From the NCBI RefSeq assembly GCF_039535475.1, contig NZ_BAAAXG010000002.1:186001-250000 (forward strand): DNA of 64,000 nt. Reading direction: 5' to 3'. Shown piece by piece: positions 1-64,000 of the stretch (position 1 is the first letter of the stretch; the number at the start of each line of letters is the position of its first letter). The position numbers and the translations under genes were made by a program. Under the pieces are notes generated by a model. That model searched no databases, was not told the origin of the DNA, and saw only the letters and a list, made by a program, of their open reading frames with translations. This stretch comes from Streptomyces showdoensis. Lineage in GTDB: Bacteria > Actinomycetota > Actinomycetes > Streptomycetales > Streptomycetaceae.

Positions 1-2374
1 CCCGGGCGTTGGGCACCGGCCGGCCGATCGGCGGATCGCCGTCGGCGTCCTCGGGCCCGCCGCGCCACCAGGTCGAGTAGGTGGTCGCCTCGGTGGGCCC
101 GTAGATGTTGGTCACGGCGCAGCCCGGCACCCGCTCCCGCAGCTCCCGCAGCAGGCCGTGCGGCACCGCCTCCCCGCCGAGCACCACGTGCGGTGCCGAC
201 ACCGCGAAGGCCCCGCCGGCCAGCAGGCTCGCCACCGCCGAGGGGACGCCGCTGACCAGGCTCCCCTCCCAGCCGTCCCGGTCGAGCAGCGCGAACAGGT
301 CGTCGACCAGTTCCAGACGCCCGCCGAGGGCCAGCGTCGCGACGATCTCGAAGACCGACACGTCGAAGCTGAGCGAGGTGGACGCCAGCACCCGCGCCAT
401 GCCCTCGGCGCCGAAGTGGTCCTCCACGGTCGCCACGAAGTTGACGGCGTTCGCGTGCTCGACGACCACGCCCTTGGGCACGCCGGTGGTGCCCGAGGTG
501 TAGATCACGTACGCCGGGTGCCGGGGGAGCAGCGGCTCCGGCCGGTCCGCGTCCACGAGGTCCGCGTCCCCCTGCTCCACGACGCGCCGCACCACGGCCG
601 GATCGTCCAGGACGAGCGCGGCCGTCCCCTCCGGCAGCACGTCCCGGGTCGCCCCGGTGACCACCGCCAGCCGCGGCCGGGCGTCGCCGAGCATCCGCGC
701 CACCCGGTCGGCCGGGTAGCGCACGTCGACCGGCACGTAGGCGGCCCCGGCCTTGAGCACGGCCAGCAGGGCGACCACCAGGTCCGCCGTCCTCGGCAGC
801 GCCAGGGCCACCAGGGTGCCCGGCCCCGCGCCCTCGGCGAGCAGCACGCGCGCCAGCCGGTTGGCCCGGCGGCCGAGCTCCCCGTAGCCGAGCTCCCGCC
901 CCCGGTGGGAGACGGCGGGCCGGTCCGGGATCCCGGCGGACCGCGCCTCGATCAGGGCGGGCAGGGTGACCGGCGCCACCGGGCGGGCGGTGGCGTTCCA
1001 CTCCTCCAGGACCCGCCGGCGCTCGTCGTCCGAGAGGGCCGGCAGGCCGGCGACGGGCTGGTGCGGGTCGTCGGCGATCGCCTCCAGGATCCGGACCAGC
1101 CGCTCGGCGATCCCCTCCACCGTCGCCCGCCCGAGCAGATCGGGCCGGAAGTCGAGCCGAACGCCCAGTTCCTCGGCCGGGGTGCAGATCAGGGAGAGCG
1201 GATAGTGGGTGGCGTCGAACCCCGTGACGTCGACCAGCAGGGCCGCGCCGAGCCGGCGCCGGCCCGAGCCCATCGGGTAGTTGTCGAACACGGCCGTGGT
1301 GTCGAACAGGGCCCCGAAGCCCGCCTGCTGCTGGATCTCCGTCAGCCCGACGTGGTGGTGCTCCATCAGGTCGAGCTGCTCGTCCTGGACCCGTTCGAGG
1401 AGATCGAGCAGGGTGTCCCGGGGGTCCGTCCGCACCCGCGCCGGAACGGTGTTGATGAGCAGGCCGACCATCGACTCGACGCCGTCCACGTCGGCGGCCC
1501 GGCCCGACACCGTCATCCCGAACAGCACGTCGCCCTGCCCGGTCAGCTGCCGCAGCACCAGTCCCCAGGCCACCTGCATCACCGTGCCGAGGGTGACCCC
1601 CGCCTCCCGCGCCCGCTCCGTCAGCGCCGCGGTGTGCCCGGCCGGCAGCGCGCGCACCACCCGCTCCGGGACCACCGTGCCCGCGCCCCGCGCCCGGGGC
1701 GCCACCAGCGTCGGCCCCTCGATCCCGGACAGCGCCTCCGCCCAGGCCTCCAGGGACCACTCCGGATCCACCTCGCCGAGCCACTCCAGATAGGAGCCGT
1801 ACGAGGGGGCGGCCGGCAGCACGCGCTCCGCCGCCGCCCCCGCCCCGGCGTCGTACAGCCGGAACAGCTCGTCCAGCAGGATCGAGGTGGACCAGCCGTC
1901 CAGGATGATGTGGTGGTTCGTCAGCGCGAACCGCCACCGGGTGCCGCCCAGCCTGATCAGCAGGAAGCGGACCAGCGGCGGCCGCGCGGTGTCGAAGCGC
2001 CTCCGCCGCTCCTCGTCGAGCAGCCGCGCGGCCTCGGCCTCCCGCCCCTCGGGGGCCGTCCCCCCGAGGTCCGCCGTCCGCCACTCCAGCGGGACCCGGG
2101 ACGGCACGAACCGCACGGGCGCGCCCGAGGCGTCGGTACGGAACCCCGAACGCAGGCTGTCGTGCCGGTCCAGGAGCGCCTGGCAGACCTCGCGCAGCAG
2201 CACGGGGTCGAGCGGGCCCACGAAGTCCAGCGCCAGCTGCGTGGTGTAGACGTCCTGGCCGTCCGAGTCGAACGCCGTGTGGAAGAACAGCCCTTGCTGG
2301 AGCGGCGCGGGCCTCGACACCGGCCCGCCGGCGTACGCGTCCGTGTGCTCGTGGGTGCGGTCAGGTGCGGTCAC
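1..2374 (-). CDS. NRPS, partial: C-A module (runs off left edge)
   Basis: A multimodular peptide synthetase subunit whose 3' end lies outside the window; 791 residues are visible. The start is a GTG whose last two bases form part of the preceding NRPS gene's TGA stop, so translation is probably coupled. Residues about 15-440 are a condensation domain, beginning PLQQGLFFHTAFD, with the catalytic motif seen as NHHIILDGW near residue 155. Residues about 460 onward are an adenylation domain with the phosphate loop YVIYTSGTTGVPKG. Specificity-pocket residues read by eye are D-V-F-S-V-G-I-T-Y, which I cannot assign to an amino acid. Because it follows an epimerisation domain, its C domain should be of the D-L accepting type (family inference). 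Confidence 0.93.
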   Translation of the reverse strand, partial: MTAPDRTHEHTDAYAGGPVSRPAPLQQGLFFHTAFDSDGQDVYTTQLALDFVGPLDPVLLREVCQALLDRHDSLRSGFRTDASGAPVRFVPSRVPLEWRTADLGGTAPEGREAEAARLLDEERRRRFDTARPPLVRFLLIRLGGTRWRFALTNHHIILDGWSTSILLDELFRLYDAGAGAAAERVLPAAPSYGSYLEWLGEVDPEWSLEAWAEALSGIEGPTLVAPRARGAGTVVPERVVRALPAGHTAALTERAREAGVTLGTVMQVAWGLVLRQLTGQGDVLFGMTVSGRAADVDGVESMVGLLINTVPARVRTDPRDTLLDLLERVQDEQLDLMEHHHVGLTEIQQQAGFGALFDTTAVFDNYPMGSGRRRLGAALLVDVTGFDATHYPLSLICTPAEELGVRLDFRPDLLGRATVEGIAERLVRILEAIADDPHQPVAGLPALSDDERRRVLEEWNATARPVAPVTLPALIEARSAGIPDRPAVSHRGRELGYGELGRRANRLARVLLAEGAGPGTLVALALPRTADLVVALLAVLKAGAAYVPVDVRYPADRVARMLGDARPRLAVVTGATRDVLPEGTAALVLDDPAVVRRVVEQGDADLVDADRPEPLLPRHPAYVIYTSGTTGVPKGVVVEHANAVNFVATVEDHFGAEGMARVLASTSLSFDVSVFEIVATLALGGRLELVDDLFALLDRDGWEGSLVSGVPSAVASLLAGGAFAVSAPHVVLGGEAVPHGLLRELRERVPGCAVTNIYGPTEATTYSTWWRGGPEDADGDPPIGRPVPNAR

Positions 2375-5300
2375 GCCGTCTCTCCCGGTTCGCCGGTGTG
2401 TGCGGTCAGGGTGTCCAGGGCCTCGAACCACGCGTCGGCCAGGGCCTCCACCCGGGGCCGGTCCAGCAGGCCCTCCGGATACGCCCAGGTGACGTGGAGC
2501 TCCGGCCGGTCCCCGCGGTCGTGGACGACCGCGGACAGCTCCAGGAGGTGCGTCAGGGGCATCTCCGGGTCGCCGCCGCTGGAGACCGCCCCCGCCTCCG
2601 GAGCCAGGCCCCAGTCGGAGCCGTCCGGCCGGTCGAACCGGCCCAGGTAGTTGAACAGGATCTGCGCCCGGGGCCGCGCCGCGAGCACGGTCGCGCTCTC
2701 CGCACGCAGGTACCGCAGCAGTCCGAAGCCGAGCCCCTTGTCCGGCATGCCGCCGAGCTGCTCGTCCACGGCCCGTACGACGCCGTCCGGATCGCCCGGC
2801 CGCCCCGGCAGCCGCACCGGGAACATGCTGGTGAACCAGCCCACGGTCGCCGACAGGTCGAGGCCGTCGGCGATCTCCTCCCGGCCGTGCCCCTCCACGT
2901 CCACCAGGAACGGCGCCGCGCCGCCGGAGGCCCCGGCGGGCGGTGTGCGCCAGTGCCCCGCGGCCGTGCTCAGCGCCCCCAGCAGCACCGCGTTCACCCC
3001 GACGCCCAGCCGGGCGGGCACGCGGGTCAGCAGCGCCTCCGTGCGGTCGGCGGGCAGCACCCGGGTGACGGTGCGCTTCGCGCCCTCCACGTCACGGGCG
3101 GGCAGCAGCTCCGCGCCGTGCACCAGATCGTCCGCCCCCTCGACGACACCGAGCCAGAAGGGGAGTTCGGCGGCCCGCGCCGGCGCCTCGCGCTCCAGCA
3201 GGCGCCCCCACTCGGCGTACGACACGGGCACGACGTCCGGGCCCGCCGCGCGAGGGGCCGCGCCGGAGCCCAGGTCCTCCAGGAGGATCCGCCACGAGAC
3301 GCCGTCCACGACCAGGTGGTTGACCATCAGGAGCAGCCGGCCGGGCCGGCCGGGACCCGCGTCGCCCCACACCGCCTGGAGCATGGTCCCCGCCTCGGGC
3401 GCCAGCCGCCGCCGCGCCGCGTCCGCCTCGGCGCGCACCAGCTCCGCGAGCTCCCCGTCGGCCCGGCCGGCCGCGTCGATCCGTACGAGGCACCCGGCCG
3501 CGTCGACCGCGCCGCGCGGCAGCACGTCGAGGCGCCACGCGGGGGTGCGCGTCAGCCGCGTCCGCAGCCCGTCGTGCCGGTCCAGCAGCGACTGGAGCAG
3601 CGCCCGCAGGCGCTGTGGCGACAGGTCGGCCGGGGTACGGACCAGCACGGACTGGTGGAACCCGTCGACGGGCCCGCCCCGTTCGCGCTGCCAGTGGACG
3701 ATCGGGGTGAGCGGCACCGCCCCGGACGGCTCCGCCGGGGCGGTGCCCTTCGCCGCGCCCGCCTTGGGCGGTCGCACCTTCGCGTGGGCGGCCAGCTCGG
3801 CGACGGTCCGGTGGCGGAAGACGTCCCGCGTGGAGAGGGACAGACCGCGGGAGCGGGCGCGGGACACCAGCCGGATCGACACGATGCTGTCGCCTCCGAG
3901 CGCGAAGAAGTCGTCCTCCACGCCGACGGAGGCCCGGCCGAGGACGGCGGCGAACAGCTCGCAGAGCAGCTTCTCGGCGGGGGTCTCCGGCTCCCGGGCC
4001 GGCCCGGCGGCGGGAGCCTCCGGGGCGGGCAGCGCCGAGCGGTCGAGCTTCCCGTTGGGCGTGAGCGGCAGCCCCTCGGGCAGGACGACGACGGCGGGGA
4101 CCATGTACGGCGGCAACGCCCGCCGCGCCCACCCGTCGAGTTCGGAGACGAGCGCGTCGGCGGATGCAGAGCCGGTGCCGGTGCCGGTAGCCGTGCCCGG
4201 GCCGGTGGCCCGGGCGGGCGCGACGTACGCGACGAGCCGGCGCTCGCCCGGCCGGTCCTCGCGCACCACCACGGCGCTGCGGGTGACGTGGGGGTGCCGG
4301 TCCAGGACCGCCTCGATCTCGCCGGGCTCGACCCGGAATCCGCGCAGCTTCACCTGGTCGTCGCCGCGCCCGAGGAACACGAGCTCGCCGTCGCCGGTCC
4401 ACCGGACCAGGTCGCCGGTGCGGTACAGGCGGCTGCCGGGCGGACCGTACGGAGCGGCGACGAAGCGCTCGGCGGTCAGCCCCGGCCGGCCGAGGTACCC
4501 CCGCGCCACGCCCTGGCCGCCGATGTACAGCTCGCCCGGCACGCCGACGGGCACCGGCCGCAGCGCCGCGTCCAGGACGTACACCCGGGTCTCGCCCAGC
4601 GGAGACCCGAGCGGCGGGCGCTCCGCGTCCTCCGGGCCGAGGGGAGCCGCCAGGGACCAGATGGTCGTCTCGGTGGGCCCGTACACGTTGGTGACCTCCG
4701 CGGCCAGGCCGACCAGTCCGGCGGCCAGGGCGGGCGGCAGCGCCTCCCCGCCGACCAGGACCCGCAGTCCGCGGACGGCGTCGGGGACCTCGGCCACGAG
4801 GCCGGACCACAGGGAGGGCGTCGCCTGGACGGCGGTGACCCGGTGCCGTCCGATCAGACGGCCGAGGGCGTGCGGATCGCGCACCTCGTCGGGCGCGGCG
4901 AGGACGACGGCGGCCCCGCCCAGCAGGGGCAGCAGGAGCTCCAGATGGGCGATGTCGAAGGCGACGGTCGTCACCGCGAGCAGGCGGTCGGCGGGGCCCA
5001 GCGGCAGCCGGCCCCCCACGGCGGCGAGCAGATGGGCCAGATTGCGGTGGGTGACCGCGACCCCCTTCGGCCGGCCCGTCGACCCCGAGGTGTAGAGGAC
5101 GTACGCCGTGCCGTCGGCCGGGACCGCCTCCTCCGCGCCCGGGGCGCCGACGGCGTCGAGCCGGGGGTCGTCCACGGTGAGCCAGTCGGCCGTGCCGAGC
5201 GCGTCGCGGGTGGCGCGGTCCGTGAGCACGAGCAGCGGCGCGGCCTCGGACAGCACCGACGCCACCCGGTCCCTGGGGTGCTGCGGATCGACCGGCAGGT

Positions 5301-8300
5301 ACCCGGCCCCGGTCCGGTGCACGGCGAGGAGCGCGACCAGGAGGTCGGGGGTGCGGTCCATCGCCACGGCGACCAGCCGCTCCGGCCCGGCACCGAGCCC
5401 GCGCAGCCGTCCGGCCAGTCGCCCGACCCGCGCGTCGAGCTCGCCGTACGTGATCCGGCGGGCCCCGTGGAGCACGGCCGGTGCGTCGGGCGTCCGGGCG
5501 GCCTGCTCCCGGAACCGGTCCGACACCGTACCGGTCAGCGGCTCCGCACCGGCCGCCGGTCCGCTCCACTCGGTGAGGAGGGTGTCCCGCTCGGCGGGGG
5601 ACAACAGGTCCAGCCGGCGCACCGGAAGCGCGGGGCGGGCGGTCGCGTCGGTGAGGAAGGCGGTGAACCAGCCGGCGAGCCGCTCGGCGGTGGCGTGGTC
5701 GAAGAGGTCCTGGGCGTAGACGAGGGTGCCGTCGAGGCCCCCGCGGGACTCGGTGAGGTCGAAGAGCAGGTCGAAGGGGACGGAGCGGTACCGGCCGTGG
5801 CGCAGCACGTCGACGCGGAGGCCGGACAGTTCCGCCGCACCGGCCGCGTTGTTCTGCAGGCTCAGCATGACCTGGAAGAGCGGGTGCCGGGCCGCCGACC
5901 GCTCCGGGGCGACGGCTTCCACGACCCGCTCGAAGGGCACGTCCTGGTTCTCCAGCGCGGCCAGGACGCCGGGGCGGACGCGGTCGAGCAGCTCGCCGAA
6001 GTCCGGATCGCCGGAGACGTCGGTGCGCACCACCACGGTGTTCACGAAGCAGCCGACCAGCTCGTCCAGGCCGCTGTCGGTGCGGCCGGCGACGGGACTG
6101 CCGACAAGGACGTCCGTCCCGCCGCCGAGCCGTCGCAACAGCCCCGCCAGAGCGGCGTGGAGCACCATGAACACGCTCGCGCCGTGCTTCCGCGCCAGGG
6201 CCGTCAGCCGCGCGTGCTCCTCGGGACCGAGCCGGAACGGCACCGTGCCCACGCGCTGGGTGCCGGCGGCGGGGCGCGGCCGGTCGGCGGGCAGCGGGAT
6301 CTCCCCGGGGGCGCCGGCCAGCGCGCCGGTCCAGTGGGCGAGCTGCTCGGCGAAGGCGCTGCCCGGGTCCTCGGGCGCACCGAGCGCGGCCCGCTGCCAC
6401 AGGGCGAAGTCGGCGTACTGGAGGGGGAGTTCGGGGAATTCGGGGATGCGGCCCCGCAGTCGGGCGGCATAGGCCGCGGAGAGGTCGCGGAGGAACGGGG
6501 CGGCGGACCAGCCGTCGAAGGCGATGTGGTGGACCGTGACCGCGAGGACGTGTTCCTCGGGGGCGCAGACGAGGAGCTCGGCCCGCAGCGGGACCTCCCG
6601 CGCCAGGTCGACGTCCCGCTCGGCCGCGCTCGCCAGCGCCGCCTCGACGTCCCGACGGGACACCTCGCGCAACGGGAGCTCGAACTCCGCCGGAGCGAGG
6701 ACCAGTTGGCGGGGCATGCCGTCGGTCACCGGGAACACGGTGCGCAGGCTCTCGTGCCGGGCCACCACGTCCCCGAGGGCCGCCGACAGCGCCCCGGCGT
6801 CCAGCGGTCCGGTCAGCCGCAGGGCGGTCGTGACCGTCTGCGAGCCGGCCCCCTCCGCCAGCTCGCCCTGCAGCCAGAACCGCAGCTGGGAGAAGGACGG
6901 CGGCAGCACCTCCCCGCGCGGCGGGAGCCGCAGCGGTCCGCGCCCGGCGCCCGCGGACCCGAACCGCCCGGCGAGCCCCGCGGGCGTCGGCGACTCGAAG
7001 ACCGCCCGCGTGCCGATCCCCTCGTCCAGCACCTCGCGCAGCCGGTTCACCAGCCGTACGGCCAGCAGGGAATGGCCGCCGAGCGCGAAGAAGTCGTCGT
7101 CCGCGCCGACCTCCGGGACCCCGAGCACCTCGGCGAAGAGCCCGCACAGCAGCCGTTCGGCGGGGGTGCGGGGCGGACGGCTGACGGGGTGCGCCGCCGG
7201 GGCGGGCAGCGCCGCCCTGTCCAGCTTGCCGTTGGGGGTGAGCGGCAGCCCCTCGGGCAGCACGACCACGACCGGCACCATGTAGTCGGGCAGGGCCCGC
7301 CGGGCGTGCCCGTCGAGCTCCGCCGCGAGACCGGCACCGGCGTGCGGGGCGGGGACCACGTAGGCGACCAGGCCGCGCTCCCCGGGCCGGTCCTCCCGTA
7401 CGAGGACGGCGGCCCGGCCGACGGCCGGGTGGCGCTCCAGGACGGCCTCCACCTCGCGGGGCTCGATGCGGAAGCCGCGTATCTTCACCTGGTCGTCGGT
7501 GCGGGCGAGGAAGTCGAGCTCGCCGTCCGCGGTCCACCGCACGAGGTCCCCGGTGCGGTACATGCGGGTGCCGGGCGCGCCGTGCGGATCCGCGACGAAG
7601 AGCCCCGCGGTGAGACCGGGGCGCCCGAGATAGCCGCGGGCGAGACCGGCGCCCGCGAGGTACAGCTCGCCGGGCACCCCGACCGGCACCGGCCGGAGCC
7701 GCTCGTCCAGCACGTACGCCCGGGTGTTCGCCATGGGCCGGCCGATCGGCGGCTTCCCGCCGGCCGCGTCCCGCGCCGGGTCAAGACGCCTGAAGGTGGT
7801 GAACGTCGTGTTCTCGGTGGGCCCGTAGACATGGGTCAGCGCCGTGCCGGGGAAGTCCGTCAGCATCCGCCGCAGCGCCCCGGCCGACGGCTGCTCGCCG
7901 CCCGTCCAGACCTGCCCGAGCCGGCCGAACACCGGACTCCCCTCCGCGACCAACAGGTTGAACAGCGAGGTGGTGAGGAACGCGCTCGTCGCGCCGCCCT
8001 CGGCCACGGCCCGCTCCAGCGCCCGCGGCGAGGAGTCGCCGGCCGGCACCATGACGACCGTCCCGCCGCCGAGCAGAGGGACCCACAGCTCGTACGTCGA
8101 GGCGTCGAAGGAGTGCGGCGAGTGGGCGAGCACCCGCCGGTGGCCGCCGTCCGCCGCCCAGCAGGGGTCGGAGGCGAGGGCCACGATGTTCCGGTGGGTC
8201 ACCAGGACGCCCTTGGGGCGGCCGGTGGAGCCGGACGTGTACATCACGTACGCGGCCTGCCCGGCGTCCACGGCGTCCACGGCGACGTCGGAGCTTTCGC

Positions 8301-10215
8301 TTTCAGTGGTGTGAGTGGTGTGAGTGGTGTGAGTGGTGTGAGTGGTGTGAGTGGTGTGAGTGGCGTCCGTGGCGTCCGTGGTGCCCTTGGCATCCGCGGC
8401 GGCCTGGTCGTCCCCGGCGTCCCCGGTGTCCCCGGTGTCCCCGGTGTCCCCGGCCTCGACGACCACCAGCGGCAGCCCGGGCCCCGTCCCCGCGAGCGCC
8501 TCGGCCCGCTCCCTCGTGGCCGCGTCCGTCAGGAGCAGGCAGGGCCGGGCCTCGTCCAGGACCGCGCGCTGCCGCTCCTCCGGATTGCGCGGGTCCAGGG
8601 GCAGGTAGGCGGCCCCCGCCTTCAGGACGGCGAGCAGGGCGACGACCAGCTCGGCCGAGCGGCCCATGGCCACGGCGACCAGCCGCTCCGGACCCGCGCC
8701 CGCCCGGCGCAGGCGGCGGGCGAGGCGCTCGGCGCGGGCCTCCAGCCCGGCGTAGTCGAGCCGGGTCGCGCCGCACACCACCGCGAGGTCGTCGGGGGCG
8801 GCGGCGGCGCGTCGCCGGAACAGCTCCGGCACCGAGCCGGCCGGGAGCGTCGTCTCGCGCCCGTTCCACGTCTCCAGGACCGTCCGGCGCTCGGCGGGCG
8901 CGAGGAGCTCCAGGGCGCCGATCCGCCGCTCCGGGGCGGCGACCGCCTCGGTCAGGAAGGCGGTGAAGCCGCGGACCAGACGCTCGGCGGTCGCGTGGTC
9001 GAAGAGGTCCCGGGCGTAGACCAGGGTGCCGTCGAGCGCCCCGTCGGTCTCGGTGAGGTCGAGGAGCAGGTCGAAGGCGACGGTCCGGTGGGGGACGGGG
9101 GCGAGCAGGCGGCATTCGAGACCGGGCAGGCGCACGGCGGCGCCCGCGTTGTTCTGCAGGCTCAGCATGACCTGGAACAGCGGGTGACGGGCCGCCGACC
9201 GGGGCGGGTTGACGGCCTCCACGACCTGCTCGAAGGGCACGTCCTGATGGTCGAGCGCCGCCATGACACCGGTTCGGGCCCGGCGGACCAGCTCGTGGAA
9301 GTCGGGGTCGCCGGAGGTGTCGGTCCGGACGACGACGGTGTTGACGAAGCAGCCGGCGAGCTCGTCGAGGCCGACGTCGGTGCGGCCGGCGACCGGGCTG
9401 CCCACCAGGACGTCCGAGCCGCCGCCGAGCCGCCCCAACAGGCCCGCGAGCGCCGCGTGGAGCACCATGAACGTGCTGGCGCCGTGCCGGCGGGCGAGGG
9501 GCGCCAGGTCCCGGACGAGCTCGGGCGGCAGGTGGAAGGGGACTGTGCCGGCCCGGTGGGTGGCCGTGGCCGGGCGCGGCCGGTCGGCGGGCAGCGGGAG
9601 CTCGGCCGGAGCGCCGGAGAGCACGCCGGTCCAGTGCGCCAGCTGCTCGGCGAAGACGCTGCCCGGGTCGTCGGGCGCGCCGAGCTCCTTGCGCTGCCAC
9701 AGGGTGAAGTCCGCGTATTGGAAGGGGAGTTCCTCCCAGGCCGGAGGCCTTCCGTCGGCGCGCGCGGCGTAGGCCCGCGCGAGGTCGCGGAGGAACGGGG
9801 CGACCGACCAGCCGTCGAAGGCGATGTGGTGCACGGTGACCGCCAGCACGTGCAGGTCCGGGGAGTCGAGGGCCAGCAGGACGGCCCGCAGCGGGAGTTC
9901 CCGCTCCAGATCGAAGAGGTGCCCGGCCTCCTCGGCCACGGCGGCCTCGGCCTCCCGCTCCGTGACCCCCCGCCGTACCGGCAGACCGACCGTCGCGGAC
10001 TCCAGGATCCGCTGCCCGGGCACCCCGTCGGTGACCGGGAAGACCGTGCGCAGGCTCTCGTGCCGGGCCACCACGTCCCGCAGTGCGTCGCCCAGCGCCG
10101 CCACGTCGAGCGGGCCGGACAGCCGGAGCGCCATCGAAGCGTGCGGCGATGCGCCCGCGCGGTCCAGCTCTTCCTGGAACCAGAACCGCAGCTGCGAAAA
10201 CGACAGAGGGATCAC
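2371..10215 (-). CDS. NRPS, C-A-PCP-C-A-PCP-E (two modules)
   Basis: A bimodular synthetase of 2614 residues. In order: C (HHIAFDGW near 125), A (phosphate loop near 657, LTPNGKLDR near 992), PCP (LGGHSLL near 1047), C (HHIAFDGW near 1228), A (phosphate loop near 1705, LTPNGKLDR near 2052), PCP (LGGDSI near 2108), and a terminal epimerisation domain (NHLVVDG near 2300, FNYLGR near 2523). Pocket residues read by eye are D-A-Y-S-W-G-V-T-F (unassigned) for the first A domain and D-I-L-S-L-G-V-I-W for the second. The second resembles glycine codes, which conflicts with the E domain. I chose GTG at 10215 because the C domain begins immediately ([12 protein letters not shown]); the longer open frame upstream is only antisense-like reading of the monooxygenase gene. 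An HTT/GDT repeat insertion sits between A2 and A3 of the first A domain. Confidence 0.93.
8305..8451. repeat. In-frame 9-bp tandem repeats within an NRPS adenylation domain
   Basis: Six perfect copies of agtggtgtg occupy 8305-8358, followed by two degenerate copies. Three copies of ggtgtcccc lie at 8425-8451. Both are read on the minus strand as protein: HTT repeated six times and GDT repeated three times. They form a low-complexity insertion of about 55 residues between core motifs A2 and A3, in a position where A domains normally have a short surface loop. The repeat length is a multiple of three, so expansion or contraction keeps the frame. Confidence 0.95.
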
Positions 10216-10253
10216 GGTGGTCTCGGCCTCTCGGGTCTCTCGGGGCTCTCGGG

Positions 10254-11303
10254 TCAGTTCGCTTCGCAGGCCGCGCGCACCGCGTCCAGGTGGCGCAGCC
10301 CGTCCAGGACGGTCTTGGTGTCGATGCCGAAGTCGATCAGGCAGGCGATCTCGTCCACGCCGATGCCGCGCAGCCGCTCGACCGTCTCCTTCGCGTCCGC
10401 CACCGTCCCGAACAGCCCCCGCTGCTCGAAGTAGGTGTCGAAGGACCGGGCGACGAGGAAGTCGAGGTCCTCGTCCTCCAGCGCGTCGACGTCGAAGTCC
10501 GGGTCGAGGGCGCCGAACGAGCGGGCGATGAGCCGGACCGAGCTCCTGAGGTAGGCGCTCAGCGGCCCCTCGACGGTGGCGCGCACCTCGTCCCGGCCGG
10601 TGCCGAGGAAGGTGTGCAGCATCAGGACGACATGCCCCTCCCAGCCGTCGTGCGCCTCCCGCGCCGCCCGCCGGTAGTCGGCGATCTTCACCGCGAGTTC
10701 GTCGACGTCCTGGTGCAGCAGATGGGTGAGGACCCCGGCGCGCGCCGCCGCCGCCGTACGGAAGGTCTCCGCGTCGCCCGCGCTGGTCACCCAGAGCGGC
10801 AGCTCCCGCTGCACCGGCGGCGGGAAGATCCGTACGCGCGCGGGGGCGCCGTTGCCGTCCAGGACCTCCAGCTCCTCCCCCCGCCACAGCCCGCGGAGCC
10901 CCTCGATGCCGTCGGCCAGGGCGCGCTTGCGGTCCTCGTACGGGACCCGGCCCAGCGCGAAGTCCACCGGGTGCCAGCCGGAGGCGAGGGACACCCCGGC
11001 CCGTCCGCCCGAGAGGTTGTCGACGACCGACCACTCCTCGGCGATCCGCAGCGGATGGTGGAGGGGCGCGACGACGCTCCCGGCGCGGATGGCGACGCTG
11101 CTCGTGACCATGGCCAGGGCGGCGCCCACGACGGAGGGGTTCGGGTAGAGCCCGCCGAAGGGGTGGAAGTGCCGTTCCGGCGTCCACACGGCGCGGAAGC
11201 CGTGGCGGTCGGCGAAGCGGGCGCCCTCCAGCAGCAGTTCGTACCGTCCGGCGGCCCCGTCCGGTGTGCTGTCGTCGGCGAAGTAGAAGAGGCTGAAGTC
11301 CAT
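10254..11303 (-). CDS. LLM-class flavin monooxygenase (MupA/Atu3671-like), NRPS-associated
   Basis: A 349-residue luciferase-like flavin-dependent monooxygenase. It starts MDFSLFYFADDS and contains VWTPERHFHPFGG, VAPLHHPLRIAEEW and VSLASGWHPVDF, all hallmarks of the natural-product LLM subfamily that works with NRPS and PKS lines. It probably hydroxylates or oxidises a carrier-bound or released peptide intermediate; the position is unknown. I start it at ATG 11303 behind a GAGG site. The open frame extends upstream only through tandem repeats encoding HTAHGTR-like sequence, which is not credible protein. It lies between two NRPS genes, 38 bp before the second. Confidence 0.9.
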   Translation of the reverse strand: MDFSLFYFADDSTPDGAAGRYELLLEGARFADRHGFRAVWTPERHFHPFGGLYPNPSVVGAALAMVTSSVAIRAGSVVAPLHHPLRIAEEWSVVDNLSGGRAGVSLASGWHPVDFALGRVPYEDRKRALADGIEGLRGLWRGEELEVLDGNGAPARVRIFPPPVQRELPLWVTSAGDAETFRTAAAARAGVLTHLLHQDVDELAVKIADYRRAAREAHDGWEGHVVLMLHTFLGTGRDEVRATVEGPLSAYLRSSVRLIARSFGALDPDFDVDALEDEDLDFLVARSFDTYFEQRGLFGTVADAKETVERLRGIGVDEIACLIDFGIDTKTVLDGLRHLDAVRAACEAN

Positions 11304-11359
11304 CGGGGATCCCTCGATAGCCCTGGTCGTGGTCCGATCGGTCCTGATCCGTGCCGTGT

Positions 11360-11435
11360 GCGGGTGCGGGTGCGGGTGCGGGTGCGGTGTGCCGTGTGCC
11401 GTGTGCCGTGTGCCGTGTGCCGTGTGCCGTGTGTC
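11360..11435. repeat. Intergenic hexamer and heptamer tandem repeats
   Basis: Between the loading NRPS gene and the monooxygenase, roughly four copies of a gcgggt hexamer are followed by about six copies of a tgtgccg heptamer. The 165-bp spacer is largely made of them. They are repeated DNA directly upstream of the monooxygenase start and may affect the distance between the two cistrons. Homopolymer-like repeats of this kind are also prone to length errors in sequencing. Confidence 0.85.
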
Positions 11436-11468
11436 CGTGCCGGGGCCTGCCACGGCCCCGTGCCGCCG

Positions 11469-14400
11469 TCAGTCGGGCCGCGGCATCCTGCGCAGAGCCG
11501 GTCTCGCCTTGCGGGCGCCCGTCAGCCGGGCCGCGAGCCCGGCCACCGTGGGCGCCTCGAAGACCGTGCCCACCTGGAGCTCCACCCCCAGGTCGGCGCG
11601 GACCCGGCTCACCAGCCGGGTGACGAGCAGGGAATGGCCGCCGAGCTCGAAGAAGTCGTCGTCGATGCCCACCGCGAACGCCGCGTCGAGCCCGAGGACC
11701 TCCGCGAACATCCGGCACAGCGCCGTCTCCCGCGCGGACCGCGGCCGGCGCCCGGCCCCGCCCCGGGGGCCGCGCGGGGCGGGCAGGGCGGCCCGGTCGA
11801 GCTTGCCGTGCGGGGTGAGCGGGAACGCGTCGAGCACGACCACCGCGGACGGAACCATGTACCCGGGCAGGAACGCGGCCGCCCACGCGGTGAGTTCGCG
11901 CACCAGCTCCGCGTCGCCGGACGCGGCGAAGGGCACGTTGACGTGGCGTTCCGGGTCCGCCGCGGGCTCGGCCGCGGCCTCCGGGGGGACGTCGTGCTCC
12001 CCGGAGGAGAACTCGACGTCGACGTGGTCGGGGCCCGCCTTCGCGGACCAGCGCAGCACGGCGCGGTACCCCAGCCGCTCGCCGAGCCGCGCGAGCTCCT
12101 CCGGGTCCTGGCCGGGGGCCGGGGTGCCGCCCGACGCGAGCAGGTCCTCGGCGAGGCGCGCGTTCGGCACCCCGGCCACCCGGACGGGCGTGGTGTCCCC
12201 GGCGCGGTCCCGCAGGTGGTCGGAGAGCCCGTCGAGCGTACGGACGTCCGCGCCCCACAGCAGCTCCGCCACCGCGCCGGCGCGCGAGCCCGTACCCCCG
12301 CGGGAATTCGTACCCCCGCGGGAACCCGTCCCCCCGGCCGGGCGCAGGACGACGTCGTAGCGGTAGCGGTTCAGCTCGTTGGGACGGGTGCCGCGCTTCA
12401 GGCGTACGTCGCAGCTCGCGAAGGTCGGCGCGGACCCCCCCGGCCTCCATCGTCAGGGACCGGAAGAACTCCGGGTCCACCAGCAGCTCCGGTTCCGTGG
12501 CCAGACCGCGCGCCACCGCCCGGCGGTGCTCAGCGCTCCCCGGTGCGGCGGCGCCCGGCCGGCGGGCCGCGACCGCCCCGTGGAAGGTCTCGGCGAGCCC
12601 CAGGTGCCGGACGTCGCCGACGAACACCGAGCCGCCGGGGGCCAGCGCGGCCGCCGCGAGCCCGAGGACGCGGGCGAGATGGCGCCCGCTGGGGAAGTAC
12701 TGGGCGACGGAGTTGATGACGACCACGTCGAAGGAGCCGCGCGGGACGCCCTCGTGGTCGTCGGCCGGCCGGCTGTGCAGGACGACCCGGCCGGCGAGTT
12801 CCGGCCGCGCGGCCACCTGTTCCCGCAGCCGTCCGATCACCCGGGGCGAGAGGTCGAGCCCCCAGTACGCCTCCGCCTCGGGGGCGAGATGCGCCAGCAA
12901 CAGGCCGCTGCCCACGCCGAGTTCGAGGATCCGTCGGGGCCGCAGGGCGCGGATGCTCCGTACGGTCTCGTCCCGCCACTCCCGCAGCTCCTCCAGCGGC
13001 AGCGCGCTCCCGTCGTAGGCGCTGTTCCATCCGGTGAAGTCCTCGCCGAAGACGGTCGGCCCGTCGGCCGGCACGGCGTCGTGGACGCGCCGCCAGTCGG
13101 CCACACGGCCCGCGTCCTCCCGGGCGGCCCCGTCGGCCCCGTGGGTCCTGTCGGCCCCGTGGGTCCTGTCGGCTCCGTCGGTCCCGTCGACCGGGCGGGA
13201 CGCGCGACGGACGTAGGCGACGAGCCGCCGGTCGCCGTCCCGGTCCTCGTGAACGGTCACCGCGGCCGCGGCCACCCGGGGGTGCCCCGCGAGCCGCGCC
13301 TCGACCTCGCCCGGCTCGATCCGGTGCCCGCGCACCTTGACCTGGTCGTCCGCTCGACCGGCGAACTCCAGTTCTCCCGCGGTCGTCCGGCGGACCAGGT
13401 CGCCCGTGCGGTACATCCGCGTCCCGGCCGGGCCGTACGGGTCCGCGACGAAGCGCTGCGCCGTGAGTCCGGGCCGGCCGAGGTACCCGCGGGCCAGGCC
13501 CGCCCCGGCGACGTACAGTTCGCCCACCGCTCCGACGGGCACCGGCCGCAGGGCGGCGTCCAGCACGTGCACCCGGGTCCCCCGGACGGCCTCGCCGATC
13601 GGCGGCGTCCCGGTGCCCTCGCCGAGCGGCCGGCTCATGGTGGCGCAGACCGTGGTCTCCGTCGGCCCGTACGCGTTGATCAGGGTCCGGCCGGGCGCCC
13701 AGCGCCGCCGCTGCTCCGCGTCCAGGGCCTCGCCGGCGGCGACCAGGACCCGCACGTGGGGGAGGGCGTCGGAGGGCAGGGCGCGCAGCACCGAAGGGGG
13801 CAGGGTCGCGTGGGTGATCCGCCGCTCGTCGACGAGCGTGCGCAGGCCGGGCCCTGGCAGCAGACTGCGGGCGGGCGCCAGGACGAGCGCGGCCCCCGCG
13901 GAGAGGGCCATCGCCAGCTCCCAGAAGAAGGCGTCGAAGCCGGGCGAGGCGAACTGCAGCACCCGGCTCCCGGCGTCCACCGCGAGCGTGTCGCGCTGGT
14001 GGGCGGTCAGGTGGGCGAGGCCGGAGCGGGTGACGACCACGCCCTTGGGCAGGCCGGTCGACCCGGAGGTGTGGACGACGTACGCGGGCAGACCGCCCTC
14101 CTCGCGCCGGGCGCCTGCCGGCGGGTGGGACGCCGGGGCCCGCAGCAGCGCCGCGGCGGTCTCCGGATCGTCCAGGTCGGTACGGGGCGCGGCGACGTCG
14201 GCGGGGAGGACCGTGCCGGAGTGGGCGAGGAGCAGCGCGGGGGCCGCGTCGCCGACGACGTGGGCGATGCGCCGCTCCGGGTAGCCGGGGTCCACCGGGA
14301 GGTGGGCGGCCCCGGACTTCAGCACCGCGAGGACCGCGACGACGAGCTCCACCGAGCGGTCCAGCGCCGAGGCGACCACCCGCTCCGGCCCGGCGCCCCG

Positions 14401-15189
14401 CGCGGCGAGCACATGGGCCAGCCGGTTCGCGTGCCCGTCGAGCTCCGCGTAGGAGACCTCGTCCGCGCCGAAGACCAGGGCGACGGCGTCCGGGGCGGTC
14501 CGGGCGCGCTCCTCGAAGAGGTCGAGCAGCGGGCGCGGCGGGGCGTCCCCGCGGGATAAGAGGCGGGAGGGAGCGCTGTCCGGGTCCTCGGACACCTTTC
14601 CGTGCTCCGGGGCGATGTGTACGTCGTCGTCGGCGGCGGGGAGGACCAAGGTGTCGCCCTGGCAGACGCGGACCCACTGCAAGGCCGAGGCGTCGGCGTC
14701 GAGGGCCGCGTCCCACACCACCCGCGCCGGAGCCGGGTCCGGGTCGCCGAACTCCGCCTGGGCGTGGGCGGGAAGCGCGGTGCCGGAGCCCGACGGGGCG
14801 GGCGCGGGCGGGAGATCGATCCGGCGCACGTCCTCCGGCCACGCGCCGTCCTCCGGCCCCGACGTGACCACGAGGCGCGGCCCGTCGTCCCCGCCGGGCG
14901 CGCGCCGCCCCCGCGCCGGGCGGGCCGGGTCGAGGGGTACGTACGCGGCGCCGGTCCGCCACACCGCGAGCATCGCCGCCACCAGGTCCGCGCCGCGCGG
15001 GAGCCGCAGGCCGACGGCCGTGCCGGGTCCCGCCCCGGCGGCGCCCAGAGCCCGGGCCGTCCGCTCCACCCGCTCGGCCAGCTCGCCGAAGGTCACCGAC
15101 TGCGACGGGGTGACCACGGCGGGGCGCCCGGGATGCCGGACCGACTCCCGCAGGAAGCCTGTGAGGAGGTCGAGCGCGCTGGTCACCAC
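11469..15189 (-). CDS. NRPS loading protein, A-(N-methyltransferase)-PCP, with frameshift
   Basis: First gene of the NRPS line; no C domain precedes it, so it is a loading module. GTG 15189 (or 15186) follows AAGGAG. Residues 1-95 are a truncated A-domain N-terminus ([13 protein letters not shown]), then a linker, then a full A domain from about 217 (phosphate loop near 372). A SAM methyltransferase ([12 protein letters not shown] near 754, [11 protein letters not shown] near 825) is inserted before the final A motif; these motifs match NRPS N-methyltransferases. The frame breaks at a 7-C run, 12435-12441: removing one base joins MEAGG to [20 protein letters not shown] and then LTPHGKLDR and a PCP ([10 protein letters not shown]). 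Corrected length is about 1239 residues. Pocket residues D-A-W-S-V-A-A-V-C closely match the phenylalanine code, so an N-methyl-aromatic starter is inferred. Confidence 0.88.
12291..12326. repeat. 18-bp tandem duplication in NRPS linker
   Basis: Two 18-bp units starting cgtacccccgcgggaa encode the minus-strand linker [12 protein letters not shown], just after the methyltransferase domain of the loading NRPS. The unit is in frame. Confidence 0.85.
13138..13173. repeat. 18-bp tandem duplication in NRPS linker
   Basis: Two copies of cccgtgggtcctgtcggc, with a degenerate third, encode an in-frame ADRTHG repeat in the linker between the A8 region and the methyltransferase insert of the loading NRPS. 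Confidence 0.85.
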
Positions 15190-15451
15190 GGACTGCTCCT
15201 TGCACGGGGAACGGGAAAGGGGGCGGTGCCGGTCTGGGTGGTGCCGGAGGGCCGGGGTGGGGTCAATCCTCCGCGTGGCCTGGTGCGTTGGTCGTCGACG
15301 CGGTCGAGCCTAAGCGGCACCGGCGGGAAATGGCCACCCTGGTTTCCAGGGCGATGAACTTGTACGATCCAGCACGAACTCAGGGCCGCCGCACGTACTC
15401 TGTGGCGCGTTCGGATATCCGTCGCGCTATCGAGTTCCGGAGGCCGTGCTG
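15190..15451. promoter_or_regulatory. Divergent NRPS/exporter control region
   Basis: This 262-bp space separates the NRPS operon (minus) from the MFS exporter (plus) and must hold both promoters. A perfect inverted repeat, CCCTGG-TTT-CCAGGG at 15337-15351, is the best operator candidate. AAGGAG lies next to the NRPS start and GGAGG (15439-15443) next to the exporter start. I did not find convincing -35/-10 pairs by eye. Confidence 0.55.
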
Positions 15452-16726
15452 GTGTCCGCCCCGCCCACCGCCGCACGGTCCGAGCAGGGCCACGGCCACC
15501 GTCCGCACCGGAACTTCCGGCTGTTGCTCGTCGGCGAGACCACCAGCAAGCTGGGCACCAGCGTGACCTCCGTCCTGCTGCCGCTCGTGGCCGTCACCAC
15601 CCTCCACGCCTCGCCGTTCATGATGGGCGTCCTCACCGCCGCGCCGTGGCTGCCCTGGCTGGTGATCGGACTGCCGGCCGGGGCCTGGGTCGACCGGCTC
15701 GCGCCGCGGCCGGTGATGCTCGTGTGCAACGCCGTCTCCGCGGCGGTGTTCGTGAGCGTGCCGGTCACCTGGTGGCTGGGGGCGCTGACCATGGGGCACG
15801 TCCTCGCGGCCGCGCTGGTCTCCGGTGCCGCCTCGGTCTTCTTCTCCACCGCGTACTCGGCGTATCTGCCCCGGCTGGTCCCCGCGGACGCCCTGATGGG
15901 ACGCAACGCGCAGTTACAGGCGGGGGACCAGGCCGCGAGGGTGGCGGGCCCCGGGCTCGGCGGGCTGATCGCCCAGACCGTGGGCAGCGTTCCGGGGCTG
16001 CTGCTCGACGCCGCCTCCTTCGTGGTGTCCTCGCTCTGCCTCACGCTCATCCGCTCCGACGGGCCGCGCCCCGCCCCGGCGCCCCGGCGCCGGCTGGGCC
16101 GCGAGATCGCGGACGGCCTGCGCTTCGTCGTCGGCGATCCCTGGGTCCGGGCCGTCACCGGCTTCGGCGCGGCGGTCAACCTGGCGATGGCGGGCTTCCA
16201 GGCCGTCCAGATCGTCTTCCTCGTACGGACCGTCGGCGTCGGTTCCGACACCCTCGGCTGGCTCGTCTCCTGCGGCGGTCTCGGCGGAGTGCTCGGCGGC
16301 CTCGCGGCCGGGAGGCTCGCCCGGCGCCTGGGCACGGCACGCGCCCTGCTGGTCGTCCAGTGCGCCGCAGCGCCCTTCGGCCTGCTCGCCGCACTCGCCG
16401 CTCCCGGGCCGAGGCTGGCGTTCTTCGTGCTCGGCACCGTCGTCATGTTCGCCGGGGTGGTGGCCTGCAACGTCGTCATCGTCAGCTTCCGCCAGGCCTA
16501 CTGCCCGCCGGAGCTGCTGGGACGGGTCACCGCCACCACCCTGTTCCTGAACTACAGCACCATCCCGCTGGGCGCCCTCCTGGGCGGCTCCCTCGCCTCG
16601 CTCCTGGGCGCCCGCGTCACGATGGGGGTGGTCGCCGTCGCGCTGCTGGCCGCCGTCGGCTTCCTGGTGGCGGGTCCGCTGCGTGGCCTCCGCGACCTCC
16701 CGGGCCCGCCCGCCGCCGACGGCTGA
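15452..16726 (+). CDS. MFS exporter, probable NRPS product efflux
   Basis: A 424-residue major facilitator superfamily transporter with about twelve hydrophobic segments. The N-terminus reads NFRLLLVGETTSKLG, followed by the loop GAWVDRLAPRP and, in the second half, GLGGVLGGLAAGRLARRLG, typical of the MFS drug-efflux or siderophore-exporter group. GTG 15452 is preferred over 15446 because GGAGG ends 8 nt before it but only 2 nt before the other. Divergent pairing with the NRPS genes suggests export of the peptide or self-resistance; this is contextual inference. Confidence 0.9.
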   Translation: MSAPPTAARSEQGHGHRPHRNFRLLLVGETTSKLGTSVTSVLLPLVAVTTLHASPFMMGVLTAAPWLPWLVIGLPAGAWVDRLAPRPVMLVCNAVSAAVFVSVPVTWWLGALTMGHVLAAALVSGAASVFFSTAYSAYLPRLVPADALMGRNAQLQAGDQAARVAGPGLGGLIAQTVGSVPGLLLDAASFVVSSLCLTLIRSDGPRPAPAPRRRLGREIADGLRFVVGDPWVRAVTGFGAAVNLAMAGFQAVQIVFLVRTVGVGSDTLGWLVSCGGLGGVLGGLAAGRLARRLGTARALLVVQCAAAPFGLLAALAAPGPRLAFFVLGTVVMFAGVVACNVVIVSFRQAYCPPELLGRVTATTLFLNYSTIPLGALLGGSLASLLGARVTMGVVAVALLAAVGFLVAGPLRGLRDLPGPPAADG

Positions 16727-17453
16727 CGTCGCGCCCCTCGACCACCCCCGGCCCCCCTGCCACCCCCGGCCGACGGCCGACGTCCTGGCCGATCCGCCGC
16801 CGGCCGACGCCCCGGCCCCGCCCGCCCGGTCCGCGAGCGCGGCCCGGAGCCCGGCCAGGGACAGGCAGGACGCGACGGCCGTGGCCGTGATCCGCGCCGG
16901 CACGGCGGGCAGTTCCGCCGGGCTGCCGCCCGAGGTGTCCGTCGACCACCTCGACCCGGCCGGCCGCCGTGCCGCCGCCCGCCGTGCGGACGGGCACCTC
17001 GACCGTGAAGTCACCGCTGAACATCGGATACTTGGGGTCGTCCCGCGTCAGCCGGTGCACGCTGACCACGCTTCCGGTGACCACCTCGGCCCCGGCCTCC
17101 TGTATCGCCCGTAGCCGGCGCAGGTCGTCGCCGTCCGGCCGGATCGCCGGCTCCGTCACGACCGACAAGGACGGCAGGACGAGTCCCACGCCCAGCGGGA
17201 ACGGCATCACCCGGTGGAAGCGGTTCCACGGCAGCCGGCCGGGCGGCGCCGGAACCGGCCCGGCCTCCCGGGGAGGCGTCGTCCGCAGCGGGCGGGACGC
17301 GATCCACACCCACGCCGCGGCTGGCACCAGGGCGAGTCCGCCGAGGACCACCACGTCCGTCCGGTACACCGACATCCCCGCGCGGAACAGCAGCAGCCAC
17401 AGCGCCAGCACCGCGCTCAGAAGGGCGCCCCCGCCCACGTAATACCTGGTCAT
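16727..17453 (-). pseudogene. Hypothetical membrane protein, probably frameshifted
   Basis: Begins MTRYYVGGGALLSAVLALWL at ATG 17453, with GGGAGA about 9 nt upstream. It has two or three hydrophobic segments and then a soluble part (PKYPMFSGDFTVEVPV). Strong codon structure is kept to about 16950, where GC3 bias moves to another frame (continuing as PAELPAVPARITATAVAS). Neither frame reaches a stop before the convergent exporter gene, so the 3' end is unresolved. It is either a decayed gene or one with a sequence error. Function is unknown. Confidence 0.5.
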
Positions 17454-17684
17454 CCAGGTGATTCTCCCCATGATCGCGGACGATGCCAGGCCGGCCTGCG
17501 GACCGTTCCCCGTGCCTGCGGCGGCAGTTGGGGCGGACGGCGCCGACGGCCTCTCCGAACTCACGGACGAAGAATCCGTCCCGAGGTCTTCCAGAACAAT
17601 GCGACATGTGAAATTTTACAGACCACGTGTCAGCCGCCCGTGTTTCCCAGCATGTGGCCACAACGGCCCCGGAGGCCCCCACCG

Positions 17685-20018
17685 ATGCATCCCTCCCGGA
17701 TATCGAAGACCCGCGCGCGAAGACTTCCCGTGCTCGGCGCGGCCGTCTTCCTCTCGCTCGGCCTGCTCGCTCCGCAGAGCCAGGCCGCCCCCGTCGGCGC
17801 CACGGCGCAGGCCGGCCCGAACGCGGCGGGCGCCGCGGCCCCGGCGCCCCGGGCGATCCCGGTCCCCAAGTCGCCGCACGCGATCAGCGACAACCCCCGC
17901 TTCCGGCTCTCCTCGCAGGACGGCACGGAGGAGACCGCCCCGCGGCCCGCCCCGGCCGTGAGGCCGAGCAAGACGAGCAAGCTCTCCTCGGCCGCCGCCG
18001 CGGACGCCTGCGGAGACCTGTCCGGCGTCGTCAACGCCACCGGCGCCGCCCTGGTCCAGCAGCTCAAGGCCCTCCCGCAGATCACCTGTACCTACCCGCT
18101 GTTCAACCTCACCGGGGACGACGCGCGCAAGGCCTTCCGCGAGGCCCAGATGGTGACCGTCGCCAACGCCCTGCGCGACGACGCCGCCACGTACGCGGGC
18201 GACAACCGCACCTCCACCGGGCAGCTGGTGATGTTCCTGCGCGCCGGCTACTACGTGCAGGACAACAACGCGGACGTCGTCGGCGCCTACGGCCCGGCGC
18301 TGCAGGGCGCGGCCCGCGGCGCGCTCGACGCCTTCTTCGCCGCCCCGCGCAGCAAGGACGTCACCGACGCCAACGGCCAGATCCTCAACGAGGTCGTCAC
18401 CCTCATCGACAGCACCCACGAGGCGGGCCGCTACGCCCCCGTCGTGAAGTGGATGCTCGCCGGCTACACCGGCAGCTGGCCGGGCCAGATGAACCTCGCC
18501 ATGCAGCACGTCGAGTGGGTCGTCGAGAACGGCTTCAAGGCCAAGAACGACGCCCGCGGCTGGCGGGCCGCCCTCAAGGCCGACCCCGCCATCCTCGACA
18601 CCTGGGCCGGCTTCATCACGCGCAACGGCGCCGAGCTCAACCGCCTGGACGTCGTCAGCAACGTCGGCCGCCACCTCGGCTACGCTCTCGACGTCCCCGA
18701 GCTCAAGGACCGGGTCCGGCCGCTCCTCAAGGACCTGATCAACCGGTACCCGAACGTCGGCCCCACCGCGCCGATCACCATGAACCTGGGCTGGGCCACC
18801 CGCCAGTTCGACAAGGGCAACTGCGCGGCCTACGCCATCTGCGACCTGGGCCAGCGCGTGCTGCCCTCCGTCCTGCCGATCCAGCACACCTGCACCCCGG
18901 GCCTCAAGATCCGTGCCCAGGACATGTCGCCCGGCCAGCTGGCGAGCACCTGCACGAGCCTCGTCGAGCAGGACGCCTACTTCCACCGGATCATCGGCGA
19001 CAAGGGCGCCATCCCCGGTGACGTCAACACCAACCTGGAGGTCGTCGCCTTCGACGACTACACCCAGTACGCGCTGTACGCCTGGGCGATCTACGACATC
19101 GACGTCGACAACGGCGGCATGTACGAGGAGGGCAACCCGGCCGTCCCCGGCAACCAGGCCCGCTTCATCGCCCACGAGGCCAGCTGGCTGCGCCCGGCCT
19201 TCCAGATCTGGAACCTGAACCACGAGTACACCCACTACCTCGACGGCCGCTTCAACATGTACGGCGACTTCGAGGCCGGCATGACCACGCCGACCATCTG
19301 GTGGGTCGAGGGCATCGCCGAGAACATCTCGTACGGCTACCGCAACGAGCGCAACGCCGACGCGATCGCCGAGGCCGCCAAGAAGACGTACAAGCTCAGC
19401 GACCTGTTCGACACCGTCTACGGCCAGGAGGAGGACCCCGAGGTCAACTCGAACCGGGTCTACCGCTGGGGCTGGCTCGCGGTCCGCTACATGCTGCAGA
19501 AGCACCCCGCGGACGTCCAGACCGTGCTCGGCGCGTACCGCACCGGTGACTGGACCGGCGCCCGCACCTTCCTGAAGCAGACCGTCGGCACCCGCTACGA
19601 CGCGGACTTCGCGACCTGGCTGACGACCGACTGCGCCACCAACGACTGCGGAACGCTGCCGGACGCCCCGTCGGCCGCCACCGTCCCGCTCTGCACCCTC
19701 GGCGACCCCCGCCAGTTCGACCAGAACTGCCGCCGGGACAACCTCGCCGCCGCCACCGGCAACTACAGCTACCACTTCGTGTACCTGCCGGCCGGCGTCA
19801 AGCAGCTGACGATCACCAGCAGCGGGGGCACCGGCAACGCCGACCTCTACTACGGCGGCGGCAGCTGGGCCACCACCACCGCCTACCAGGCGAAGTCCGC
19901 CAACGCCGGCAACGGGGAGACCCTGACGATCGACAACCCGCCCGCCGGGTGGGTCTACTTCAGCCTCGCCGCCGCCCAGGGCTTCAGCGGCGTGACCCTC
20001 TCCACGCAGTCCAAGTGA
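17685..20018 (+). CDS. Secreted M9-family collagenase
   Basis: A 777-residue secreted zinc peptidase of the microbial collagenase type. The N-terminus has RR followed by the hydrophobic stretch VLGAAVFLSLGLL and an AQA-type end, a Sec signal. The catalytic zinc motif HEYTH is at about 513-517 with the downstream glutamate in EGIAEN near 542, both as expected for M9. A C-terminal pre-peptidase (PPC) domain follows at about 680-777. ATG 17685 is chosen because GGAGG lies 9 nt upstream; an in-frame ATG at 17652 lacks a site. The activator-like N-terminal helical region contains paired cysteines (TCTYPLF, CAAYAICDLG). It is a single gene with its own terminator. Confidence 0.93.
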   Translation: MHPSRISKTRARRLPVLGAAVFLSLGLLAPQSQAAPVGATAQAGPNAAGAAAPAPRAIPVPKSPHAISDNPRFRLSSQDGTEETAPRPAPAVRPSKTSKLSSAAAADACGDLSGVVNATGAALVQQLKALPQITCTYPLFNLTGDDARKAFREAQMVTVANALRDDAATYAGDNRTSTGQLVMFLRAGYYVQDNNADVVGAYGPALQGAARGALDAFFAAPRSKDVTDANGQILNEVVTLIDSTHEAGRYAPVVKWMLAGYTGSWPGQMNLAMQHVEWVVENGFKAKNDARGWRAALKADPAILDTWAGFITRNGAELNRLDVVSNVGRHLGYALDVPELKDRVRPLLKDLINRYPNVGPTAPITMNLGWATRQFDKGNCAAYAICDLGQRVLPSVLPIQHTCTPGLKIRAQDMSPGQLASTCTSLVEQDAYFHRIIGDKGAIPGDVNTNLEVVAFDDYTQYALYAWAIYDIDVDNGGMYEEGNPAVPGNQARFIAHEASWLRPAFQIWNLNHEYTHYLDGRFNMYGDFEAGMTTPTIWWVEGIAENISYGYRNERNADAIAEAAKKTYKLSDLFDTVYGQEEDPEVNSNRVYRWGWLAVRYMLQKHPADVQTVLGAYRTGDWTGARTFLKQTVGTRYDADFATWLTTDCATNDCGTLPDAPSAATVPLCTLGDPRQFDQNCRRDNLAAATGNYSYHFVYLPAGVKQLTITSSGGTGNADLYYGGGSWATTTAYQAKSANAGNGETLTIDNPPAGWVYFSLAAAQGFSGVTLSTQSK

Positions 20019-20023
20019 CCCGC

Positions 20024-20052
20024 TTCGCCGGGGCCTCCCGGGCCCCGGCGAA
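20024..20052 (+). terminator. Hairpin terminator after collagenase
   Basis: A perfect 12-bp stem (TTCGCCGGGGCC and its complement) with a 5-nt loop, starting five bases after the collagenase stop. There is no U tract, as is usual in high-GC actinobacteria. Confidence 0.85.
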
Positions 20053-20475
20053 CATCACGGTCACCCCCGCCGGGCGTCGGCGGACGTCCCGCACGTACCG
20101 CCTCCCGGCGGCCATCCGTTCCCCGAAGGCCGCCGCCTCCCCGTCGTCCGCCCGGCCGTGCCGCGCGACGGTTTCCGGACGATCGCGCCGCCCGCACACG
20201 GAGGGTCACACCACCCGCACCGCGCCGCGGGCGGAACGGTGAGCAGCGCCTCCGTGGCCGACCGTGGCGGGGCCGTCGCCGGGCGGACCCGGGACCCCGG
20301 CGTCATCTATGCTTCAGGGCGGCCGCGAGGCGAGGGGCGGGCCTCTCGGGCGGGGGCCACGTGACACCGATCATGAAGATCCCGGGGAATCGGGCGACCG
20401 CCGCCCTCCGCACCCATGGTGGGGGGCAGCCCGGCAGCCGCCCGTGCACAGAAGTCCCCAGGGGAGAAGTGAGGT
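20053..20475. other. Non-coding stretch before deoxynucleoside kinase
   Basis: No reading frame here has convincing codon bias or a homologue I recognise. It should contain the promoter of the kinase; the sequence ggggagaagtgagg at its end is the ribosome binding region. I see no other structure. Confidence 0.6.
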
Positions 20476-21138
20476 ATGTCGGTGATCTGCGTCGGAGGCA
20501 TGATCGGGATCGGCAAGACGAGCGTGGCCGAGCTGCTCGCCAAGGAGCTCGGCAGCGAGGTCTTCTACGAGAGCGTGGACGACAACCCGATCCTGCCGCT
20601 CTTCTACACGGCGAGCCCCGAGGAGATCCAGGCCAAGCGCTACCCCTTCCTGCTCCAGCTCTACTTCCTGCAGACGCGGTTCGCCTCGATCAAGGAGGCG
20701 TACCGGCAGGGCGACAACGTCCTCGACCGCTCGATCTACGAGGACTGGTACTTCGCCAAGGTCAACCACGACCTGGGCCGCATCAGCTCCCTCGAGATGC
20801 AGGTGTACGAGGGCCTGCTGAACGAGATGATGCGGGAGATCGACGGCCTGCCGTACCGCAAGGCTCCCGACCTGATGGTCTACCTCAAGGCGGACTTCGA
20901 GACGGTGCTCAAGCGCATCGGGCTGCGCGGCCGCGACTTCGAGCAGGACGAGGCCCTCGTCGAGTACTACCGCACGCTGTGGTCCGGCTACGACGAGTGG
21001 GTCCACCGGCACTACGCGGCCAGCGAGGTCCTCGTGATCGACATGAACCGCACCGACGTGGTCAACGACGCCGCGGACGCGGCCCGCGTGGTGCGCGAGG
21101 TCAAGGACGCCCTGGCCGCCGCCAGGAACCGCGGCTGA
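20476..21138 (+). CDS. Deoxynucleoside kinase family protein
   Basis: A 220-residue P-loop kinase of the deoxyadenosine/deoxyguanosine kinase family (dNK fold). Visible motifs are the Walker A loop GGMIGIGKTS near residue 7, DRSIYED near 85 (substrate and catalytic region) and RGRDFEQD, corresponding to the lid arginines. Length fits the family. It salvages deoxynucleosides by 5'-phosphorylation in the cytoplasm; the exact base preference cannot be read. A strong GAAGTGAGG site precedes the ATG. It appears monocistronic and converges on the GH1 gene. Confidence 0.9.
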   Translation: MSVICVGGMIGIGKTSVAELLAKELGSEVFYESVDDNPILPLFYTASPEEIQAKRYPFLLQLYFLQTRFASIKEAYRQGDNVLDRSIYEDWYFAKVNHDLGRISSLEMQVYEGLLNEMMREIDGLPYRKAPDLMVYLKADFETVLKRIGLRGRDFEQDEALVEYYRTLWSGYDEWVHRHYAASEVLVIDMNRTDVVNDAADAARVVREVKDALAAARNRG

Positions 21139-21157
21139 TCCGCACGCCGCCCCGCCG

Positions 21158-21179
21158 CGGGGCCGGCTACCCGGCCCCG
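21158..21179. terminator. Bidirectional terminator between convergent genes
   Basis: A 9-bp perfect stem CGGGGCCGG/CCGGCCCCG with loop ctac. It overlaps the TAG stop of the minus-strand GH1 gene and follows the kinase stop by 20 bp, so it can serve both. Confidence 0.75.
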
Positions 21180-22570
21180 CCCGCCCGGCGGGCGCGCAGC
21201 CTGAGCGCCGTGTCACGCAGCCACAGCGCGCTGCGCTTGGGGGTGCGGAGCTGGGTCGAGCGGTCGACGCGGACGATCCCGAAGCGCCCCGCGTAGCCCT
21301 CCGCCCACTCGAAGTTGTCGAGCAGGGACCAGACGAAGTACCCCCGGACGTCGGCTCCGGAGGCACGGGCCCGGGAGACGGCCGCCAGGTGCGCGGCGAG
21401 GTAGGCGGTGCGCTCCGTGTCCTCGACGAAACCGTCCGCGTCCGGACGGTCCTCGTAGGCGGCGCCGCTCTCCGTGACGACCATCGGGGTGCCCGGATAG
21501 TCGCGCGCGACGCGCAGCAGGAGCGCGGTGAGGTCGTGGGGCATGACCTCCCAGCCGAGGCCGGTGACCGGGAGGCCGCCGTGCGGGACGCCCCGCGTGA
21601 CGGGGAGGCCGCGGGAGTCGGTCGGGGAGCCGTGCTCGTCCACGCCCGAGCTGCGCAGGGAGCGGTAGTAGTTCACGCCCAGGGTGTCGAAGGGCGCGGA
21701 GATGGTCTCCAGGTCGCCGTCGCGGACGGGGATCTCGACCCGGTGGGCCGCGAGGTCGTCGATCAGGTCCCGCGGGTAGCGGCCGCGCAGGATCGGGTCG
21801 AGGTAGAAGCGGAAGCCGAAGGCGTCGGCCCGGCGGGCCGCCTCCCGGTCGGCGGCGGAGTCCGTGGCGGGGCCGCTGGTGCCCAGCAGGTGGGTGACGG
21901 CGAGGTCGAGGGGGCGGCGGGCGGCGGAGCGCAGCCGCCGGACGGCGAGGCCGTGTCCGAGGTGCAGGTGGTGGACGGCCCGGACGCCGTCGGCGAGCGA
22001 GCGGCCGCCGGGCGCGTGGACGCCCTCGACATGGCCGAGGACCGCCGAGCAGAAGGGCTCGTTGAGCGTGGTCCAGTGGGTCACGCGGTCGCCGAGCCGG
22101 TCGTACACGAGCTCGGCGTAGTCGGCGAACCGGAAGGCGGTGTCCCGGGCCGGCCAGCCGCCGGCGTCCTGGAGCTCCTGCGGCAGGTCCCAGTGGTAGA
22201 GGGTGAGCCAGGGGGTGACCCCGCGGCCGAGGAGCTCGTCGACGAGCCGGTCGTAGAAGCCGAGCCCGGCCGGGTTGACCGGGCCCCGGCCGCCGGGCTG
22301 GACCCGGGGCCAGGAGACGGAGAAGCGGTAGCCGTCCAGTCCGAGCGAGGCGAGCAGCGCCACGTCCTCGGGCATCCGGTGGTAGTGGTCGCAGGCCACG
22401 TCGCCGGTGTCGCCGCCCGCGACCGCTCCCGGCACCCGGCAGAAGGTGTCCCAGATGGAGGGGGTCCGGCCGTCCTCGGAGGCGGCGCCCTCGATCTGGA
22501 AGGCGGAGGTGGCGGCGCCGAGCCGGAAGTCCGGCGGCAGCAGGTCGATCACGGACGCGTCGTCGGTCAT
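21167..22570 (-). CDS. GH1 beta-glucosidase (first copy)
   Basis: A 467-residue cytoplasmic family 1 glycosidase. The N-terminal FRLGAATSAFQIEGA, the acid/base motif TLNEPF near residue 169 and the nucleophile motif VVTESG near 366 are all present, plus the usual [12 protein letters not shown] near the C-terminus. TESG replaces the common TENG and keeps the nucleophile glutamate. It should hydrolyse beta-linked disaccharides or short glucans after import. It is the last gene of the minus-strand carbohydrate set. A second, diverged GH1 copy lies 6 kb upstream, suggesting different substrates or inducers. Confidence 0.93.
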   Translation of the reverse strand: MTDDASVIDLLPPDFRLGAATSAFQIEGAASEDGRTPSIWDTFCRVPGAVAGGDTGDVACDHYHRMPEDVALLASLGLDGYRFSVSWPRVQPGGRGPVNPAGLGFYDRLVDELLGRGVTPWLTLYHWDLPQELQDAGGWPARDTAFRFADYAELVYDRLGDRVTHWTTLNEPFCSAVLGHVEGVHAPGGRSLADGVRAVHHLHLGHGLAVRRLRSAARRPLDLAVTHLLGTSGPATDSAADREAARRADAFGFRFYLDPILRGRYPRDLIDDLAAHRVEIPVRDGDLETISAPFDTLGVNYYRSLRSSGVDEHGSPTDSRGLPVTRGVPHGGLPVTGLGWEVMPHDLTALLLRVARDYPGTPMVVTESGAAYEDRPDADGFVEDTERTAYLAAHLAAVSRARASGADVRGYFVWSLLDNFEWAEGYAGRFGIVRVDRSTQLRTPKRSALWLRDTALRLRARRAGGAG

Positions 22571-22654
22571 GGCGTGCGGGCTCCTCGGAAGGCGTGGGTA
22601 CGGCCCGGGCGCCGCCGGGCGTCCGGGCCGTACCCGGTCGGGGGAGGGAAGGGG

Positions 22655-23734
22655 TCAGGGCAGGCGGTGGTCGGCGTTCAGGACGGCACCGCGTTCGGGG
22701 TGGTTCTGGTCGTAGCCGCGCGTGTCGCACTGGAGCCCGCCCACCACGCAGTGGTCGACGAGCGCCTTCAGGGTGCGGTCCTCCCAGGCGTTGAAGAAGT
22801 CGTAGTGGAAGGAGTGGCCGGGGCCGCTGGAGAGCCTCACCCGCGCCATGTCGCCGGAGACGGGGAAGGCCATCTTGAACTCGATCATGGGCACGGCCAC
22901 GGGGTGCGAGGGCGGGCAGACGTCGTCGTTGGTGCCGGGCTTGACGACGGGGTACGCCATGTGGCTCCTGTGGTCGGGGGTGTCGAGGTACAGCCCGTTC
23001 CAGCAGCTCGGCGCCTGCATGCGGAGGTTGAGCTGGGTCCCGGCCGGACAGCGGGCCGGGAAGTCGACGTTCTTGTAGCTGTCCCCGCACTCCCAGCCCT
23101 CGACCCAGCCTTCATGGGCGCGGAACTCCTCGGCGGACTGGGTCGGGCTGCCGACGACGAACCGCAGCCCCCGGGGGAAGGGGCGGACGCTCCGGTAGTC
23201 GGTGACCCCCGCCTTGTAGTAGATGACCTGCGGGCCGACGGGGAGGACCTTGCGGTCGCCGTCGAACAGCGAGGGCATCCAGTACGCGGAGGCGTCGGCC
23301 GGCGCGTTGCAGGTGGTCGGGCGGTCGACGAGCGTCGCGGTGACGGAGTGGGCGTTCGTCGTGGTGTTGCCCAGGAAGGTGTGGTCGTGCGAGGCGCCGG
23401 GCTGCCCGGGGTAGACGATCGGGTCGTCCGGGGCGGTGTGGCCGGCGGCGCAGTTGGCCTGGAACTCGTGGAAGTAGGCCGGCGGCGGCACGGCCTGGGA
23501 CGGGGTGACCCCGGTGACGGGCGGGTCCGCGGGGATGTAGCCGTCGCCGTCGGGGTCGTCCCCGGAGGGCAGGGCGGAGGCCGCCATGACGTGCCCCAGG
23601 TGCGGGGCGGCGGCCGCCGGGACGCCGCCGGCCACGGGACCGGGGGCGGCGGTGACGGCGTCGACGGCGAGGGTGGACACGCCGAGGGCGGTGGCGAGCA
23701 GTAAGGCGGACAGGGTCCGGCCGCGGATTCTCAT
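22655..23734 (-). CDS. Secreted DUF1996 protein
   Basis: A 359-residue exported protein with a clear Sec signal (TLSALLLATALGVSTLAVDA). The body has DUF1996 features: FHEFQANC, SHDHTFLGN, AYWMPSLF, PFPRGLRFVVG and the cysteine-rich DHCVVGGLQCDTRGY. The domain is common in fungi and actinobacteria next to carbohydrate-active enzymes; its activity is unknown. GAGGAG precedes the ATG by 6 nt. It sits between the GH-A hydrolase and the GH1 gene in the same orientation, so co-expression and an extracellular role with cell-wall polysaccharide are likely by context. Confidence 0.88.
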   Translation of the reverse strand: MRIRGRTLSALLLATALGVSTLAVDAVTAAPGPVAGGVPAAAAPHLGHVMAASALPSGDDPDGDGYIPADPPVTGVTPSQAVPPPAYFHEFQANCAAGHTAPDDPIVYPGQPGASHDHTFLGNTTTNAHSVTATLVDRPTTCNAPADASAYWMPSLFDGDRKVLPVGPQVIYYKAGVTDYRSVRPFPRGLRFVVGSPTQSAEEFRAHEGWVEGWECGDSYKNVDFPARCPAGTQLNLRMQAPSCWNGLYLDTPDHRSHMAYPVVKPGTNDDVCPPSHPVAVPMIEFKMAFPVSGDMARVRLSSGPGHSFHYDFFNAWEDRTLKALVDHCVVGGLQCDTRGYDQNHPERGAVLNADHRLP

Positions 23735-23754
23735 CGGCTTCTCCTCAGGTCGGG

Positions 23755-25941
23755 TCAGGCGTAGATGCCGAGCTCGTACAGCGAGTAGCCCCAGCCGGTG
23801 CCGCGGGCGGTGAGCTGGAGCCGTACGTACCGGGCGGTCGCGGCGGCGTCGATCGTGTCGACGTCGCCGTTCCCGTCGGACGTGGTGTGGACGGTGCGCC
23901 AGTTCGCGCCGTCGTCGGACACCTGGACCTCGTAGGCGCGGGCGTAGGCCGGGTCCCAGACCAGCTGGAGCCGCCGGAAGGAGCGCACGGAGCCGAGGTC
24001 GACCCGGATCCACTGCGGGTCGCTCCAGTCGCTGGCCCAGCGGGTGCCGGCGTTCCCGTCGGTGGCCCGCTCGGGCGGGCAGGGGCAGTCGCCGTACGAG
24101 GCCTGCGAGGAGGAGGCGGTGGTGGGCCGGCCCAGGGCGAGGTTCGTGCCGGTGACGGGCGGGGCGACGACCCGGACCGACCGGGCCTCGATGCCGGCGT
24201 TGCCGTGCCCGTCCTCGGCCTGGACGTACACCTTCCACACGCCCAGCTTCTCCGGCGCGGTCACGGCGAACGAGCCGTCCGGGAGGGCGCGCCGGGCGGC
24301 CTCGACGAGCCGCTTGTCGCCGTTGGCGTAGTTCCCGCTGAGGAAGATCCGGGTGGAGACCGGATCGCCGTCCGGGTCGCGGACGTCGGCGCGGACCGTG
24401 AACTCGCCGCCCGCCGGGGCGGAGCCGGAGGGCGTGACGCTCATGCCGGAGATCACCGGAGGGGTGTTGTCGCCGGACGTGGAGCCGGTGTACGCCTTCT
24501 TCACCGCGTAGTACGAGAGCCGCTTGAGCCCGTCGGGCACGAGGTTGAACCAGACGCCGCCGAAGTCGTGCTCCGTCCCGTAGTGGAAGACCGTGGCGCC
24601 CAGGGCGACGCCCCGGTGCCCGGTGACGCAGTTCCAGGCGCGGGTGTACCCCTCCGCCTTCTGGACGTCCGTGGGCTCCTCGGCGACGCCGTTGGCGTCC
24701 TTCGGGGTCTCCCATTCACCGGCGGGGCCGGTCTCGGTGATGAGGTACGGCTTGGTGTAGCCGCCGTCGGTCCAGTCCTGCCGCACGCGGCAGACGTCGC
24801 CGTAGGCGTTCATCGAGTACAGGTCCAGGTCGGGCGCGTTGCGCCGGTAGTACGGCCAGGCCCCCGTCCAGGCGTCCGTGGAGGTCACGGGGTGGTCGGG
24901 ATCGATCGCGTGGATCCGCCGGGCGACCTCGTTGACGAACGAGGTGTACGCGTCGCGCTGGGCCTCCAGCTCGGCGCCGCCGAAACAGTTCTGGAGGCCG
25001 AGGACGGACTCGTTGCCCACGTTCCACATCAGCGTCGCGGGGTGGGACCGGTAGGTCTCGACCCAGCGGGCGAACTCCGCGAGCATGGCGCTCTTGTACG
25101 CGGTGTCGGTCACGTAGTTCACGCAGCCGCCGGAGCCCGGGCCGCCGCCCGGCTGGAGCCAGAAGCCGTTGATCACGCGGATGCCGTGGGCGGCCGCCGT
25201 GTCCAGCAGGGGCTTGGTGGTGCCGTCGGTGCCCCAGGTGCGGATGGTGTTGACGCCCATGGCCTTCACGTCGGGCATGTGGCGGGCCGCGTCGGCGACG
25301 GACGGGCCCCAGGTGACGCCCTTGACGGTGTACGGCTGGCCGCCGGCCGTGAGCTGCCAGTCGCCCTGGCCGCCGGTGACGCGGACGGCGCCGCCGGGTG
25401 CGGGCGGCCCGCCGACAGGGGTGCCGTAGACCTGGAACTCCCAGAGGGAGTAGCCGTATCCGGTGCCCCGGGTGTGCCCGTTCATCCGGACGTAGCGGCC
25501 GGTTCCGGAGAGCGCGAGGTCGTCGGTGCCGCCGTCGCCGGCGGTCACGGAGCCCGCCGTGCGCCAGTCCGCGCCGTCGTCGGAGACCTGGATGTCGTAC
25601 GCCTTGCCGTAGGCGGCCTCCCAGGTCAGGACGGCCCTGCTGAGGTCGGCACGGACGCCGAGGTCGACCTGGATCCACTGGGCGTCGCTCCACTGGCTGG
25701 CCCAGCGGGTGCCGGTGAGGTCGCCGTCCACGGCGGCGCCCGCGGCGAAGGGGCCCTCCGCGGAGGAGGCGGTGACGCTCTTTCCCTGGGAGAGGAGGGC
25801 GGGGGCCGCGGCGGCGGGGGCGGCGGTGAGCGCGGTGAGGGAGGCGGCGAGCAGGGTGCCGAGGGCACCGAGGGAGAGGAGGGAGGCGGTCGTGCGGGAG
25901 TGCCGGTGACGACGTGGTGCCGTCGGAGGGTGCGCGGACAT
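23755..25941 (-). CDS. Secreted clan GH-A hydrolase with two F5/8-type (CBM32-like) domains
   Basis: A 728-residue secreted enzyme. Order: signal peptide (1-46, ending in an ala-rich region), an F5/8 C galactose-binding-like domain (about 50-176, starting LLSQGKSVTASSAEG), a TIM barrel of clan GH-A (about 185-500), an Ig-like domain (about 505-600), and a second F5/8 domain (600-728). The putative acid/base is in WNVGNE near 309 and the nucleophile in ITETG near 401, the spacing expected for GH2/GH5-type barrels. I cannot assign the family or the substrate more finely. GGAG precedes the ATG. The N-terminal carbohydrate-binding domain is nearly the same as that of the neighbouring beta-helix protein. 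Confidence 0.88.
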   Translation of the reverse strand: MSAHPPTAPRRHRHSRTTASLLSLGALGTLLAASLTALTAAPAAAAPALLSQGKSVTASSAEGPFAAGAAVDGDLTGTRWASQWSDAQWIQVDLGVRADLSRAVLTWEAAYGKAYDIQVSDDGADWRTAGSVTAGDGGTDDLALSGTGRYVRMNGHTRGTGYGYSLWEFQVYGTPVGGPPAPGGAVRVTGGQGDWQLTAGGQPYTVKGVTWGPSVADAARHMPDVKAMGVNTIRTWGTDGTTKPLLDTAAAHGIRVINGFWLQPGGGPGSGGCVNYVTDTAYKSAMLAEFARWVETYRSHPATLMWNVGNESVLGLQNCFGGAELEAQRDAYTSFVNEVARRIHAIDPDHPVTSTDAWTGAWPYYRRNAPDLDLYSMNAYGDVCRVRQDWTDGGYTKPYLITETGPAGEWETPKDANGVAEEPTDVQKAEGYTRAWNCVTGHRGVALGATVFHYGTEHDFGGVWFNLVPDGLKRLSYYAVKKAYTGSTSGDNTPPVISGMSVTPSGSAPAGGEFTVRADVRDPDGDPVSTRIFLSGNYANGDKRLVEAARRALPDGSFAVTAPEKLGVWKVYVQAEDGHGNAGIEARSVRVVAPPVTGTNLALGRPTTASSSQASYGDCPCPPERATDGNAGTRWASDWSDPQWIRVDLGSVRSFRRLQLVWDPAYARAYEVQVSDDGANWRTVHTTSDGNGDVDTIDAAATARYVRLQLTARGTGWGYSLYELGIYA

Positions 25942-26017
25942 GGCGTCTCCTGGACGGACGAGGGGGTGGGGGAGGTGCCGGGCCGCGCCGCCGGGCGGGG
26001 GCGCGGCCCGGCGGCCG

Positions 26018-28204
<2,187 letters not shown>

Positions 28205-28235
28205 GGGGGCTCCTGGGATACGTGGGGGAAACGGG

Positions 28236-28282
28236 GGAGAGCGCTCCCCGAAACCTTGCCCGGCACGGGAGTTGACGGTCAA
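28236..28282 (-). promoter_or_regulatory. Promoter with CebR-like operator
   Basis: Reading the minus strand: TTGACC at 28282-28277, an 18-bp spacer, then CAAGGT at 28258-28253. Directly downstream, 28236-28249, is GGAGAGCGCTCCCC, which matches 11 of 14 positions of the CebR consensus TGGGAGCGCTCCCA, including the whole GAGCGCTCCC half. The site would cover the transcription start, as expected for a LacI-family repressor. Confidence 0.65.
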
Positions 28283-28459
28283 GACACACGACAAGGCTTT
28301 TCTTTTGGCTTTCATTAAGTGTCGATCTGCTTCGGTCCCGTGGTGCTCGGGGGCCTCCGGCGCTCCGCCTCCGTGCCCCCGGACGCGACGGACCCGCTGC
28401 CGTCGACGCAGGTGGCAGCGGGTCTCGTCCGGGGAGGTGCCGGGGGCGTGCGGGTGCGA

Positions 28460-29830
28460 TCAGTCGCGGTCCGCCCGGTGGGCGCGGATGATCTCCGCGT
28501 ACCGCCGGCCGCTCGACTTGACCGTCCGGCGCTGGGTCGCGTAGTCCACGTGCACCAGGCCGAAGCGCTTGTCGTAGCCGTACGCCCACTCGAAGTTGTC
28601 CAGCAGCGACCAGGCGTAGTAGCCGGCCAGCGGGGCGCCCTTGCGCACGGCGCGGGCGCAGGCCGCGAGGTGCTGCTCCAGGTAGCGGACGCGGTCCGGG
28701 TCGTGCACCGCGCCGTCGGGGCCGACGGCGTCCGGGAAGGCGCAGCCGTTCTCGGTGACGTACAGCTTGCGCACCCCGTACTCCTCGGTGAGGCGGAGCA
28801 GCAGGGCCTCCAGGCCGCCGGCGTCGATCTGCCAGTCCATTCCGGTGCGCGGCACGTCGGGGAGCCGGACCGCGCGGGCGTGCGGGACGGGTCCCGCCGG
28901 GTCGTCGGCGACGGTCTCCGGGAAGTAGTAGTTGAGGCCGTGCCAGTCGAGCGGGGCCGAGATCAGCTCCAGGTCGCCGGGCCGCTCGGGGAGTTCGACG
29001 CCGTACAGCTCGCGCATGTCCGTGGGGAAGCCGCGGCCGTAGACCGGGTCGAGCCACCAGCGGTTGGTGTGCCCGTCGGCGCGGCGGGCCGCGGCGACGT
29101 CCTCGGGGCGGCTGGAGGCGGGGGCGATGGTGGAGTGGTTGGTGACGAGCCCGATCTCGGCGCCCGGGACCGCGGCGCGCACGGCGGCGGTGGCGAGCCC
29201 GTGGCCCAGCAGCAGGTGGTAGGAGGCGCGGACGGCGGCGGTGAGGTCGGTCAGGCCCGGGGCCATCCGGCCCTCCAGGTGTCCGATCCAGGCCGAGCAG
29301 AGCGGCTCGTTGAGGGTGGCCCACCGGGTGACGCGGTCGCCGAGGCGGGTGGCGACGGCGGAGGCGTACGCGGCGAAGTGCTCGGCCGTGGCGCGCTCCG
29401 TCCAGCCGCCGCGGTCCTGGAGGACCTGTGGCAGGTCCCAGTGGTAGAGGGTGACGTTGGGGGTGATGCCGGCGGCGAGGAGGGCGTCGACGAGCCGGTC
29501 GTAGAAGTCGAGCCCGGCCCGGTTGACGGGGCCGTCACCACCGGGCACGACCCGGGGCCAGGCGACGGACATCCGGTAGGCGTCGGTGCCGAGCTCCTTC
29601 ATGAGCGCGACGTCCTCGGGCCAGCGGTGGTAGTGGTCGCAGGCCGTGTCGCCGTGGTCGGCGTTGTCGATCGTGCCGGGGGTGTGGCTGAAGGTGTCCC
29701 AAATGGAGGGGGTCCGGCCGTCCTCGGCGACGGCGCCCTCGATCTGGTAGGCGGAGGTGGCCGTGCCCCAGGCGAAGTCGGCCGGGAAGGCCGCGAGGTC
29801 GAGCGTGCGGGGGTCGGTGGATTCGGACAC
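28460..29830 (-). CDS. GH1 beta-glucosidase (second copy)
   Basis: A 456-residue family 1 glycosidase. Seen: [15 protein letters not shown], acid/base TLNEPLC, nucleophile YVTENG, and [15 protein letters not shown] 29830 is chosen because AAAAGG lies 6-9 nt upstream and the family's N-terminus starts about 15 residues later. It is 71 bp downstream of the inner-membrane permease gene, so it belongs to the ABC importer operon and probably cleaves the imported beta-glucoside in the cytoplasm. It differs from the other GH1 copy at many substrate-side positions. Confidence 0.93.
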
Positions 29831-29901
29831 GGAGAGCCTTTTCGTGACGGGCCGGCGGGCGGCGGAGGGGGCGACTCGGGCGGCGGGCGCGGTGGGGCGG
29901 G

Positions 29902-30774
29902 TCACTTGACCGCGCCCGCCGTGAGCCCGGCGACGAGGTAGCGCTGCAGGAGGAGGAAGCCGGCCACGACGGGCACGCTCACCACGAGGGAGGCGGCCAT
30001 GACCTGGTTCCAGTAGACGTCGTTCTGGGTGGCGTAGCCCTGGAGGCCGACGGCGAGGGTACGGGTGGTGTCGTTCGTCATGACGGAGGCGAAGAGGACC
30101 TCGCCCCAGGCGGTCATGAAGGCGTAGACGGCGACCGCGACGATGCCGGGCAGGGCGGCCGGGACGATCACCCGGAACAGGGCGCCGACCGGGCCGCAGC
30201 CGTCCACCTTGGCGGCCTCGTCGAGCTCGCGGGGGATCGAGTCGAAGTAGCCGGTGAGCATCCAGATGGCGAAGGGCAGCGAGAAGGTCAGATAGGTGAG
30301 GATCAGCCCCTCGCGCGAGCCGAAGAGCGCGATGCCGGTGGCGTTGCCGATGTTGACGTAGATGAGGAAGAGCGGCAGCAGGAAGAGGATGCCGGGAAAC
30401 ATCTGGGTCGAGAGCACGGTGACCGCGAAGACCCGCCTGCCGCGGAAGTCGTAGCGGCTGATCGCGTACGCGGCGAAGACCGCCACGGCCACGGAGCACA
30501 CGGTGGCCGCGCTCGCCACGGCCAGCGAGTTGAGGAAGTAGTCGGCGAGCGGGACGGTGTCCCAGATGTCGACGTACGGGCGGAGCGTGAGCCCGGAGGG
30601 GATCCAGTGGAACTCGCCCGAGACGTCCGCGAGGGGCTTCAGGGAGCTGGAGACCATCACGTACACCGGCAGCAGCACGAAGCCGGTCAGCAGGGTGAGG
30701 AAGATCCGCCGGGTCCAGAGGAAGGAGCGCGGGGCGGCCATGGGGGAGCGGCGGTGGGCGCGGGACTCAGCCAT
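29902..30774 (-). CDS. ABC sugar transporter permease, MalG type
   Basis: A 290-residue inner-membrane permease with six hydrophobic segments and the EAA loop [13 protein letters not shown] that contacts the ATPase. It starts within the end of the MalF-type gene (8-bp overlap), typical of translational coupling. No ATPase gene is present in the locus; actinobacterial sugar importers of this class often share the MsiK ATPase encoded elsewhere (known for the family, inferred here). Confidence 0.92.
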
Positions 30775-31759
30775 CGGAGGCCTTCCTTCCCCTGGTGGTG
30801 AGCAGCAGGTACCCGCCGGTGACGAGGAGGAGGAAGAGCAGCAGCAGGACGGACATCGCCGATCCGGTGCCGAAGTTCCACGTCTGGAAGGACGACTGGT
30901 AGATGTGCAGGGAGATCAGGTCGGCCGCTTCCGGCGCCGCCTTGCCGAAGAGCACGAACGGCGTGTTGAAGTCGTTGAAGGTCCACAGGAAGAGGACCAG
31001 GACGAGGACCTGGTTGACCTGCCGCAGGGACGGCAGGGTGATGTGGCGGATCTGCTTCCAGACCCCGGCGCCGTCGAGGGCGGCCGCCTCGTACATGTCC
31101 CGGGGGACGTTCTGCAGGCCGGCCATGACGGTGAGGAAGGCGAACGGCCAGCCCTTCCAGACGGAGACGGTGAGCAGGGCCCAGAAGCTGTTGTCGCCGA
31201 TGAGCCAGAAGAGCGGGGTGTCGCCCAGGCCCAGCTGGTCGTGGAGCACGTGGTTGATCAGCCCGTTGTCCCGCTGGAACATGAACGCCCAGGTGATGAC
31301 CGCCGCGTAGACCGGCAGGGCGTACGGGACGAGGAAGAGGGTCCGCAGGATGCCCCGGCCCCGGAAGTTCTCCTGGAGGAACACGGCGGCGGCCGTGCCG
31401 AGGAGCCAGCACAGGGCGACCGACGCCAGGGTGAACAGGCAGGTGGTGACGAAGGACGTCAGGAGCGCCCGGCCGACCGGCGCGTCGAAGTCGACCGAGA
31501 CGGTGTAGTTGTCGAGGCCGGCCCAGGGCGCGGCCGACCAGTCCCGGATGAAGAACTGGGTGAGCTCCTTGAAGCTCATCCCGATGCCCATGAGCATCGG
31601 TACGAGGTGGACGAGGAGTTCGAGGACGAGTGCGGGGAAGAGCAGCAGGTACGGGAGGGCGATGCGGCGGCGCCCGGAGCGGCGGGGCGCGGGCGCCCCG
31701 CCGGGGACGGCCTCGCGCACCGCGCGCTCGCTTCGCCGCGGGACGGCGGTCTGGGTCAT
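30767..31759 (-). CDS. ABC sugar transporter permease, MalF type
   Basis: A 330-residue permease with a basic cytoplasmic N-terminus, about six membrane spans and the EAA motif DMYEAAALDGAG. It lies 11 bp after the binding-protein gene and overlaps the MalG-type gene. It should form the heterodimeric channel for the oligosaccharide delivered by the lipoprotein. Confidence 0.92.
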   Translation of the reverse strand: MTQTAVPRRSERAVREAVPGGAPAPRRSGRRRIALPYLLLFPALVLELLVHLVPMLMGIGMSFKELTQFFIRDWSAAPWAGLDNYTVSVDFDAPVGRALLTSFVTTCLFTLASVALCWLLGTAAAVFLQENFRGRGILRTLFLVPYALPVYAAVITWAFMFQRDNGLINHVLHDQLGLGDTPLFWLIGDNSFWALLTVSVWKGWPFAFLTVMAGLQNVPRDMYEAAALDGAGVWKQIRHITLPSLRQVNQVLVLVLFLWTFNDFNTPFVLFGKAAPEAADLISLHIYQSSFQTWNFGTGSAMSVLLLLFLLLVTGGYLLLTTRGRKASDG

Positions 31760-31770
31760 GGAGGCGCTGC

Positions 31771-33090
31771 CTACTTCTTCGGCATCTGCTGCTGGGCCTT
31801 GTCCAGCTTGGCCCGCACGGACTCGGCGGTGACCGGGCGTCCGGCGGCGGCGTCGGCGAAGAGCTCCTTCACCGCGGTGCCGACGACGGTCTCGAACTGG
31901 GACTCCTCCGGGACCTGCGGCAGGGCGGAGGCGCTGGTGGCGAGGGTGTCGCGGATGACGGCGAGCGAGTCCGTGGCGAAGGCGGGGTCGGCCTGCGCGG
32001 TCTTGACGGGCGGGACGGAGCCGTACGTCTTGTTGAGGAGGATCTGCTCCTCGTCGCCGGTCATGAACTTCACGAACTTCAGGGCTCCGTCGAGGTTCCT
32101 GGTGTTCTTGAAGACGGAGATGTTGATGCCGGCGACCATGGAGTTGGTCTGCGCGCCCTGACCGGGCGTGCCGGAGGCGACGGGGGCGGGGACGACGCCC
32201 CACTCCTCGGGCTTCATGCCCTGCGCGGCGAAGGTCTGGGAGGGCGTCTGCCACAGGACCATGCCGGTGCGGTTCTTCGCGAAGTCGGAGAGGGACTGGT
32301 TCTGCGCGTACTCGGCGTTGCCGGGCGCGACGATCTTCGAGGCGGCCATGAGGTCGACGTACTGCTTGACCGCGGCGACGGCGCCCTCGGAGGTGAAGTC
32401 GGGCTTGCCGTCGGGGGTGAAGAAGTCGGCGCCGTGCTGCTTGCCGAGGACGAAGACCTGGTGGATGTTGTTGGAGAGGTTGGAGCCCTCGACCCCGATG
32501 CCCCACTTGCCGTCCCTGCTCAGCTTCCTGCCCGCGGCGTCGACCTCGGCCCAGGTGGTCGGCGGCTTCGCTATGCCCGCCTCGGCGAACATCTTCTTGT
32601 TGTAGTAGAGCGCGTACGCCATGGAGTACAGCGGCACGGCGGCCGGGTCCTTGCCGGGGGCGCCGGTGGAGCCGAGCGCCGAGCCGACGAAGCGGTCCTT
32701 GCCGCCGATCGCGCCGAAGTTCTTCTCGTCCCAGGGCAGCAGGGCGCCGGTCGACTGGAGCGAGGCGCTCCAGGTGTTGCCGATGTTGAGGACGTCGGGG
32801 CCCTGGCCGGAGGTGGTGGCGGTGAGGATGCGGTTGAGCAGGTCGGACCAGGGGATGACCTCCAGCTTGACCTTGATGCCGGTCTGCTTCTCGAACTTCT
32901 CGAGTTCGGGCTGGAGGACCTTCTTGTCCGCCTCCAGGCTGGGTCCCTGGTTGGTGGCCCAGTAAGTGAGCGTCTTCGGCTGGGAGTCGGACCCGCCCGA
33001 ACCGCCTGCGGTTCCGCCGCCGCAGGCGGTGGCGGCGAAGACGACGGAGAGGGTGACGGCACCGGTGACGGCGGCTCTGCGTGTGCGCAT
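31771..33090 (-). CDS. ABC sugar-binding lipoprotein
   Basis: A 439-residue extracellular solute-binding protein (family 1). The signal peptide ends in FAATACGGG, with the lipid-accepting cysteine near residue 23. The start of the mature part, LTYWATNQGP, and the inner DVLNIGNTWSASL are typical of this family. First gene of the importer operon. Its promoter carries a palindrome likely bound by the divergent ROK repressor. The ligand cannot be read, but the GH1 and glucan-hydrolase neighbours suggest a beta-gluco-oligosaccharide. Confidence 0.92.
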   Translation of the reverse strand: MRTRRAAVTGAVTLSVVFAATACGGGTAGGSGGSDSQPKTLTYWATNQGPSLEADKKVLQPELEKFEKQTGIKVKLEVIPWSDLLNRILTATTSGQGPDVLNIGNTWSASLQSTGALLPWDEKNFGAIGGKDRFVGSALGSTGAPGKDPAAVPLYSMAYALYYNKKMFAEAGIAKPPTTWAEVDAAGRKLSRDGKWGIGVEGSNLSNNIHQVFVLGKQHGADFFTPDGKPDFTSEGAVAAVKQYVDLMAASKIVAPGNAEYAQNQSLSDFAKNRTGMVLWQTPSQTFAAQGMKPEEWGVVPAPVASGTPGQGAQTNSMVAGINISVFKNTRNLDGALKFVKFMTGDEEQILLNKTYGSVPPVKTAQADPAFATDSLAVIRDTLATSASALPQVPEESQFETVVGTAVKELFADAAAGRPVTAESVRAKLDKAQQQMPKK

Positions 33091-33175
33091 GGCTCCAGGG
33101 CCCTTTCGGGGACGACGGGAGGACCGAAACGGTGAGCGGGCCCGGCCGCCTCCGTGTCGGGGCTTAATTTAGGAT

Positions 33176-33207
33176 GTGAGTTAAACCTCACGAGAAGGTC
33201 GCGTCAA
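33176..33207 (-). promoter_or_regulatory. Importer promoter with overlapping inverted repeat
   Basis: On the minus strand TTGACG (33207-33202) and TTAACT (33184-33179) are 17 bp apart. The inverted repeat GTGAG-TTAAAC-CTCAC (33176-33191) covers the -10 element, a position suited to repression. It lies between the importer operon and the divergent ROK gene, so it may regulate both. Confidence 0.6.
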
Positions 33208-33223
33208 GGGTTGGAATCCGGGT

Positions 33224-34570
33224 ATGTTGCACCCAAGGACTTCAGAGACGGGAACCCACGTGCACGCGACACATGGCCGTACGGTGCGTGACCTGCGGCG
33301 CGAGAACCGCACCGCGGTACTGCGAAGGCTGTACTTCGACGGACCGATGAGCCGTCTGATGCTCGGCCCCGCGATCGGGCTGAGCTCCGGATCGGTCAGC
33401 AACGTGGTGGCCGAGCTCGTGGCGGAGGGCCTGGTCGAGGAGGCCGGCAGCGTCGACTCGGCCGGCGGGCGCCCCCAGACCCTGCTGCGGATCAGCCCCG
33501 GCAGCGGCTGCATGATCGGCGTCGACGTCGGCGAAACCCGCGTCAGGGTCGAGCTGTTCGACCTCACCCTCAACGAACTCGCCCGCACCGAGCGCCCGTT
33601 GCCCAGCACCGGACCCCGAACCGCCCGCTACGACGTGGACCTGGTGGTCCGTCACGTCCGGGACGGCGTCGCCGAGGTCCTGCGGACGGCGGGCGTCGAC
33701 CCCGAACGGCTCCTCGGCGTGGGCGTCGGCGTCCCCGGCATCATCGCCTACACCCCCGAGGACGGCGCCGTCGTCCACGGGCAGACCGTCGGCTGGGACG
33801 CCGTCCCCTTCGAACGCCTGCTGCGCGAGGCCGGCGACCTCCCCGACACCGTCCCCTACTGGATCGACAACGGCGCCAAGACCCTCGGCCAGGCCGAGAT
33901 GTGGTTCGGCGCCGGACGCGGCGCCCGCAGCGCCGTCACCGTCCTCTTCGGCTCCGGCGTCGGAGCCTGCGTCGTCACCGACCCGCTCGGCTCCGGCCGC
34001 GCCCTCGAATGGGGCCACCTCACCGTCAGCGTCCGCGGCCGCCGCTGCCGTTGCGGCTCCCGCGGCTGCCTGGAGGCGTACGCGGGCGCCGAGGCCCTCC
34101 TGGAGCGCTGGGCCGAAGCGGGCGGCCAGCCCCCCGCCGGCGCCGACGAGGAGACCGCGCTCACCGCGATGCTCGCGGCCGCCTACCCGGCCGAGGGCTC
34201 CGCAGCCGCCCCCGACTCCACGGCCCTGGCCGTCCTGGAGGAGACCGCCGAGTACCTGGGCGCCGGCTTCTCCGACCTCATCAACCTCTTCCAGCCCGAA
34301 CGCGTCCTCGTCGGCGGCTGGGCCGGCCTCCAGCTCGGCACCCGCTTCCTCGACACCGTCACCCGCTACGCCACCCAGTACGCGCTGCGCTACCCGGCGA
34401 GCCGCACCACCGTCACCCTGGGCACCCTCGGACCCGAGGCGGTCACGGTCGGCGCGGCCCTCCTCCCGCTCGCGGACTTCTTCACCCGCGGCGGCCGCCG
34501 CCCCGAGACCACACCGAGCGCGCCGACCCCGGCCTGGCAGACGGCCCTGGCGGACCGCGTCACGCCCTGA
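33224..34570 (+). CDS. ROK-family transcriptional repressor
   Basis: A 448-residue repressor with an N-terminal winged helix-turn-helix (about residues 15-75, including GLSSGSVSNVVAELVAEGLV) and a ROK sugar-kinase-like domain. The zinc motif CRCGSRGCLE is seen near residue 275 after EWGHLTV, diagnostic of ROK proteins. It most likely senses a sugar derived from the imported glucan and represses the divergent importer operon. ATG 33224 is the listed start; GTG 33260, 12 codons later, is a possible alternative with a slightly better upstream site. Confidence 0.9.
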   Translation: MLHPRTSETGTHVHATHGRTVRDLRRENRTAVLRRLYFDGPMSRLMLGPAIGLSSGSVSNVVAELVAEGLVEEAGSVDSAGGRPQTLLRISPGSGCMIGVDVGETRVRVELFDLTLNELARTERPLPSTGPRTARYDVDLVVRHVRDGVAEVLRTAGVDPERLLGVGVGVPGIIAYTPEDGAVVHGQTVGWDAVPFERLLREAGDLPDTVPYWIDNGAKTLGQAEMWFGAGRGARSAVTVLFGSGVGACVVTDPLGSGRALEWGHLTVSVRGRRCRCGSRGCLEAYAGAEALLERWAEAGGQPPAGADEETALTAMLAAAYPAEGSAAAPDSTALAVLEETAEYLGAGFSDLINLFQPERVLVGGWAGLQLGTRFLDTVTRYATQYALRYPASRTTVTLGTLGPEAVTVGAALLPLADFFTRGGRRPETTPSAPTPAWQTALADRVTP

Positions 34571-34648
34571 GACCCCGCGCCGCGCGGGTCGACCGCCACC
34601 AGCTGCTCCCCGTGGCCGAGCGGGGGCGCGGAGGCGCGGGCGGAGGGC

Positions 34649-35071
34649 TCAGGCCCGCTCCTCCGGAGGGACGCACAGCACGGGGACGGTGGACATGTGC
34701 AGCAGCTTGTGCGGGGTCGAGCCCAGCAGCGCTCCGCGCATCGGGCTCTCGCCCCAGCTGCCGACCACGATGACGCGCGCGGCGTGCCGGGCCGCCGCGT
34801 CGACGAGTGCCTGGGCCGGCTTCTCGTCGATGACCTCGACGACGGTCGGCACGCCCGCCCGGTCGGCCTCGGTGACCGCGTGCTCCAGACCGGTGCGGCC
34901 CGCCTGGCGGATCGCCTCGTAGTGGGACGCGTACTCCTCGCCGACCGGACCGGGGGCCGCCGCCCCGTAGACGAGCACGAGCCGCTCGTCGAAGGCCGCC
35001 GCCACCTCGACCGCGATGCGCAGCGCCCGGGCGGCGCCGGGGGATTCGTCGTAGCCGAGGACGACCGACAT
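34649..35071 (-). CDS. Universal stress protein (UspA family)
   Basis: A single-domain 140-residue Usp. It starts MSVVLGYDESPGAARAL and has the nucleotide-binding tail VIVVGSWGESPMRGALLGSTPHKLL (GxxG-type loop followed by S/T). The start codon is one base after the stop of the upstream APC permease gene, so they are translationally coupled. Pairing of UspA with a permease is common and suggests modulation of transport, but this is inference. Confidence 0.92.
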   Translation of the reverse strand: MSVVLGYDESPGAARALRIAVEVAAAFDERLVLVYGAAAPGPVGEEYASHYEAIRQAGRTGLEHAVTEADRAGVPTVVEVIDEKPAQALVDAAARHAARVIVVGSWGESPMRGALLGSTPHKLLHMSTVPVLCVPPEERA

Positions 35072-35072
35072 C

Positions 35073-36581
35073 TCAGGACTCCTTGTGCAGGCCGTGGGAG
35101 CGGACCAGCTCGGGGTCGGCCACGCTCGGGCGCTCCCGCCAGAACGCGGGGGACCGCAGCCGCCACGCGATCATGATCACCACTCCGGCGAGGGCGATGC
35201 CGATGCCGATCACGAGCGGGGGGCCGAGGCCGAACCACGAGGTGCCGCTGTACGAGTTCGCCGGGTCGGACATGTCGCCGACCGACCGCACCAGGAGCCA
35301 GGCGAGCAGTCCGGCACCGATGAGCGGGCCCAGCCCGATGAACAGCAGGTTGTGGACGCTCGCGAAGAGGTGGCGCCGGTAGTAGACCACGCAGGCGAGC
35401 CCGGTGAGCGCGTAGTAGAAGGCGATGAGCAGCGAGAGCGCGGTGAGCGAGTCGAAGAGGGCGTTGTCGCTGATCCGGCTCACCACGAGGTACCAGCCGA
35501 TGGCGATCCCGGCGACCCACCACGTACTCACGTCGGGCGTCCGGAAGCGCGGACTGATGTGGCCGTACGAGGCGGGCAGCGCGCGGCGGCGGGCCATGGA
35601 GAGCGCCGTGCGCGAGGCCGGGATGATCGTCGTCTGGGTGGAGGCGATCGCGGAGGTGGAGACGGCCAGCAGGAGGATCCAGTCCCAGCCGCCGAGGACG
35701 TCCGTGGCGAGCTGGGCGAAGACGAACTCCTCCTCGCCCGCGTTCTCGGCCAGGAACGCCGGGCCCGCGTACGCGACGACGGCGAACCCCACGGACACGT
35801 AGGTCACCAGCAGGATGACGGTCGACCAGAGCCCGGCCTTGCCCGGGGCGGTCGCGGAGTCCTCGACCTCCTCGGTCAGGTTGACCGCCGACTCCCAGCC
35901 CCAGTAGATGAACACGCCGAGCAGCAGACCGCCCGTCAGCGCGGCCCCGCCGGCGCCGAAGGGGTTGAGCCAGCCGAGGGCGGGCTCCACGCTGTCGTAC
36001 GCGCTCGTGCCGTTGTAGACGGCGTACAGCGCCACGCCGACGAAGACCAGCAGACAGGCGACCTGGGCCAGGATGAGGACGTTCTGCACCTTGGCCGACA
36101 GTTCGGTGCCGATCACGCACACGGCCGTCATGACGAGGATGAGCAGCACGGTGAGCGACTGCCGGGCGAAGGTGTTGTCCACCCACCCGTCCAGACCGAA
36201 CGCGAGCAGGCCGAAACTCACGGCCACGTCGGCGAGCGAACCGACCACCAGGACCCCGGTCATGGTGATGGCCCACCCGCCGAGCCAGCCGGCCCACGGG
36301 CCCATGGCGCGGGTGACCCAGGAGAAGGTGGTGCCGCAGTCCTGGTCGACCTTGTTCAGGTAGTAGAACGCCGACGCGATCATCAGCATCGGCACGAAGG
36401 ACGCGACCATGACGCCGGGCGCGTAGACCCCGACCAGGGCGACGATGGGGCCGATCACGGCCGCCAGGGAGTACGCGGGGGAGGTGGCGTTGAGCCCGAT
36501 GACGAGGGCGTCGACGAACCCGATGGCATTGGCCTTCAACCCCACGGGTCGCCCGACGGGCGCGGCGTCCTCTGCGGCCAT
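35073..36581 (-). CDS. APC-superfamily amino-acid/polyamine permease
   Basis: A 502-residue cation/amino-acid permease with about twelve membrane helices. The N-terminal helix contains IVALVGVYAPGVM and the conserved helix-6 region TEEVEDSATAPGKAG lies in a loop after GWESAVNLTE, typical of APC transporters. GGGAGCGAGGG precedes the ATG. It is co-transcribed with the UspA gene. The substrate is unknown. Confidence 0.9.
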   Translation of the reverse strand: MAAEDAAPVGRPVGLKANAIGFVDALVIGLNATSPAYSLAAVIGPIVALVGVYAPGVMVASFVPMLMIASAFYYLNKVDQDCGTTFSWVTRAMGPWAGWLGGWAITMTGVLVVGSLADVAVSFGLLAFGLDGWVDNTFARQSLTVLLILVMTAVCVIGTELSAKVQNVLILAQVACLLVFVGVALYAVYNGTSAYDSVEPALGWLNPFGAGGAALTGGLLLGVFIYWGWESAVNLTEEVEDSATAPGKAGLWSTVILLVTYVSVGFAVVAYAGPAFLAENAGEEEFVFAQLATDVLGGWDWILLLAVSTSAIASTQTTIIPASRTALSMARRRALPASYGHISPRFRTPDVSTWWVAGIAIGWYLVVSRISDNALFDSLTALSLLIAFYYALTGLACVVYYRRHLFASVHNLLFIGLGPLIGAGLLAWLLVRSVGDMSDPANSYSGTSWFGLGPPLVIGIGIALAGVVIMIAWRLRSPAFWRERPSVADPELVRSHGLHKES

Positions 36582-36723
36582 GGTCCCTCGCTCCCGTCGA
36601 GCCGGACAGAACAGCGAGACCTACGCCTTCATCGTAGGGAGGCTCCATCGGGCGTGCACGCGCAGGAGCCCCCGACGGCCGGGCGATTCACCCGGGTGCC
36701 GGGCACGAACGGGTCCGGCGAGC

Positions 36724-37257
36724 TCACGGAAGTCCGGCGGCCTGCCGGAGCGTCCGAGCGTCACTGCCGTCCAGCAGGTCCGCCAGCGTCCCCACGACGC
36801 TCGCGTGCTCGGCGAACACGGCCCGGCACTGCGCACGCTCAGGACGGTCGCCGTCACTGCCGAACCAGAAGACCGTCGCCTCGCTCTGCCCGTCGACCGG
36901 CTCGGAGAAGTCGGCGAGGACGACCAGAAGGCGCAGCAGTTCGGACCGGGCGGGAACCCTCGGGTCGCTCGCCAGGCGGAGCAGGAACGGCAGCACCGTC
37001 GGCACGGCCGGATTCATCGCGGAGATGTTCAGCAGGGAATTGCCGAGCACGCGCCGGGCCTCGGGCGCGGCGGTCTCGTCGAGAAGTCCGTGCAGCAGGA
37101 CCGGGATCGCGCCGGGGCACTCCGGGAAGTCGGACCAGCGGACCCGCTCGCACCCCTGGAGGGCGGGATGGCCGTGGCCGGCGGCGACCGCCTGCGGATA
37201 CTCCTCGAGGAACCGGACGATCGCCGTCTCCTTGGCTGCCACGTCCACCCCGCACAT
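36724..37257 (-). CDS. HEAT-repeat-like hypothetical protein
   Basis: A 177-residue soluble protein. ATG 37257 (MCGVDVAAKE) follows GGGGGCGG and starts the region of good codon bias. The middle holds alternating amphipathic helices (ARRVLGNSLLNISAMN, VLPFLLRLASDP, RSELLRLLVVLADFSEP) consistent with HEAT or armadillo repeats. No catalytic motif is visible. It lies between an amino-acid permease and the lanthipeptide locus, in the same orientation as both, but a terminator separates it from the latter. Confidence 0.7.
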   Translation of the reverse strand: MCGVDVAAKETAIVRFLEEYPQAVAAGHGHPALQGCERVRWSDFPECPGAIPVLLHGLLDETAAPEARRVLGNSLLNISAMNPAVPTVLPFLLRLASDPRVPARSELLRLLVVLADFSEPVDGQSEATVFWFGSDGDRPERAQCRAVFAEHASVVGTLADLLDGSDARTLRQAAGLP

Positions 37258-37378
37258 CCGACCGCCCCCGTCCTGCCCTCCCGGGCCATGAGTCCCGAGT
37301 TCTGCCTCTGCGGCACACTCTCGCGACCGGAGATCCGTGCGCAACCCGCACCGGCCGGACCGGCCGGACCGCACCGGG

Positions 37379-37408
37379 CCGGGACCGGTGGCAGGGCATC
37401 GGTCCCGG
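37379..37408 (-). terminator. Hairpin after lanthipeptide precursor gene
   Basis: A 9-bp perfect stem (CCGGGACCG and CGGTCCCGG) with a 12-nt loop, 20 bp beyond the precursor stop. It would end the lanKC-precursor transcript. Confidence 0.7.
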
Positions 37409-37428
37409 GCCTCGTGGGCGGCGGCTCG

Positions 37429-37542
37429 TTACATCGGCTCGGGGAAGACGTCGCTGATGCTCCAGGCGACGCTGAAGCACGGGGGGAAGGCGTTGGTCTC
37501 CGGCTCGGTGTCCAGGGACTGGAGCGCGAGGATCTGGGGCAT
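37429..37542 (-). CDS. Class III lanthipeptide precursor peptide
   Basis: A 37-residue peptide, too short for ordinary ORF thresholds. The ATG lies 7-8 nt after CGGAGA. The leader MPQILALQSLDTEPE has the ILxLQ helix motif that class III synthetases recognise (compare the RamS leader LFDLQSMETP). The C-terminal core contains FPPCFSVAWSISDVF and ends PEPM. It has one cysteine (residue 22) with serines after it (24, 28, 30) and one threonine before it (16). The usual labionin pattern, two serines followed by a cysteine, is absent. It lies 110 bp downstream of lanKC, in the same direction. Confidence 0.85.
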   Translation of the reverse strand: MPQILALQSLDTEPETNAFPPCFSVAWSISDVFPEPM

Positions 37543-37651
37543 GGTGTTCTCCGTTTCCTTGAAGGGTGTCGCTGTCGGTCACTGCATACCTGGGCGCGGG
37601 GTGTGTGCCGCCGTGCCCAGGGGGTCATGGGGCCCGTCCGGTGAGGCGTGG

Positions 37652-40288
37652 TCAGACGGTGGCCGGGAGCCGGGGGCGGGTGTGGTGGGGTTCCGTCAGG
37701 AGCGGGCCGGCCAGCAGGCGGTGCAGGGCCAGCAGGACGCCGGCCCCGCCGCTGGACAGGTCGGCGGTGAAGCGCTGCGAACCCGCGCCGAGGAAGCGGA
37801 CCCCGCGCCGGTACGGGACGGCGTACTTCAGCAGGCCGGTCGCGGCGCGCACGGCGTCCTCGCGGGCGGCGTCCGTGCCGGTGAGCTCGGCGTGCCCGGC
37901 CAGGAACCAGACCAGTCCGGCCAGCCCCCGGTACAGGCCCGCCTCCTTCGTGGCGCAGGAGACCCGGATGCCGGCGACCAGCCTCGGCAGCGCCTCGGCG
38001 CAGCGCTCGTCCGGCGCGGTGGCCACGTAGCGGGTGAGCACCGCCGCCACCCCCGCCGCGCCCGTCGCCAGGTACGGCATGGCACGGGTCGTCCGCGCGT
38101 CGTCGGACACGGACAGGGCGCCGTCGTCCAGCGGGAAGGTCCGGTCCAGCTCCTGGTGGAGCAGCAGCCGGCCCGCCTCCAGGAACCGGGCCTCGCCGGT
38201 GTCGCGGGCCAGCCGGTGGAGGAAGAGGGCGAGCCCCGAGCGGCCGTGCAGCAGCCCGCGGGCGTCGTGCTCGCCGAGCGTGGCCGCCGGGTCGGGGGTG
38301 CGCAGCAGGGCCTCACCCGCCGCGGCGGCCCGTTCCAGGTGGCCGGCGTCGCCGGTCAGCCGGTGCAGGGCGAGCCAGCCCAGGCCGACCCCGGCCCGCC
38401 CGCCGGCCAGCGTCCCGCAGGAGGAGGTGAGCGGGTGCCCGTCGGCGTCCCGGAGCAGGTCGACGGCCTCGTCCAGCAGGCCGAGCGGGGCCAGTACCCG
38501 GGCGACACCGGCCGCGCCGACGAGCAGCCCGGGGGGCAGCGCGCCGCGCAGCGCCAGCGTGTCGCGGCGCAGCCGTGCGACGATCTCCTCCGGCACGGAG
38601 GCGCCGGCGCGGTGCAGGGCGTGCACCACCCCGGCCGTGCCGTAGGCCAGGCACACGGTGTTGGTCCGGAACGCCTCGGGCGAGGGCGGGAAGGCCCACT
38701 CCGGCCGCTCGGCGTCGGCCGTCTCCAGCAGCCCCGCGGCCACCTCCTCGGCCAGCCGGGTGAGGCAGCCGTGCGGGTCGGCGTCCAGCTCCGCGGGGGA
38801 GGGCAGCCGGTCGGGACCGCCAGGGTCCTGCGTCCGGCTCCCCTCCCGGCTCTCCGCCCGGCTCCCCGTCCGGTCCTCCGGCAGGTGGAAGGCGGTCGCC
38901 CGCCGCCACAGGTCGGGCGGCGGAGCCACGTCCGCCAGATCACGCCGCAGGAGCGCGAGGTTGCCCGGCGCGTGTTCGGCGATCTCGTGGAACGGCGCCA
39001 GGAAGGCGAGCGCGACAGCCGACGCCCCGTACCGGTCCTGTAGCAGCGGATCGGCGTCGGACCGGCGCAGGCGGGACGGCGGCGTGAACCCCGGCGTGCC
39101 CATCCCGGAGGGGGCCGCGGACAGCTCCGAGGCCGCCTCGAAGTCCACCAGACGGACCCCGCCCGCAGGCGTGACCAGGACGTTGCCCAGGCTGAGGTCC
39201 CCGAACCGGTAGCCGGCGGCGTGCACCCGGCCGAGCGAGTCGTCCAGCCCGGCCAGCAGGCGCCGGCAGGCCGCGTAGTACGCGTCGACGGACTCCGCCG
39301 TGCGGTCGGCGCGGGCCAGCGGGGAGGACCGGCTCAGCCAGCCCACCAGCGGCTGCCCCTCGACGTACTCGGTGACGACGAACTCGTGCTCCCACTCCGT
39401 GAAGTGGTCCAGCGGCTCCGGGGCCACCCCGGGCGCGGCCGCGTGCAGCGCGCGCAGCACCTCGTACTCGTGCCGCAGCCGCTGCCGCGCGTCGGTCCCG
39501 TCGAAGACCAGGCCGTTGTGGGCACGGGCCTCCTTCAGGAAGACGGCGCGGCCGGTCCGCCGGTCGCGGGCCCGGTAGGCGCCGCCCGCGTTGCTGAGGC
39601 GCACCGCGCCGGTCACCTCGTAGTCGCGGATCAGGATCGGGCCCGTGTGCGGCGGCTCCTCCCGCTCGACGAAGGGGTCCACGATCCCCGCGGGCAACCG
39701 GAAGGCGGGCAGCCGCGCGTCCACGACCTCGCGGCCGGAGCCGTCACGGACCAGCCCCTCCCGGGTGCCGTCGGCCCGCAGCCGGCTGAGGGCGCCGTCG
39801 AAGGCCCCGTAGCGGTAGTGGACCGTCCGCGAGTCGCGGAAGCGCCGGTCGGTGAGGACGTACGGCCCCTCCTCCCCGTCGAGCGCGTCGCGCAGGCGTT
39901 CCAGCAGCCGGCGCGCGGTCGCCGGGTCCGGCGGATAGACGGCGCAGAACTTGCCCGACTGGGCCCGCGCGGCGTGCTTGTGATGGAGGAACAGGAAGAA
40001 GAGCCGGGCGCTCAGGTGCTTGAACGGCACGCCCTCGGCGAAGCAGATCCCGGCGACCGTGTCGAGCACGTGCTGCGCCCGGTCCAGCCGCGCCGACACG
40101 TGGATCTTCCAGCCCTGCCCGGGGCTCCCGCTCCGCGGACCGCCCCACACCGTCCAGATGCCCCGGGCGGCGCCGCGCAGTCCCGGCGGCACCGCCCGGG
40201 GGACGAAGCGCGGTCCGGGGTCGGCCACGCTGGGCAGCGGCAGGTAGTACTCCCGGTCCGCGAGCGCCTCGCCGAAGCCTTCGAGCAC
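37652..40288 (-). CDS. Class III lanthionine synthetase (LanKC)
   Basis: An 878-residue trifunctional enzyme: N-terminal phosphoSer/Thr lyase (1-220), Ser/Thr kinase (about 230-470) and LanC-like cyclase (about 510-878). In the kinase, FLKEARAHNG near 250, GDLSLGNVLV near 361 and RLVDFEAASE are the lysine, catalytic and metal-binding motifs. The cyclase has GLLHGRSGLALFL and SSCGTLAGG but lacks the CHG zinc site (LYRGLAGLVWFLAG instead), which places it in class III, not IV. It phosphorylates and eliminates serine and threonine in the precursor and joins cysteine to the dehydro residues. GTG 40288 follows GAGGAG. It is the first gene of a two-gene operon. Confidence 0.93.
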   Translation of the reverse strand: MLEGFGEALADREYYLPLPSVADPGPRFVPRAVPPGLRGAARGIWTVWGGPRSGSPGQGWKIHVSARLDRAQHVLDTVAGICFAEGVPFKHLSARLFFLFLHHKHAARAQSGKFCAVYPPDPATARRLLERLRDALDGEEGPYVLTDRRFRDSRTVHYRYGAFDGALSRLRADGTREGLVRDGSGREVVDARLPAFRLPAGIVDPFVEREEPPHTGPILIRDYEVTGAVRLSNAGGAYRARDRRTGRAVFLKEARAHNGLVFDGTDARQRLRHEYEVLRALHAAAPGVAPEPLDHFTEWEHEFVVTEYVEGQPLVGWLSRSSPLARADRTAESVDAYYAACRRLLAGLDDSLGRVHAAGYRFGDLSLGNVLVTPAGGVRLVDFEAASELSAAPSGMGTPGFTPPSRLRRSDADPLLQDRYGASAVALAFLAPFHEIAEHAPGNLALLRRDLADVAPPPDLWRRATAFHLPEDRTGSRAESREGSRTQDPGGPDRLPSPAELDADPHGCLTRLAEEVAAGLLETADAERPEWAFPPSPEAFRTNTVCLAYGTAGVVHALHRAGASVPEEIVARLRRDTLALRGALPPGLLVGAAGVARVLAPLGLLDEAVDLLRDADGHPLTSSCGTLAGGRAGVGLGWLALHRLTGDAGHLERAAAAGEALLRTPDPAATLGEHDARGLLHGRSGLALFLHRLARDTGEARFLEAGRLLLHQELDRTFPLDDGALSVSDDARTTRAMPYLATGAAGVAAVLTRYVATAPDERCAEALPRLVAGIRVSCATKEAGLYRGLAGLVWFLAGHAELTGTDAAREDAVRAATGLLKYAVPYRRGVRFLGAGSQRFTADLSSGGAGVLLALHRLLAGPLLTEPHHTRPRLPATV

Positions 40289-40362
40289 GGGAACTCCTCA
40301 CAGGGGGTGGTGGGCCGCCACAAAGGTCTCGCGCGTCGGAGGCTAGGACCGGCAGGTATGGA

Positions 40363-40391
40363 GGCGGTTCGGCGGCGGTTCGGTGGCGGTA
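40363..40391. promoter_or_regulatory. SARP-type heptamer direct repeats
   Basis: Three near-identical heptamers, GGCGGTT (40363-40369), GGCGGTT (40374-40380) and GGCGGTA (40385-40391), are separated by exactly 4 bp, giving an 11-bp period. SARP activators bind such repeats on one face of the helix upstream of -10 elements. They lie 75-103 bp upstream of the lanKC start and about 270 bp upstream of the divergent SARP gene, so lanKC is the likely target. Confidence 0.7.
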
Positions 40392-40409
40392 TGGCGACCG
40401 CCGCCGGGC

Positions 40410-40517
40410 GGAGCACCCCCGTGCCGCCGTCGGCCCGGAGCACCCCCGTGCCGCCGCCGGGCCGGAGCACCCTGAGGCACCCGACGGGCCCGGGCACCCT
40501 CGTGGCACCCCCGTGCC
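40410..40517. repeat. 27-bp direct repeats in lanKC/SARP intergenic region
   Basis: Four units of 27 bp, each beginning around ggagcaccc. The first two are almost identical and the other two are degenerate. They fill the centre of the 372-bp intergenic region (40289-40660), which otherwise contains the heptamer repeats and the SARP gene's GGGGGAGG site. Their role is unknown. Confidence 0.75.
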
Positions 40518-40660
40518 ACCCCCCGTCGCACCCGCGGGGCCTTCCGCGGGCCCCGTGGAACATGGGTGCCCCTTCCCCATGCGGAAGATCCGCCCCGCGT
40601 ACCAGCATCGGGCGTGGCCGGGCGCTGAACGGCGGGCCGGGGGCGGGACGGGGGAGGACC

Positions 40661-42562
40661 ATGGTGGCGGGGCAGGGGCGGGCGGGGGCGTCGCCGTCGG
40701 CGTTCGTCACCGGGCGGGGCCGGGACGCGGCCACGGGAGGACCGGACCCCGGAGCGCTCGCACGGCACCCGGCGCCACCCGGCACGCTCGGCTTCTCCGT
40801 CCTCGGCCCGCTCACGGTCCACCGGGACGGCAGGGCGCTGCCCCTCGGCCCGTTCAAGCAGCGGATCGTGCTGGCGACCCTGCTCGGCTCCGCCAACGCC
40901 CCGGTGTCCGTCGACGCGCTGACCGACGCGGTCTGGCAGGGGGAGCCCCCGCGCACCGCCCGTAAGAACCTCCAGGTGTACGTGAGCGCCGTGCGCGCGC
41001 TCCTCGCCGAGGACGACCCGGACGGGCCGCGGCTCACCCACACGGGCGGCGGCTACGCGCTGCGCGTGGCGGAGGACGAGCTGGACCTCCTCCGGTTCCG
41101 CTCCCTCGTCCGGGCGGCCGAGGGACAGGAGCCCCGCCGGGCCGCCCGACTCCTGTGCCGGGCCCTCGACCTGTGGCAGGGGCCGCCGCTGGGCGGCGAC
41201 CTCCGGCGGTCGCCGCGGCTGGCCGAGGAGGCCGAGCGGCTGGAGCTGAGCCGTCTCGCGGCCTGCGAGAGCTGGGCGGAGGCGGAGCTGGAGCGGGGCG
41301 GCGGGCCCGCGGTGGTCGACGGACTGCGCGGCCTGATCGAGCGGCACCCGCTCCGGGAACGGCTCCGGTCCGCCTGGATGCGCGCGCTGAGCGCGTCCGG
41401 CCGGCGGGCCGAGGCGCTCGCGGCGTACGACGACTACCGGCAGCTCCTCGCCCGGGAGCTGGGCCTGGAACCCGGTGGCGCCATGGCGGCCCGCTACCGG
41501 ACGATCCTGGCCGGCGACGGCCGCACCCGGGCGGTCGCGGCGGCCCGGCCGCCGGTCGTCCTGCCGCCCGACCTCGCCGACTTCACCGGGCACGGCGGGG
41601 AACTGGGCTCCCTCGTAAGCCTGTTGCGGAGCGACGGCCGCGAGGATGCCGCCGCCCCCGCCGTCCTGCTCTCCGGTCCCGCCGGATCCGGGAAGACCGC
41701 GCTGGCGGTACGGGCCGCCCATCTGCTCGGCGACCGGTTCGCCGACGGGCGGCTCTTCGTCCCGCTGCGGGACGCGGACGGCCGCCCCCGCCCGCTGCCG
41801 GCGGTCCTCGCGGAGCTCGCCGAACGCACCGGCCGGGTCGGCCCTTCCGGTCCCGGGGCCTGGCGCGAGTGGCTCGCGGCGCACCGGGCGCTGGTGATCC
41901 TGGACGACGCTCCCGACGAAGCCGCCGTACGACCGCTGCTCCCGTGCGGCGGACGCGGCAGGGTCCTGCTCACCGCCCGCGGCCAACTGGGCGGCCTGGG
42001 GCCCCTGCACCGGGTCGCCGCTCCGCCACCGCTCGGCGCCGCCGACTCCCTGCGACTCCTCGCAGGGCTCGCCGGTGAGGACCGCGTACGGGCCGACCGG
42101 GACGCCGCCCTGCGCATCGTGCGCGCCTGCGGCGGGTCGCCGCTGGCGGTCCGGGTGAGCGGGATGCGGCTCGCGGTGCTCCGGCGCGTGCCGCTGCGGG
42201 AGTTCGCGGACCGGCTCGCCGATCCCGCGGGGGTGCTGGACGAACTGGTCTCCGGGGACGTGTCCGTCCGGCTGCTGCTGGCCCGCGGCTGGGAGGAGCT
42301 GCCGAAGGAGCGGGGCAGGGACGCGGCGCGGCTGGCCGCGGGCACCGACGAGGGACCCTTCGGGCTGGCCGACGCGTCCGCGGCCCTCGGCTGCGACGAG
42401 CGGCACGCCGTACGGGTGGTGGAGGCGCTGATCGACGCCGGAATGGTGACGTCACCCCGCGGCGAGGTCACCGCGCAGGCGGCACGGTACGAACTGCCCC
42501 ACCTGATCAGGCTGTACGCGCGCGACCGGGAGGTCCTGACCCCCGTGCCGGCCTCGGGCTGA
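40661..42562 (+). CDS. SARP-family regulator with NB-ARC domain
   Basis: A 633-residue AfsR/DnrI-type regulator. After a 45-residue tail it has an OmpR-like winged-helix domain (FSVLGPLTVHRDGRALPLG, GGGYALRV), a bacterial transcriptional activation domain (to about 280, ending LGLEPGGAMAARY), and an NB-ARC ATPase with Walker A GPAGSGKT near 339 and LVILDD (Walker B). It stops soon after the NB-ARC winged helix, without the TPR region of full AfsR. ATG 40661 follows GGGGGAGG. The open frame continues upstream through antisense lanKC, which is not real protein. It is divergent from lanKC and probably activates it. Confidence 0.92.
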   Translation: MVAGQGRAGASPSAFVTGRGRDAATGGPDPGALARHPAPPGTLGFSVLGPLTVHRDGRALPLGPFKQRIVLATLLGSANAPVSVDALTDAVWQGEPPRTARKNLQVYVSAVRALLAEDDPDGPRLTHTGGGYALRVAEDELDLLRFRSLVRAAEGQEPRRAARLLCRALDLWQGPPLGGDLRRSPRLAEEAERLELSRLAACESWAEAELERGGGPAVVDGLRGLIERHPLRERLRSAWMRALSASGRRAEALAAYDDYRQLLARELGLEPGGAMAARYRTILAGDGRTRAVAAARPPVVLPPDLADFTGHGGELGSLVSLLRSDGREDAAAPAVLLSGPAGSGKTALAVRAAHLLGDRFADGRLFVPLRDADGRPRPLPAVLAELAERTGRVGPSGPGAWREWLAAHRALVILDDAPDEAAVRPLLPCGGRGRVLLTARGQLGGLGPLHRVAAPPPLGAADSLRLLAGLAGEDRVRADRDAALRIVRACGGSPLAVRVSGMRLAVLRRVPLREFADRLADPAGVLDELVSGDVSVRLLLARGWEELPKERGRDAARLAAGTDEGPFGLADASAALGCDERHAVRVVEALIDAGMVTSPRGEVTAQAARYELPHLIRLYARDREVLTPVPASG

Positions 42563-42610
42563 GGGGTGGCGGCGGGCCGGGGGCGCACGCGGTTCCGCGC
42601 GGCGCTCGGT

Positions 42611-43285
42611 TCACGTACCGGGGCCGGCCGGGTCCCCGCCGTCCCCTCCCGGGCCGTCGCCCGCCCCGCCGTCGCCTCCCGGGCCGTCGCCCGCGCCGAA
42701 CGGGATCGCGTACACGAGGATCTGCCAGCCCAGAACACCTATGGCCAGGGCTTCGGCGACGGAGGCGGCCAGCATCGCGGACCCCCGGTCGTCGCCCAGC
42801 CAGAAGAGCACGAGTCCCGCCAGCGGGACCAGGCAGAAGGTGCTCAGGTCGACCAGGCACTGGATCAGCTTGCGGGAGCCGCGGCGCGCGTCCGCGCGGT
42901 GGGCCGTCTCCCACCCGAACAGTTCCCGGCCCGTCCGCGCCGTCCGCGCGGTCCCGTTCGCGGCCTCCGCGTCGAGCGCCGTGACCAGGCGCGGCCCCAG
43001 ATCGGTGCGGACGTAGCGCCCTATCGCGGAGATCTTCTCGTCGTTGACGAGGTAGGTCCACCCGAGGATCACGCACACCGGCGGCAGGGCGAGCAGCAGC
43101 AGCGGCGCCTTCGCCTGGGCCGCGGCCACGATGACCGCCGTGACCGCGGCCAGGGTCACGTACAGCAGGTTGTCGCGGAAACCGATCCGGACCTTCTGCT
43201 CCTCCTTGATCACCTGGTACTCGGTGACCAGAAGGTTCAGCCACGCCGGACCGTCGCCGGCCTGCTCCGGCCGCTCTGCTTGCAT
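42611..43285 (-). CDS. Four-helix integral membrane protein
   Basis: A 224-residue membrane protein with helices at about 40-56, 61-80, 141-163 and 171-195. Before the first helix it has the charged amphipathic segment EYQVIKEEQKVRIGFRDNLLY, and between the helix pairs a cytoplasmic loop of about 60 residues. The C-terminus is a GDGPGGDGG repeat. This organisation resembles membrane effectors of prokaryotic conflict systems, but I do not recognise a named family. It is divergent from the nucleosidase gene, only 66 bp apart, so they may share control. GGGGGGAA precedes the ATG. Confidence 0.8.
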   Translation of the reverse strand: MQAERPEQAGDGPAWLNLLVTEYQVIKEEQKVRIGFRDNLLYVTLAAVTAVIVAAAQAKAPLLLLALPPVCVILGWTYLVNDEKISAIGRYVRTDLGPRLVTALDAEAANGTARTARTGRELFGWETAHRADARRGSRKLIQCLVDLSTFCLVPLAGLVLFWLGDDRGSAMLAASVAEALAIGVLGWQILVYAIPFGAGDGPGGDGGAGDGPGGDGGDPAGPGT

Positions 43286-43339
43286 CGTTCCCCCCGATGG
43301 TTGTCCCTCAACTCCCTCCTCCCACAAAACAGTTCGCCC

Positions 43340-43351
43340 TACACTAGGTAT
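43340..43351 (+). promoter_or_regulatory. -10 element of a probably leaderless transcript
   Basis: TACACT at 43340-43345 is followed by six bases and then the ATG of the nucleosidase gene. A start site 6-7 nt after the -10 would coincide with the initiation codon, and no ribosome binding site is visible. No good -35 was found. Confidence 0.5.
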
Positions 43352-44404
43352 ATGTCGGATGTGCCGCTGGCTGTCGTCCTGACAGCACTGCCCGTTGAGT
43401 ACATGTCGGTCCGAGAGCACGCAGCAGTCGACGAGACCCGGGTCCACCGCCATGGCACCCGGGTCGAATGCGCTCGTCTGCTGGGCACGTCCTGGCGCGT
43501 CGGGCTGGTCGAGGCGGGCGTGGGATCCCGCACGACGGCCGTGCTGACCGAACGGCTCATCGAGTGGCTCGCCCCCCAGATGGTGATCTTCGTGGGCGTG
43601 GCGGGCGGCCTCAAGGACGACATCGACGTCGGCGACGTCGTCTTCGGCAACAAGGTGTACGGGATCCACGGCGGCAAGAGCACCCCCGAGGGCTTCCTGG
43701 TGCGTCCGCAGGCGTGGCACCTCTCGCACCCGCTGGACCAGGCGGTCCGTGCCGTCGTGCGCGAACGGCCGGGATCGCACCTCGGCGCGATCGCCTCCGG
43801 TGACGTGGTCCTGGCCGACGAGAGGTCGGCCGTCGCCGCGCACCTGCGAGCGCACTACAACGACGCCCTGGCCCTGGAGATGGAGGGCGTCGGCCTGGCG
43901 GAGGCCGCCCATCTGGCAGGCGGGCTGGACGCGGTCGTCGTACGCGGCATCAGCGACAAGGCGAACGCCGGGAAGACGGCCGCGGACGCCTCCGGGTCCC
44001 AGAAGACCGCCTCCGGCAGGGCCGCGGCGGCGATGGTGGCCCTCCTCGCCCTGCTCGAACCCCCGGCACCGCGGGGGGAGGCGTCGAGGCCCCCCGGCGA
44101 GGAGGCGCCGGACGCCCTCTCGCCGCTCGTGACCGACACCCTCGACTGGACCCTGCCCAAGCCGGAGCACGACCTGCTCCGTGCCATGGCGGCCCTCGCC
44201 CACCGGAACGGCGACGGCCGGCTCACGGCGGCGGCGGTCGCGTCGCTCGCCTCCGGGACGGTTCCCCGGCTCACCCGCGGAGAGGCGGAAGGGATTCTCC
44301 GCTCGCTCATCGGCCGCCGCTACGTGCGCAGGAGCCCCGGCGGCCGGCTGGAAGTCACGCAAGAAGGGCTCCAGGCCCTGGTTCGTAGGAGAGGGAACGA
44401 ATGA
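43352..44404 (+). CDS. Nucleoside phosphorylase/nucleosidase domain fused to winged helix
   Basis: A 350-residue protein. Residues 1-235 form a phosphorylase-superfamily (MTA/SAH nucleosidase-like) domain: VVLTALPVEYMSV, FVGVAGGLKDDIDVGDVV near 80-97, LEMEGVGLAEAA near 175-186 (the ribose-binding MEG motif) and VVRGISDKAN near 197-206 (catalytic Asp). After an acidic, proline-rich linker, residues about 265-350 form a winged-helix-like tail (LLRAMAALAHRNGDGRLTAA, ending LEVTQEGLQALV). Such nucleosidase domains with accessory domains occur as effectors or signal-sensing parts of bacterial conflict systems; metabolic nucleosidases lack this tail. It overlaps the next gene by ATGA. Confidence 0.85.
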   Translation: MSDVPLAVVLTALPVEYMSVREHAAVDETRVHRHGTRVECARLLGTSWRVGLVEAGVGSRTTAVLTERLIEWLAPQMVIFVGVAGGLKDDIDVGDVVFGNKVYGIHGGKSTPEGFLVRPQAWHLSHPLDQAVRAVVRERPGSHLGAIASGDVVLADERSAVAAHLRAHYNDALALEMEGVGLAEAAHLAGGLDAVVVRGISDKANAGKTAADASGSQKTASGRAAAAMVALLALLEPPAPRGEASRPPGEEAPDALSPLVTDTLDWTLPKPEHDLLRAMAALAHRNGDGRLTAAAVASLASGTVPRLTRGEAEGILRSLIGRRYVRRSPGGRLEVTQEGLQALVRRRGNE

Positions 44405-45849
44405 CCTACAAGCCCCGTACCTTCAGCATCTCCAACGTGTCCCGTTCGGCGGGCGAGGGTGTACTCGACATCCCCAGCCTCTCCGTTCTCCGCTACAAGA
44501 GTCCCGCCGTGCTGCTCAAGGAGTTCAAGGACACCTGGGGAGTGGACGCCAAGACCATCGCGCTGCCCGTCTCGGAGGCCGACGGCCTGCTGTACGAGAT
44601 CGACGGCCTGCGGGGCGTGCCGCTGTCGAGCCACGCCCAGCCGTCCCGCACGCTCAAGGGCTTCGAGGACGTGGTCGAGGAGTTCCTCAGGGCGAAGAAG
44701 GACATCATCCTGACCCTGTGCCCCACCATGGGCTACATCCCGGGCGAGGGCCTGAACATCTGCGACATCAGCGGCGTCATGTCCCCGCAGCCCTGCATCG
44801 CGAACCCGCGCTCCACGGAGGTGCTGGGCGCGATCCTGGGCACCGGCATCGACATCGTCCAGCAGGTCGCCTCCCGGAAGCCGGGCTACGGGCTCAAGGG
44901 GATCGCCATCGACGTCACCGACCTCTGGGGCATGAGCGGCCAGCTCGGCAGGGTCGAGGCGACCTGCTTCTGCACCGCGTGCGCGAACCACTTCGCCGTG
45001 ACCACCCCCGACCTGCTGAAGCACTTCAAGAACTTCCCGAATCCCTGGAGCCTCCTCCTGCGGCCCACGCCGACCGGGATCGACTTCTCCAGCGAGGTCC
45101 CCCCGGGCATCACCCCGGAGGAGATCGTCGGAATCGCCCGGCAGCGCAACTACATCGAGCAGTTCCCGAACTCGGAGCAGAACGAACTGCTCGGATACGC
45201 GAACCTCCTGCTGCGCTACATGCGCAGCAGGCAGTCCCTCACCCTCGGCGCGATCGGCGCCCTGTTCGACTACGCGACCCAGGGCCTGGACGAGAAGTTC
45301 ACCCGCATCCTCATCATGGAGGGCGAGACCTACGGCTGGACCTCCGGGATCTGGCTGGAGGACCTCGACAACGAGTTCCAGGACGAGGAGAACCGGAGCT
45401 TCGACGAGCTCTGGGTCAACATCACCACGGGGTACCTCCCGCAGAGCGTCCCCTACCGCGCGTACATGTGGCGTCGCAGCCGGTACACCATCAACAACTT
45501 CTTCGACCTGGCGGGAAGCCTGTCCAGCGCCTCGATGCGCGCCAACACGATGCTCAGCCAGATGAGCACCGAGGAGTGCCGGCGGCTGGTCGCCGACCGC
45601 TGGCAGCGCGTCCACGGCAGCGCCCTCAGTTCGCAGGCGGCCCTGGTCTCGCTCCCGGACCGGTCCGGCGACGGGGAGGCCGAGGCCGACGTCCGCCGCG
45701 GCTTCGTCGGCGTCGGACTGGACCGGGAGTTCGGCGACTGGTTCAGCGACCAGATGGTGATCCTGCCCAGCCGGGCGGACATCGCGCGCCCGACCGACTA
45801 CGACTTCTCGTCGATCCTGCGCAACATGCAGGGGAACAGCGGCAACTAG
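44401..45849 (+). CDS. Unknown protein with CxCxxC motif, TIM-barrel-like
   Basis: A 482-residue soluble protein of unknown function, with its ATG inside the nucleosidase stop (ATGA overlap). The N-terminal half alternates predicted strands and helices (KTIALPVSEADGLLYEIDG, KDIILTLCPTMGYI, GYGLKGIAIDVTDLWG), like a TIM barrel. C189, C191 and C194 in ATCFCTACANHF resemble the CFCxxCxxxF motif of uncharacterised glycosidase-like barrels and could bind a metal. Further cysteines lie at about 107, 121 and 132. The C-terminal half is helical and rich in aromatics. No signal peptide is seen. It ends at a strong terminator, so the pair forms one transcription unit. Confidence 0.8.
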   Translation: MTYKPRTFSISNVSRSAGEGVLDIPSLSVLRYKSPAVLLKEFKDTWGVDAKTIALPVSEADGLLYEIDGLRGVPLSSHAQPSRTLKGFEDVVEEFLRAKKDIILTLCPTMGYIPGEGLNICDISGVMSPQPCIANPRSTEVLGAILGTGIDIVQQVASRKPGYGLKGIAIDVTDLWGMSGQLGRVEATCFCTACANHFAVTTPDLLKHFKNFPNPWSLLLRPTPTGIDFSSEVPPGITPEEIVGIARQRNYIEQFPNSEQNELLGYANLLLRYMRSRQSLTLGAIGALFDYATQGLDEKFTRILIMEGETYGWTSGIWLEDLDNEFQDEENRSFDELWVNITTGYLPQSVPYRAYMWRRSRYTINNFFDLAGSLSSASMRANTMLSQMSTEECRRLVADRWQRVHGSALSSQAALVSLPDRSGDGEAEADVRRGFVGVGLDREFGDWFSDQMVILPSRADIARPTDYDFSSILRNMQGNSGN

Positions 45850-45865
45850 CCCCGCCCCCCCGCAG

Positions 45866-45909
45866 ACACACCGACCTCGCCGGTCCGCGGACCGGCGAGG
45901 TCGGTGTGT
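45866..45909. terminator. 44-bp perfect palindrome, strong terminator
   Basis: Two 22-bp arms with no unpaired loop base, centred between 45887 and 45888 (inner part CGGTCCGCGGACCG). It begins 17 bp after the stop of the CxCxxC gene. As RNA it makes an exceptionally stable hairpin. Confidence 0.85.
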
Positions 45910-46067
45910 GTCGTGCCCCGGCGCGGATCGCAGGGACCGGGCACGGCGGCGACCTCCGCCGTGAGCGGCGGTCGGGGGCCGGAGGCAACGCGGACGCCCG
46001 ATCCGACGTCTGCCTAGCGGAGAACGAACCGGGCGGACCGATCCCCCGGCATGAAAGGAGCCCACCG

Positions 46068-47009
46068 GTGCTCATAGGACTGCTGACCGCCGTCGCCGCC
46101 TCGATCTGTTACGGCACGGGATCCGTGCTGCAGGCGGTCGGCTCCCGCAAGTCCGCCCGGCGCGAGGCGGCCGCGGCGGGGCAGCTCACCCAGCACGGCG
46201 GGCCCAGCCTGTCGTCGACCGCGAAAGCCGCGATGACCTGGGAGTTCATCGTCGGCACGATCCTGGACTTCGTCGGCTTCGGGCTCGGCGCGCTCGCCGC
46301 CCGCATGCTCCCGCTGTTCCTCTCGCAGACCGTGATCAGCGCCAACCTGGTGATCACGGCGGTGCTCAGCGTGAAGCTGCTCGGCATCCGGCTGACCCGT
46401 GCGGAATGGACCTCGATCGGCGTGGTCTGCTCGGCTCTGGTGCTGCTCGCGACCGCGGCCGGCCCGGAGGGCAGCGGGCACACCCCGATCGCGACGCACT
46501 GGTGGCTGCTGGCGGTCTCGCTGCTGCTGATGGCCGGCGGCACCGTGCTCGTCCGGGTGCTCGGCGCCCGGGCGGCGATCCTCGCCGGCCTCCTGTCGGG
46601 TCTCGGCTTCGGCGCGCTCGGGGTCGGCGTGCGGATCCTGAACGGCATCGACCCCTTCGACCCGGCCGCGCTCCTGACGGACCCGGCGCTGTACGCGATC
46701 CTGGTGGCCGGCGTCGGCGGCATGTACCTGCACACCGTCGCCCTGCAGATCGGCTCGGTGAACGGGGCGACGGCCGCGCTCGTGGTCGGCGAGACCGTGC
46801 TGCCCGGGATGATCGGCGTGTGGTGGCTCGGCGACACCTCCCGCCCCGGCTTCGCCTGGCTGGCCGTCCTCGGCTTCGTGCTGGCGGTCGCGGGCGCCGT
46901 GGCGGTGGCCTGGTTCGGCGCCCCGGAGAGCCACGGCGCGGAACCCGGGCACCAGCCCGATCCCGCCCGCGCCCCGGAACCCGCGCACGCGACGACCGGC
47001 GGCCGCTGA
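46068..47009 (+). CDS. DMT/EamA-like membrane transporter
   Basis: A 313-residue integral membrane protein with about nine or ten hydrophobic helices and an internal repeat, matching the drug/metabolite transporter type. It starts at GTG 46068 (VLIGLLTAVAASICYGTGS) with AAAGGAG 7-8 nt upstream. A loop of about 25 residues after the first helix (SRKSARREAAAAGQL) is unusually charged. The tail is proline-rich. The substrate is unknown. Confidence 0.85.
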   Translation: MLIGLLTAVAASICYGTGSVLQAVGSRKSARREAAAAGQLTQHGGPSLSSTAKAAMTWEFIVGTILDFVGFGLGALAARMLPLFLSQTVISANLVITAVLSVKLLGIRLTRAEWTSIGVVCSALVLLATAAGPEGSGHTPIATHWWLLAVSLLLMAGGTVLVRVLGARAAILAGLLSGLGFGALGVGVRILNGIDPFDPAALLTDPALYAILVAGVGGMYLHTVALQIGSVNGATAALVVGETVLPGMIGVWWLGDTSRPGFAWLAVLGFVLAVAGAVAVAWFGAPESHGAEPGHQPDPARAPEPAHATTGGR

Positions 47010-47087
47010 GCCCGGCCGGCCGGCTGCGTGCGGTGCGGCCGGCCGAGGACGCTCTCCGGCCGGACGCGCGTCCGTCCCGGCGGCTCG

Positions 47088-47774
47088 TCAGGTGAGGACG
47101 TTGACGGCACGGGCGACCACGAGGCCGAGGATGAGCAGGGAGACGAGGGACTGGACGCCCATGGTGATCTTGGCCCAGGGTGCCAGGGGCATGACGTCGG
47201 TGGGGCTGAAGGCGGTGGCGTTGGTGAGCGCGAGGTAGAGGTAGTCGATGTAGCGGGGCCGCCAGTCGGCGCGGCTCAGCCGGGGGTCGAGCTGTTGGGG
47301 GAAGGCGAGCGCGGGGGCGGAGGGCATGCGGTGGAGCCGGGAGGCGGGTCCGCCGCTGTCGAGTTCGAAGTACAGCAGGGAGAAGGCGAGGACCGTGCCG
47401 GCCCACACCGTGCCGCCGGTCTGCAGCAGGCTGGTGGCGGAGCTGGTCTCCTTCCCGGCGTGGAGGATGTCGTCGACCAGTCGCACGGTCGACCAGACGG
47501 CGCTGAGGGCCAGCACGCCGACCAGGGCGATCGACAGGCTCCGCAGGGCGGCCGTACGCCGGTCGATGCGCCCCGGATCGCCGGCGATGAGCGCGAGCAG
47601 GAGCAGCCCCTCGATGGCGGGGAGCACCCATCGGGGTGCCAGTCGGAGGTCGTCGGGGAGCAGCACGGTCAGCACCATGGCGGCGACGACGGCCGCCGCC
47701 ATCGGCCATCGAGGCTCGCCCAGGGACTCGTCCGGTGCCGGGCTCTCGGTCGTCTGGGGGGTGCGTCCGGTCAC
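47088..47774 (-). CDS. Membrane protein with ion-channel-like C-terminus
   Basis: A 228-residue membrane protein with five or six hydrophobic helices. The C-terminal part, YLYLALTNATAFSPTDVMP, followed by a long hydrophobic helix, resembles the two-helix pore region of bacterial channels, with TNATAF in place of the potassium filter TVGYG. GTG 47774 begins VTGRTPQTTESP; the ribosome site is weak. Function is unknown. It converges with the DMT transporter gene. Confidence 0.7.
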   Translation of the reverse strand: MTGRTPQTTESPAPDESLGEPRWPMAAAVVAAMVLTVLLPDDLRLAPRWVLPAIEGLLLLALIAGDPGRIDRRTAALRSLSIALVGVLALSAVWSTVRLVDDILHAGKETSSATSLLQTGGTVWAGTVLAFSLLYFELDSGGPASRLHRMPSAPALAFPQQLDPRLSRADWRPRYIDYLYLALTNATAFSPTDVMPLAPWAKITMGVQSLVSLLILGLVVARAVNVLT

Positions 47775-47998
47775 GGTGGCGGGCCCTAACGGTCGAAGGC
47801 GGAGTGATGGCGCTGTCCTGCCCTCGGAAGGTATAGCCGCCGGGCGGGCGGGCGCCGGATCCCACGCGTGGTCCGCGGTGTCGCCGGGCCGCGTCGCGGT
47901 CGACGGTGGGGGAGGCCGGCAGCCGCGCGACGGGGCCGGGGACGGAACGCACCCCCCCCGCGGTCCACGTGTCCGCGGGGCGAGGAGGCAGCCGGAGG

Positions 47999-48841
47999 TC
48001 ACGCGTGCCGCCGCAGCGCGCGGGCGACGCGGGCGAGGTCGTCGTGGAGCAAGGGGCCGGCCAGAGCGCCGCCGAACACGACGACGCCCACGCCCACCAG
48101 CCAGGACTGGATCACGAGGACGGTCCCGAACGCTCCGTAGGCGACCGTGCCCGAGGCGATCAACGGGGAGAAGACGAGCCGGGAGAACCACCTGAGGCCG
48201 GTCAGCCCCACCATGGTCGCCACGGCTCCGGGCAGCAGGTCGCCCCAGGCGACCCGGCCGCCGAGCAGCATGCGCTGGGACCACCAGAAGAACAGGGTGC
48301 CCGCCACGGTGGTGACCGCGCCACGGGCCGGGGAGTCCCGCCACACGGGGGAGTTCGCGGACAGGAGGAGGAGTCCGGTGAGGGCGGCCAGCCACACCAC
48401 GTGGCGCCATCGGGCCCACCAGTGGTCCGGGGGGAGGCTCCAGATCCGTTCGTAGCCGGACTGCACGACCGTCGCGAAGGAGACGCCGAACACCGCGAGC
48501 ACGGCGAGGCCGAACGCCGTGGTGGCGTGCCATGCCCGGTCCGGTCGAGCGAACAGGTGCTCTATGTCGCCCTGAGCGGCCGCCGAGACACCGAGCCCGT
48601 CGCCCAGCCACTGGGCGAATCCGCGCCCGCTCGCCGGATTCGCCGCCGACACGACGATCAGCAGCGGCACCAGGGTCAGGAACCCCAGCGCGGCGAACGC
48701 GAGGGACCGCTCCCAGATGCCCACGGCACGGATCAGTGTCCACCGGTTGCCCGCGCGGACGCGGCGGATCGCACGGCCCGCCCTCCGGAAAGGCGACCGA
48801 CGCTCCGCACCACCGTGCGGGGGTCGCGGGTCAGGGCACAC
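47999..48841 (-). CDS. YihY/BrkB family membrane protein
   Basis: A 280-residue membrane protein with about six helices and an RNRWT-type basic N-terminus (RAGNRWTLIRAVGIWERSLA). The arrangement, LAFAALGFLTLVPLL then LFFWWSQRMLLGG and a C-terminal basic tail, fits the YihY/BrkB family (formerly called ribonuclease BN). GTG 48841 follows GGAGGACGGAG. The 224-bp gap to the next gene downstream shows nothing coding. Confidence 0.85.
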   Translation of the reverse strand: MCPDPRPPHGGAERRSPFRRAGRAIRRVRAGNRWTLIRAVGIWERSLAFAALGFLTLVPLLIVVSAANPASGRGFAQWLGDGLGVSAAAQGDIEHLFARPDRAWHATTAFGLAVLAVFGVSFATVVQSGYERIWSLPPDHWWARWRHVVWLAALTGLLLLSANSPVWRDSPARGAVTTVAGTLFFWWSQRMLLGGRVAWGDLLPGAVATMVGLTGLRWFSRLVFSPLIASGTVAYGAFGTVLVIQSWLVGVGVVVFGGALAGPLLHDDLARVARALRRHA

Positions 48842-49059
48842 GGCGCTCCGTCCTCCGCCGGTGCGGCGTGGCCCGGACCCTTCCGTTCCCGCGTGTCATG
48901 TCAGGCACCTCCGCCCGCCGGACCGCCGCACCGTCCGGTCCTCCTCCACGGTAGGTCGGCCGCCGCTCACGGAGCCAAGGTCCGGGGGTTCCGGGCCGCC
49001 CGTGCGCTGACGCCGGGGCGCTGACGCCGGGGCGTCGGGCGTCGGGCCGGCGGGCCGGA

Positions 49060-49084
49060 GCATGACCTTCCGCTCAGGGGGTAC
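49060..49084 (+). promoter_or_regulatory. Sigma-B-type promoter of csbD-like gene
   Basis: GCAT (49060-49063), 15 bp, then GGGTAC (49079-49084) fits the Streptomyces sigma-B consensus GNNT-N14-16-GGGTA(C/T). It is 61 bp upstream of the CsbD start. The surrounding 48842-49145 stretch has a duplicated cgctgacgccgggg unit near 49006-49034 and no gene. Confidence 0.7.
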
Positions 49085-49145
49085 GCGCCGCAACAGCGGT
49101 CGGTATCCGCACCGGTCGGTACCCGTCATCCGGGAGGCGAGCACC

Positions 49146-49328
49146 ATGGGAAAGCTGAAGGGCAAGGCCGAGCAGGTCAAGGGCAAGACGAAGGAAGAGA
49201 TCGGCTCGATGACCGACGACAGGACCCTGGAGATGAAGGGCAAGGCGCAGAAGGCCGAGGGACGGATCGAGGAGTCGGCGGCGGACGCCGCCGCGCGGAT
49301 GCGGAGGATCGCCGAGAAGAAGCGGTGA
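49146..49328 (+). CDS. CsbD-like general stress protein
   Basis: A 60-residue, highly charged protein: MGKLKGKAEQVKGKTKEE and EMKGKAQKAEGRIEESA carry the repeated KGKAxQxKG pattern of CsbD/YjbJ stress proteins. GGGAGG lies 7-8 nt before ATG 49146. The open frame extends upstream but without codon bias. The promoter is of sigma-B type and a strong hairpin follows the stop, so it is monocistronic. Confidence 0.92.
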   Translation: MGKLKGKAEQVKGKTKEEIGSMTDDRTLEMKGKAQKAEGRIEESAADAAARMRRIAEKKR

Positions 49329-49335
49329 CCGCCGC

Positions 49336-49380
49336 CCGGCGGGAGCGGGCACGGCTCACGGCCGTGCCCGCTCCCGCCGG
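49336..49380 (+). terminator. 20-bp-stem terminator after csbD
   Basis: A perfect 20-bp stem starting CCGGCGGGAGCGGGCACGGC with a 5-nt loop, eight bases after the csbD stop. It lies inside the open frame that leads into the phosphatase gene, so that protein must start downstream. Confidence 0.9.
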
Positions 49381-49426
49381 CTCGCCCGCCCCGACCACAG
49401 GAGGCACCGCCCCGCCCCGCCGTGCC

Positions 49427-51853
49427 ATGCTCATGTGTATGGAGGGCGACTCCGTACGTCCCGAGACCGGCGACGGCGCGACCGCCGAGGTGCTGGCCCT
49501 GGCCAAGGTCGTGACGAGACTGCGCGCCGAGATCGCCGACCTGGAGGGCGTGGCCTCGGTGGCGGCCGTCGTGGAACGGGCCAAGGGCGTGCTGATGGCC
49601 GAGGCGGCCGTATCGGCGGATGCCGCGTACCGGATCCTGTCCGACCGTGCCGAGCGGCGGCGCAGGACCCTCCTGGAGGAGTGCTGGATCACCCTGAGCC
49701 GTGCGGGCTCGCGCGAGGCCCGGCCGGAACGCCGGGAAGCGGCGTCCGAGGCGGCGGTGCGGCCGCCGCCGTACCCGTCGCCGTCCGGCACGGGCCGCCA
49801 CCTCGGCGGGGACGTCCGGGAGGCGGGGCCGAGGGTGCACCTGGCACGCCTCGCCGACGGCCTCGCCGACGCCCGTACCGCGGACGACGTCGCGGAACTG
49901 CTGCGGGCCGTGCTGGGTGATGCGGAGGACGTGGATGCCGTCATGATCTACCGGTCCGCGGCCAACGGAAGCCTCGAACTGGCCGGGCACGCCGGCATCG
50001 AGGCGACCCTGGCCGCCCAGTGGAGCCACATCCCGCCGCTCGGCGGCGTCGCGGCACTGGAGGCGACCGCCACCCGCGAGGGCGTCTGGCTCGAGGACCT
50101 GAAGGCGGACGACCACCTCCTGATCGGGGACCCGCCCGAGCGTTGGCCCACGCGCGCGTGGCTCCCCGTACCCGGGCCGGCGGCGCCGGTCGTCGTGGGG
50201 TTCTTCCGCTCCCGGGCGGGACCCTTCGACCCCGCCACCCGAGCCCTGCTGCGGCGGTCCGTCAGACTCTGCGGCGGCCGCCTCCGCGCGGGACCGGACG
50301 CCGACCGCCCCGGCGGGCCCCAGGAGGACGCCGAGGCGGTCCAGAGGGTCCTCGACACCCTGCCGGGGCCGGCGGTCCTGCTCACCCCCCTGCGGTCGGC
50401 GGCGGGCGAGGTGGAGGACTACCGCATCGACGCGGCGGCGCCGGAGTCCGTCGACGTGGCCGGCCGACGCGGCCGCGAGCTGGTCGGGCGGCGCGTCCTG
50501 GAGACGTACCCCACCGTGGCGGGAACGGCCCTGTGGGACGCCTACCGGGACACGCTGAGTACCGGGACGGCGTACGAGAGCGAGCCCTTCACCCACGAAG
50601 AGGTGACCGCGGGAGTCCCGGAACGGTCGGTGTACTCGGTGCGGGTGTCCCCGCTGGAAGACCGCCTGGTGGTCTCCTGGATCCGCCACGACGGCGGCGA
50701 GCACGAGACGCGCCGGCTCGCCGAGTTGCAGCGGCTGGGCAACCTGGGCTGGGTGGGCTGGGACCTGACCACGGACGAGGTCACCTGGTCCGACCAGGTC
50801 TACACCGTCTTCGACCGCGCGCCCGAACGCGGCCCGATACGGATGGAGGACCTGCCCGGGCACCTGGCGGCCGCCGACGCGCCGAGGGTGGGCGCGGCCG
50901 TCCGGCGGCTCCTCGCCGGCGGCCCGGCCGTCGACGAGCCGTTCCGCATCCCCACCGCGAGCGGGGTGCGCCACCTGCGGATCGTCGCGGAGGCCCACGC
51001 CGACGCGGACGGCGCCCCGGTCGAGGTGCACGGCTTCTTCCAGGACCTCACCGCCCTGCGCGACGCCGAACTCGCCCTGGTCGAGAGCGAACGCGCCAAC
51101 CTCGTCCAGCGCGGCATGCTGAAGGCCGAACGGGCGGTGGGCGCCCGGCTCCAGGACACGCTGCTGCCGGTCCCCGAGCAGTCGCTCGAACTCGCGGGTC
51201 TGTGCGTCGACGTCGCCTACGTCGCGGCCGACAGCGGGCTGAACGTCGGGGGTGACTGGTACTCCGCCATCGAACTCCCCGACGAGAGCGCGCTGTTCGT
51301 CGTCGGAGACGTCGCCGGCCACGGGCTGCCCGCGGTCGGCACGATGGCCCAGCTGCGGTTCTACACGAAGGGCATGACCGTCACGGGTTCCGCGCTGCCC
51401 GTCGTCCTCGGCAGGCTCAACCGACTGCTCCTCCACACGGCGGCGGAACCGGACGGCGCCACCGCCACCATGGTCATGGGGCGCTACCAGCCCTGGGACC
51501 GACGCCTGACCTGGGTGCGTGCCGGGCACCTGCCGCCGCTGCTGGTCCGCGACGGCGCGGCGGAGTTCCTGTCGCAGCCCGAGGGCTGCCTGCTCGGTGC
51601 CACGTTCGACTCCCAGTACGGGCAGGCGACGCTCGACCTGCTGCCCGGGGACCACCTGCTCTTCTACACGGACGGGCTCGTGGAGGTGCCCGGCGAGGAC
51701 ATCCTGGTGGGCCTGGAACGCCTGGCCGGGACCGTGGTGCGGCTCCTGCGGGAGGGCGGGGGCGACACGCTGGCCCGGACCCTGGCCGCGCTCCGGCCGG
51801 GAAACCGCGACGACATCTGCGTCCTGGACATCCACATCCCCGACGACTCCTGA
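49427..51853 (+). CDS. ANTAR-GAF-PAS-SpoIIE-type protein phosphatase
   Basis: About 808 residues. Domains: ANTAR-like RNA-binding helices (about 35-95, with VVERAKGVLMAEAAVSADAA and EECW), GAF (about 130-270), two PAS-like segments (285-400 and 415-520), and a PP2C/SpoIIE phosphatase (about 550-808) with VGGDWYSA, VVGDVAGHGLPA near 625 and FYTDGLVEVPGEDI holding the metal-binding aspartates. It likely dephosphorylates an RsbV/STAS anti-sigma antagonist. ATGs at 49427, 49433 and 49439 are all possible; the open frame continues upstream to 49325 but crosses a strong terminator, so that start is rejected. A stand-alone ANTAR N-terminus on a SpoIIE phosphatase is uncommon. Confidence 0.88.
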   Translation: MLMCMEGDSVRPETGDGATAEVLALAKVVTRLRAEIADLEGVASVAAVVERAKGVLMAEAAVSADAAYRILSDRAERRRRTLLEECWITLSRAGSREARPERREAASEAAVRPPPYPSPSGTGRHLGGDVREAGPRVHLARLADGLADARTADDVAELLRAVLGDAEDVDAVMIYRSAANGSLELAGHAGIEATLAAQWSHIPPLGGVAALEATATREGVWLEDLKADDHLLIGDPPERWPTRAWLPVPGPAAPVVVGFFRSRAGPFDPATRALLRRSVRLCGGRLRAGPDADRPGGPQEDAEAVQRVLDTLPGPAVLLTPLRSAAGEVEDYRIDAAAPESVDVAGRRGRELVGRRVLETYPTVAGTALWDAYRDTLSTGTAYESEPFTHEEVTAGVPERSVYSVRVSPLEDRLVVSWIRHDGGEHETRRLAELQRLGNLGWVGWDLTTDEVTWSDQVYTVFDRAPERGPIRMEDLPGHLAAADAPRVGAAVRRLLAGGPAVDEPFRIPTASGVRHLRIVAEAHADADGAPVEVHGFFQDLTALRDAELALVESERANLVQRGMLKAERAVGARLQDTLLPVPEQSLELAGLCVDVAYVAADSGLNVGGDWYSAIELPDESALFVVGDVAGHGLPAVGTMAQLRFYTKGMTVTGSALPVVLGRLNRLLLHTAAEPDGATATMVMGRYQPWDRRLTWVRAGHLPPLLVRDGAAEFLSQPEGCLLGATFDSQYGQATLDLLPGDHLLFYTDGLVEVPGEDILVGLERLAGTVVRLLREGGGDTLARTLAALRPGNRDDICVLDIHIPDDS

Positions 51854-51884
51854 AGCGGCGGCCGACTCGCGAAGCGGCGCGGCG

Positions 51885-51977
51885 TCCCGCTCCCGGCCCC
51901 CTGGGAGGGCGGAGGTCCCGCTCCCGGCCCCCTGGGAGGGCGGAGGTCCCGCTCCCGGCCCCCCGGGAGGGCGGAGA
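51885..51977. repeat. Three 31-bp tandem repeats after phosphatase gene
   Basis: Three nearly identical 31-bp units beginning tcccgctcccggcccc, differing at one base, within the 166-bp gap between convergent genes. Each unit contains CTCCCGGCCCCCTGGGAG, an imperfect hairpin, so the block could act as a triple terminator. Confidence 0.85.
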
Positions 51978-52019
51978 GCGGGACGTCCGCCGTCGGCCGG
52001 GGGAGGCGGCACAGAGGGG

Positions 52020-52610
52020 TCACATGTGCGGGTCGTCGGGCAGCGGGCCGGGGTACGGACCGGGCCGCCCGGGCGGAGCGGGGGTCTCGCCGACCGGCGC
52101 GCCGTCCGTGCCCGGGCCCGCCCTCAGCTCGCTCGCCCGGGCGCTCGGGGCCTCCGCGGGACGCAGCCGGCCGCGCCAGGCGCCGGTGGCGGCGTCGCGC
52201 TCCTCGATGAAGTGCTTGAAGCGCTCCAGATCGCCCTGGACCCGGCTCTCGACGATGCCGAGGGCGGTGCCGGCCTTCTCGACGACGCCCTGCGGTTCGA
52301 TCTCCATCGCCAGGCTCACGCGGGTGTGGGAGTCGTCGACGCGCTGGAAGGTGACGACACCCTTCTGTCGGACGTCGCCGTCGACCGTGCGCCAGGAGAT
52401 CCGCTCGTCGGCGAGCTGGTCGACGATCTCGGTGTCGAACTCCCGGGTGACGCCGGCGAAGCGGGTGCGCCAGTGGCAGAGGCGGTCGTCGACCTGGTGG
52501 ACCTCCTCGACGCCTTCCATGAAGACCGGGAACTCCTCGAACTGGGTCCACTGGTCGTAGACCTCGCGCAGCGGGGCGTCCACCTTGATCGTTTCCTGCA
52601 CCATGGTCAT
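52020..52610 (-). CDS. SRPBCC (polyketide cyclase/dehydrase-like) protein
   Basis: A 196-residue protein: residues 1-150 are a START/SRPBCC fold (IKVDAPLREVYDQWTQFEEFPVFMEGVEEVHQVDD) and the tail is proline-rich. Proteins of this type occur in the osmotic and general stress regulons of streptomycetes; the ligand is unknown. GAGGAG precedes ATG 52610. A near-consensus sigma-B promoter lies upstream. Confidence 0.88.
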   Translation of the reverse strand: MTMVQETIKVDAPLREVYDQWTQFEEFPVFMEGVEEVHQVDDRLCHWRTRFAGVTREFDTEIVDQLADERISWRTVDGDVRQKGVVTFQRVDDSHTRVSLAMEIEPQGVVEKAGTALGIVESRVQGDLERFKHFIEERDAATGAWRGRLRPAEAPSARASELRAGPGTDGAPVGETPAPPGRPGPYPGPLPDDPHM

Positions 52611-52662
52611 GGTCTCCTCCTCGGACGGGTCCGTGGTGACCGCGGGGTGCGGCTCCCTGCGG

Positions 52663-52687
52663 CTACCCGGGATCACCGCCCTCACGC
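52663..52687 (-). promoter_or_regulatory. Possible sigma-B-type promoter
   Basis: On the minus strand GCGT (52687-52684), 15 bp, then GGGTAG (52668-52663); the last base departs from the sigma-B consensus C/T. It lies 53-77 bp upstream of the SRPBCC start. Confidence 0.4.
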
Positions 52688-52725
52688 GTGCTCCGGCCGC
52701 CCGGCATGCCGGCCCCGGAACGGGC

Positions 52726-53160
52726 TCAGCCGGATGACCGTGTCCCGGCGGGGATCTCGGCCGCGCCGTCCGGTCGCCGGTGGACCACCGTGAACCGGTG
52801 CTTCACCTCGGCGTGTTCGCGCCCCGCGGCGTCCCTCATGCATCCCGTCAACCGGTACGTCCCGCAGTGGGCGCGCCCCACGGGCAGCCGCTCCGGAGGC
52901 AGCAGGACCTCGTAGGGGCCTCCGGCCCGGAAGCTGCCCAGAACGGTCCGCCGGGTCACCGGAGGCTCACCCTCCCGGGTCCTGAGGGTCTCGAAGACCA
53001 GACCGTCGGTGTCCGCCCCGATCCGGAAGGTCAGCGCGATGCTGACCACCGTGCCCTCCGGCAGTTCGTACGGGACGGCGGCACCCGGTCCGTCGAGGGG
53101 CACCGTGAACGTCCCCAGCGTGTCGGAGACCAGGGCCAGCTCCATCAGTTCGACTCGCAT
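52726..53160 (-). CDS. RhoGDI-like immunoglobulin-fold protein
   Basis: A 144-residue protein resembling the C-terminal beta-sandwich of eukaryotic Rho GDP-dissociation inhibitors: YELPEGTVVSIALTFRI, DGLVFETLRTREG, GSFRAGGPYEVLLPPERLP and YRLTGCMRDAAGREHAEVKHRF. GGAGGTGAAC precedes the ATG. No Rho GTPase is expected in bacteria, so its partner is unknown. Stress-cluster context suggests a general stress role. Confidence 0.75.
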   Translation of the reverse strand: MRVELMELALVSDTLGTFTVPLDGPGAAVPYELPEGTVVSIALTFRIGADTDGLVFETLRTREGEPPVTRRTVLGSFRAGGPYEVLLPPERLPVGRAHCGTYRLTGCMRDAAGREHAEVKHRFTVVHRRPDGAAEIPAGTRSSG

Positions 53161-53372
53161 GGAGAGTTCACCTCCGCCTGTTCGCGCGGGTGCAGGGGCG
53201 CCGCGTCTCCCGGCCCCTGCCCGGCCCTCGGTGGGGCAATCCTCCGGACCGCCGCGGATCCTCCCGGGCACGCGGCGCGCATGATTGCGCGATGAAGGGG
53301 CAACCGCCGTAGAGCCGGAGGCCACGTACGGAGCGTGGCCCGGCGGGCCACGGACACATCGGAGGTGGCGTC

Positions 53373-53528
53373 ATGGTTCCCCTGCTCCTCGTTCTGCTGG
53401 TGATTCTGATTCTCTTCGGCGCGGGATTCGCGGTCGAGGTGCTCTGGTACGTCGCGATCGCCGTGCTCGTGCTGTGGCTGCTGGGCTTCCTGATGCGGAG
53501 CGGCAGCGGTCGTTGGTACCGGTGGTGA
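53373..53528 (+). CDS. 51-residue hydrophobic peptide
   Basis: A small protein too short for the usual cutoff: MVPLLLVLLVILILFGAGF, then EVLWYVAIAVLVLWLLGFL and a basic tail RSGSGRWYRW. Two membrane helices are predicted. GGAGGTGG lies 7-8 nt before the ATG, codon bias is strong and the downstream gene converges on it. It matches the conserved hydrophobic protein of actinobacterial stress islands (lmo0937-like). Confidence 0.8.
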   Translation: MVPLLLVLLVILILFGAGFAVEVLWYVAIAVLVLWLLGFLMRSGSGRWYRW

Positions 53529-53606
53529 CGAGACCGAGACCCGACGGACTCGTTCGTGCGCCGCGCCCCCGGATTCCGGGGGCGCGGCGCGTCGACGGCC
53601 GAGGGC

Positions 53607-53930
53607 TCAGTGGCCCAGGGCGCGCTTGAGCTCCGCCTTGTCCATCGAGGAGCGGCCGTGCAGACCGCGGCGCCGGGCCTCGGCGTAGAGCTGGTCGTAC
53701 GTCGGGCCCTGGGCGCCGCTGTGCGAGCGCAGGCCGCCCCGCCGGGAGGAGGACATGTCGTCCGTCGAGCTCTTGCTCGCCGTCTTCGACTCGCCCGCCC
53801 GGGCCCGTTCCTTGTTCACGGTCCGTGCGGCGATCTCCTCGGCACGCTTCCGGCTCTCACCCCGGTCCAGCGCGCTCTCCTTGATGTGCTCGTACTGCCG
53901 TTCCCGCTTGGGACTCGATCCACGGGGCAT
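53607..53930 (-). CDS. Basic stress/plasmid-stabilisation-like protein
   Basis: A 107-residue, highly charged protein: MPRGSSPKRERQYEHIKES, RAEEIAARTVNKERA and a C-terminal TYDQLYAEARRRGLHGRSS resembling a Rho-N/SAP-type helix-extended-helix nucleic-acid motif. Streptomycete homologues are annotated as plasmid stabilisation proteins, without good evidence. It probably binds nucleic acid. Confidence 0.8.
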   Translation of the reverse strand: MPRGSSPKRERQYEHIKESALDRGESRKRAEEIAARTVNKERARAGESKTASKSSTDDMSSSRRGGLRSHSGAQGPTYDQLYAEARRRGLHGRSSMDKAELKRALGH

Positions 53931-54027
53931 GGTGTCCGCTCCTTCCGGTCGGCCGATGCGGCGGCGAAGCCGTCGCCACCTGTGCGGCTGCCCCGGTCGG
54001 CCGTGCGCAACCGCCGTTGGGCGGCCG

Positions 54028-54471
54028 TCAGCGCCGCGGGGCCGCAGCCGTCGGAACGGTCACCTCGAACCAGACCGCCTTGCCCTCCCCCCGGGGCACC
54101 CAGCCCCAGGCCTCCGAGAGGCGTTCCAGCAGGTACAGCCCGTGTCCGGAGGCGCGGCCCGCCCGGTGCGGCCCGTGCGGGCGGGGCCGTACCGGGCTCG
54201 TGTCGCTGACCTGGACCCAGAGGCGCCCGGCGCTGTGGTCGAGACGGAGTTCGTACGGGGTGCCGCCGTGCGCGAGGGCGTTGGTGACGACCTCGGACAC
54301 CAGCAGGAGGGCGTCTTCGACGGCGATCGCCCCGGCGCCCTCCGGCGCTCCGAACCATGCGCCGATGGCCTGTCGCGTGAGGTCACGGCACTCCCGCACC
54401 GCCTCGGTGTGCCCCGTCAGCTCATGGTGGCGGGTGTGTGGGGTCGCATGCTCCGAGCTCCGGCTGGTCAT
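54028..54471 (-). CDS. RsbW-like serine kinase / anti-sigma ATPase
   Basis: A 147-residue HATPase_c protein. N box LLLVSEVVTNALAHGG, G1 box VQVSDTSP and G2 box GRASGHGLYLLERLSEAWG are intact; the C-terminus AVWFEVTVP is usual. It should phosphorylate a STAS antagonist or bind a sigma factor. It lies beside broken rsbV, rsbW and sigma genes. Confidence 0.9.
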   Translation of the reverse strand: MTSRSSEHATPHTRHHELTGHTEAVRECRDLTRQAIGAWFGAPEGAGAIAVEDALLLVSEVVTNALAHGGTPYELRLDHSAGRLWVQVSDTSPVRPRPHGPHRAGRASGHGLYLLERLSEAWGWVPRGEGKAVWFEVTVPTAAAPRR

Positions 54472-54598
54472 GCCCGGCCGCTACCCGGCTTCCGTGCCCC
54501 GAACCGTTGACCGGCTCGCGACTCGTGCGCGATATAGCTTGCAAAGCGGGTAAACAGTAGGAAAGAGGCGGTGGTCAGATGGCGGGGAAGAGGGACTG

Positions 54599-54985
54599 GT
54601 GACGGGCGGGGGCAGGGCCCCCGCGAAGCCGGTTCACCGTGGAGTCCGGTCGGTGCCGGGCGCGGACACCGACGTCGTACGGGTCGGCGGGGAACTCGAC
54701 CATGACACGGTGGCCCCGCTGAGGGACGCCATGGCGGAGCGCGTCGGGCGGGGCGGATCGTCGTCGACTGCTCGGCCCTGGACTTCTGCGACTCGTACGG
54801 GCTGACACGCGCTGCTGAAGGGCGCGGCTGCGGGCGACCGAGGCCGGACGGAGACTGGAGCTCGCGGGGCTGCGCCCGCACGGTGGACAGGCTCTTCGAG
54901 ATCACCGGCGCCCCAGGCGGTCTTCCGGGTGTACGCGACGCTGGGCGAGGCGCTCGCCGAGAGCGGCCGGGAAAGCGGCGGGGGC
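54599..54985 (+). pseudogene. STAS anti-sigma antagonist (rsbV-like), multiply frameshifted
   Basis: The frame starts well (VRVGGELDHDTVAPLRDAM) but STAS motifs then appear in different frames: RIVVDCSALDFCDSYGL, LLKGRAAATEAGRRLELAG, TVDRLFEITGA and FRVYATLGEALAES. At least four single-base indels are needed to join them. This is either decay or sequence error; see the neighbouring region. Confidence 0.75.
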
Positions 54986-55468
54986 GATGCCGAGACGATT
55001 GGACGGCGACCGGGGTCAGGTGCGCCGGCTCGTACTGCAGGCGACGGAGTCGCGCGGCGTGGTGGCCCGCTGCCGGGACTTCACCGCCCGAGGCGCTGGC
55101 CGACATGGGGCTGGATCCCCACCCGGAGACCGAGGAGGCGGGGGAGCGGGTCGAGGACGTCCTGCTCCTGTGTCGGAGGTCGTCACCAACGCCTGCCTGC
55201 ACGCCGGTGGCCGGAGGAACCTGGTCCTGCGCCACGGGCAGAGGCGGCTGCGGGTGGAGGTGGCCGACGGGAGCCCGAACATCCGCGAGAGCCAGGTGCC
55301 CCCGGTCTCCCGGACGCCCGGCGGGCACGGTCTGATGGTGCTCGACCGGCTGCCGGGGACTGGGGAACCGTGGACAAGGAGCCGGAGGCCGTGGGCAGGT
55401 GGTTCTGGCTGGAGGTCAGCCGGCCGTCTCGGCCGCCGTGGCGCCGTCCTGGAGGAGGCCCTGCCTGA
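54986..55468 (+). pseudogene. RsbW-like ATPase, multiply frameshifted
   Basis: HATPase pieces are spread over frames: VRRLVLQATESRGVVARCRDF, ADMGLDPHPETEE, VSEVVTNACLHAGG (N box), LRHGQRRLRVEVADGSP (G1) and GGHGLMVLDRL (G2), ending WFWLEVS. Three or more indels are required. It follows the STAS fragment in the usual rsbV-rsbW order. Confidence 0.75.
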
Positions 55469-55985
55469 GCTCGCCGAGGATCCGGGTGAGCAGGCGGGAG
55501 ACGTGCATTCTGGGACAGCCCGACCCGCTCGCCTATCTCCGCCCTGGGTGAGTTCCTCGCCGAAGCGGAGTTCGAGGATGAGCCGGTCCAGCGGTCGTCC
55601 AGCTCGGCGATCATCGGCCGCAGGGACGTCAGCGAGTCGATCAGTTCGTACGAAGGCTCCGAGACCGCCAGGTGCCGTTCCCCGCTCCCGGGCGTGGAGT
55701 CGTCGTCACGCTGGGGAGGGTGACGTCCAGGACGCGCGCGGTATAGCCGTGCGTCGCGAGCTGGCCCTCGGCGACGTCCTCCTCCGTGAGTCCAGCCGTC
55801 GGGCCAGCTCGGCCCGCGTCGGGCGGCGCCCAGTTCCTGTTCCAGGGCGTCCGCCGCCCTTCGCCAGGTCGATGCGCAGCTCCTGGAGGCGGCGCGGCAC
55901 CCGTACGGCCCAGCTGGTGTCGCGGACGAAGCGCTTCATCTCGCGACGACCGTGGGGAGGGCGAAGGTCAATAGAAGCAGGACCA
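55416..55985 (-). pseudogene. Sigma-B/F-family sigma factor, broken and truncated
   Basis: Minus-strand fragments of an SigB-type factor: MKRFVRDTSWAVRVPRRLQEL (region 3), RRPTRAELARRLD, MIAELDDRW, AEIGERVGLSQ (region 4) and SRLLTRILGELRQGLLQDG to a TGA at 55416. Several indels separate them. Upstream of 55940 only the faint trace FALPTVV before the methionine remains of region 2; then similarity is lost. Confidence 0.75.
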
Positions 55986-58060
55986 GATCGAATGCCGGGT
56001 GGGCGGTCGCGGGGTCGGTGAACGTGGTTTTGGAATATCGCCTGATCACGGCCGACCCTCGTCCCGCCCTAGGCGTACATGATGTACGCATACCGAGGGT
56101 CAAGGCTCCCAGCGCCCGGTTACCTGAAACAGCAGCACGTGTAGGGCAAGGGTGAACCTGTGTCACATGACTTGCTGAGTTGAACCTGCATGGAGTGCTT
56201 AGAGCTCGTGCATCAACATTGTGTGATATGGCCTGAGACCAGTAGTGCGTCAACAGTACCCGCAGAGTTTATCCCTCGTTCGAGTGACGCTACATGCGTA
56301 CTGCACAGGCCTGCCGGAGAGCAAGCGACCAAACAACGATCACAGGAGTATGGTCGTCGTAGCTGCGTCAGACGTGTGGAGATGAAGCTTCTTAGGTGGC
56401 AACCGGCCGTTGTGGCGTCGCACGGGAGACTTGGGACACACACCGAGGTGTGTGGAAGCTTCGGGCTACTAGAATCCACGTACCTCGTCGTACGAAGCGT
56501 AAATCCAGTGAGATAAGGAGAGTCAACAGACCACCGGAGTAAGATACCCGCATTTAAGCGTGCCAGGAGGTTCGTAGACCCGCGGTCCCCACGCGCTGCT
56601 CACGCTGAGCCGTGAAACCATCTTTAAACAGCTACGTTCTCTGAAACCTGCGTGTGGGACGATGCATCGTAGTCCTGCCCCCTTAACGAAATCGTCGTAT
56701 GAGGTGTGGTGTGCGATGGACGTGCCCAAGTGGCCGAGCGAGCGCCTCGGTGTGGCTGAGGTGATGAAGCGTTGTGACCAAGCGCAAACCCGATGGCATG
56801 GGCGGTCGGGGAAGTACGGAAGATAGGATGGGCTGGTCTTCGAGCTTGCACAACGATGATGGGGACGTGCTTTGGAAGTGCGTCGTGGAGCGCCAATGGA
56901 GGGATAGGAGACGGGGTTCGCGTCTCTGGAGATAAAGGTTGCGACTGTGCGATGAAGATACGTCACAGGTATTAGGGTGGTAGTTGAGGGGACCAAGGGC
57001 GGTGGATACTAGAGGATGCTGCGCTGCTGAGCAAGAGGGAGTAGAAAGGGCGTAAGAGAGGAGACTCGAGGGGGAGCTGAGCGAGCGCGCAAATAGAGTA
57101 CATTAGGAGGCGTAGGGGATAAGAAGGAAAGGGGAGCAGCTGAGGCTGGACTGAGCAGAGAGGGAGATAAATCTCTGTATGGGATGATGTGACCTCGGGA
57201 GGGAAGCCAGTGACGCGCGCGTGAGCACTGAGGAGACACAGCTGCGAGACACATGAGACGCTTGAGGAGCATGATTTAATGTCAAACAGGTCGTTGCACT
57301 GGCGCGCGTAAGAAAAGCGCTACCAAACGAACAAGTGAAAGTGTGATGCTAGGGATATAGGTGGTGATGAGGAGTGGAGCGTGGGTGTGAAAGAGAGGCG
57401 GAGAGAGGAGAAAAGAGAAGTAGGGATAGAGTAGAGCATGGGAAGAGCGGTGAGGAGAGGCAGTGGGGGTGGGGAAGGGAGGCACGTGGACAGGAGACAG
57501 GAGTCAGAGGAGCCTTATCGTTGTGAAGTAGATGGGGGGTCTGGAGTTGTGTTTGAGTGTGTCGTAGTTGTTAGGGGGTAATGGAGTGACGTGGGCTTGT
57601 TGAAGATTATTAGGTGTGGTGTTAGGGGGTTGGGTTGCTGAGAGGTAGTATGGGAGGGATGTGTCATTAAGTAGGACAAAAGAGACCAGTGATGTGTTAG
57701 TTGGGTCGGGCGGCGTTACGTGTGACTCGGGCGTGCCGGGGGTGCGCAGGCCCGGGAGTGTCGGTGAGGGAATTCCATAGGCCTCTGTGGCCGTCCGTCT
57801 ATCGTGTGCTTGGGTGTGTGCGGTGCCTCGCTACCGTGGCGGATTGCAACATGGCGAGAAACGATGGGAATCTCTTCATCTGTGTGGCTTGATTCGTAGC
57901 GTGCGCCGTGGGTACATAGCCATTTCGCAGAGAGGCAGTATGCTCATGGGGATTGGAGAAGAGTTGGTCTGCGAGGAGAAGGGGTCTGGCGGGTAGGAGA
58001 GAAGTAGAACTGCGCGTCGTAGCCTTACGAGGGGTGGGGGGTGCGACCCGTCCTCGAAGC
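55986..58060. other. Anomalous 2-kb stretch without coding signature
   Basis: GC content drops markedly, third-position bias vanishes, and no frame resembles a protein I recognise. Local base use changes in blocks: mixed to about 57000, purine (A/G) rich about 57000-57480, G/T rich about 57500-57720. Genes on both flanks lose integrity as they approach it. The simplest explanation is uncorrected or mis-joined sequence; a foreign insert is less likely. Confidence 0.75.
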
Positions 58061-58091
58061 TAGGGTCGTGGGAGGTGGACCATCAGGGTGG

Positions 58092-58487
58092 TCAGCGGTT
58101 GCCCAGCGTTGCACCGAACAGCAGCATCCAGCCGTCCTTCACCGCCGGTTCCAGCCAGGAGGGGAGCGTGCCGGGGGAACGCACCGGCAGAAGGACGGTG
58201 AGGTGTTCCTCGGCCAGGAGGCGCAGGACCGTCGTGCGGTGGCGGGAGGCGAGGTCCCACAGGCCGGTGAGGGCGTCGAGGGTGTCGCGGTGGTGGGCCC
58301 ACAGGGCGACGGGCTGGCCGGACGGCCGACGCTTGGCCTCGTTGACGGCGATCGGGGTGGTCGCGGTGACGACGTGGGTGAGGGGCGGGGGGTTGGGGAG
58401 CACCACCGCCGTGCCGCGGCGGAGGGCCCGGCGGGCCTGGGGCAGGGTCGCCGGTGCGCGGGACGGTGCCTCTTCGGACGGGTTCAC
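58092..58487 (-). CDS. YrdC/Sua5-like protein, probably truncated
   Basis: A 131-residue product whose GTG overlaps the stop of the HMGL-like gene. LRRGTAVVLPNPPPLTHVV and VNEAKRRPSGQPVALWAHH resemble the nucleotide/RNA-binding N-terminal half of YrdC/Sua5 threonylcarbamoyl-AMP synthase-like proteins. Full proteins are about 200 residues; this one stops at FGATLGNR, right at the edge of the anomalous stretch, so the 3' end is suspect. As a non-housekeeping YrdC partner of an HMGL enzyme it may take part in carbamoyl transfer in secondary metabolism (inference). Confidence 0.65.
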   Translation of the reverse strand: MNPSEEAPSRAPATLPQARRALRRGTAVVLPNPPPLTHVVTATTPIAVNEAKRRPSGQPVALWAHHRDTLDALTGLWDLASRHRTTVLRLLAEEHLTVLLPVRSPGTLPSWLEPAVKDGWMLLFGATLGNR

Positions 58488-59713
58488 GGCGTGCCCCCGG
58501 CAGAGGTCCCGGTGAGGCCTTCGAGAAAGCCGGCGAACGCGGTGTCGTCGGTGACGGACCGGCCGGTGCGATAGGCACGGGTCTTCGCCCAGTTCATGGC
58601 GGTGCGGGTCTGGTCCGCGTCGAGGGTGTGGCCGAGTCGGGTGGCGACGGCGGTGACGACGCGCGCACTGGCGAGCTGGGTGAGGACGACGTGCGGTTCG
58701 ATCCCCAGCACCTCGCGCGGGTCGTACGGCTGGAACAACTCGGGGTGCACGAAGGGCGTGCCGGTGGAGATGGTGCCGACGCCGGTGCCGACGATCGGAG
58801 TGGTGACGCCCAGGGGTGCGCCCGTCTCCTCCGCCACCATGCGCGCGATGCCTGGCAGCCGGGTCAGCGACGGGGGCGTCCACCACAGTGCCGCGTCCGC
58901 TCCGAGCAGCTCCCCGCCGTGGCGTGCGAGGAGGAAGGCCAGCTGCTCCGTGGCGACCATGCCGGCCCGCTCCGCGATGCCGAGCCAGGAGCTGGAGACC
59001 ACCCGGACCCCGGCCGCCAGCGCCTGCAGGGTGTTGGCCAGTCCGAGACCGAGGTCGTTGTGCAGGTGGGAGGCGAACACGACCTCGGAGCCGCATGCGG
59101 CCCGGACGCGGGTGAACATGTCGTGGCAGGCGTGCGGCAGCTGGGATCCCACGGTGTCGGCCAGGACGACCAGTCCGGCACCGGCGTCTGTGACGGCCTG
59201 GGCGTGATGCGCCATCAGCGAGGTGTCGGCGCGGGAGGCGTCCGCCAGACAGACGTCGACGGCGACGGAATCGTCCCGGTCGCGGGCGCGCTTGACCAGG
59301 TCGACAGCGTCTTCGAGGGCGTGGACGGCGGTGCGGTGGACCATGACCCGCGCCATCGCGTCCGAGGCGGGCACCACCACCATCACCCGCGCGTGCCGGC
59401 TGCCGCGCACCGAGGCGACGGCCTGTTCCACGTCGCGGTCCACGCCCCGGCACACCGCCGCCACGCTCACCGCGCCCTCGGCCTCCACCGCGACCCGGCG
59501 TACGGCCTCGAACTCCTCGGCGCACACCGCGGGGAAACCGGCGGCGAACACCACGTGCCGTGGGCCGTCGGGCCCGAAGATCCGCCCCGTCTCGCGGGCC
59601 AGGCGCACCCGGAACCCCGCCCCCATGAGGGTCTTGGCCTGCGCGCCGTCCCGTGCGGACTCCTCCCAGAACACGACCCGTCCGGCCCCGGCCGACTCCC
59701 GTACGACATCCAC
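58484..59713 (-). CDS. HMGL-like/isopropylmalate synthase-family enzyme
   Basis: A 409-residue DRE-TIM metallolyase-type protein. Near the N-terminus ESARDGAQAK replaces the family RDGxQ start, and HLHNDLGLGLANTLQA near 213 supplies the metal-binding HxHND. GIGxxERAG-like text (SWLGIAERAGMVATE) follows. It lacks the C-terminal regulatory domain of 2-isopropylmalate synthase and is about the length of homocitrate or citramalate-type synthases, but the substrate is unknown. GTG 59713 is preferred, with GAGAGG 12 nt upstream; 59725 lacks spacing. It forms an operon with the YrdC-like gene. Confidence 0.8.
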   Translation of the reverse strand: MDVVRESAGAGRVVFWEESARDGAQAKTLMGAGFRVRLARETGRIFGPDGPRHVVFAAGFPAVCAEEFEAVRRVAVEAEGAVSVAAVCRGVDRDVEQAVASVRGSRHARVMVVVPASDAMARVMVHRTAVHALEDAVDLVKRARDRDDSVAVDVCLADASRADTSLMAHHAQAVTDAGAGLVVLADTVGSQLPHACHDMFTRVRAACGSEVVFASHLHNDLGLGLANTLQALAAGVRVVSSSWLGIAERAGMVATEQLAFLLARHGGELLGADAALWWTPPSLTRLPGIARMVAEETGAPLGVTTPIVGTGVGTISTGTPFVHPELFQPYDPREVLGIEPHVVLTQLASARVVTAVATRLGHTLDADQTRTAMNWAKTRAYRTGRSVTDDTAFAGFLEGLTGTSAGGTP

Positions 59714-59725
59714 CCCGCACCACAC

Positions 59726-60183
59726 CCTCTCAGGGCACCCGACCGCCCGACGGGGAAACGTTCTCCTGCGCTCGGGTCCGGGCAAGTGTTCAACGGCCGC
59801 AATCACCCGATCGAGCGACCGGAACGGCCGGGAACGCGACGCCGCTCGTCGACGTGGTGGGTGGTGCGGTCCTGCTGCTGGAGGACCGCCGCCCCCGGCG
59901 ACTTCCGATCTGCGGCGACCTGGAATGCGCGCGATGGCCGGGCGTCTGGACCGCATCGGCGCATCGGCGCATCGTCCGAGTCGCGACGCTGCGTTCTCGG
60001 TTCGGTGGCCACGAGTCCCTACGACAGGACCTCGCCTACGCCGACAACTGGGTCCGCCGCCCTCGGGCGGTCTCCCGCGTAGTCCCGGTGGCCCCCGTGG
60101 CGGTGCGCCGGCCGGGCGGCTGCGGCAGCATCGACGTGACCCGGGAGAGCGGGAAGCGGGGAGCGGGAGAGGCGGAGGCGGTC
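59726..60183. other. Non-coding stretch between divergent genes
   Basis: The sequence should hold the promoters of the HMGL-like (minus) and DUF4389 (plus) genes. The long open plus frame through it gives no recognisable protein. Nothing else is apparent. Confidence 0.5.
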
Positions 60184-60966
60184 ATGACAGCAGCTTGGGA
60201 GCCCCGGCCCCCGGCGGACGCCGAAGGAACCGAATGGCGGCCTGCTCTGGACGTGCCCCCGCCGGGGCAGCAGCGCCGCTGGACGGTACTCCTGCGCTGG
60301 CTGCTGCTCCTGCCGCAGTTCGTCGTCGTCGCCGTGCTCTCGTTCGCCGCGTTCTTCGTCACGATCGCGGCCTGGTTCAGCGCCCTGGTCCTGGGCCGCC
60401 TGCCCGACTCGATCGCGTCCTTCCTCGGCTCGGTCCTCGCCTACCAGACCCGGGTCTCGGCCAGTGCGGCCCTGCTCGTCGACCGCTACCCGCCGTTCTC
60501 CTTCGACGCCCCCGACTACCCGGTGCGCATCGAATTGCGCGCCACCCCGCTCAACCGGCTGGCCGTGCTGTTCCGACTGATCCTGATGATCCCGGCGGCG
60601 ATCATCAGCAGCCTCGCGCAGGCCGGCTGGTTCACGATCAGCTGGGTGTTCTGGCTGATCGGCATCATCCTGGGCCGCCTGCCCGAGCCGGTCTTCGGCG
60701 CCACCGCGGCCGTCGTCCGGTACCGGATGCGACTGACGGCCTACGCGACGATGCTGACGCCGGTGTACCCCAAGGGACTCCTGGGCGACGCCCCCGAGGC
60801 CGCATCGCAGCCCGCGCATTCCGCGACGCGCCCGCTGCGCCTGAGCACCGCCGCGCAGGTACTGGTCTGGCTCTTCCTGCTCCTCGGGCTCGCGGGGCAC
60901 CTGACCTCCGGCACGATCGACTACGACGAAGCAGGCGCGGGCGCCGCACAAGGGGCCGAGGTCTGA
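60184..60966 (+). CDS. DUF4389 membrane protein
   Basis: A 260-residue membrane protein with an internal duplication: RWLLLLPQFVVVAVLSF...VLGRLPDSI and FRLILMIPAAIISSL...ILGRLPEPV each consist of two helices followed by a GRLP turn, the hallmark of DUF4389. A fifth helix is C-terminal. ATG 60184 follows a GGAG-rich stretch. Function is unknown. Confidence 0.88.
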   Translation: MTAAWEPRPPADAEGTEWRPALDVPPPGQQRRWTVLLRWLLLLPQFVVVAVLSFAAFFVTIAAWFSALVLGRLPDSIASFLGSVLAYQTRVSASAALLVDRYPPFSFDAPDYPVRIELRATPLNRLAVLFRLILMIPAAIISSLAQAGWFTISWVFWLIGIILGRLPEPVFGATAAVVRYRMRLTAYATMLTPVYPKGLLGDAPEAASQPAHSATRPLRLSTAAQVLVWLFLLLGLAGHLTSGTIDYDEAGAGAAQGAEV

Positions 60967-61107
60967 GCCTGCGGCGGTGCCCCCGACCGCAGCACACGGC
61001 GATCGTCGCCCCCGCGGGACCCGCCGGGGGAGGGGCCTGTCGTGATGCGGGTCCGGGACGACCGGTGTGACGGTGTTCTCGCCGACGGGCGACCGGTTCT
61101 GCCGTTC

Positions 61108-61181
61108 GGACGGACCGGGAACCGGCGCCCCACGCCTGCGTCCCGGACGGACCGGGAACCGGCGCCCCACGCCTCCGTCCC
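61108..61181. repeat. 37-bp tandem repeat
   Basis: Two 37-bp copies beginning ggacggaccgggaaccggcg, differing at one base, plus a partial third, in the 305-bp gap (60967-61271) before the YhgE-like gene. No gene is visible in that gap. Confidence 0.85.
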
Positions 61182-61271
61182 GGGCGGACCGCTCCCGGCC
61201 GCGACGCGCCCAAGATATGGCGTTGCGTCGGATTTGCCCGTTCCTTGGGGGTGGGCGGAGATGATGGGCGC

Positions 61272-62579
61272 ATGAGCTCCCCGGCTTCCCGTCCCCCTCG
61301 GCAGCGTGCCCTGGCCCTGGCGCGGCACGCGAATCTGTGGCTGGCACCGGCTGTGCTCGCCTCCCTGGTCACCCTGCTGCTGTCCCTGCTCTACATGGGC
61401 GGCACCGTCGACCCCGTGGGCAGCCTGCACCGGCTGCCGATCGCGCTCGTCGACGAGGACCAGGGCAACCCGCTGCCCGGGCAGCGAGAAACCCTGGGCA
61501 AGCAGTTCACCGACGCCGTCGCCGCCTCGAAGGAGAACGGCGACACCGTCGACTGGCGCCGGCTCGACCGCGCCGGGGCGGACGACGCGCTCTCCACCGG
61601 CGCCGTGTACGGCGCGCTGGTCGTGCCGAAGGAGTTCACCGCGTCCGTCGCCGCCCTGGCCGCCGAACAGGCCCGGTCCCGGCCGGTGATCAGCGTGCTC
61701 ACCAACCCCGCCGCCGGCAGCCTGGGCTCCAGCCTGGCCGCGCAGTTCAACGAGCGGGCGGCCCGGGAGGCGTCGCGGCACATCGGCGAGCAGCTCCTGG
61801 CCGGCGCGTCCGGAGCCGACTCCACCACGCGCCTGCTCCTGGCCGACCCGGTGGACGTGGCGACCGCGGTCGGCCACCCCATCGGCGCGCACAGCGGTCT
61901 GGGCCTCACTGCCTTCTACTACACGCTGCTCCTGGTCCTGGCAGGCTTCATCGGCGCCACCATCGTCCACACCCTCACCGACACCTCGCTGGGATACGCG
62001 GACGTCGAGCTCGGCCCCCTGCACACCCGCCGCCCCACCGTGCCCGTCGACCGGAGCCAGACGCTCGCCCTGAAGATGCTGATCACTGCCGGCGTCTCCG
62101 TCGTGACCACGACGCTCCTCATGGTGGCGACGGTCGCGATCATCGGTATGGACGCCTCGCACCTGCCCATGCTCTGGCTCTTCTCCTATTGCGCGACCCT
62201 CTCCGTCGGCCTCGGCGTTCAGGCCATCAACGCCGCCTTCGGCAGCATCGGCCAGCTGGTCTCCATGTTCGTGTTCATCGCCCTGGCCCTGCCCTCCTCC
62301 GGCGCCACCGTGCCGCTCCAGGCCACTCCCGGCTTCTACCGCTTCCTCGGGGCCTTCTCGCCCATGCGCCAGCTCAGTTCCGGGGTGCGCTCCATCCTCT
62401 ACTTCGACGCACAGGCCGACGCCGGCCTGGCGCGCGGCTGGACGATGATCGCGATCGGCACCGTCGCGGCGCTGGTGTTCGGCTTCGCCATGACCCGCTA
62501 CTACGACAGCCGGGGCCTGCACCGCATGACCCCCCAGCCCGAGGACACCGGCGGCCCCCGCCCCGCCCCCACCGCCTGA
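61272..62579 (+). CDS. YhgE/Pip-type (ABC-2-like) membrane protein
   Basis: A 435-residue protein with one N-terminal membrane helix (LVTLLLSLLYMGGTV), a large extracellular domain containing PIALVDEDQGNPL and GALVVPKEFTASVA, and about five C-terminal helices. This is the layout of YhgE/Pip and DUF3533 proteins, related to ABC-2 exporters and type VII accessory proteins. GGAG precedes ATG 61272. The partner and substrate are unknown. Confidence 0.85.
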   Translation: MSSPASRPPRQRALALARHANLWLAPAVLASLVTLLLSLLYMGGTVDPVGSLHRLPIALVDEDQGNPLPGQRETLGKQFTDAVAASKENGDTVDWRRLDRAGADDALSTGAVYGALVVPKEFTASVAALAAEQARSRPVISVLTNPAAGSLGSSLAAQFNERAAREASRHIGEQLLAGASGADSTTRLLLADPVDVATAVGHPIGAHSGLGLTAFYYTLLLVLAGFIGATIVHTLTDTSLGYADVELGPLHTRRPTVPVDRSQTLALKMLITAGVSVVTTTLLMVATVAIIGMDASHLPMLWLFSYCATLSVGLGVQAINAAFGSIGQLVSMFVFIALALPSSGATVPLQATPGFYRFLGAFSPMRQLSSGVRSILYFDAQADAGLARGWTMIAIGTVAALVFGFAMTRYYDSRGLHRMTPQPEDTGGPRPAPTA

Positions 62580-62919
62580 CGTGCCGGCCCGACGGCTCCA
62601 CGGGGGGCCGGGATCCCTCACGGCTGGTGACGAAGGGAATTCGCGAGGTAGCAATTAGATGAATCCCAAACTGAATTACCGTCAATAGGTTCTCTCTGTA
62701 TATCTCGATTCGATAACAAGATTGCCGAAAAGGTCTGGACTTTTAGCGTTCCGGCTCTCAACTAGGTTTTTCTACAACGGAATTGAGTGTTCATCAGATC
62801 CCTTGTCGAGGTAACGGTCTGATATCTCGAAGGCCATTCCCGTTTGCCCGAATTCTCCACCGGGCTCGTCTGGCAGGCTTCCGCGCACCCACTCCTCCGA
62901 CCAAGGACTTGAGGTGCAC
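62580..62919. other. AT-rich leader region of the metallopeptidase gene
   Basis: A 340-bp gap with clearly lower GC than its surroundings, especially 62640-62850. It probably contains the promoter and regulatory region of the secreted peptidase; I could not pick one promoter with confidence. GAGG at 62911 is the ribosome site. Confidence 0.55.
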
Positions 62920-64000
62920 ATGACTAGACATCGCAGGAAGCGTGACCACAGGCGCAAGCCCAGGGGGTTGATGTTCGCCACCGTCGCCGTGGCATCGGCG
63001 GCGGTGATCGCGGCAGGTGCCGCCTACGCCGGCATAGGGGGTGACGCCCGCGCGGGAACGCCCCCACGCGGCATACCCGCGCAGGCCGGTGCGGCGACCG
63101 CACCCCTCGTGCCCGCCGCCGCGCCCGCCAGGGACGAGGAACCGGAGCCCATCGTCGGCAAGCCCGCCAACGACACCCGGCGAGGGATGGTCTACGACGG
63201 GCTCAAGGCGGCAGCCGAGGGCGACCGTTGTACGGGTGTCTACCGCACCGACTCCGGACTGTGCACCCATGGACCCGACGCGCCCCCCAAGGGGGTGGAC
63301 ATCAAGGCGGACGTGGCTCCGGCCGTCGTCGCCAAGGCACCCGCGGCCGGACGTCCGCAGGACGCACCCGTCGCCGACGCCGCCGGGGCCAGGGCGGCCG
63401 CCGCCGCGGCCCCGGAGCCCGCCGAGGCGTCCGGAAGCCAGGCCGTGGCCGCGGGCCCCGCGGGGCAGACCGTCCAGTGCGACGGTGACGGCAGCACCGG
63501 CAACCGCGTACAGGTCGCATACGTGCACGGCCCCGACCGTGACCGGTACGCCGAGTACGTCGCCTCGTTCCGCAAGTGGGCGGCCGACGCCGACCTCATC
63601 TACGCGACGAGCGCCAAGGAGACCGGCGGTGTACGGCACATCCGCTACGTGACCGCGGCCGACTGCACGCCCACCGTCCTCGACATCGAGCTTCCCGCGT
63701 CCGCGCTCGCCGAGTTCAGCGCGACGAACAACGCGCTCGCCGCCAAGGGCCTCGACCGGCGTGACCGCAAGTACATGATCTTCGCGGACACCAACGTCTA
63801 CTGCGGCATCGGCACCTTCGCCGGCGACGAACGACCGGGGCAGAACAACCAGAGCAACTTCGGCCCCTCCTACGGACGCACGGACGCCGGCTGCTGGGGC
63901 GGCCACACCGCCGCGCACGAACTCGGACACAACCTCGGCGCGGTCAACAACAGCGCGCCCAACACCAGTCGCGGCGCACACTGCACGGACGAGTACGACG
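62920..64000 (+). CDS. Secreted zinc metallopeptidase, partial
   Basis: The first 360 residues of an exported protease; the gene continues beyond the right edge. A basic N-terminus (TRHRRKRDHRRKPRG) and hydrophobic FATVAVASAAVIAAGAAYA form a signal peptide, followed by an Ala/Pro-rich pro-region. The zinc site HELGHNLGAVN begins at residue 333: HExxH is intact, but the third ligand position of the metzincin HExxHxxGxxH is Asn. Cysteine-containing segments (TVQCDGDG, DTNVYCGIG, DAGCWGG) suggest disulfides in the secreted form. Confidence 0.85.
   Translation, partial: MTRHRRKRDHRRKPRGLMFATVAVASAAVIAAGAAYAGIGGDARAGTPPRGIPAQAGAATAPLVPAAAPARDEEPEPIVGKPANDTRRGMVYDGLKAAAEGDRCTGVYRTDSGLCTHGPDAPPKGVDIKADVAPAVVAKAPAAGRPQDAPVADAAGARAAAAAAPEPAEASGSQAVAAGPAGQTVQCDGDGSTGNRVQVAYVHGPDRDRYAEYVASFRKWAADADLIYATSAKETGGVRHIRYVTAADCTPTVLDIELPASALAEFSATNNALAAKGLDRRDRKYMIFADTNVYCGIGTFAGDERPGQNNQSNFGPSYGRTDAGCWGGHTAAHELGHNLGAVNNSAPNTSRGAHCTDEYD

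Follow-up and report, generated by a model that had tools for sequence, protein, structure and literature searches.

A putative two-gene class III lanthipeptide cassette of Streptomyces with Cys ahead of Ser in its core, a candidate for reversed ring formation

Class III lanthipeptides with labionin or lanthionine rings (SapB, labyrinthopeptin and noursin types) have in common a LanKC enzyme with lyase, kinase and zinc-free cyclase domains and a short precursor with an L-x-L-Q leader. In their cores Ser comes before Cys, whereas in the core reported here Cys comes before Ser. Class II lanthipeptides of the cinnamycin type do contain thioethers that link Cys to a Ser/Thr further downstream, but these reversed rings are made by LanM, with a different dehydratase and a zinc-dependent cyclase. 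In the accessible text of PMC11251773, type III (LanKC) cyclases are described as acting on SxxSx2-5C and other synthetase types as occasionally acting on C*[ST] motifs.

A lanA-lanKC unit in Streptomyces showdoensis

The window is the whole stretch of DNA analysed, 64,000 nucleotides of S. showdoensis contig NZ_BAAAXG010000002.1, and the positions below are counted along it.

37429..37542, minus strand: lanA precursor, 37 aa, leader ILALQ and a core with Cys22, Ser24, Ser28 and Ser30
37453..37455, minus strand: Ser30 codon (S 18, G 2, T 1 among 21 close relatives)
37459..37461, minus strand: Ser28 codon, invariant, Cys+6
37471..37473, minus strand: Ser24 codon, invariant, Cys+2
37477..37479, minus strand: Cys22 codon, invariant
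37519..37533, minus strand: motif I4-L5-A6-L7-Q8 for leader recognition, with L5-Q8 unchanged in 20/20 aligned rows
37549..37552, minus strand: ribosome-binding site GGAG, six bases 5' of the lanA ATG
37652..40288, minus strand: lanKC, starting with GTG and encoding a class III lanthionine synthetase of 878 aa
37709..38530, minus strand: cyclase domain of LanKC (LANC_like), residues 587-860, lacking zinc ligands
39050..39586, minus strand: LanKC kinase domain (Pkinase), residues 235-413
39650..40204, minus strand: LanKC lyase domain RamC_N, residues 29-213
40661..42562, plus strand: divergently oriented gene for a SARP-type regulator with BTAD and NB-ARC domains, which may control the lanA-lanKC pair

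The lanA translation is MPQILALQSLDTEPETNAFPPCFSVAWSISDVFPEPM. Lying 109 bases behind lanKC on the same strand, it is the 37-residue ORF with an ILxLQ leader reported in the initial annotation, which our analysis confirmed as the partner of a class III LanKC; an L-x-L-Q leader beside lanKC, here ILALQ, is the feature expected of a class III precursor. Its ATG is supported as the start by L066, a relative in which GTG occupies the corresponding position. The statement that Cys precedes every Ser holds for the core (Ser24, Ser28, Ser30) and fails for the peptide as a whole, since the leader/linker has Ser9, as well as Thr12 and Thr16, ahead of Cys22; close relatives do not conserve Ser9 or Thr16. 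Against NF038160 the precursor reaches 15.8 bits, under the NCBIfam cutoff of 27.

LanKC scores 741.5 bits with NF038151 (cutoff 575). A class IV enzyme was rejected, the class IV model giving 407.8 against a cutoff of 650 and the cyclase being devoid of zinc ligands: it reads GLYRG where two synthetases of the same genome, L057 and L058, read CHG. Eight lyase and five kinase positions (Lys, Asp, Asn, Asp, Glu) are retained in all 28 rows of the related enzymes described below (clade A and group B). Among these mapped catalytic positions the kinase Asp and Asn are presumed ones. The positions were transferred by alignment from ThurKC (PMC10604976). At the site of ThurKC Asp771, considered for the base that activates Cys, clade A has Arg787 and group B is variable.

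Among the eight neighbour proteins in the window there is no LanM, and no Rfam match to known RNA elements lies over threshold in 36500-41500. The SARP gene is missing next to most clade A relatives; the SARP genes of the window and of L066 are 76% identical. A plasmid-borne cassette was rejected, since LanKC has no match at E <= 1e-100 in a plasmid collection from which records of its own or very near genomes are possibly excluded.

Spread of the pair and the invariant C-x-S-x3-S core

The reversed-order ORF is indeed conserved at related lanKC loci. Relatives of lanA at least 73% identical (E <= 2e-12) are present in 15 of 392 genomes of the genus, its own included, and in all 14 others lanKC adjoins the lanA relative, with broken lanKC frames in one of them (L040). 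Since close relatives adjoin LanKC in other genomes, the reading of lanA as a chance ORF was rejected. Close relatives adjoin LanKC at 20 named Streptomyces loci too, a set that overlaps these genomes to a large extent, and remoter relatives were found in Kitasatospora, Streptacidiphilus and Actinospica. A 20-row precursor profile retrieved 17 of the 392 genus genomes at E <= 1.7e-15; the peptides of two weak matches in the genus, G339 and G060, lack C-x-S-x3-S, and the class-wide search with the profile gave six weak matches that look like chance fragments. A search for L-x-L-Q-like ORFs up to 1.5 kb from lanKC at the 20 clade A loci with a precursor gave a single other ORF, an 81-aa antisense one in L065.

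In the alignment of 20 diverse precursors the invariant columns are M1, L5-A6-L7-Q8, L10, Cys22, Ser24 and Ser28. The pattern C-x-S-x3-S is present in 36 of 36 precursors (21/21 in clade A and 15/15 in group B, with L066 and L091 counted), and positions Cys+3 to Cys+5 vary, unlike Cys22, Ser24 and Ser28. Of the three serines initially named as ring partners, Ser24 and Ser28 stand in every precursor and Ser30 may be S, G or T. A second Cys appears in five of the 21 clade A precursors. Shuffled group B cores showed C-x-S-x3-S in a mean of 0.62 and a maximum of 6 out of 15, a count that is not a probability because group B peptides are homologous. In clade A, pS is 0.057 for the lanA core (21 sequences) versus 0.171 for lanKC (15 sequences), and pN/pS is 0.49 versus 0.38; because lanA hardly varies even at synonymous sites, dN/dS is little informative there and the argument for core conservation rests on group B.

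The LanKCs of clade A and group B form one clade of 28 rows (SH-aLRT 100, quick tree). The tree and the residue counts leave out L066, with 14 aa readable from the aligned start, and L091, with a broken frame. In the wider LanKC clade, the precursors of L089 and L090 do not fit C-x-S-x3-S, and no precursor was found beside the lanKC of L088. None is visible in L071 because the contig ends within lanKC.

Arg631, Arg677 and Arg683 of the cyclase are common to the 28 rows. Among columns conserved in both the C-x-S-x3-S and the labionin LanKC sets, those that differ between the two number 12/47 in the cyclase, 8/41 in the lyase, 5/35 in the kinase and 38/154 overall. The cyclase is not enriched in such residues, and no feature of the enzyme marks out ring direction. 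As an indication that ring direction is altered, the clade arginines lost weight through this roughly proportional spread and through a CxSxxS family, also found in this analysis, which pairs with a distant LanKC clade and has Arg677 and Arg683 in 0/11 rows. At L092, whose precursor fits C-x-S-x3-S, LanKC has Arg683 alone.

Possible ring direction and competing readings

From the sequences we consider it moderately probable that the pair is a stand-alone class III lanthipeptide cassette in which the Cys22 thiol attacks a dehydroalanine further along the core, so that the product would contain either a reversed lanthionine or a 'reverse labionin'. The computed mass of the 37-mer is 4106.94 Da, which two dehydrations would bring to 4070.91 Da and three to 4052.90 Da. 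The same Cys/Ser order in related bacteria suggests that the ring may be built opposite to known LanKC products, and the invariant trio Cys22-Ser24-Ser28 points to one of these two structures. LanKC would bind the ILALQ leader, its kinase would phosphorylate Ser24 and Ser28 (plus Ser30 where present), its lyase would remove the phosphate to leave dehydroalanine, and the zinc-free cyclase would link the upstream Cys22 thiol to it. A reversed lanthionine would join Cys22 to Ser24 or Ser28; in a reverse labionin, Cys22 would add to Dha24 and the resulting carbanion to Dha28. An S-x3-S carbocycle has a precedent, since the noursin labionin uses residues 3, 7 and 15 according to the accessible text of PMC10206099. 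Genes for a leader protease and an exporter are presumably located elsewhere.

Ring closure in the ordinary direction, with Cys22 on upstream Thr12 or Thr16 and the core serines remaining dehydroalanine or unmodified, seems very unlikely. Thr12 is present in all 21 clade A precursors and some Ser/Thr lies between LQ and Cys in 13 of the 15 from group B, but no fixed position of the group B precursors corresponds to Thr12, and in group B L080a (Actinospica durhamensis) and L083c (Streptomyces sp. CB01881), with no Ser/Thr between LQ and Cys, could use only Thr2, ahead of the leader motif. Thr16, one of the initially proposed partners, was rejected because it varies within clade A and has no counterpart in L080a and L083c; closure of any thioether onto a downstream Ser is the part of that proposal we infer to be right. 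The ordinary direction would leave the invariance of Ser24 and Ser28 unexplained.

Dehydration could also proceed with no thioether, Dha24 and Dha28 being made and Cys22 staying free or serving in a disulfide, metal binding or coupling to a partner. We regard this as rather unlikely. It would agree with the presence of just one Cys in 31 of the 36 precursors, with a cyclase lacking zinc ligands and with the ThurKC Asp771 position not being conserved, and PMC11251773 warns, in its accessible text, that peptides predicted with one Cys may undergo some other modification. Against it, the spacing of Cys, +2 and +6 is fixed throughout, and the cyclase domain is retained under purifying selection like the rest of LanKC. 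It is quite unlikely that phosphorylation or other processing alone takes place, or that the pair is a silent relic, with a chemically meaningless core order. Such a reading could draw on the patchy presence in the genus and on the neighbourhoods, where no transporter, protease or regulator family is common to more than three of 37 loci (the grouping misses some pairs and left the window and L066 SARP genes unjoined). However, none of the 28 rows has lost a catalytic residue of the lyase or the kinase, the LanKC pN/pS is low enough to speak against it, and lanA and lanKC stay together across dissimilar surroundings.

If the thioether does form, a LanKC clade with substrates alike in nothing but the leader motif and C-x-S-x3-S would mean that this zinc-free cyclase family can invert ring direction, would offer a natural comparison set for how the family picks direction, and would give peptide engineering an extra ring type. 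The unit being two genes, lanA-lanKC is easy to test.

Relation to described lanthipeptides

As in the initial annotation, a product outside the SapB and labyrinthopeptin types is predicted. Assignment to these types was rejected, as the window precursor matches neither NF033212 nor RamS PF19402 at E <= 1 (a control precursor, L127, matches both) and the known class III motif SxxSx2-5C is missing in 36/36 precursors, with the window LanKC in a separate clade. Of three group B precursors scanned with NF038154 (lanthi_III_a), L083a passes (26.4, cutoff 22), whereas L077 and L078b score under the cutoff and the window precursor gives no NF038154 match up to E = 1. An exact-letter search of open-licence PubMed Central literature with six fragments of these peptides returned no match. 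No protease gene was seen beside the window pair; its absence beside lanKC is usual in Actinobacteria (PMC7268733, accessible text).

The novelty of the reversed order is somewhat lower than claimed at the outset, since, within its accessible text, PMC11251773 already proposed a 'reverse labionin' computationally in 2024 for a CxSxxS subfamily C, whose clusters are described as having synthetases of types II and III together with a second, Cys-free peptide. A reverse labionin (a thioether-carbocycle assembled N-to-C) made by a LanKC clade specialised in C-x-S-x3-S substrates, with the CxSxxS precursors of another clade as a separate second occurrence of the inverted chemistry, is a tentative possibility. 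As far as that text describes it, subfamily C resembles the window family in having one Cys ahead of two spaced Ser, a LanKC nearby and a Streptomyces host. The two differ in spacing: CxSxxS, found in 0/36 of our precursors, against C-x-S-x3-S, one residue longer.

The lanA-lanKC pair and its distribution

Behind lanKC, and separated from it by 109 bases, lies a short ORF with an ATG start and a GGAG ribosome site:

37652-40288, minus strand, lanKC, class III lanthionine synthetase
37429-37542, minus strand, lanA, precursor ORF of 37 codons

The LanKC, which has RamC_N, kinase and LanC-like domains and a cyclase without zinc ligands, clears the NCBIfam class III cutoff of 575 with 741.5 bits and, at 407.8 bits, stays under the class IV cutoff of 650; solved class III synthetases can be aligned with it. 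A single precursor model matched the lanA peptide, MPQILALQSLDTEPETNAFPPCFSVAWSISDVFPEPM, at 15.8 bits, short of its cutoff of 27. The same genome carries further LanKC/LanL-type synthetases (G000 C17:30294-32933, C6:2468-5062, C12:267313-269970 and C4:169715-172277), of which C17 exceeds the class III cutoff, two look class IV-like by their CHG zinc motif and another lies in separate pieces.

The conservation on which the initial annotation staked this ORF is borne out: 15 of 392 same-genus genomes, its own included, encode a peptide with 73% identity or more (E <= 2e-12), and lanKC adjoins it in all 14 others. One further genome of the genus (G183) has two copies of a more distant peptide, and a 20-row profile retrieved 17 of the 392 at E <= 1.7e-15. 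A class sample of 394 genomes gave three strong matches (own included), all within this genus; six further matches at E 0.004-0.01 look like chance. In one of the 14, S. diastatochromogenes ATCC 21481 (L040/L091), the lanKC frames are broken, which may reflect an error of sequencing or genuine damage to the gene.

Contigs of a named collection were also scanned with a LanKC alignment and the best 80 of 384 loci were kept. Among these, clade A comprises LanKCs at 77-90% identity (21 loci, all Streptomyces, with a precursor in view at 20), and overlaps the previous set, 11 of the 20 loci belonging to genomes already counted among the 14 relatives. Group B comprises eight loci with LanKC at 59-65% identity and 15 precursors, hosted by Streptomyces, Kitasatospora, Streptacidiphilus and Actinospica. 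Two loci (L083 8598-9000, L084 8592-9071) present one LanKC followed by three tandem precursors with similar leaders, C-x-S-x3-S and differing tails. Streptomyces sp. MBT53 (L045/L079) has two convergent LanKC genes with a SARP gene between them, the first LanKC being flanked by two group B precursors.

Neighbours in the window include an amino-acid permease, a universal stress protein, a ROK regulator, a sugar-binding protein and a divergent SARP regulator. Since no family but LanKC was found in more than three of the 37 loci compared (called genes of at least 80 aa; the caller misses some pairs, such as the two SARP genes in the window and at L066), the lanA-lanKC pair looks like a stand-alone cassette amid unlike surroundings. 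A SARP homologue (52-76% identity) is present in 12 of the best 80 of 384 loci, within flanks of at most 6 kb, some shorter: 1/21 in clade A (L066), 2/8 in group B, 9/11 in a distant clade with CxSxxS precursors and 0 of the other 40.

Core motif of the precursors

All 21 clade A precursors (the window's plus 20) and all 15 of group B carry C-x-S-x3-S, and neither the labionin motif SxxSx2-5C nor CxSxxS occurs in any of these 36. When post-Cys residues of the 15 group B cores were shuffled, Ser fell at both +2 and +6 in a mean of 0.62 and a maximum of 6 cores, a count that serves as a guide and not as a probability because the peptides are related. Aligning 5 of the 21 clade A precursors with all 15 of group B leaves M1, L5, A6, L7, Q8, L10, Cys22, Ser24 and Ser28 invariant, around variable stretches between the core residues (VAW, IYA, VSG or SGW) and variable tails (ISDIFPEPM, TITV- or DWSIHTA-like). 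The Ser30 position is S in 18, G in 2 and T in 1 of the 21 clade A precursors.

Synonymous sites of lanA hardly vary within clade A either (core pS 0.057 for 21 sequences vs 0.171 for lanKC in 15; pN/pS 0.49 vs 0.38), and the deeper comparison alone therefore carries weight. Such low synonymous variation hints at a codon or RNA-level constraint.

Beyond these groups, the precursor adjoining the more distant LanKC of L092 (49%) fits the motif with GGCCFSNWAS, those of L089 and L090 do not, and none was obtained at L088, where one was looked for. Streptosporangiaceae precursors (L096, L097, L110, L119 and L134; HPCSSLVTSYNGTACYVCV and HPCYSHVTSYANTC types) show an initial C-x-S-x3-S plus further C-terminal Cys. 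NCBIfam lanthi_III_a already takes in L083a, one of three group B precursors scanned.

LanKC residues and ring direction

In an 82-row LanKC tree (quick method, SH-aLRT only, with several long branches, L092 included) all 28 rows of clade A and group B fall together in one clade (support 100), itself nested in a 32-row clade (support 100) apart from SapB and labionin-type LanKCs; group B is not shown as a single clade. The eight lyase positions tied to dehydration in the accessible text of PMC10604976, together with five kinase positions, are kept in 28/28 rows. Arg631, Arg677 and Arg683 are likewise found in 28/28, at positions that in the labionin/SapB set hold Leu (21/22), Ala (20/22) and mostly Trp (16/22), and Arg789 of that set (21/22) is replaced by Leu or Phe in the 27 rows where this position is occupied. 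These clade-marking cyclase positions flank those aligned with Ser608 and Asp667 of the class III synthetase ThurKC. Where a column is conserved in both sets, its residue differs between them in 12/47 cases in the cyclase, 8/41 in the lyase, 5/35 in the kinase and 38/154 overall; therefore the cyclase is not singled out. Arg677 and Arg683 occur in 0/11 LanKCs of the CxSxxS family, and L092 has only Arg683. The clade's cyclase arginines are no proof of altered chemistry. A Cys-activating base is not evident either, because the column of ThurKC Asp771 holds Arg in all 19 clade A rows that are not gapped there and varies across group B.

As for the partner of Cys22, which precedes every Ser of the core, the initial annotation had allowed Ser24, Ser28, Ser30 or Thr16; Thr16 is unlikely, being unconserved among close relatives. 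Thr12 is present in 21/21 clade A precursors but corresponds to no constant position in group B, where a Ser/Thr between the leader LQ and Cys is found in 13/15 precursors and absent in L080a and L083c; by sequence letters, Thr2 is the sole Ser/Thr ahead of Cys in these two. A reversed thioether, from Cys to a downstream Ser, would be a somewhat probable product. A three-residue reverse labionin, in which Cys22 would add to Dha24 and the carbanion then to Dha28, is rather doubtful. Both estimates were slightly lowered because the differing residues are not concentrated in the cyclase and Arg677/Arg683 are absent from the CxSxxS family.

A second reversed family and known systems

The tree also holds a distant clade of eleven LanKCs, with 12 precursors at ten loci whose cores, like NCISVLSVVEN, read C-x-S-x2-S by letters; at the eleventh, L107, a precursor was looked for and none obtained.

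L100, L106, L111, L120, L121, L126, L128, L131, L136, L139, near 3.7-4.5 kb, C-x-S-x2-S precursor loci

At L121 an MFS gene separates the precursor from lanKC, behind which stands a SARP gene; LanM was absent among the five neighbours scanned there.

The portions of the open-licence literature covered yielded no characterised reversed class III ring or C-x-S-x3-S family. The reverse labionin idea is already in print for another spacing: the available text of PMC11251773 suggests it for a subfamily C with motif CxSxxS. Compared by motif description, our distant-clade family shares that motif, and identity of the two would be a guess. A loose parallel to clade A and group B is noursin, for which the accessible part of PMC10206099 describes a subgroup of LanKCs whose cyclases cluster apart and which makes a new cross-link, the labionin being built from residues 3, 7 and 15, that is, with S-x3-S spacing.
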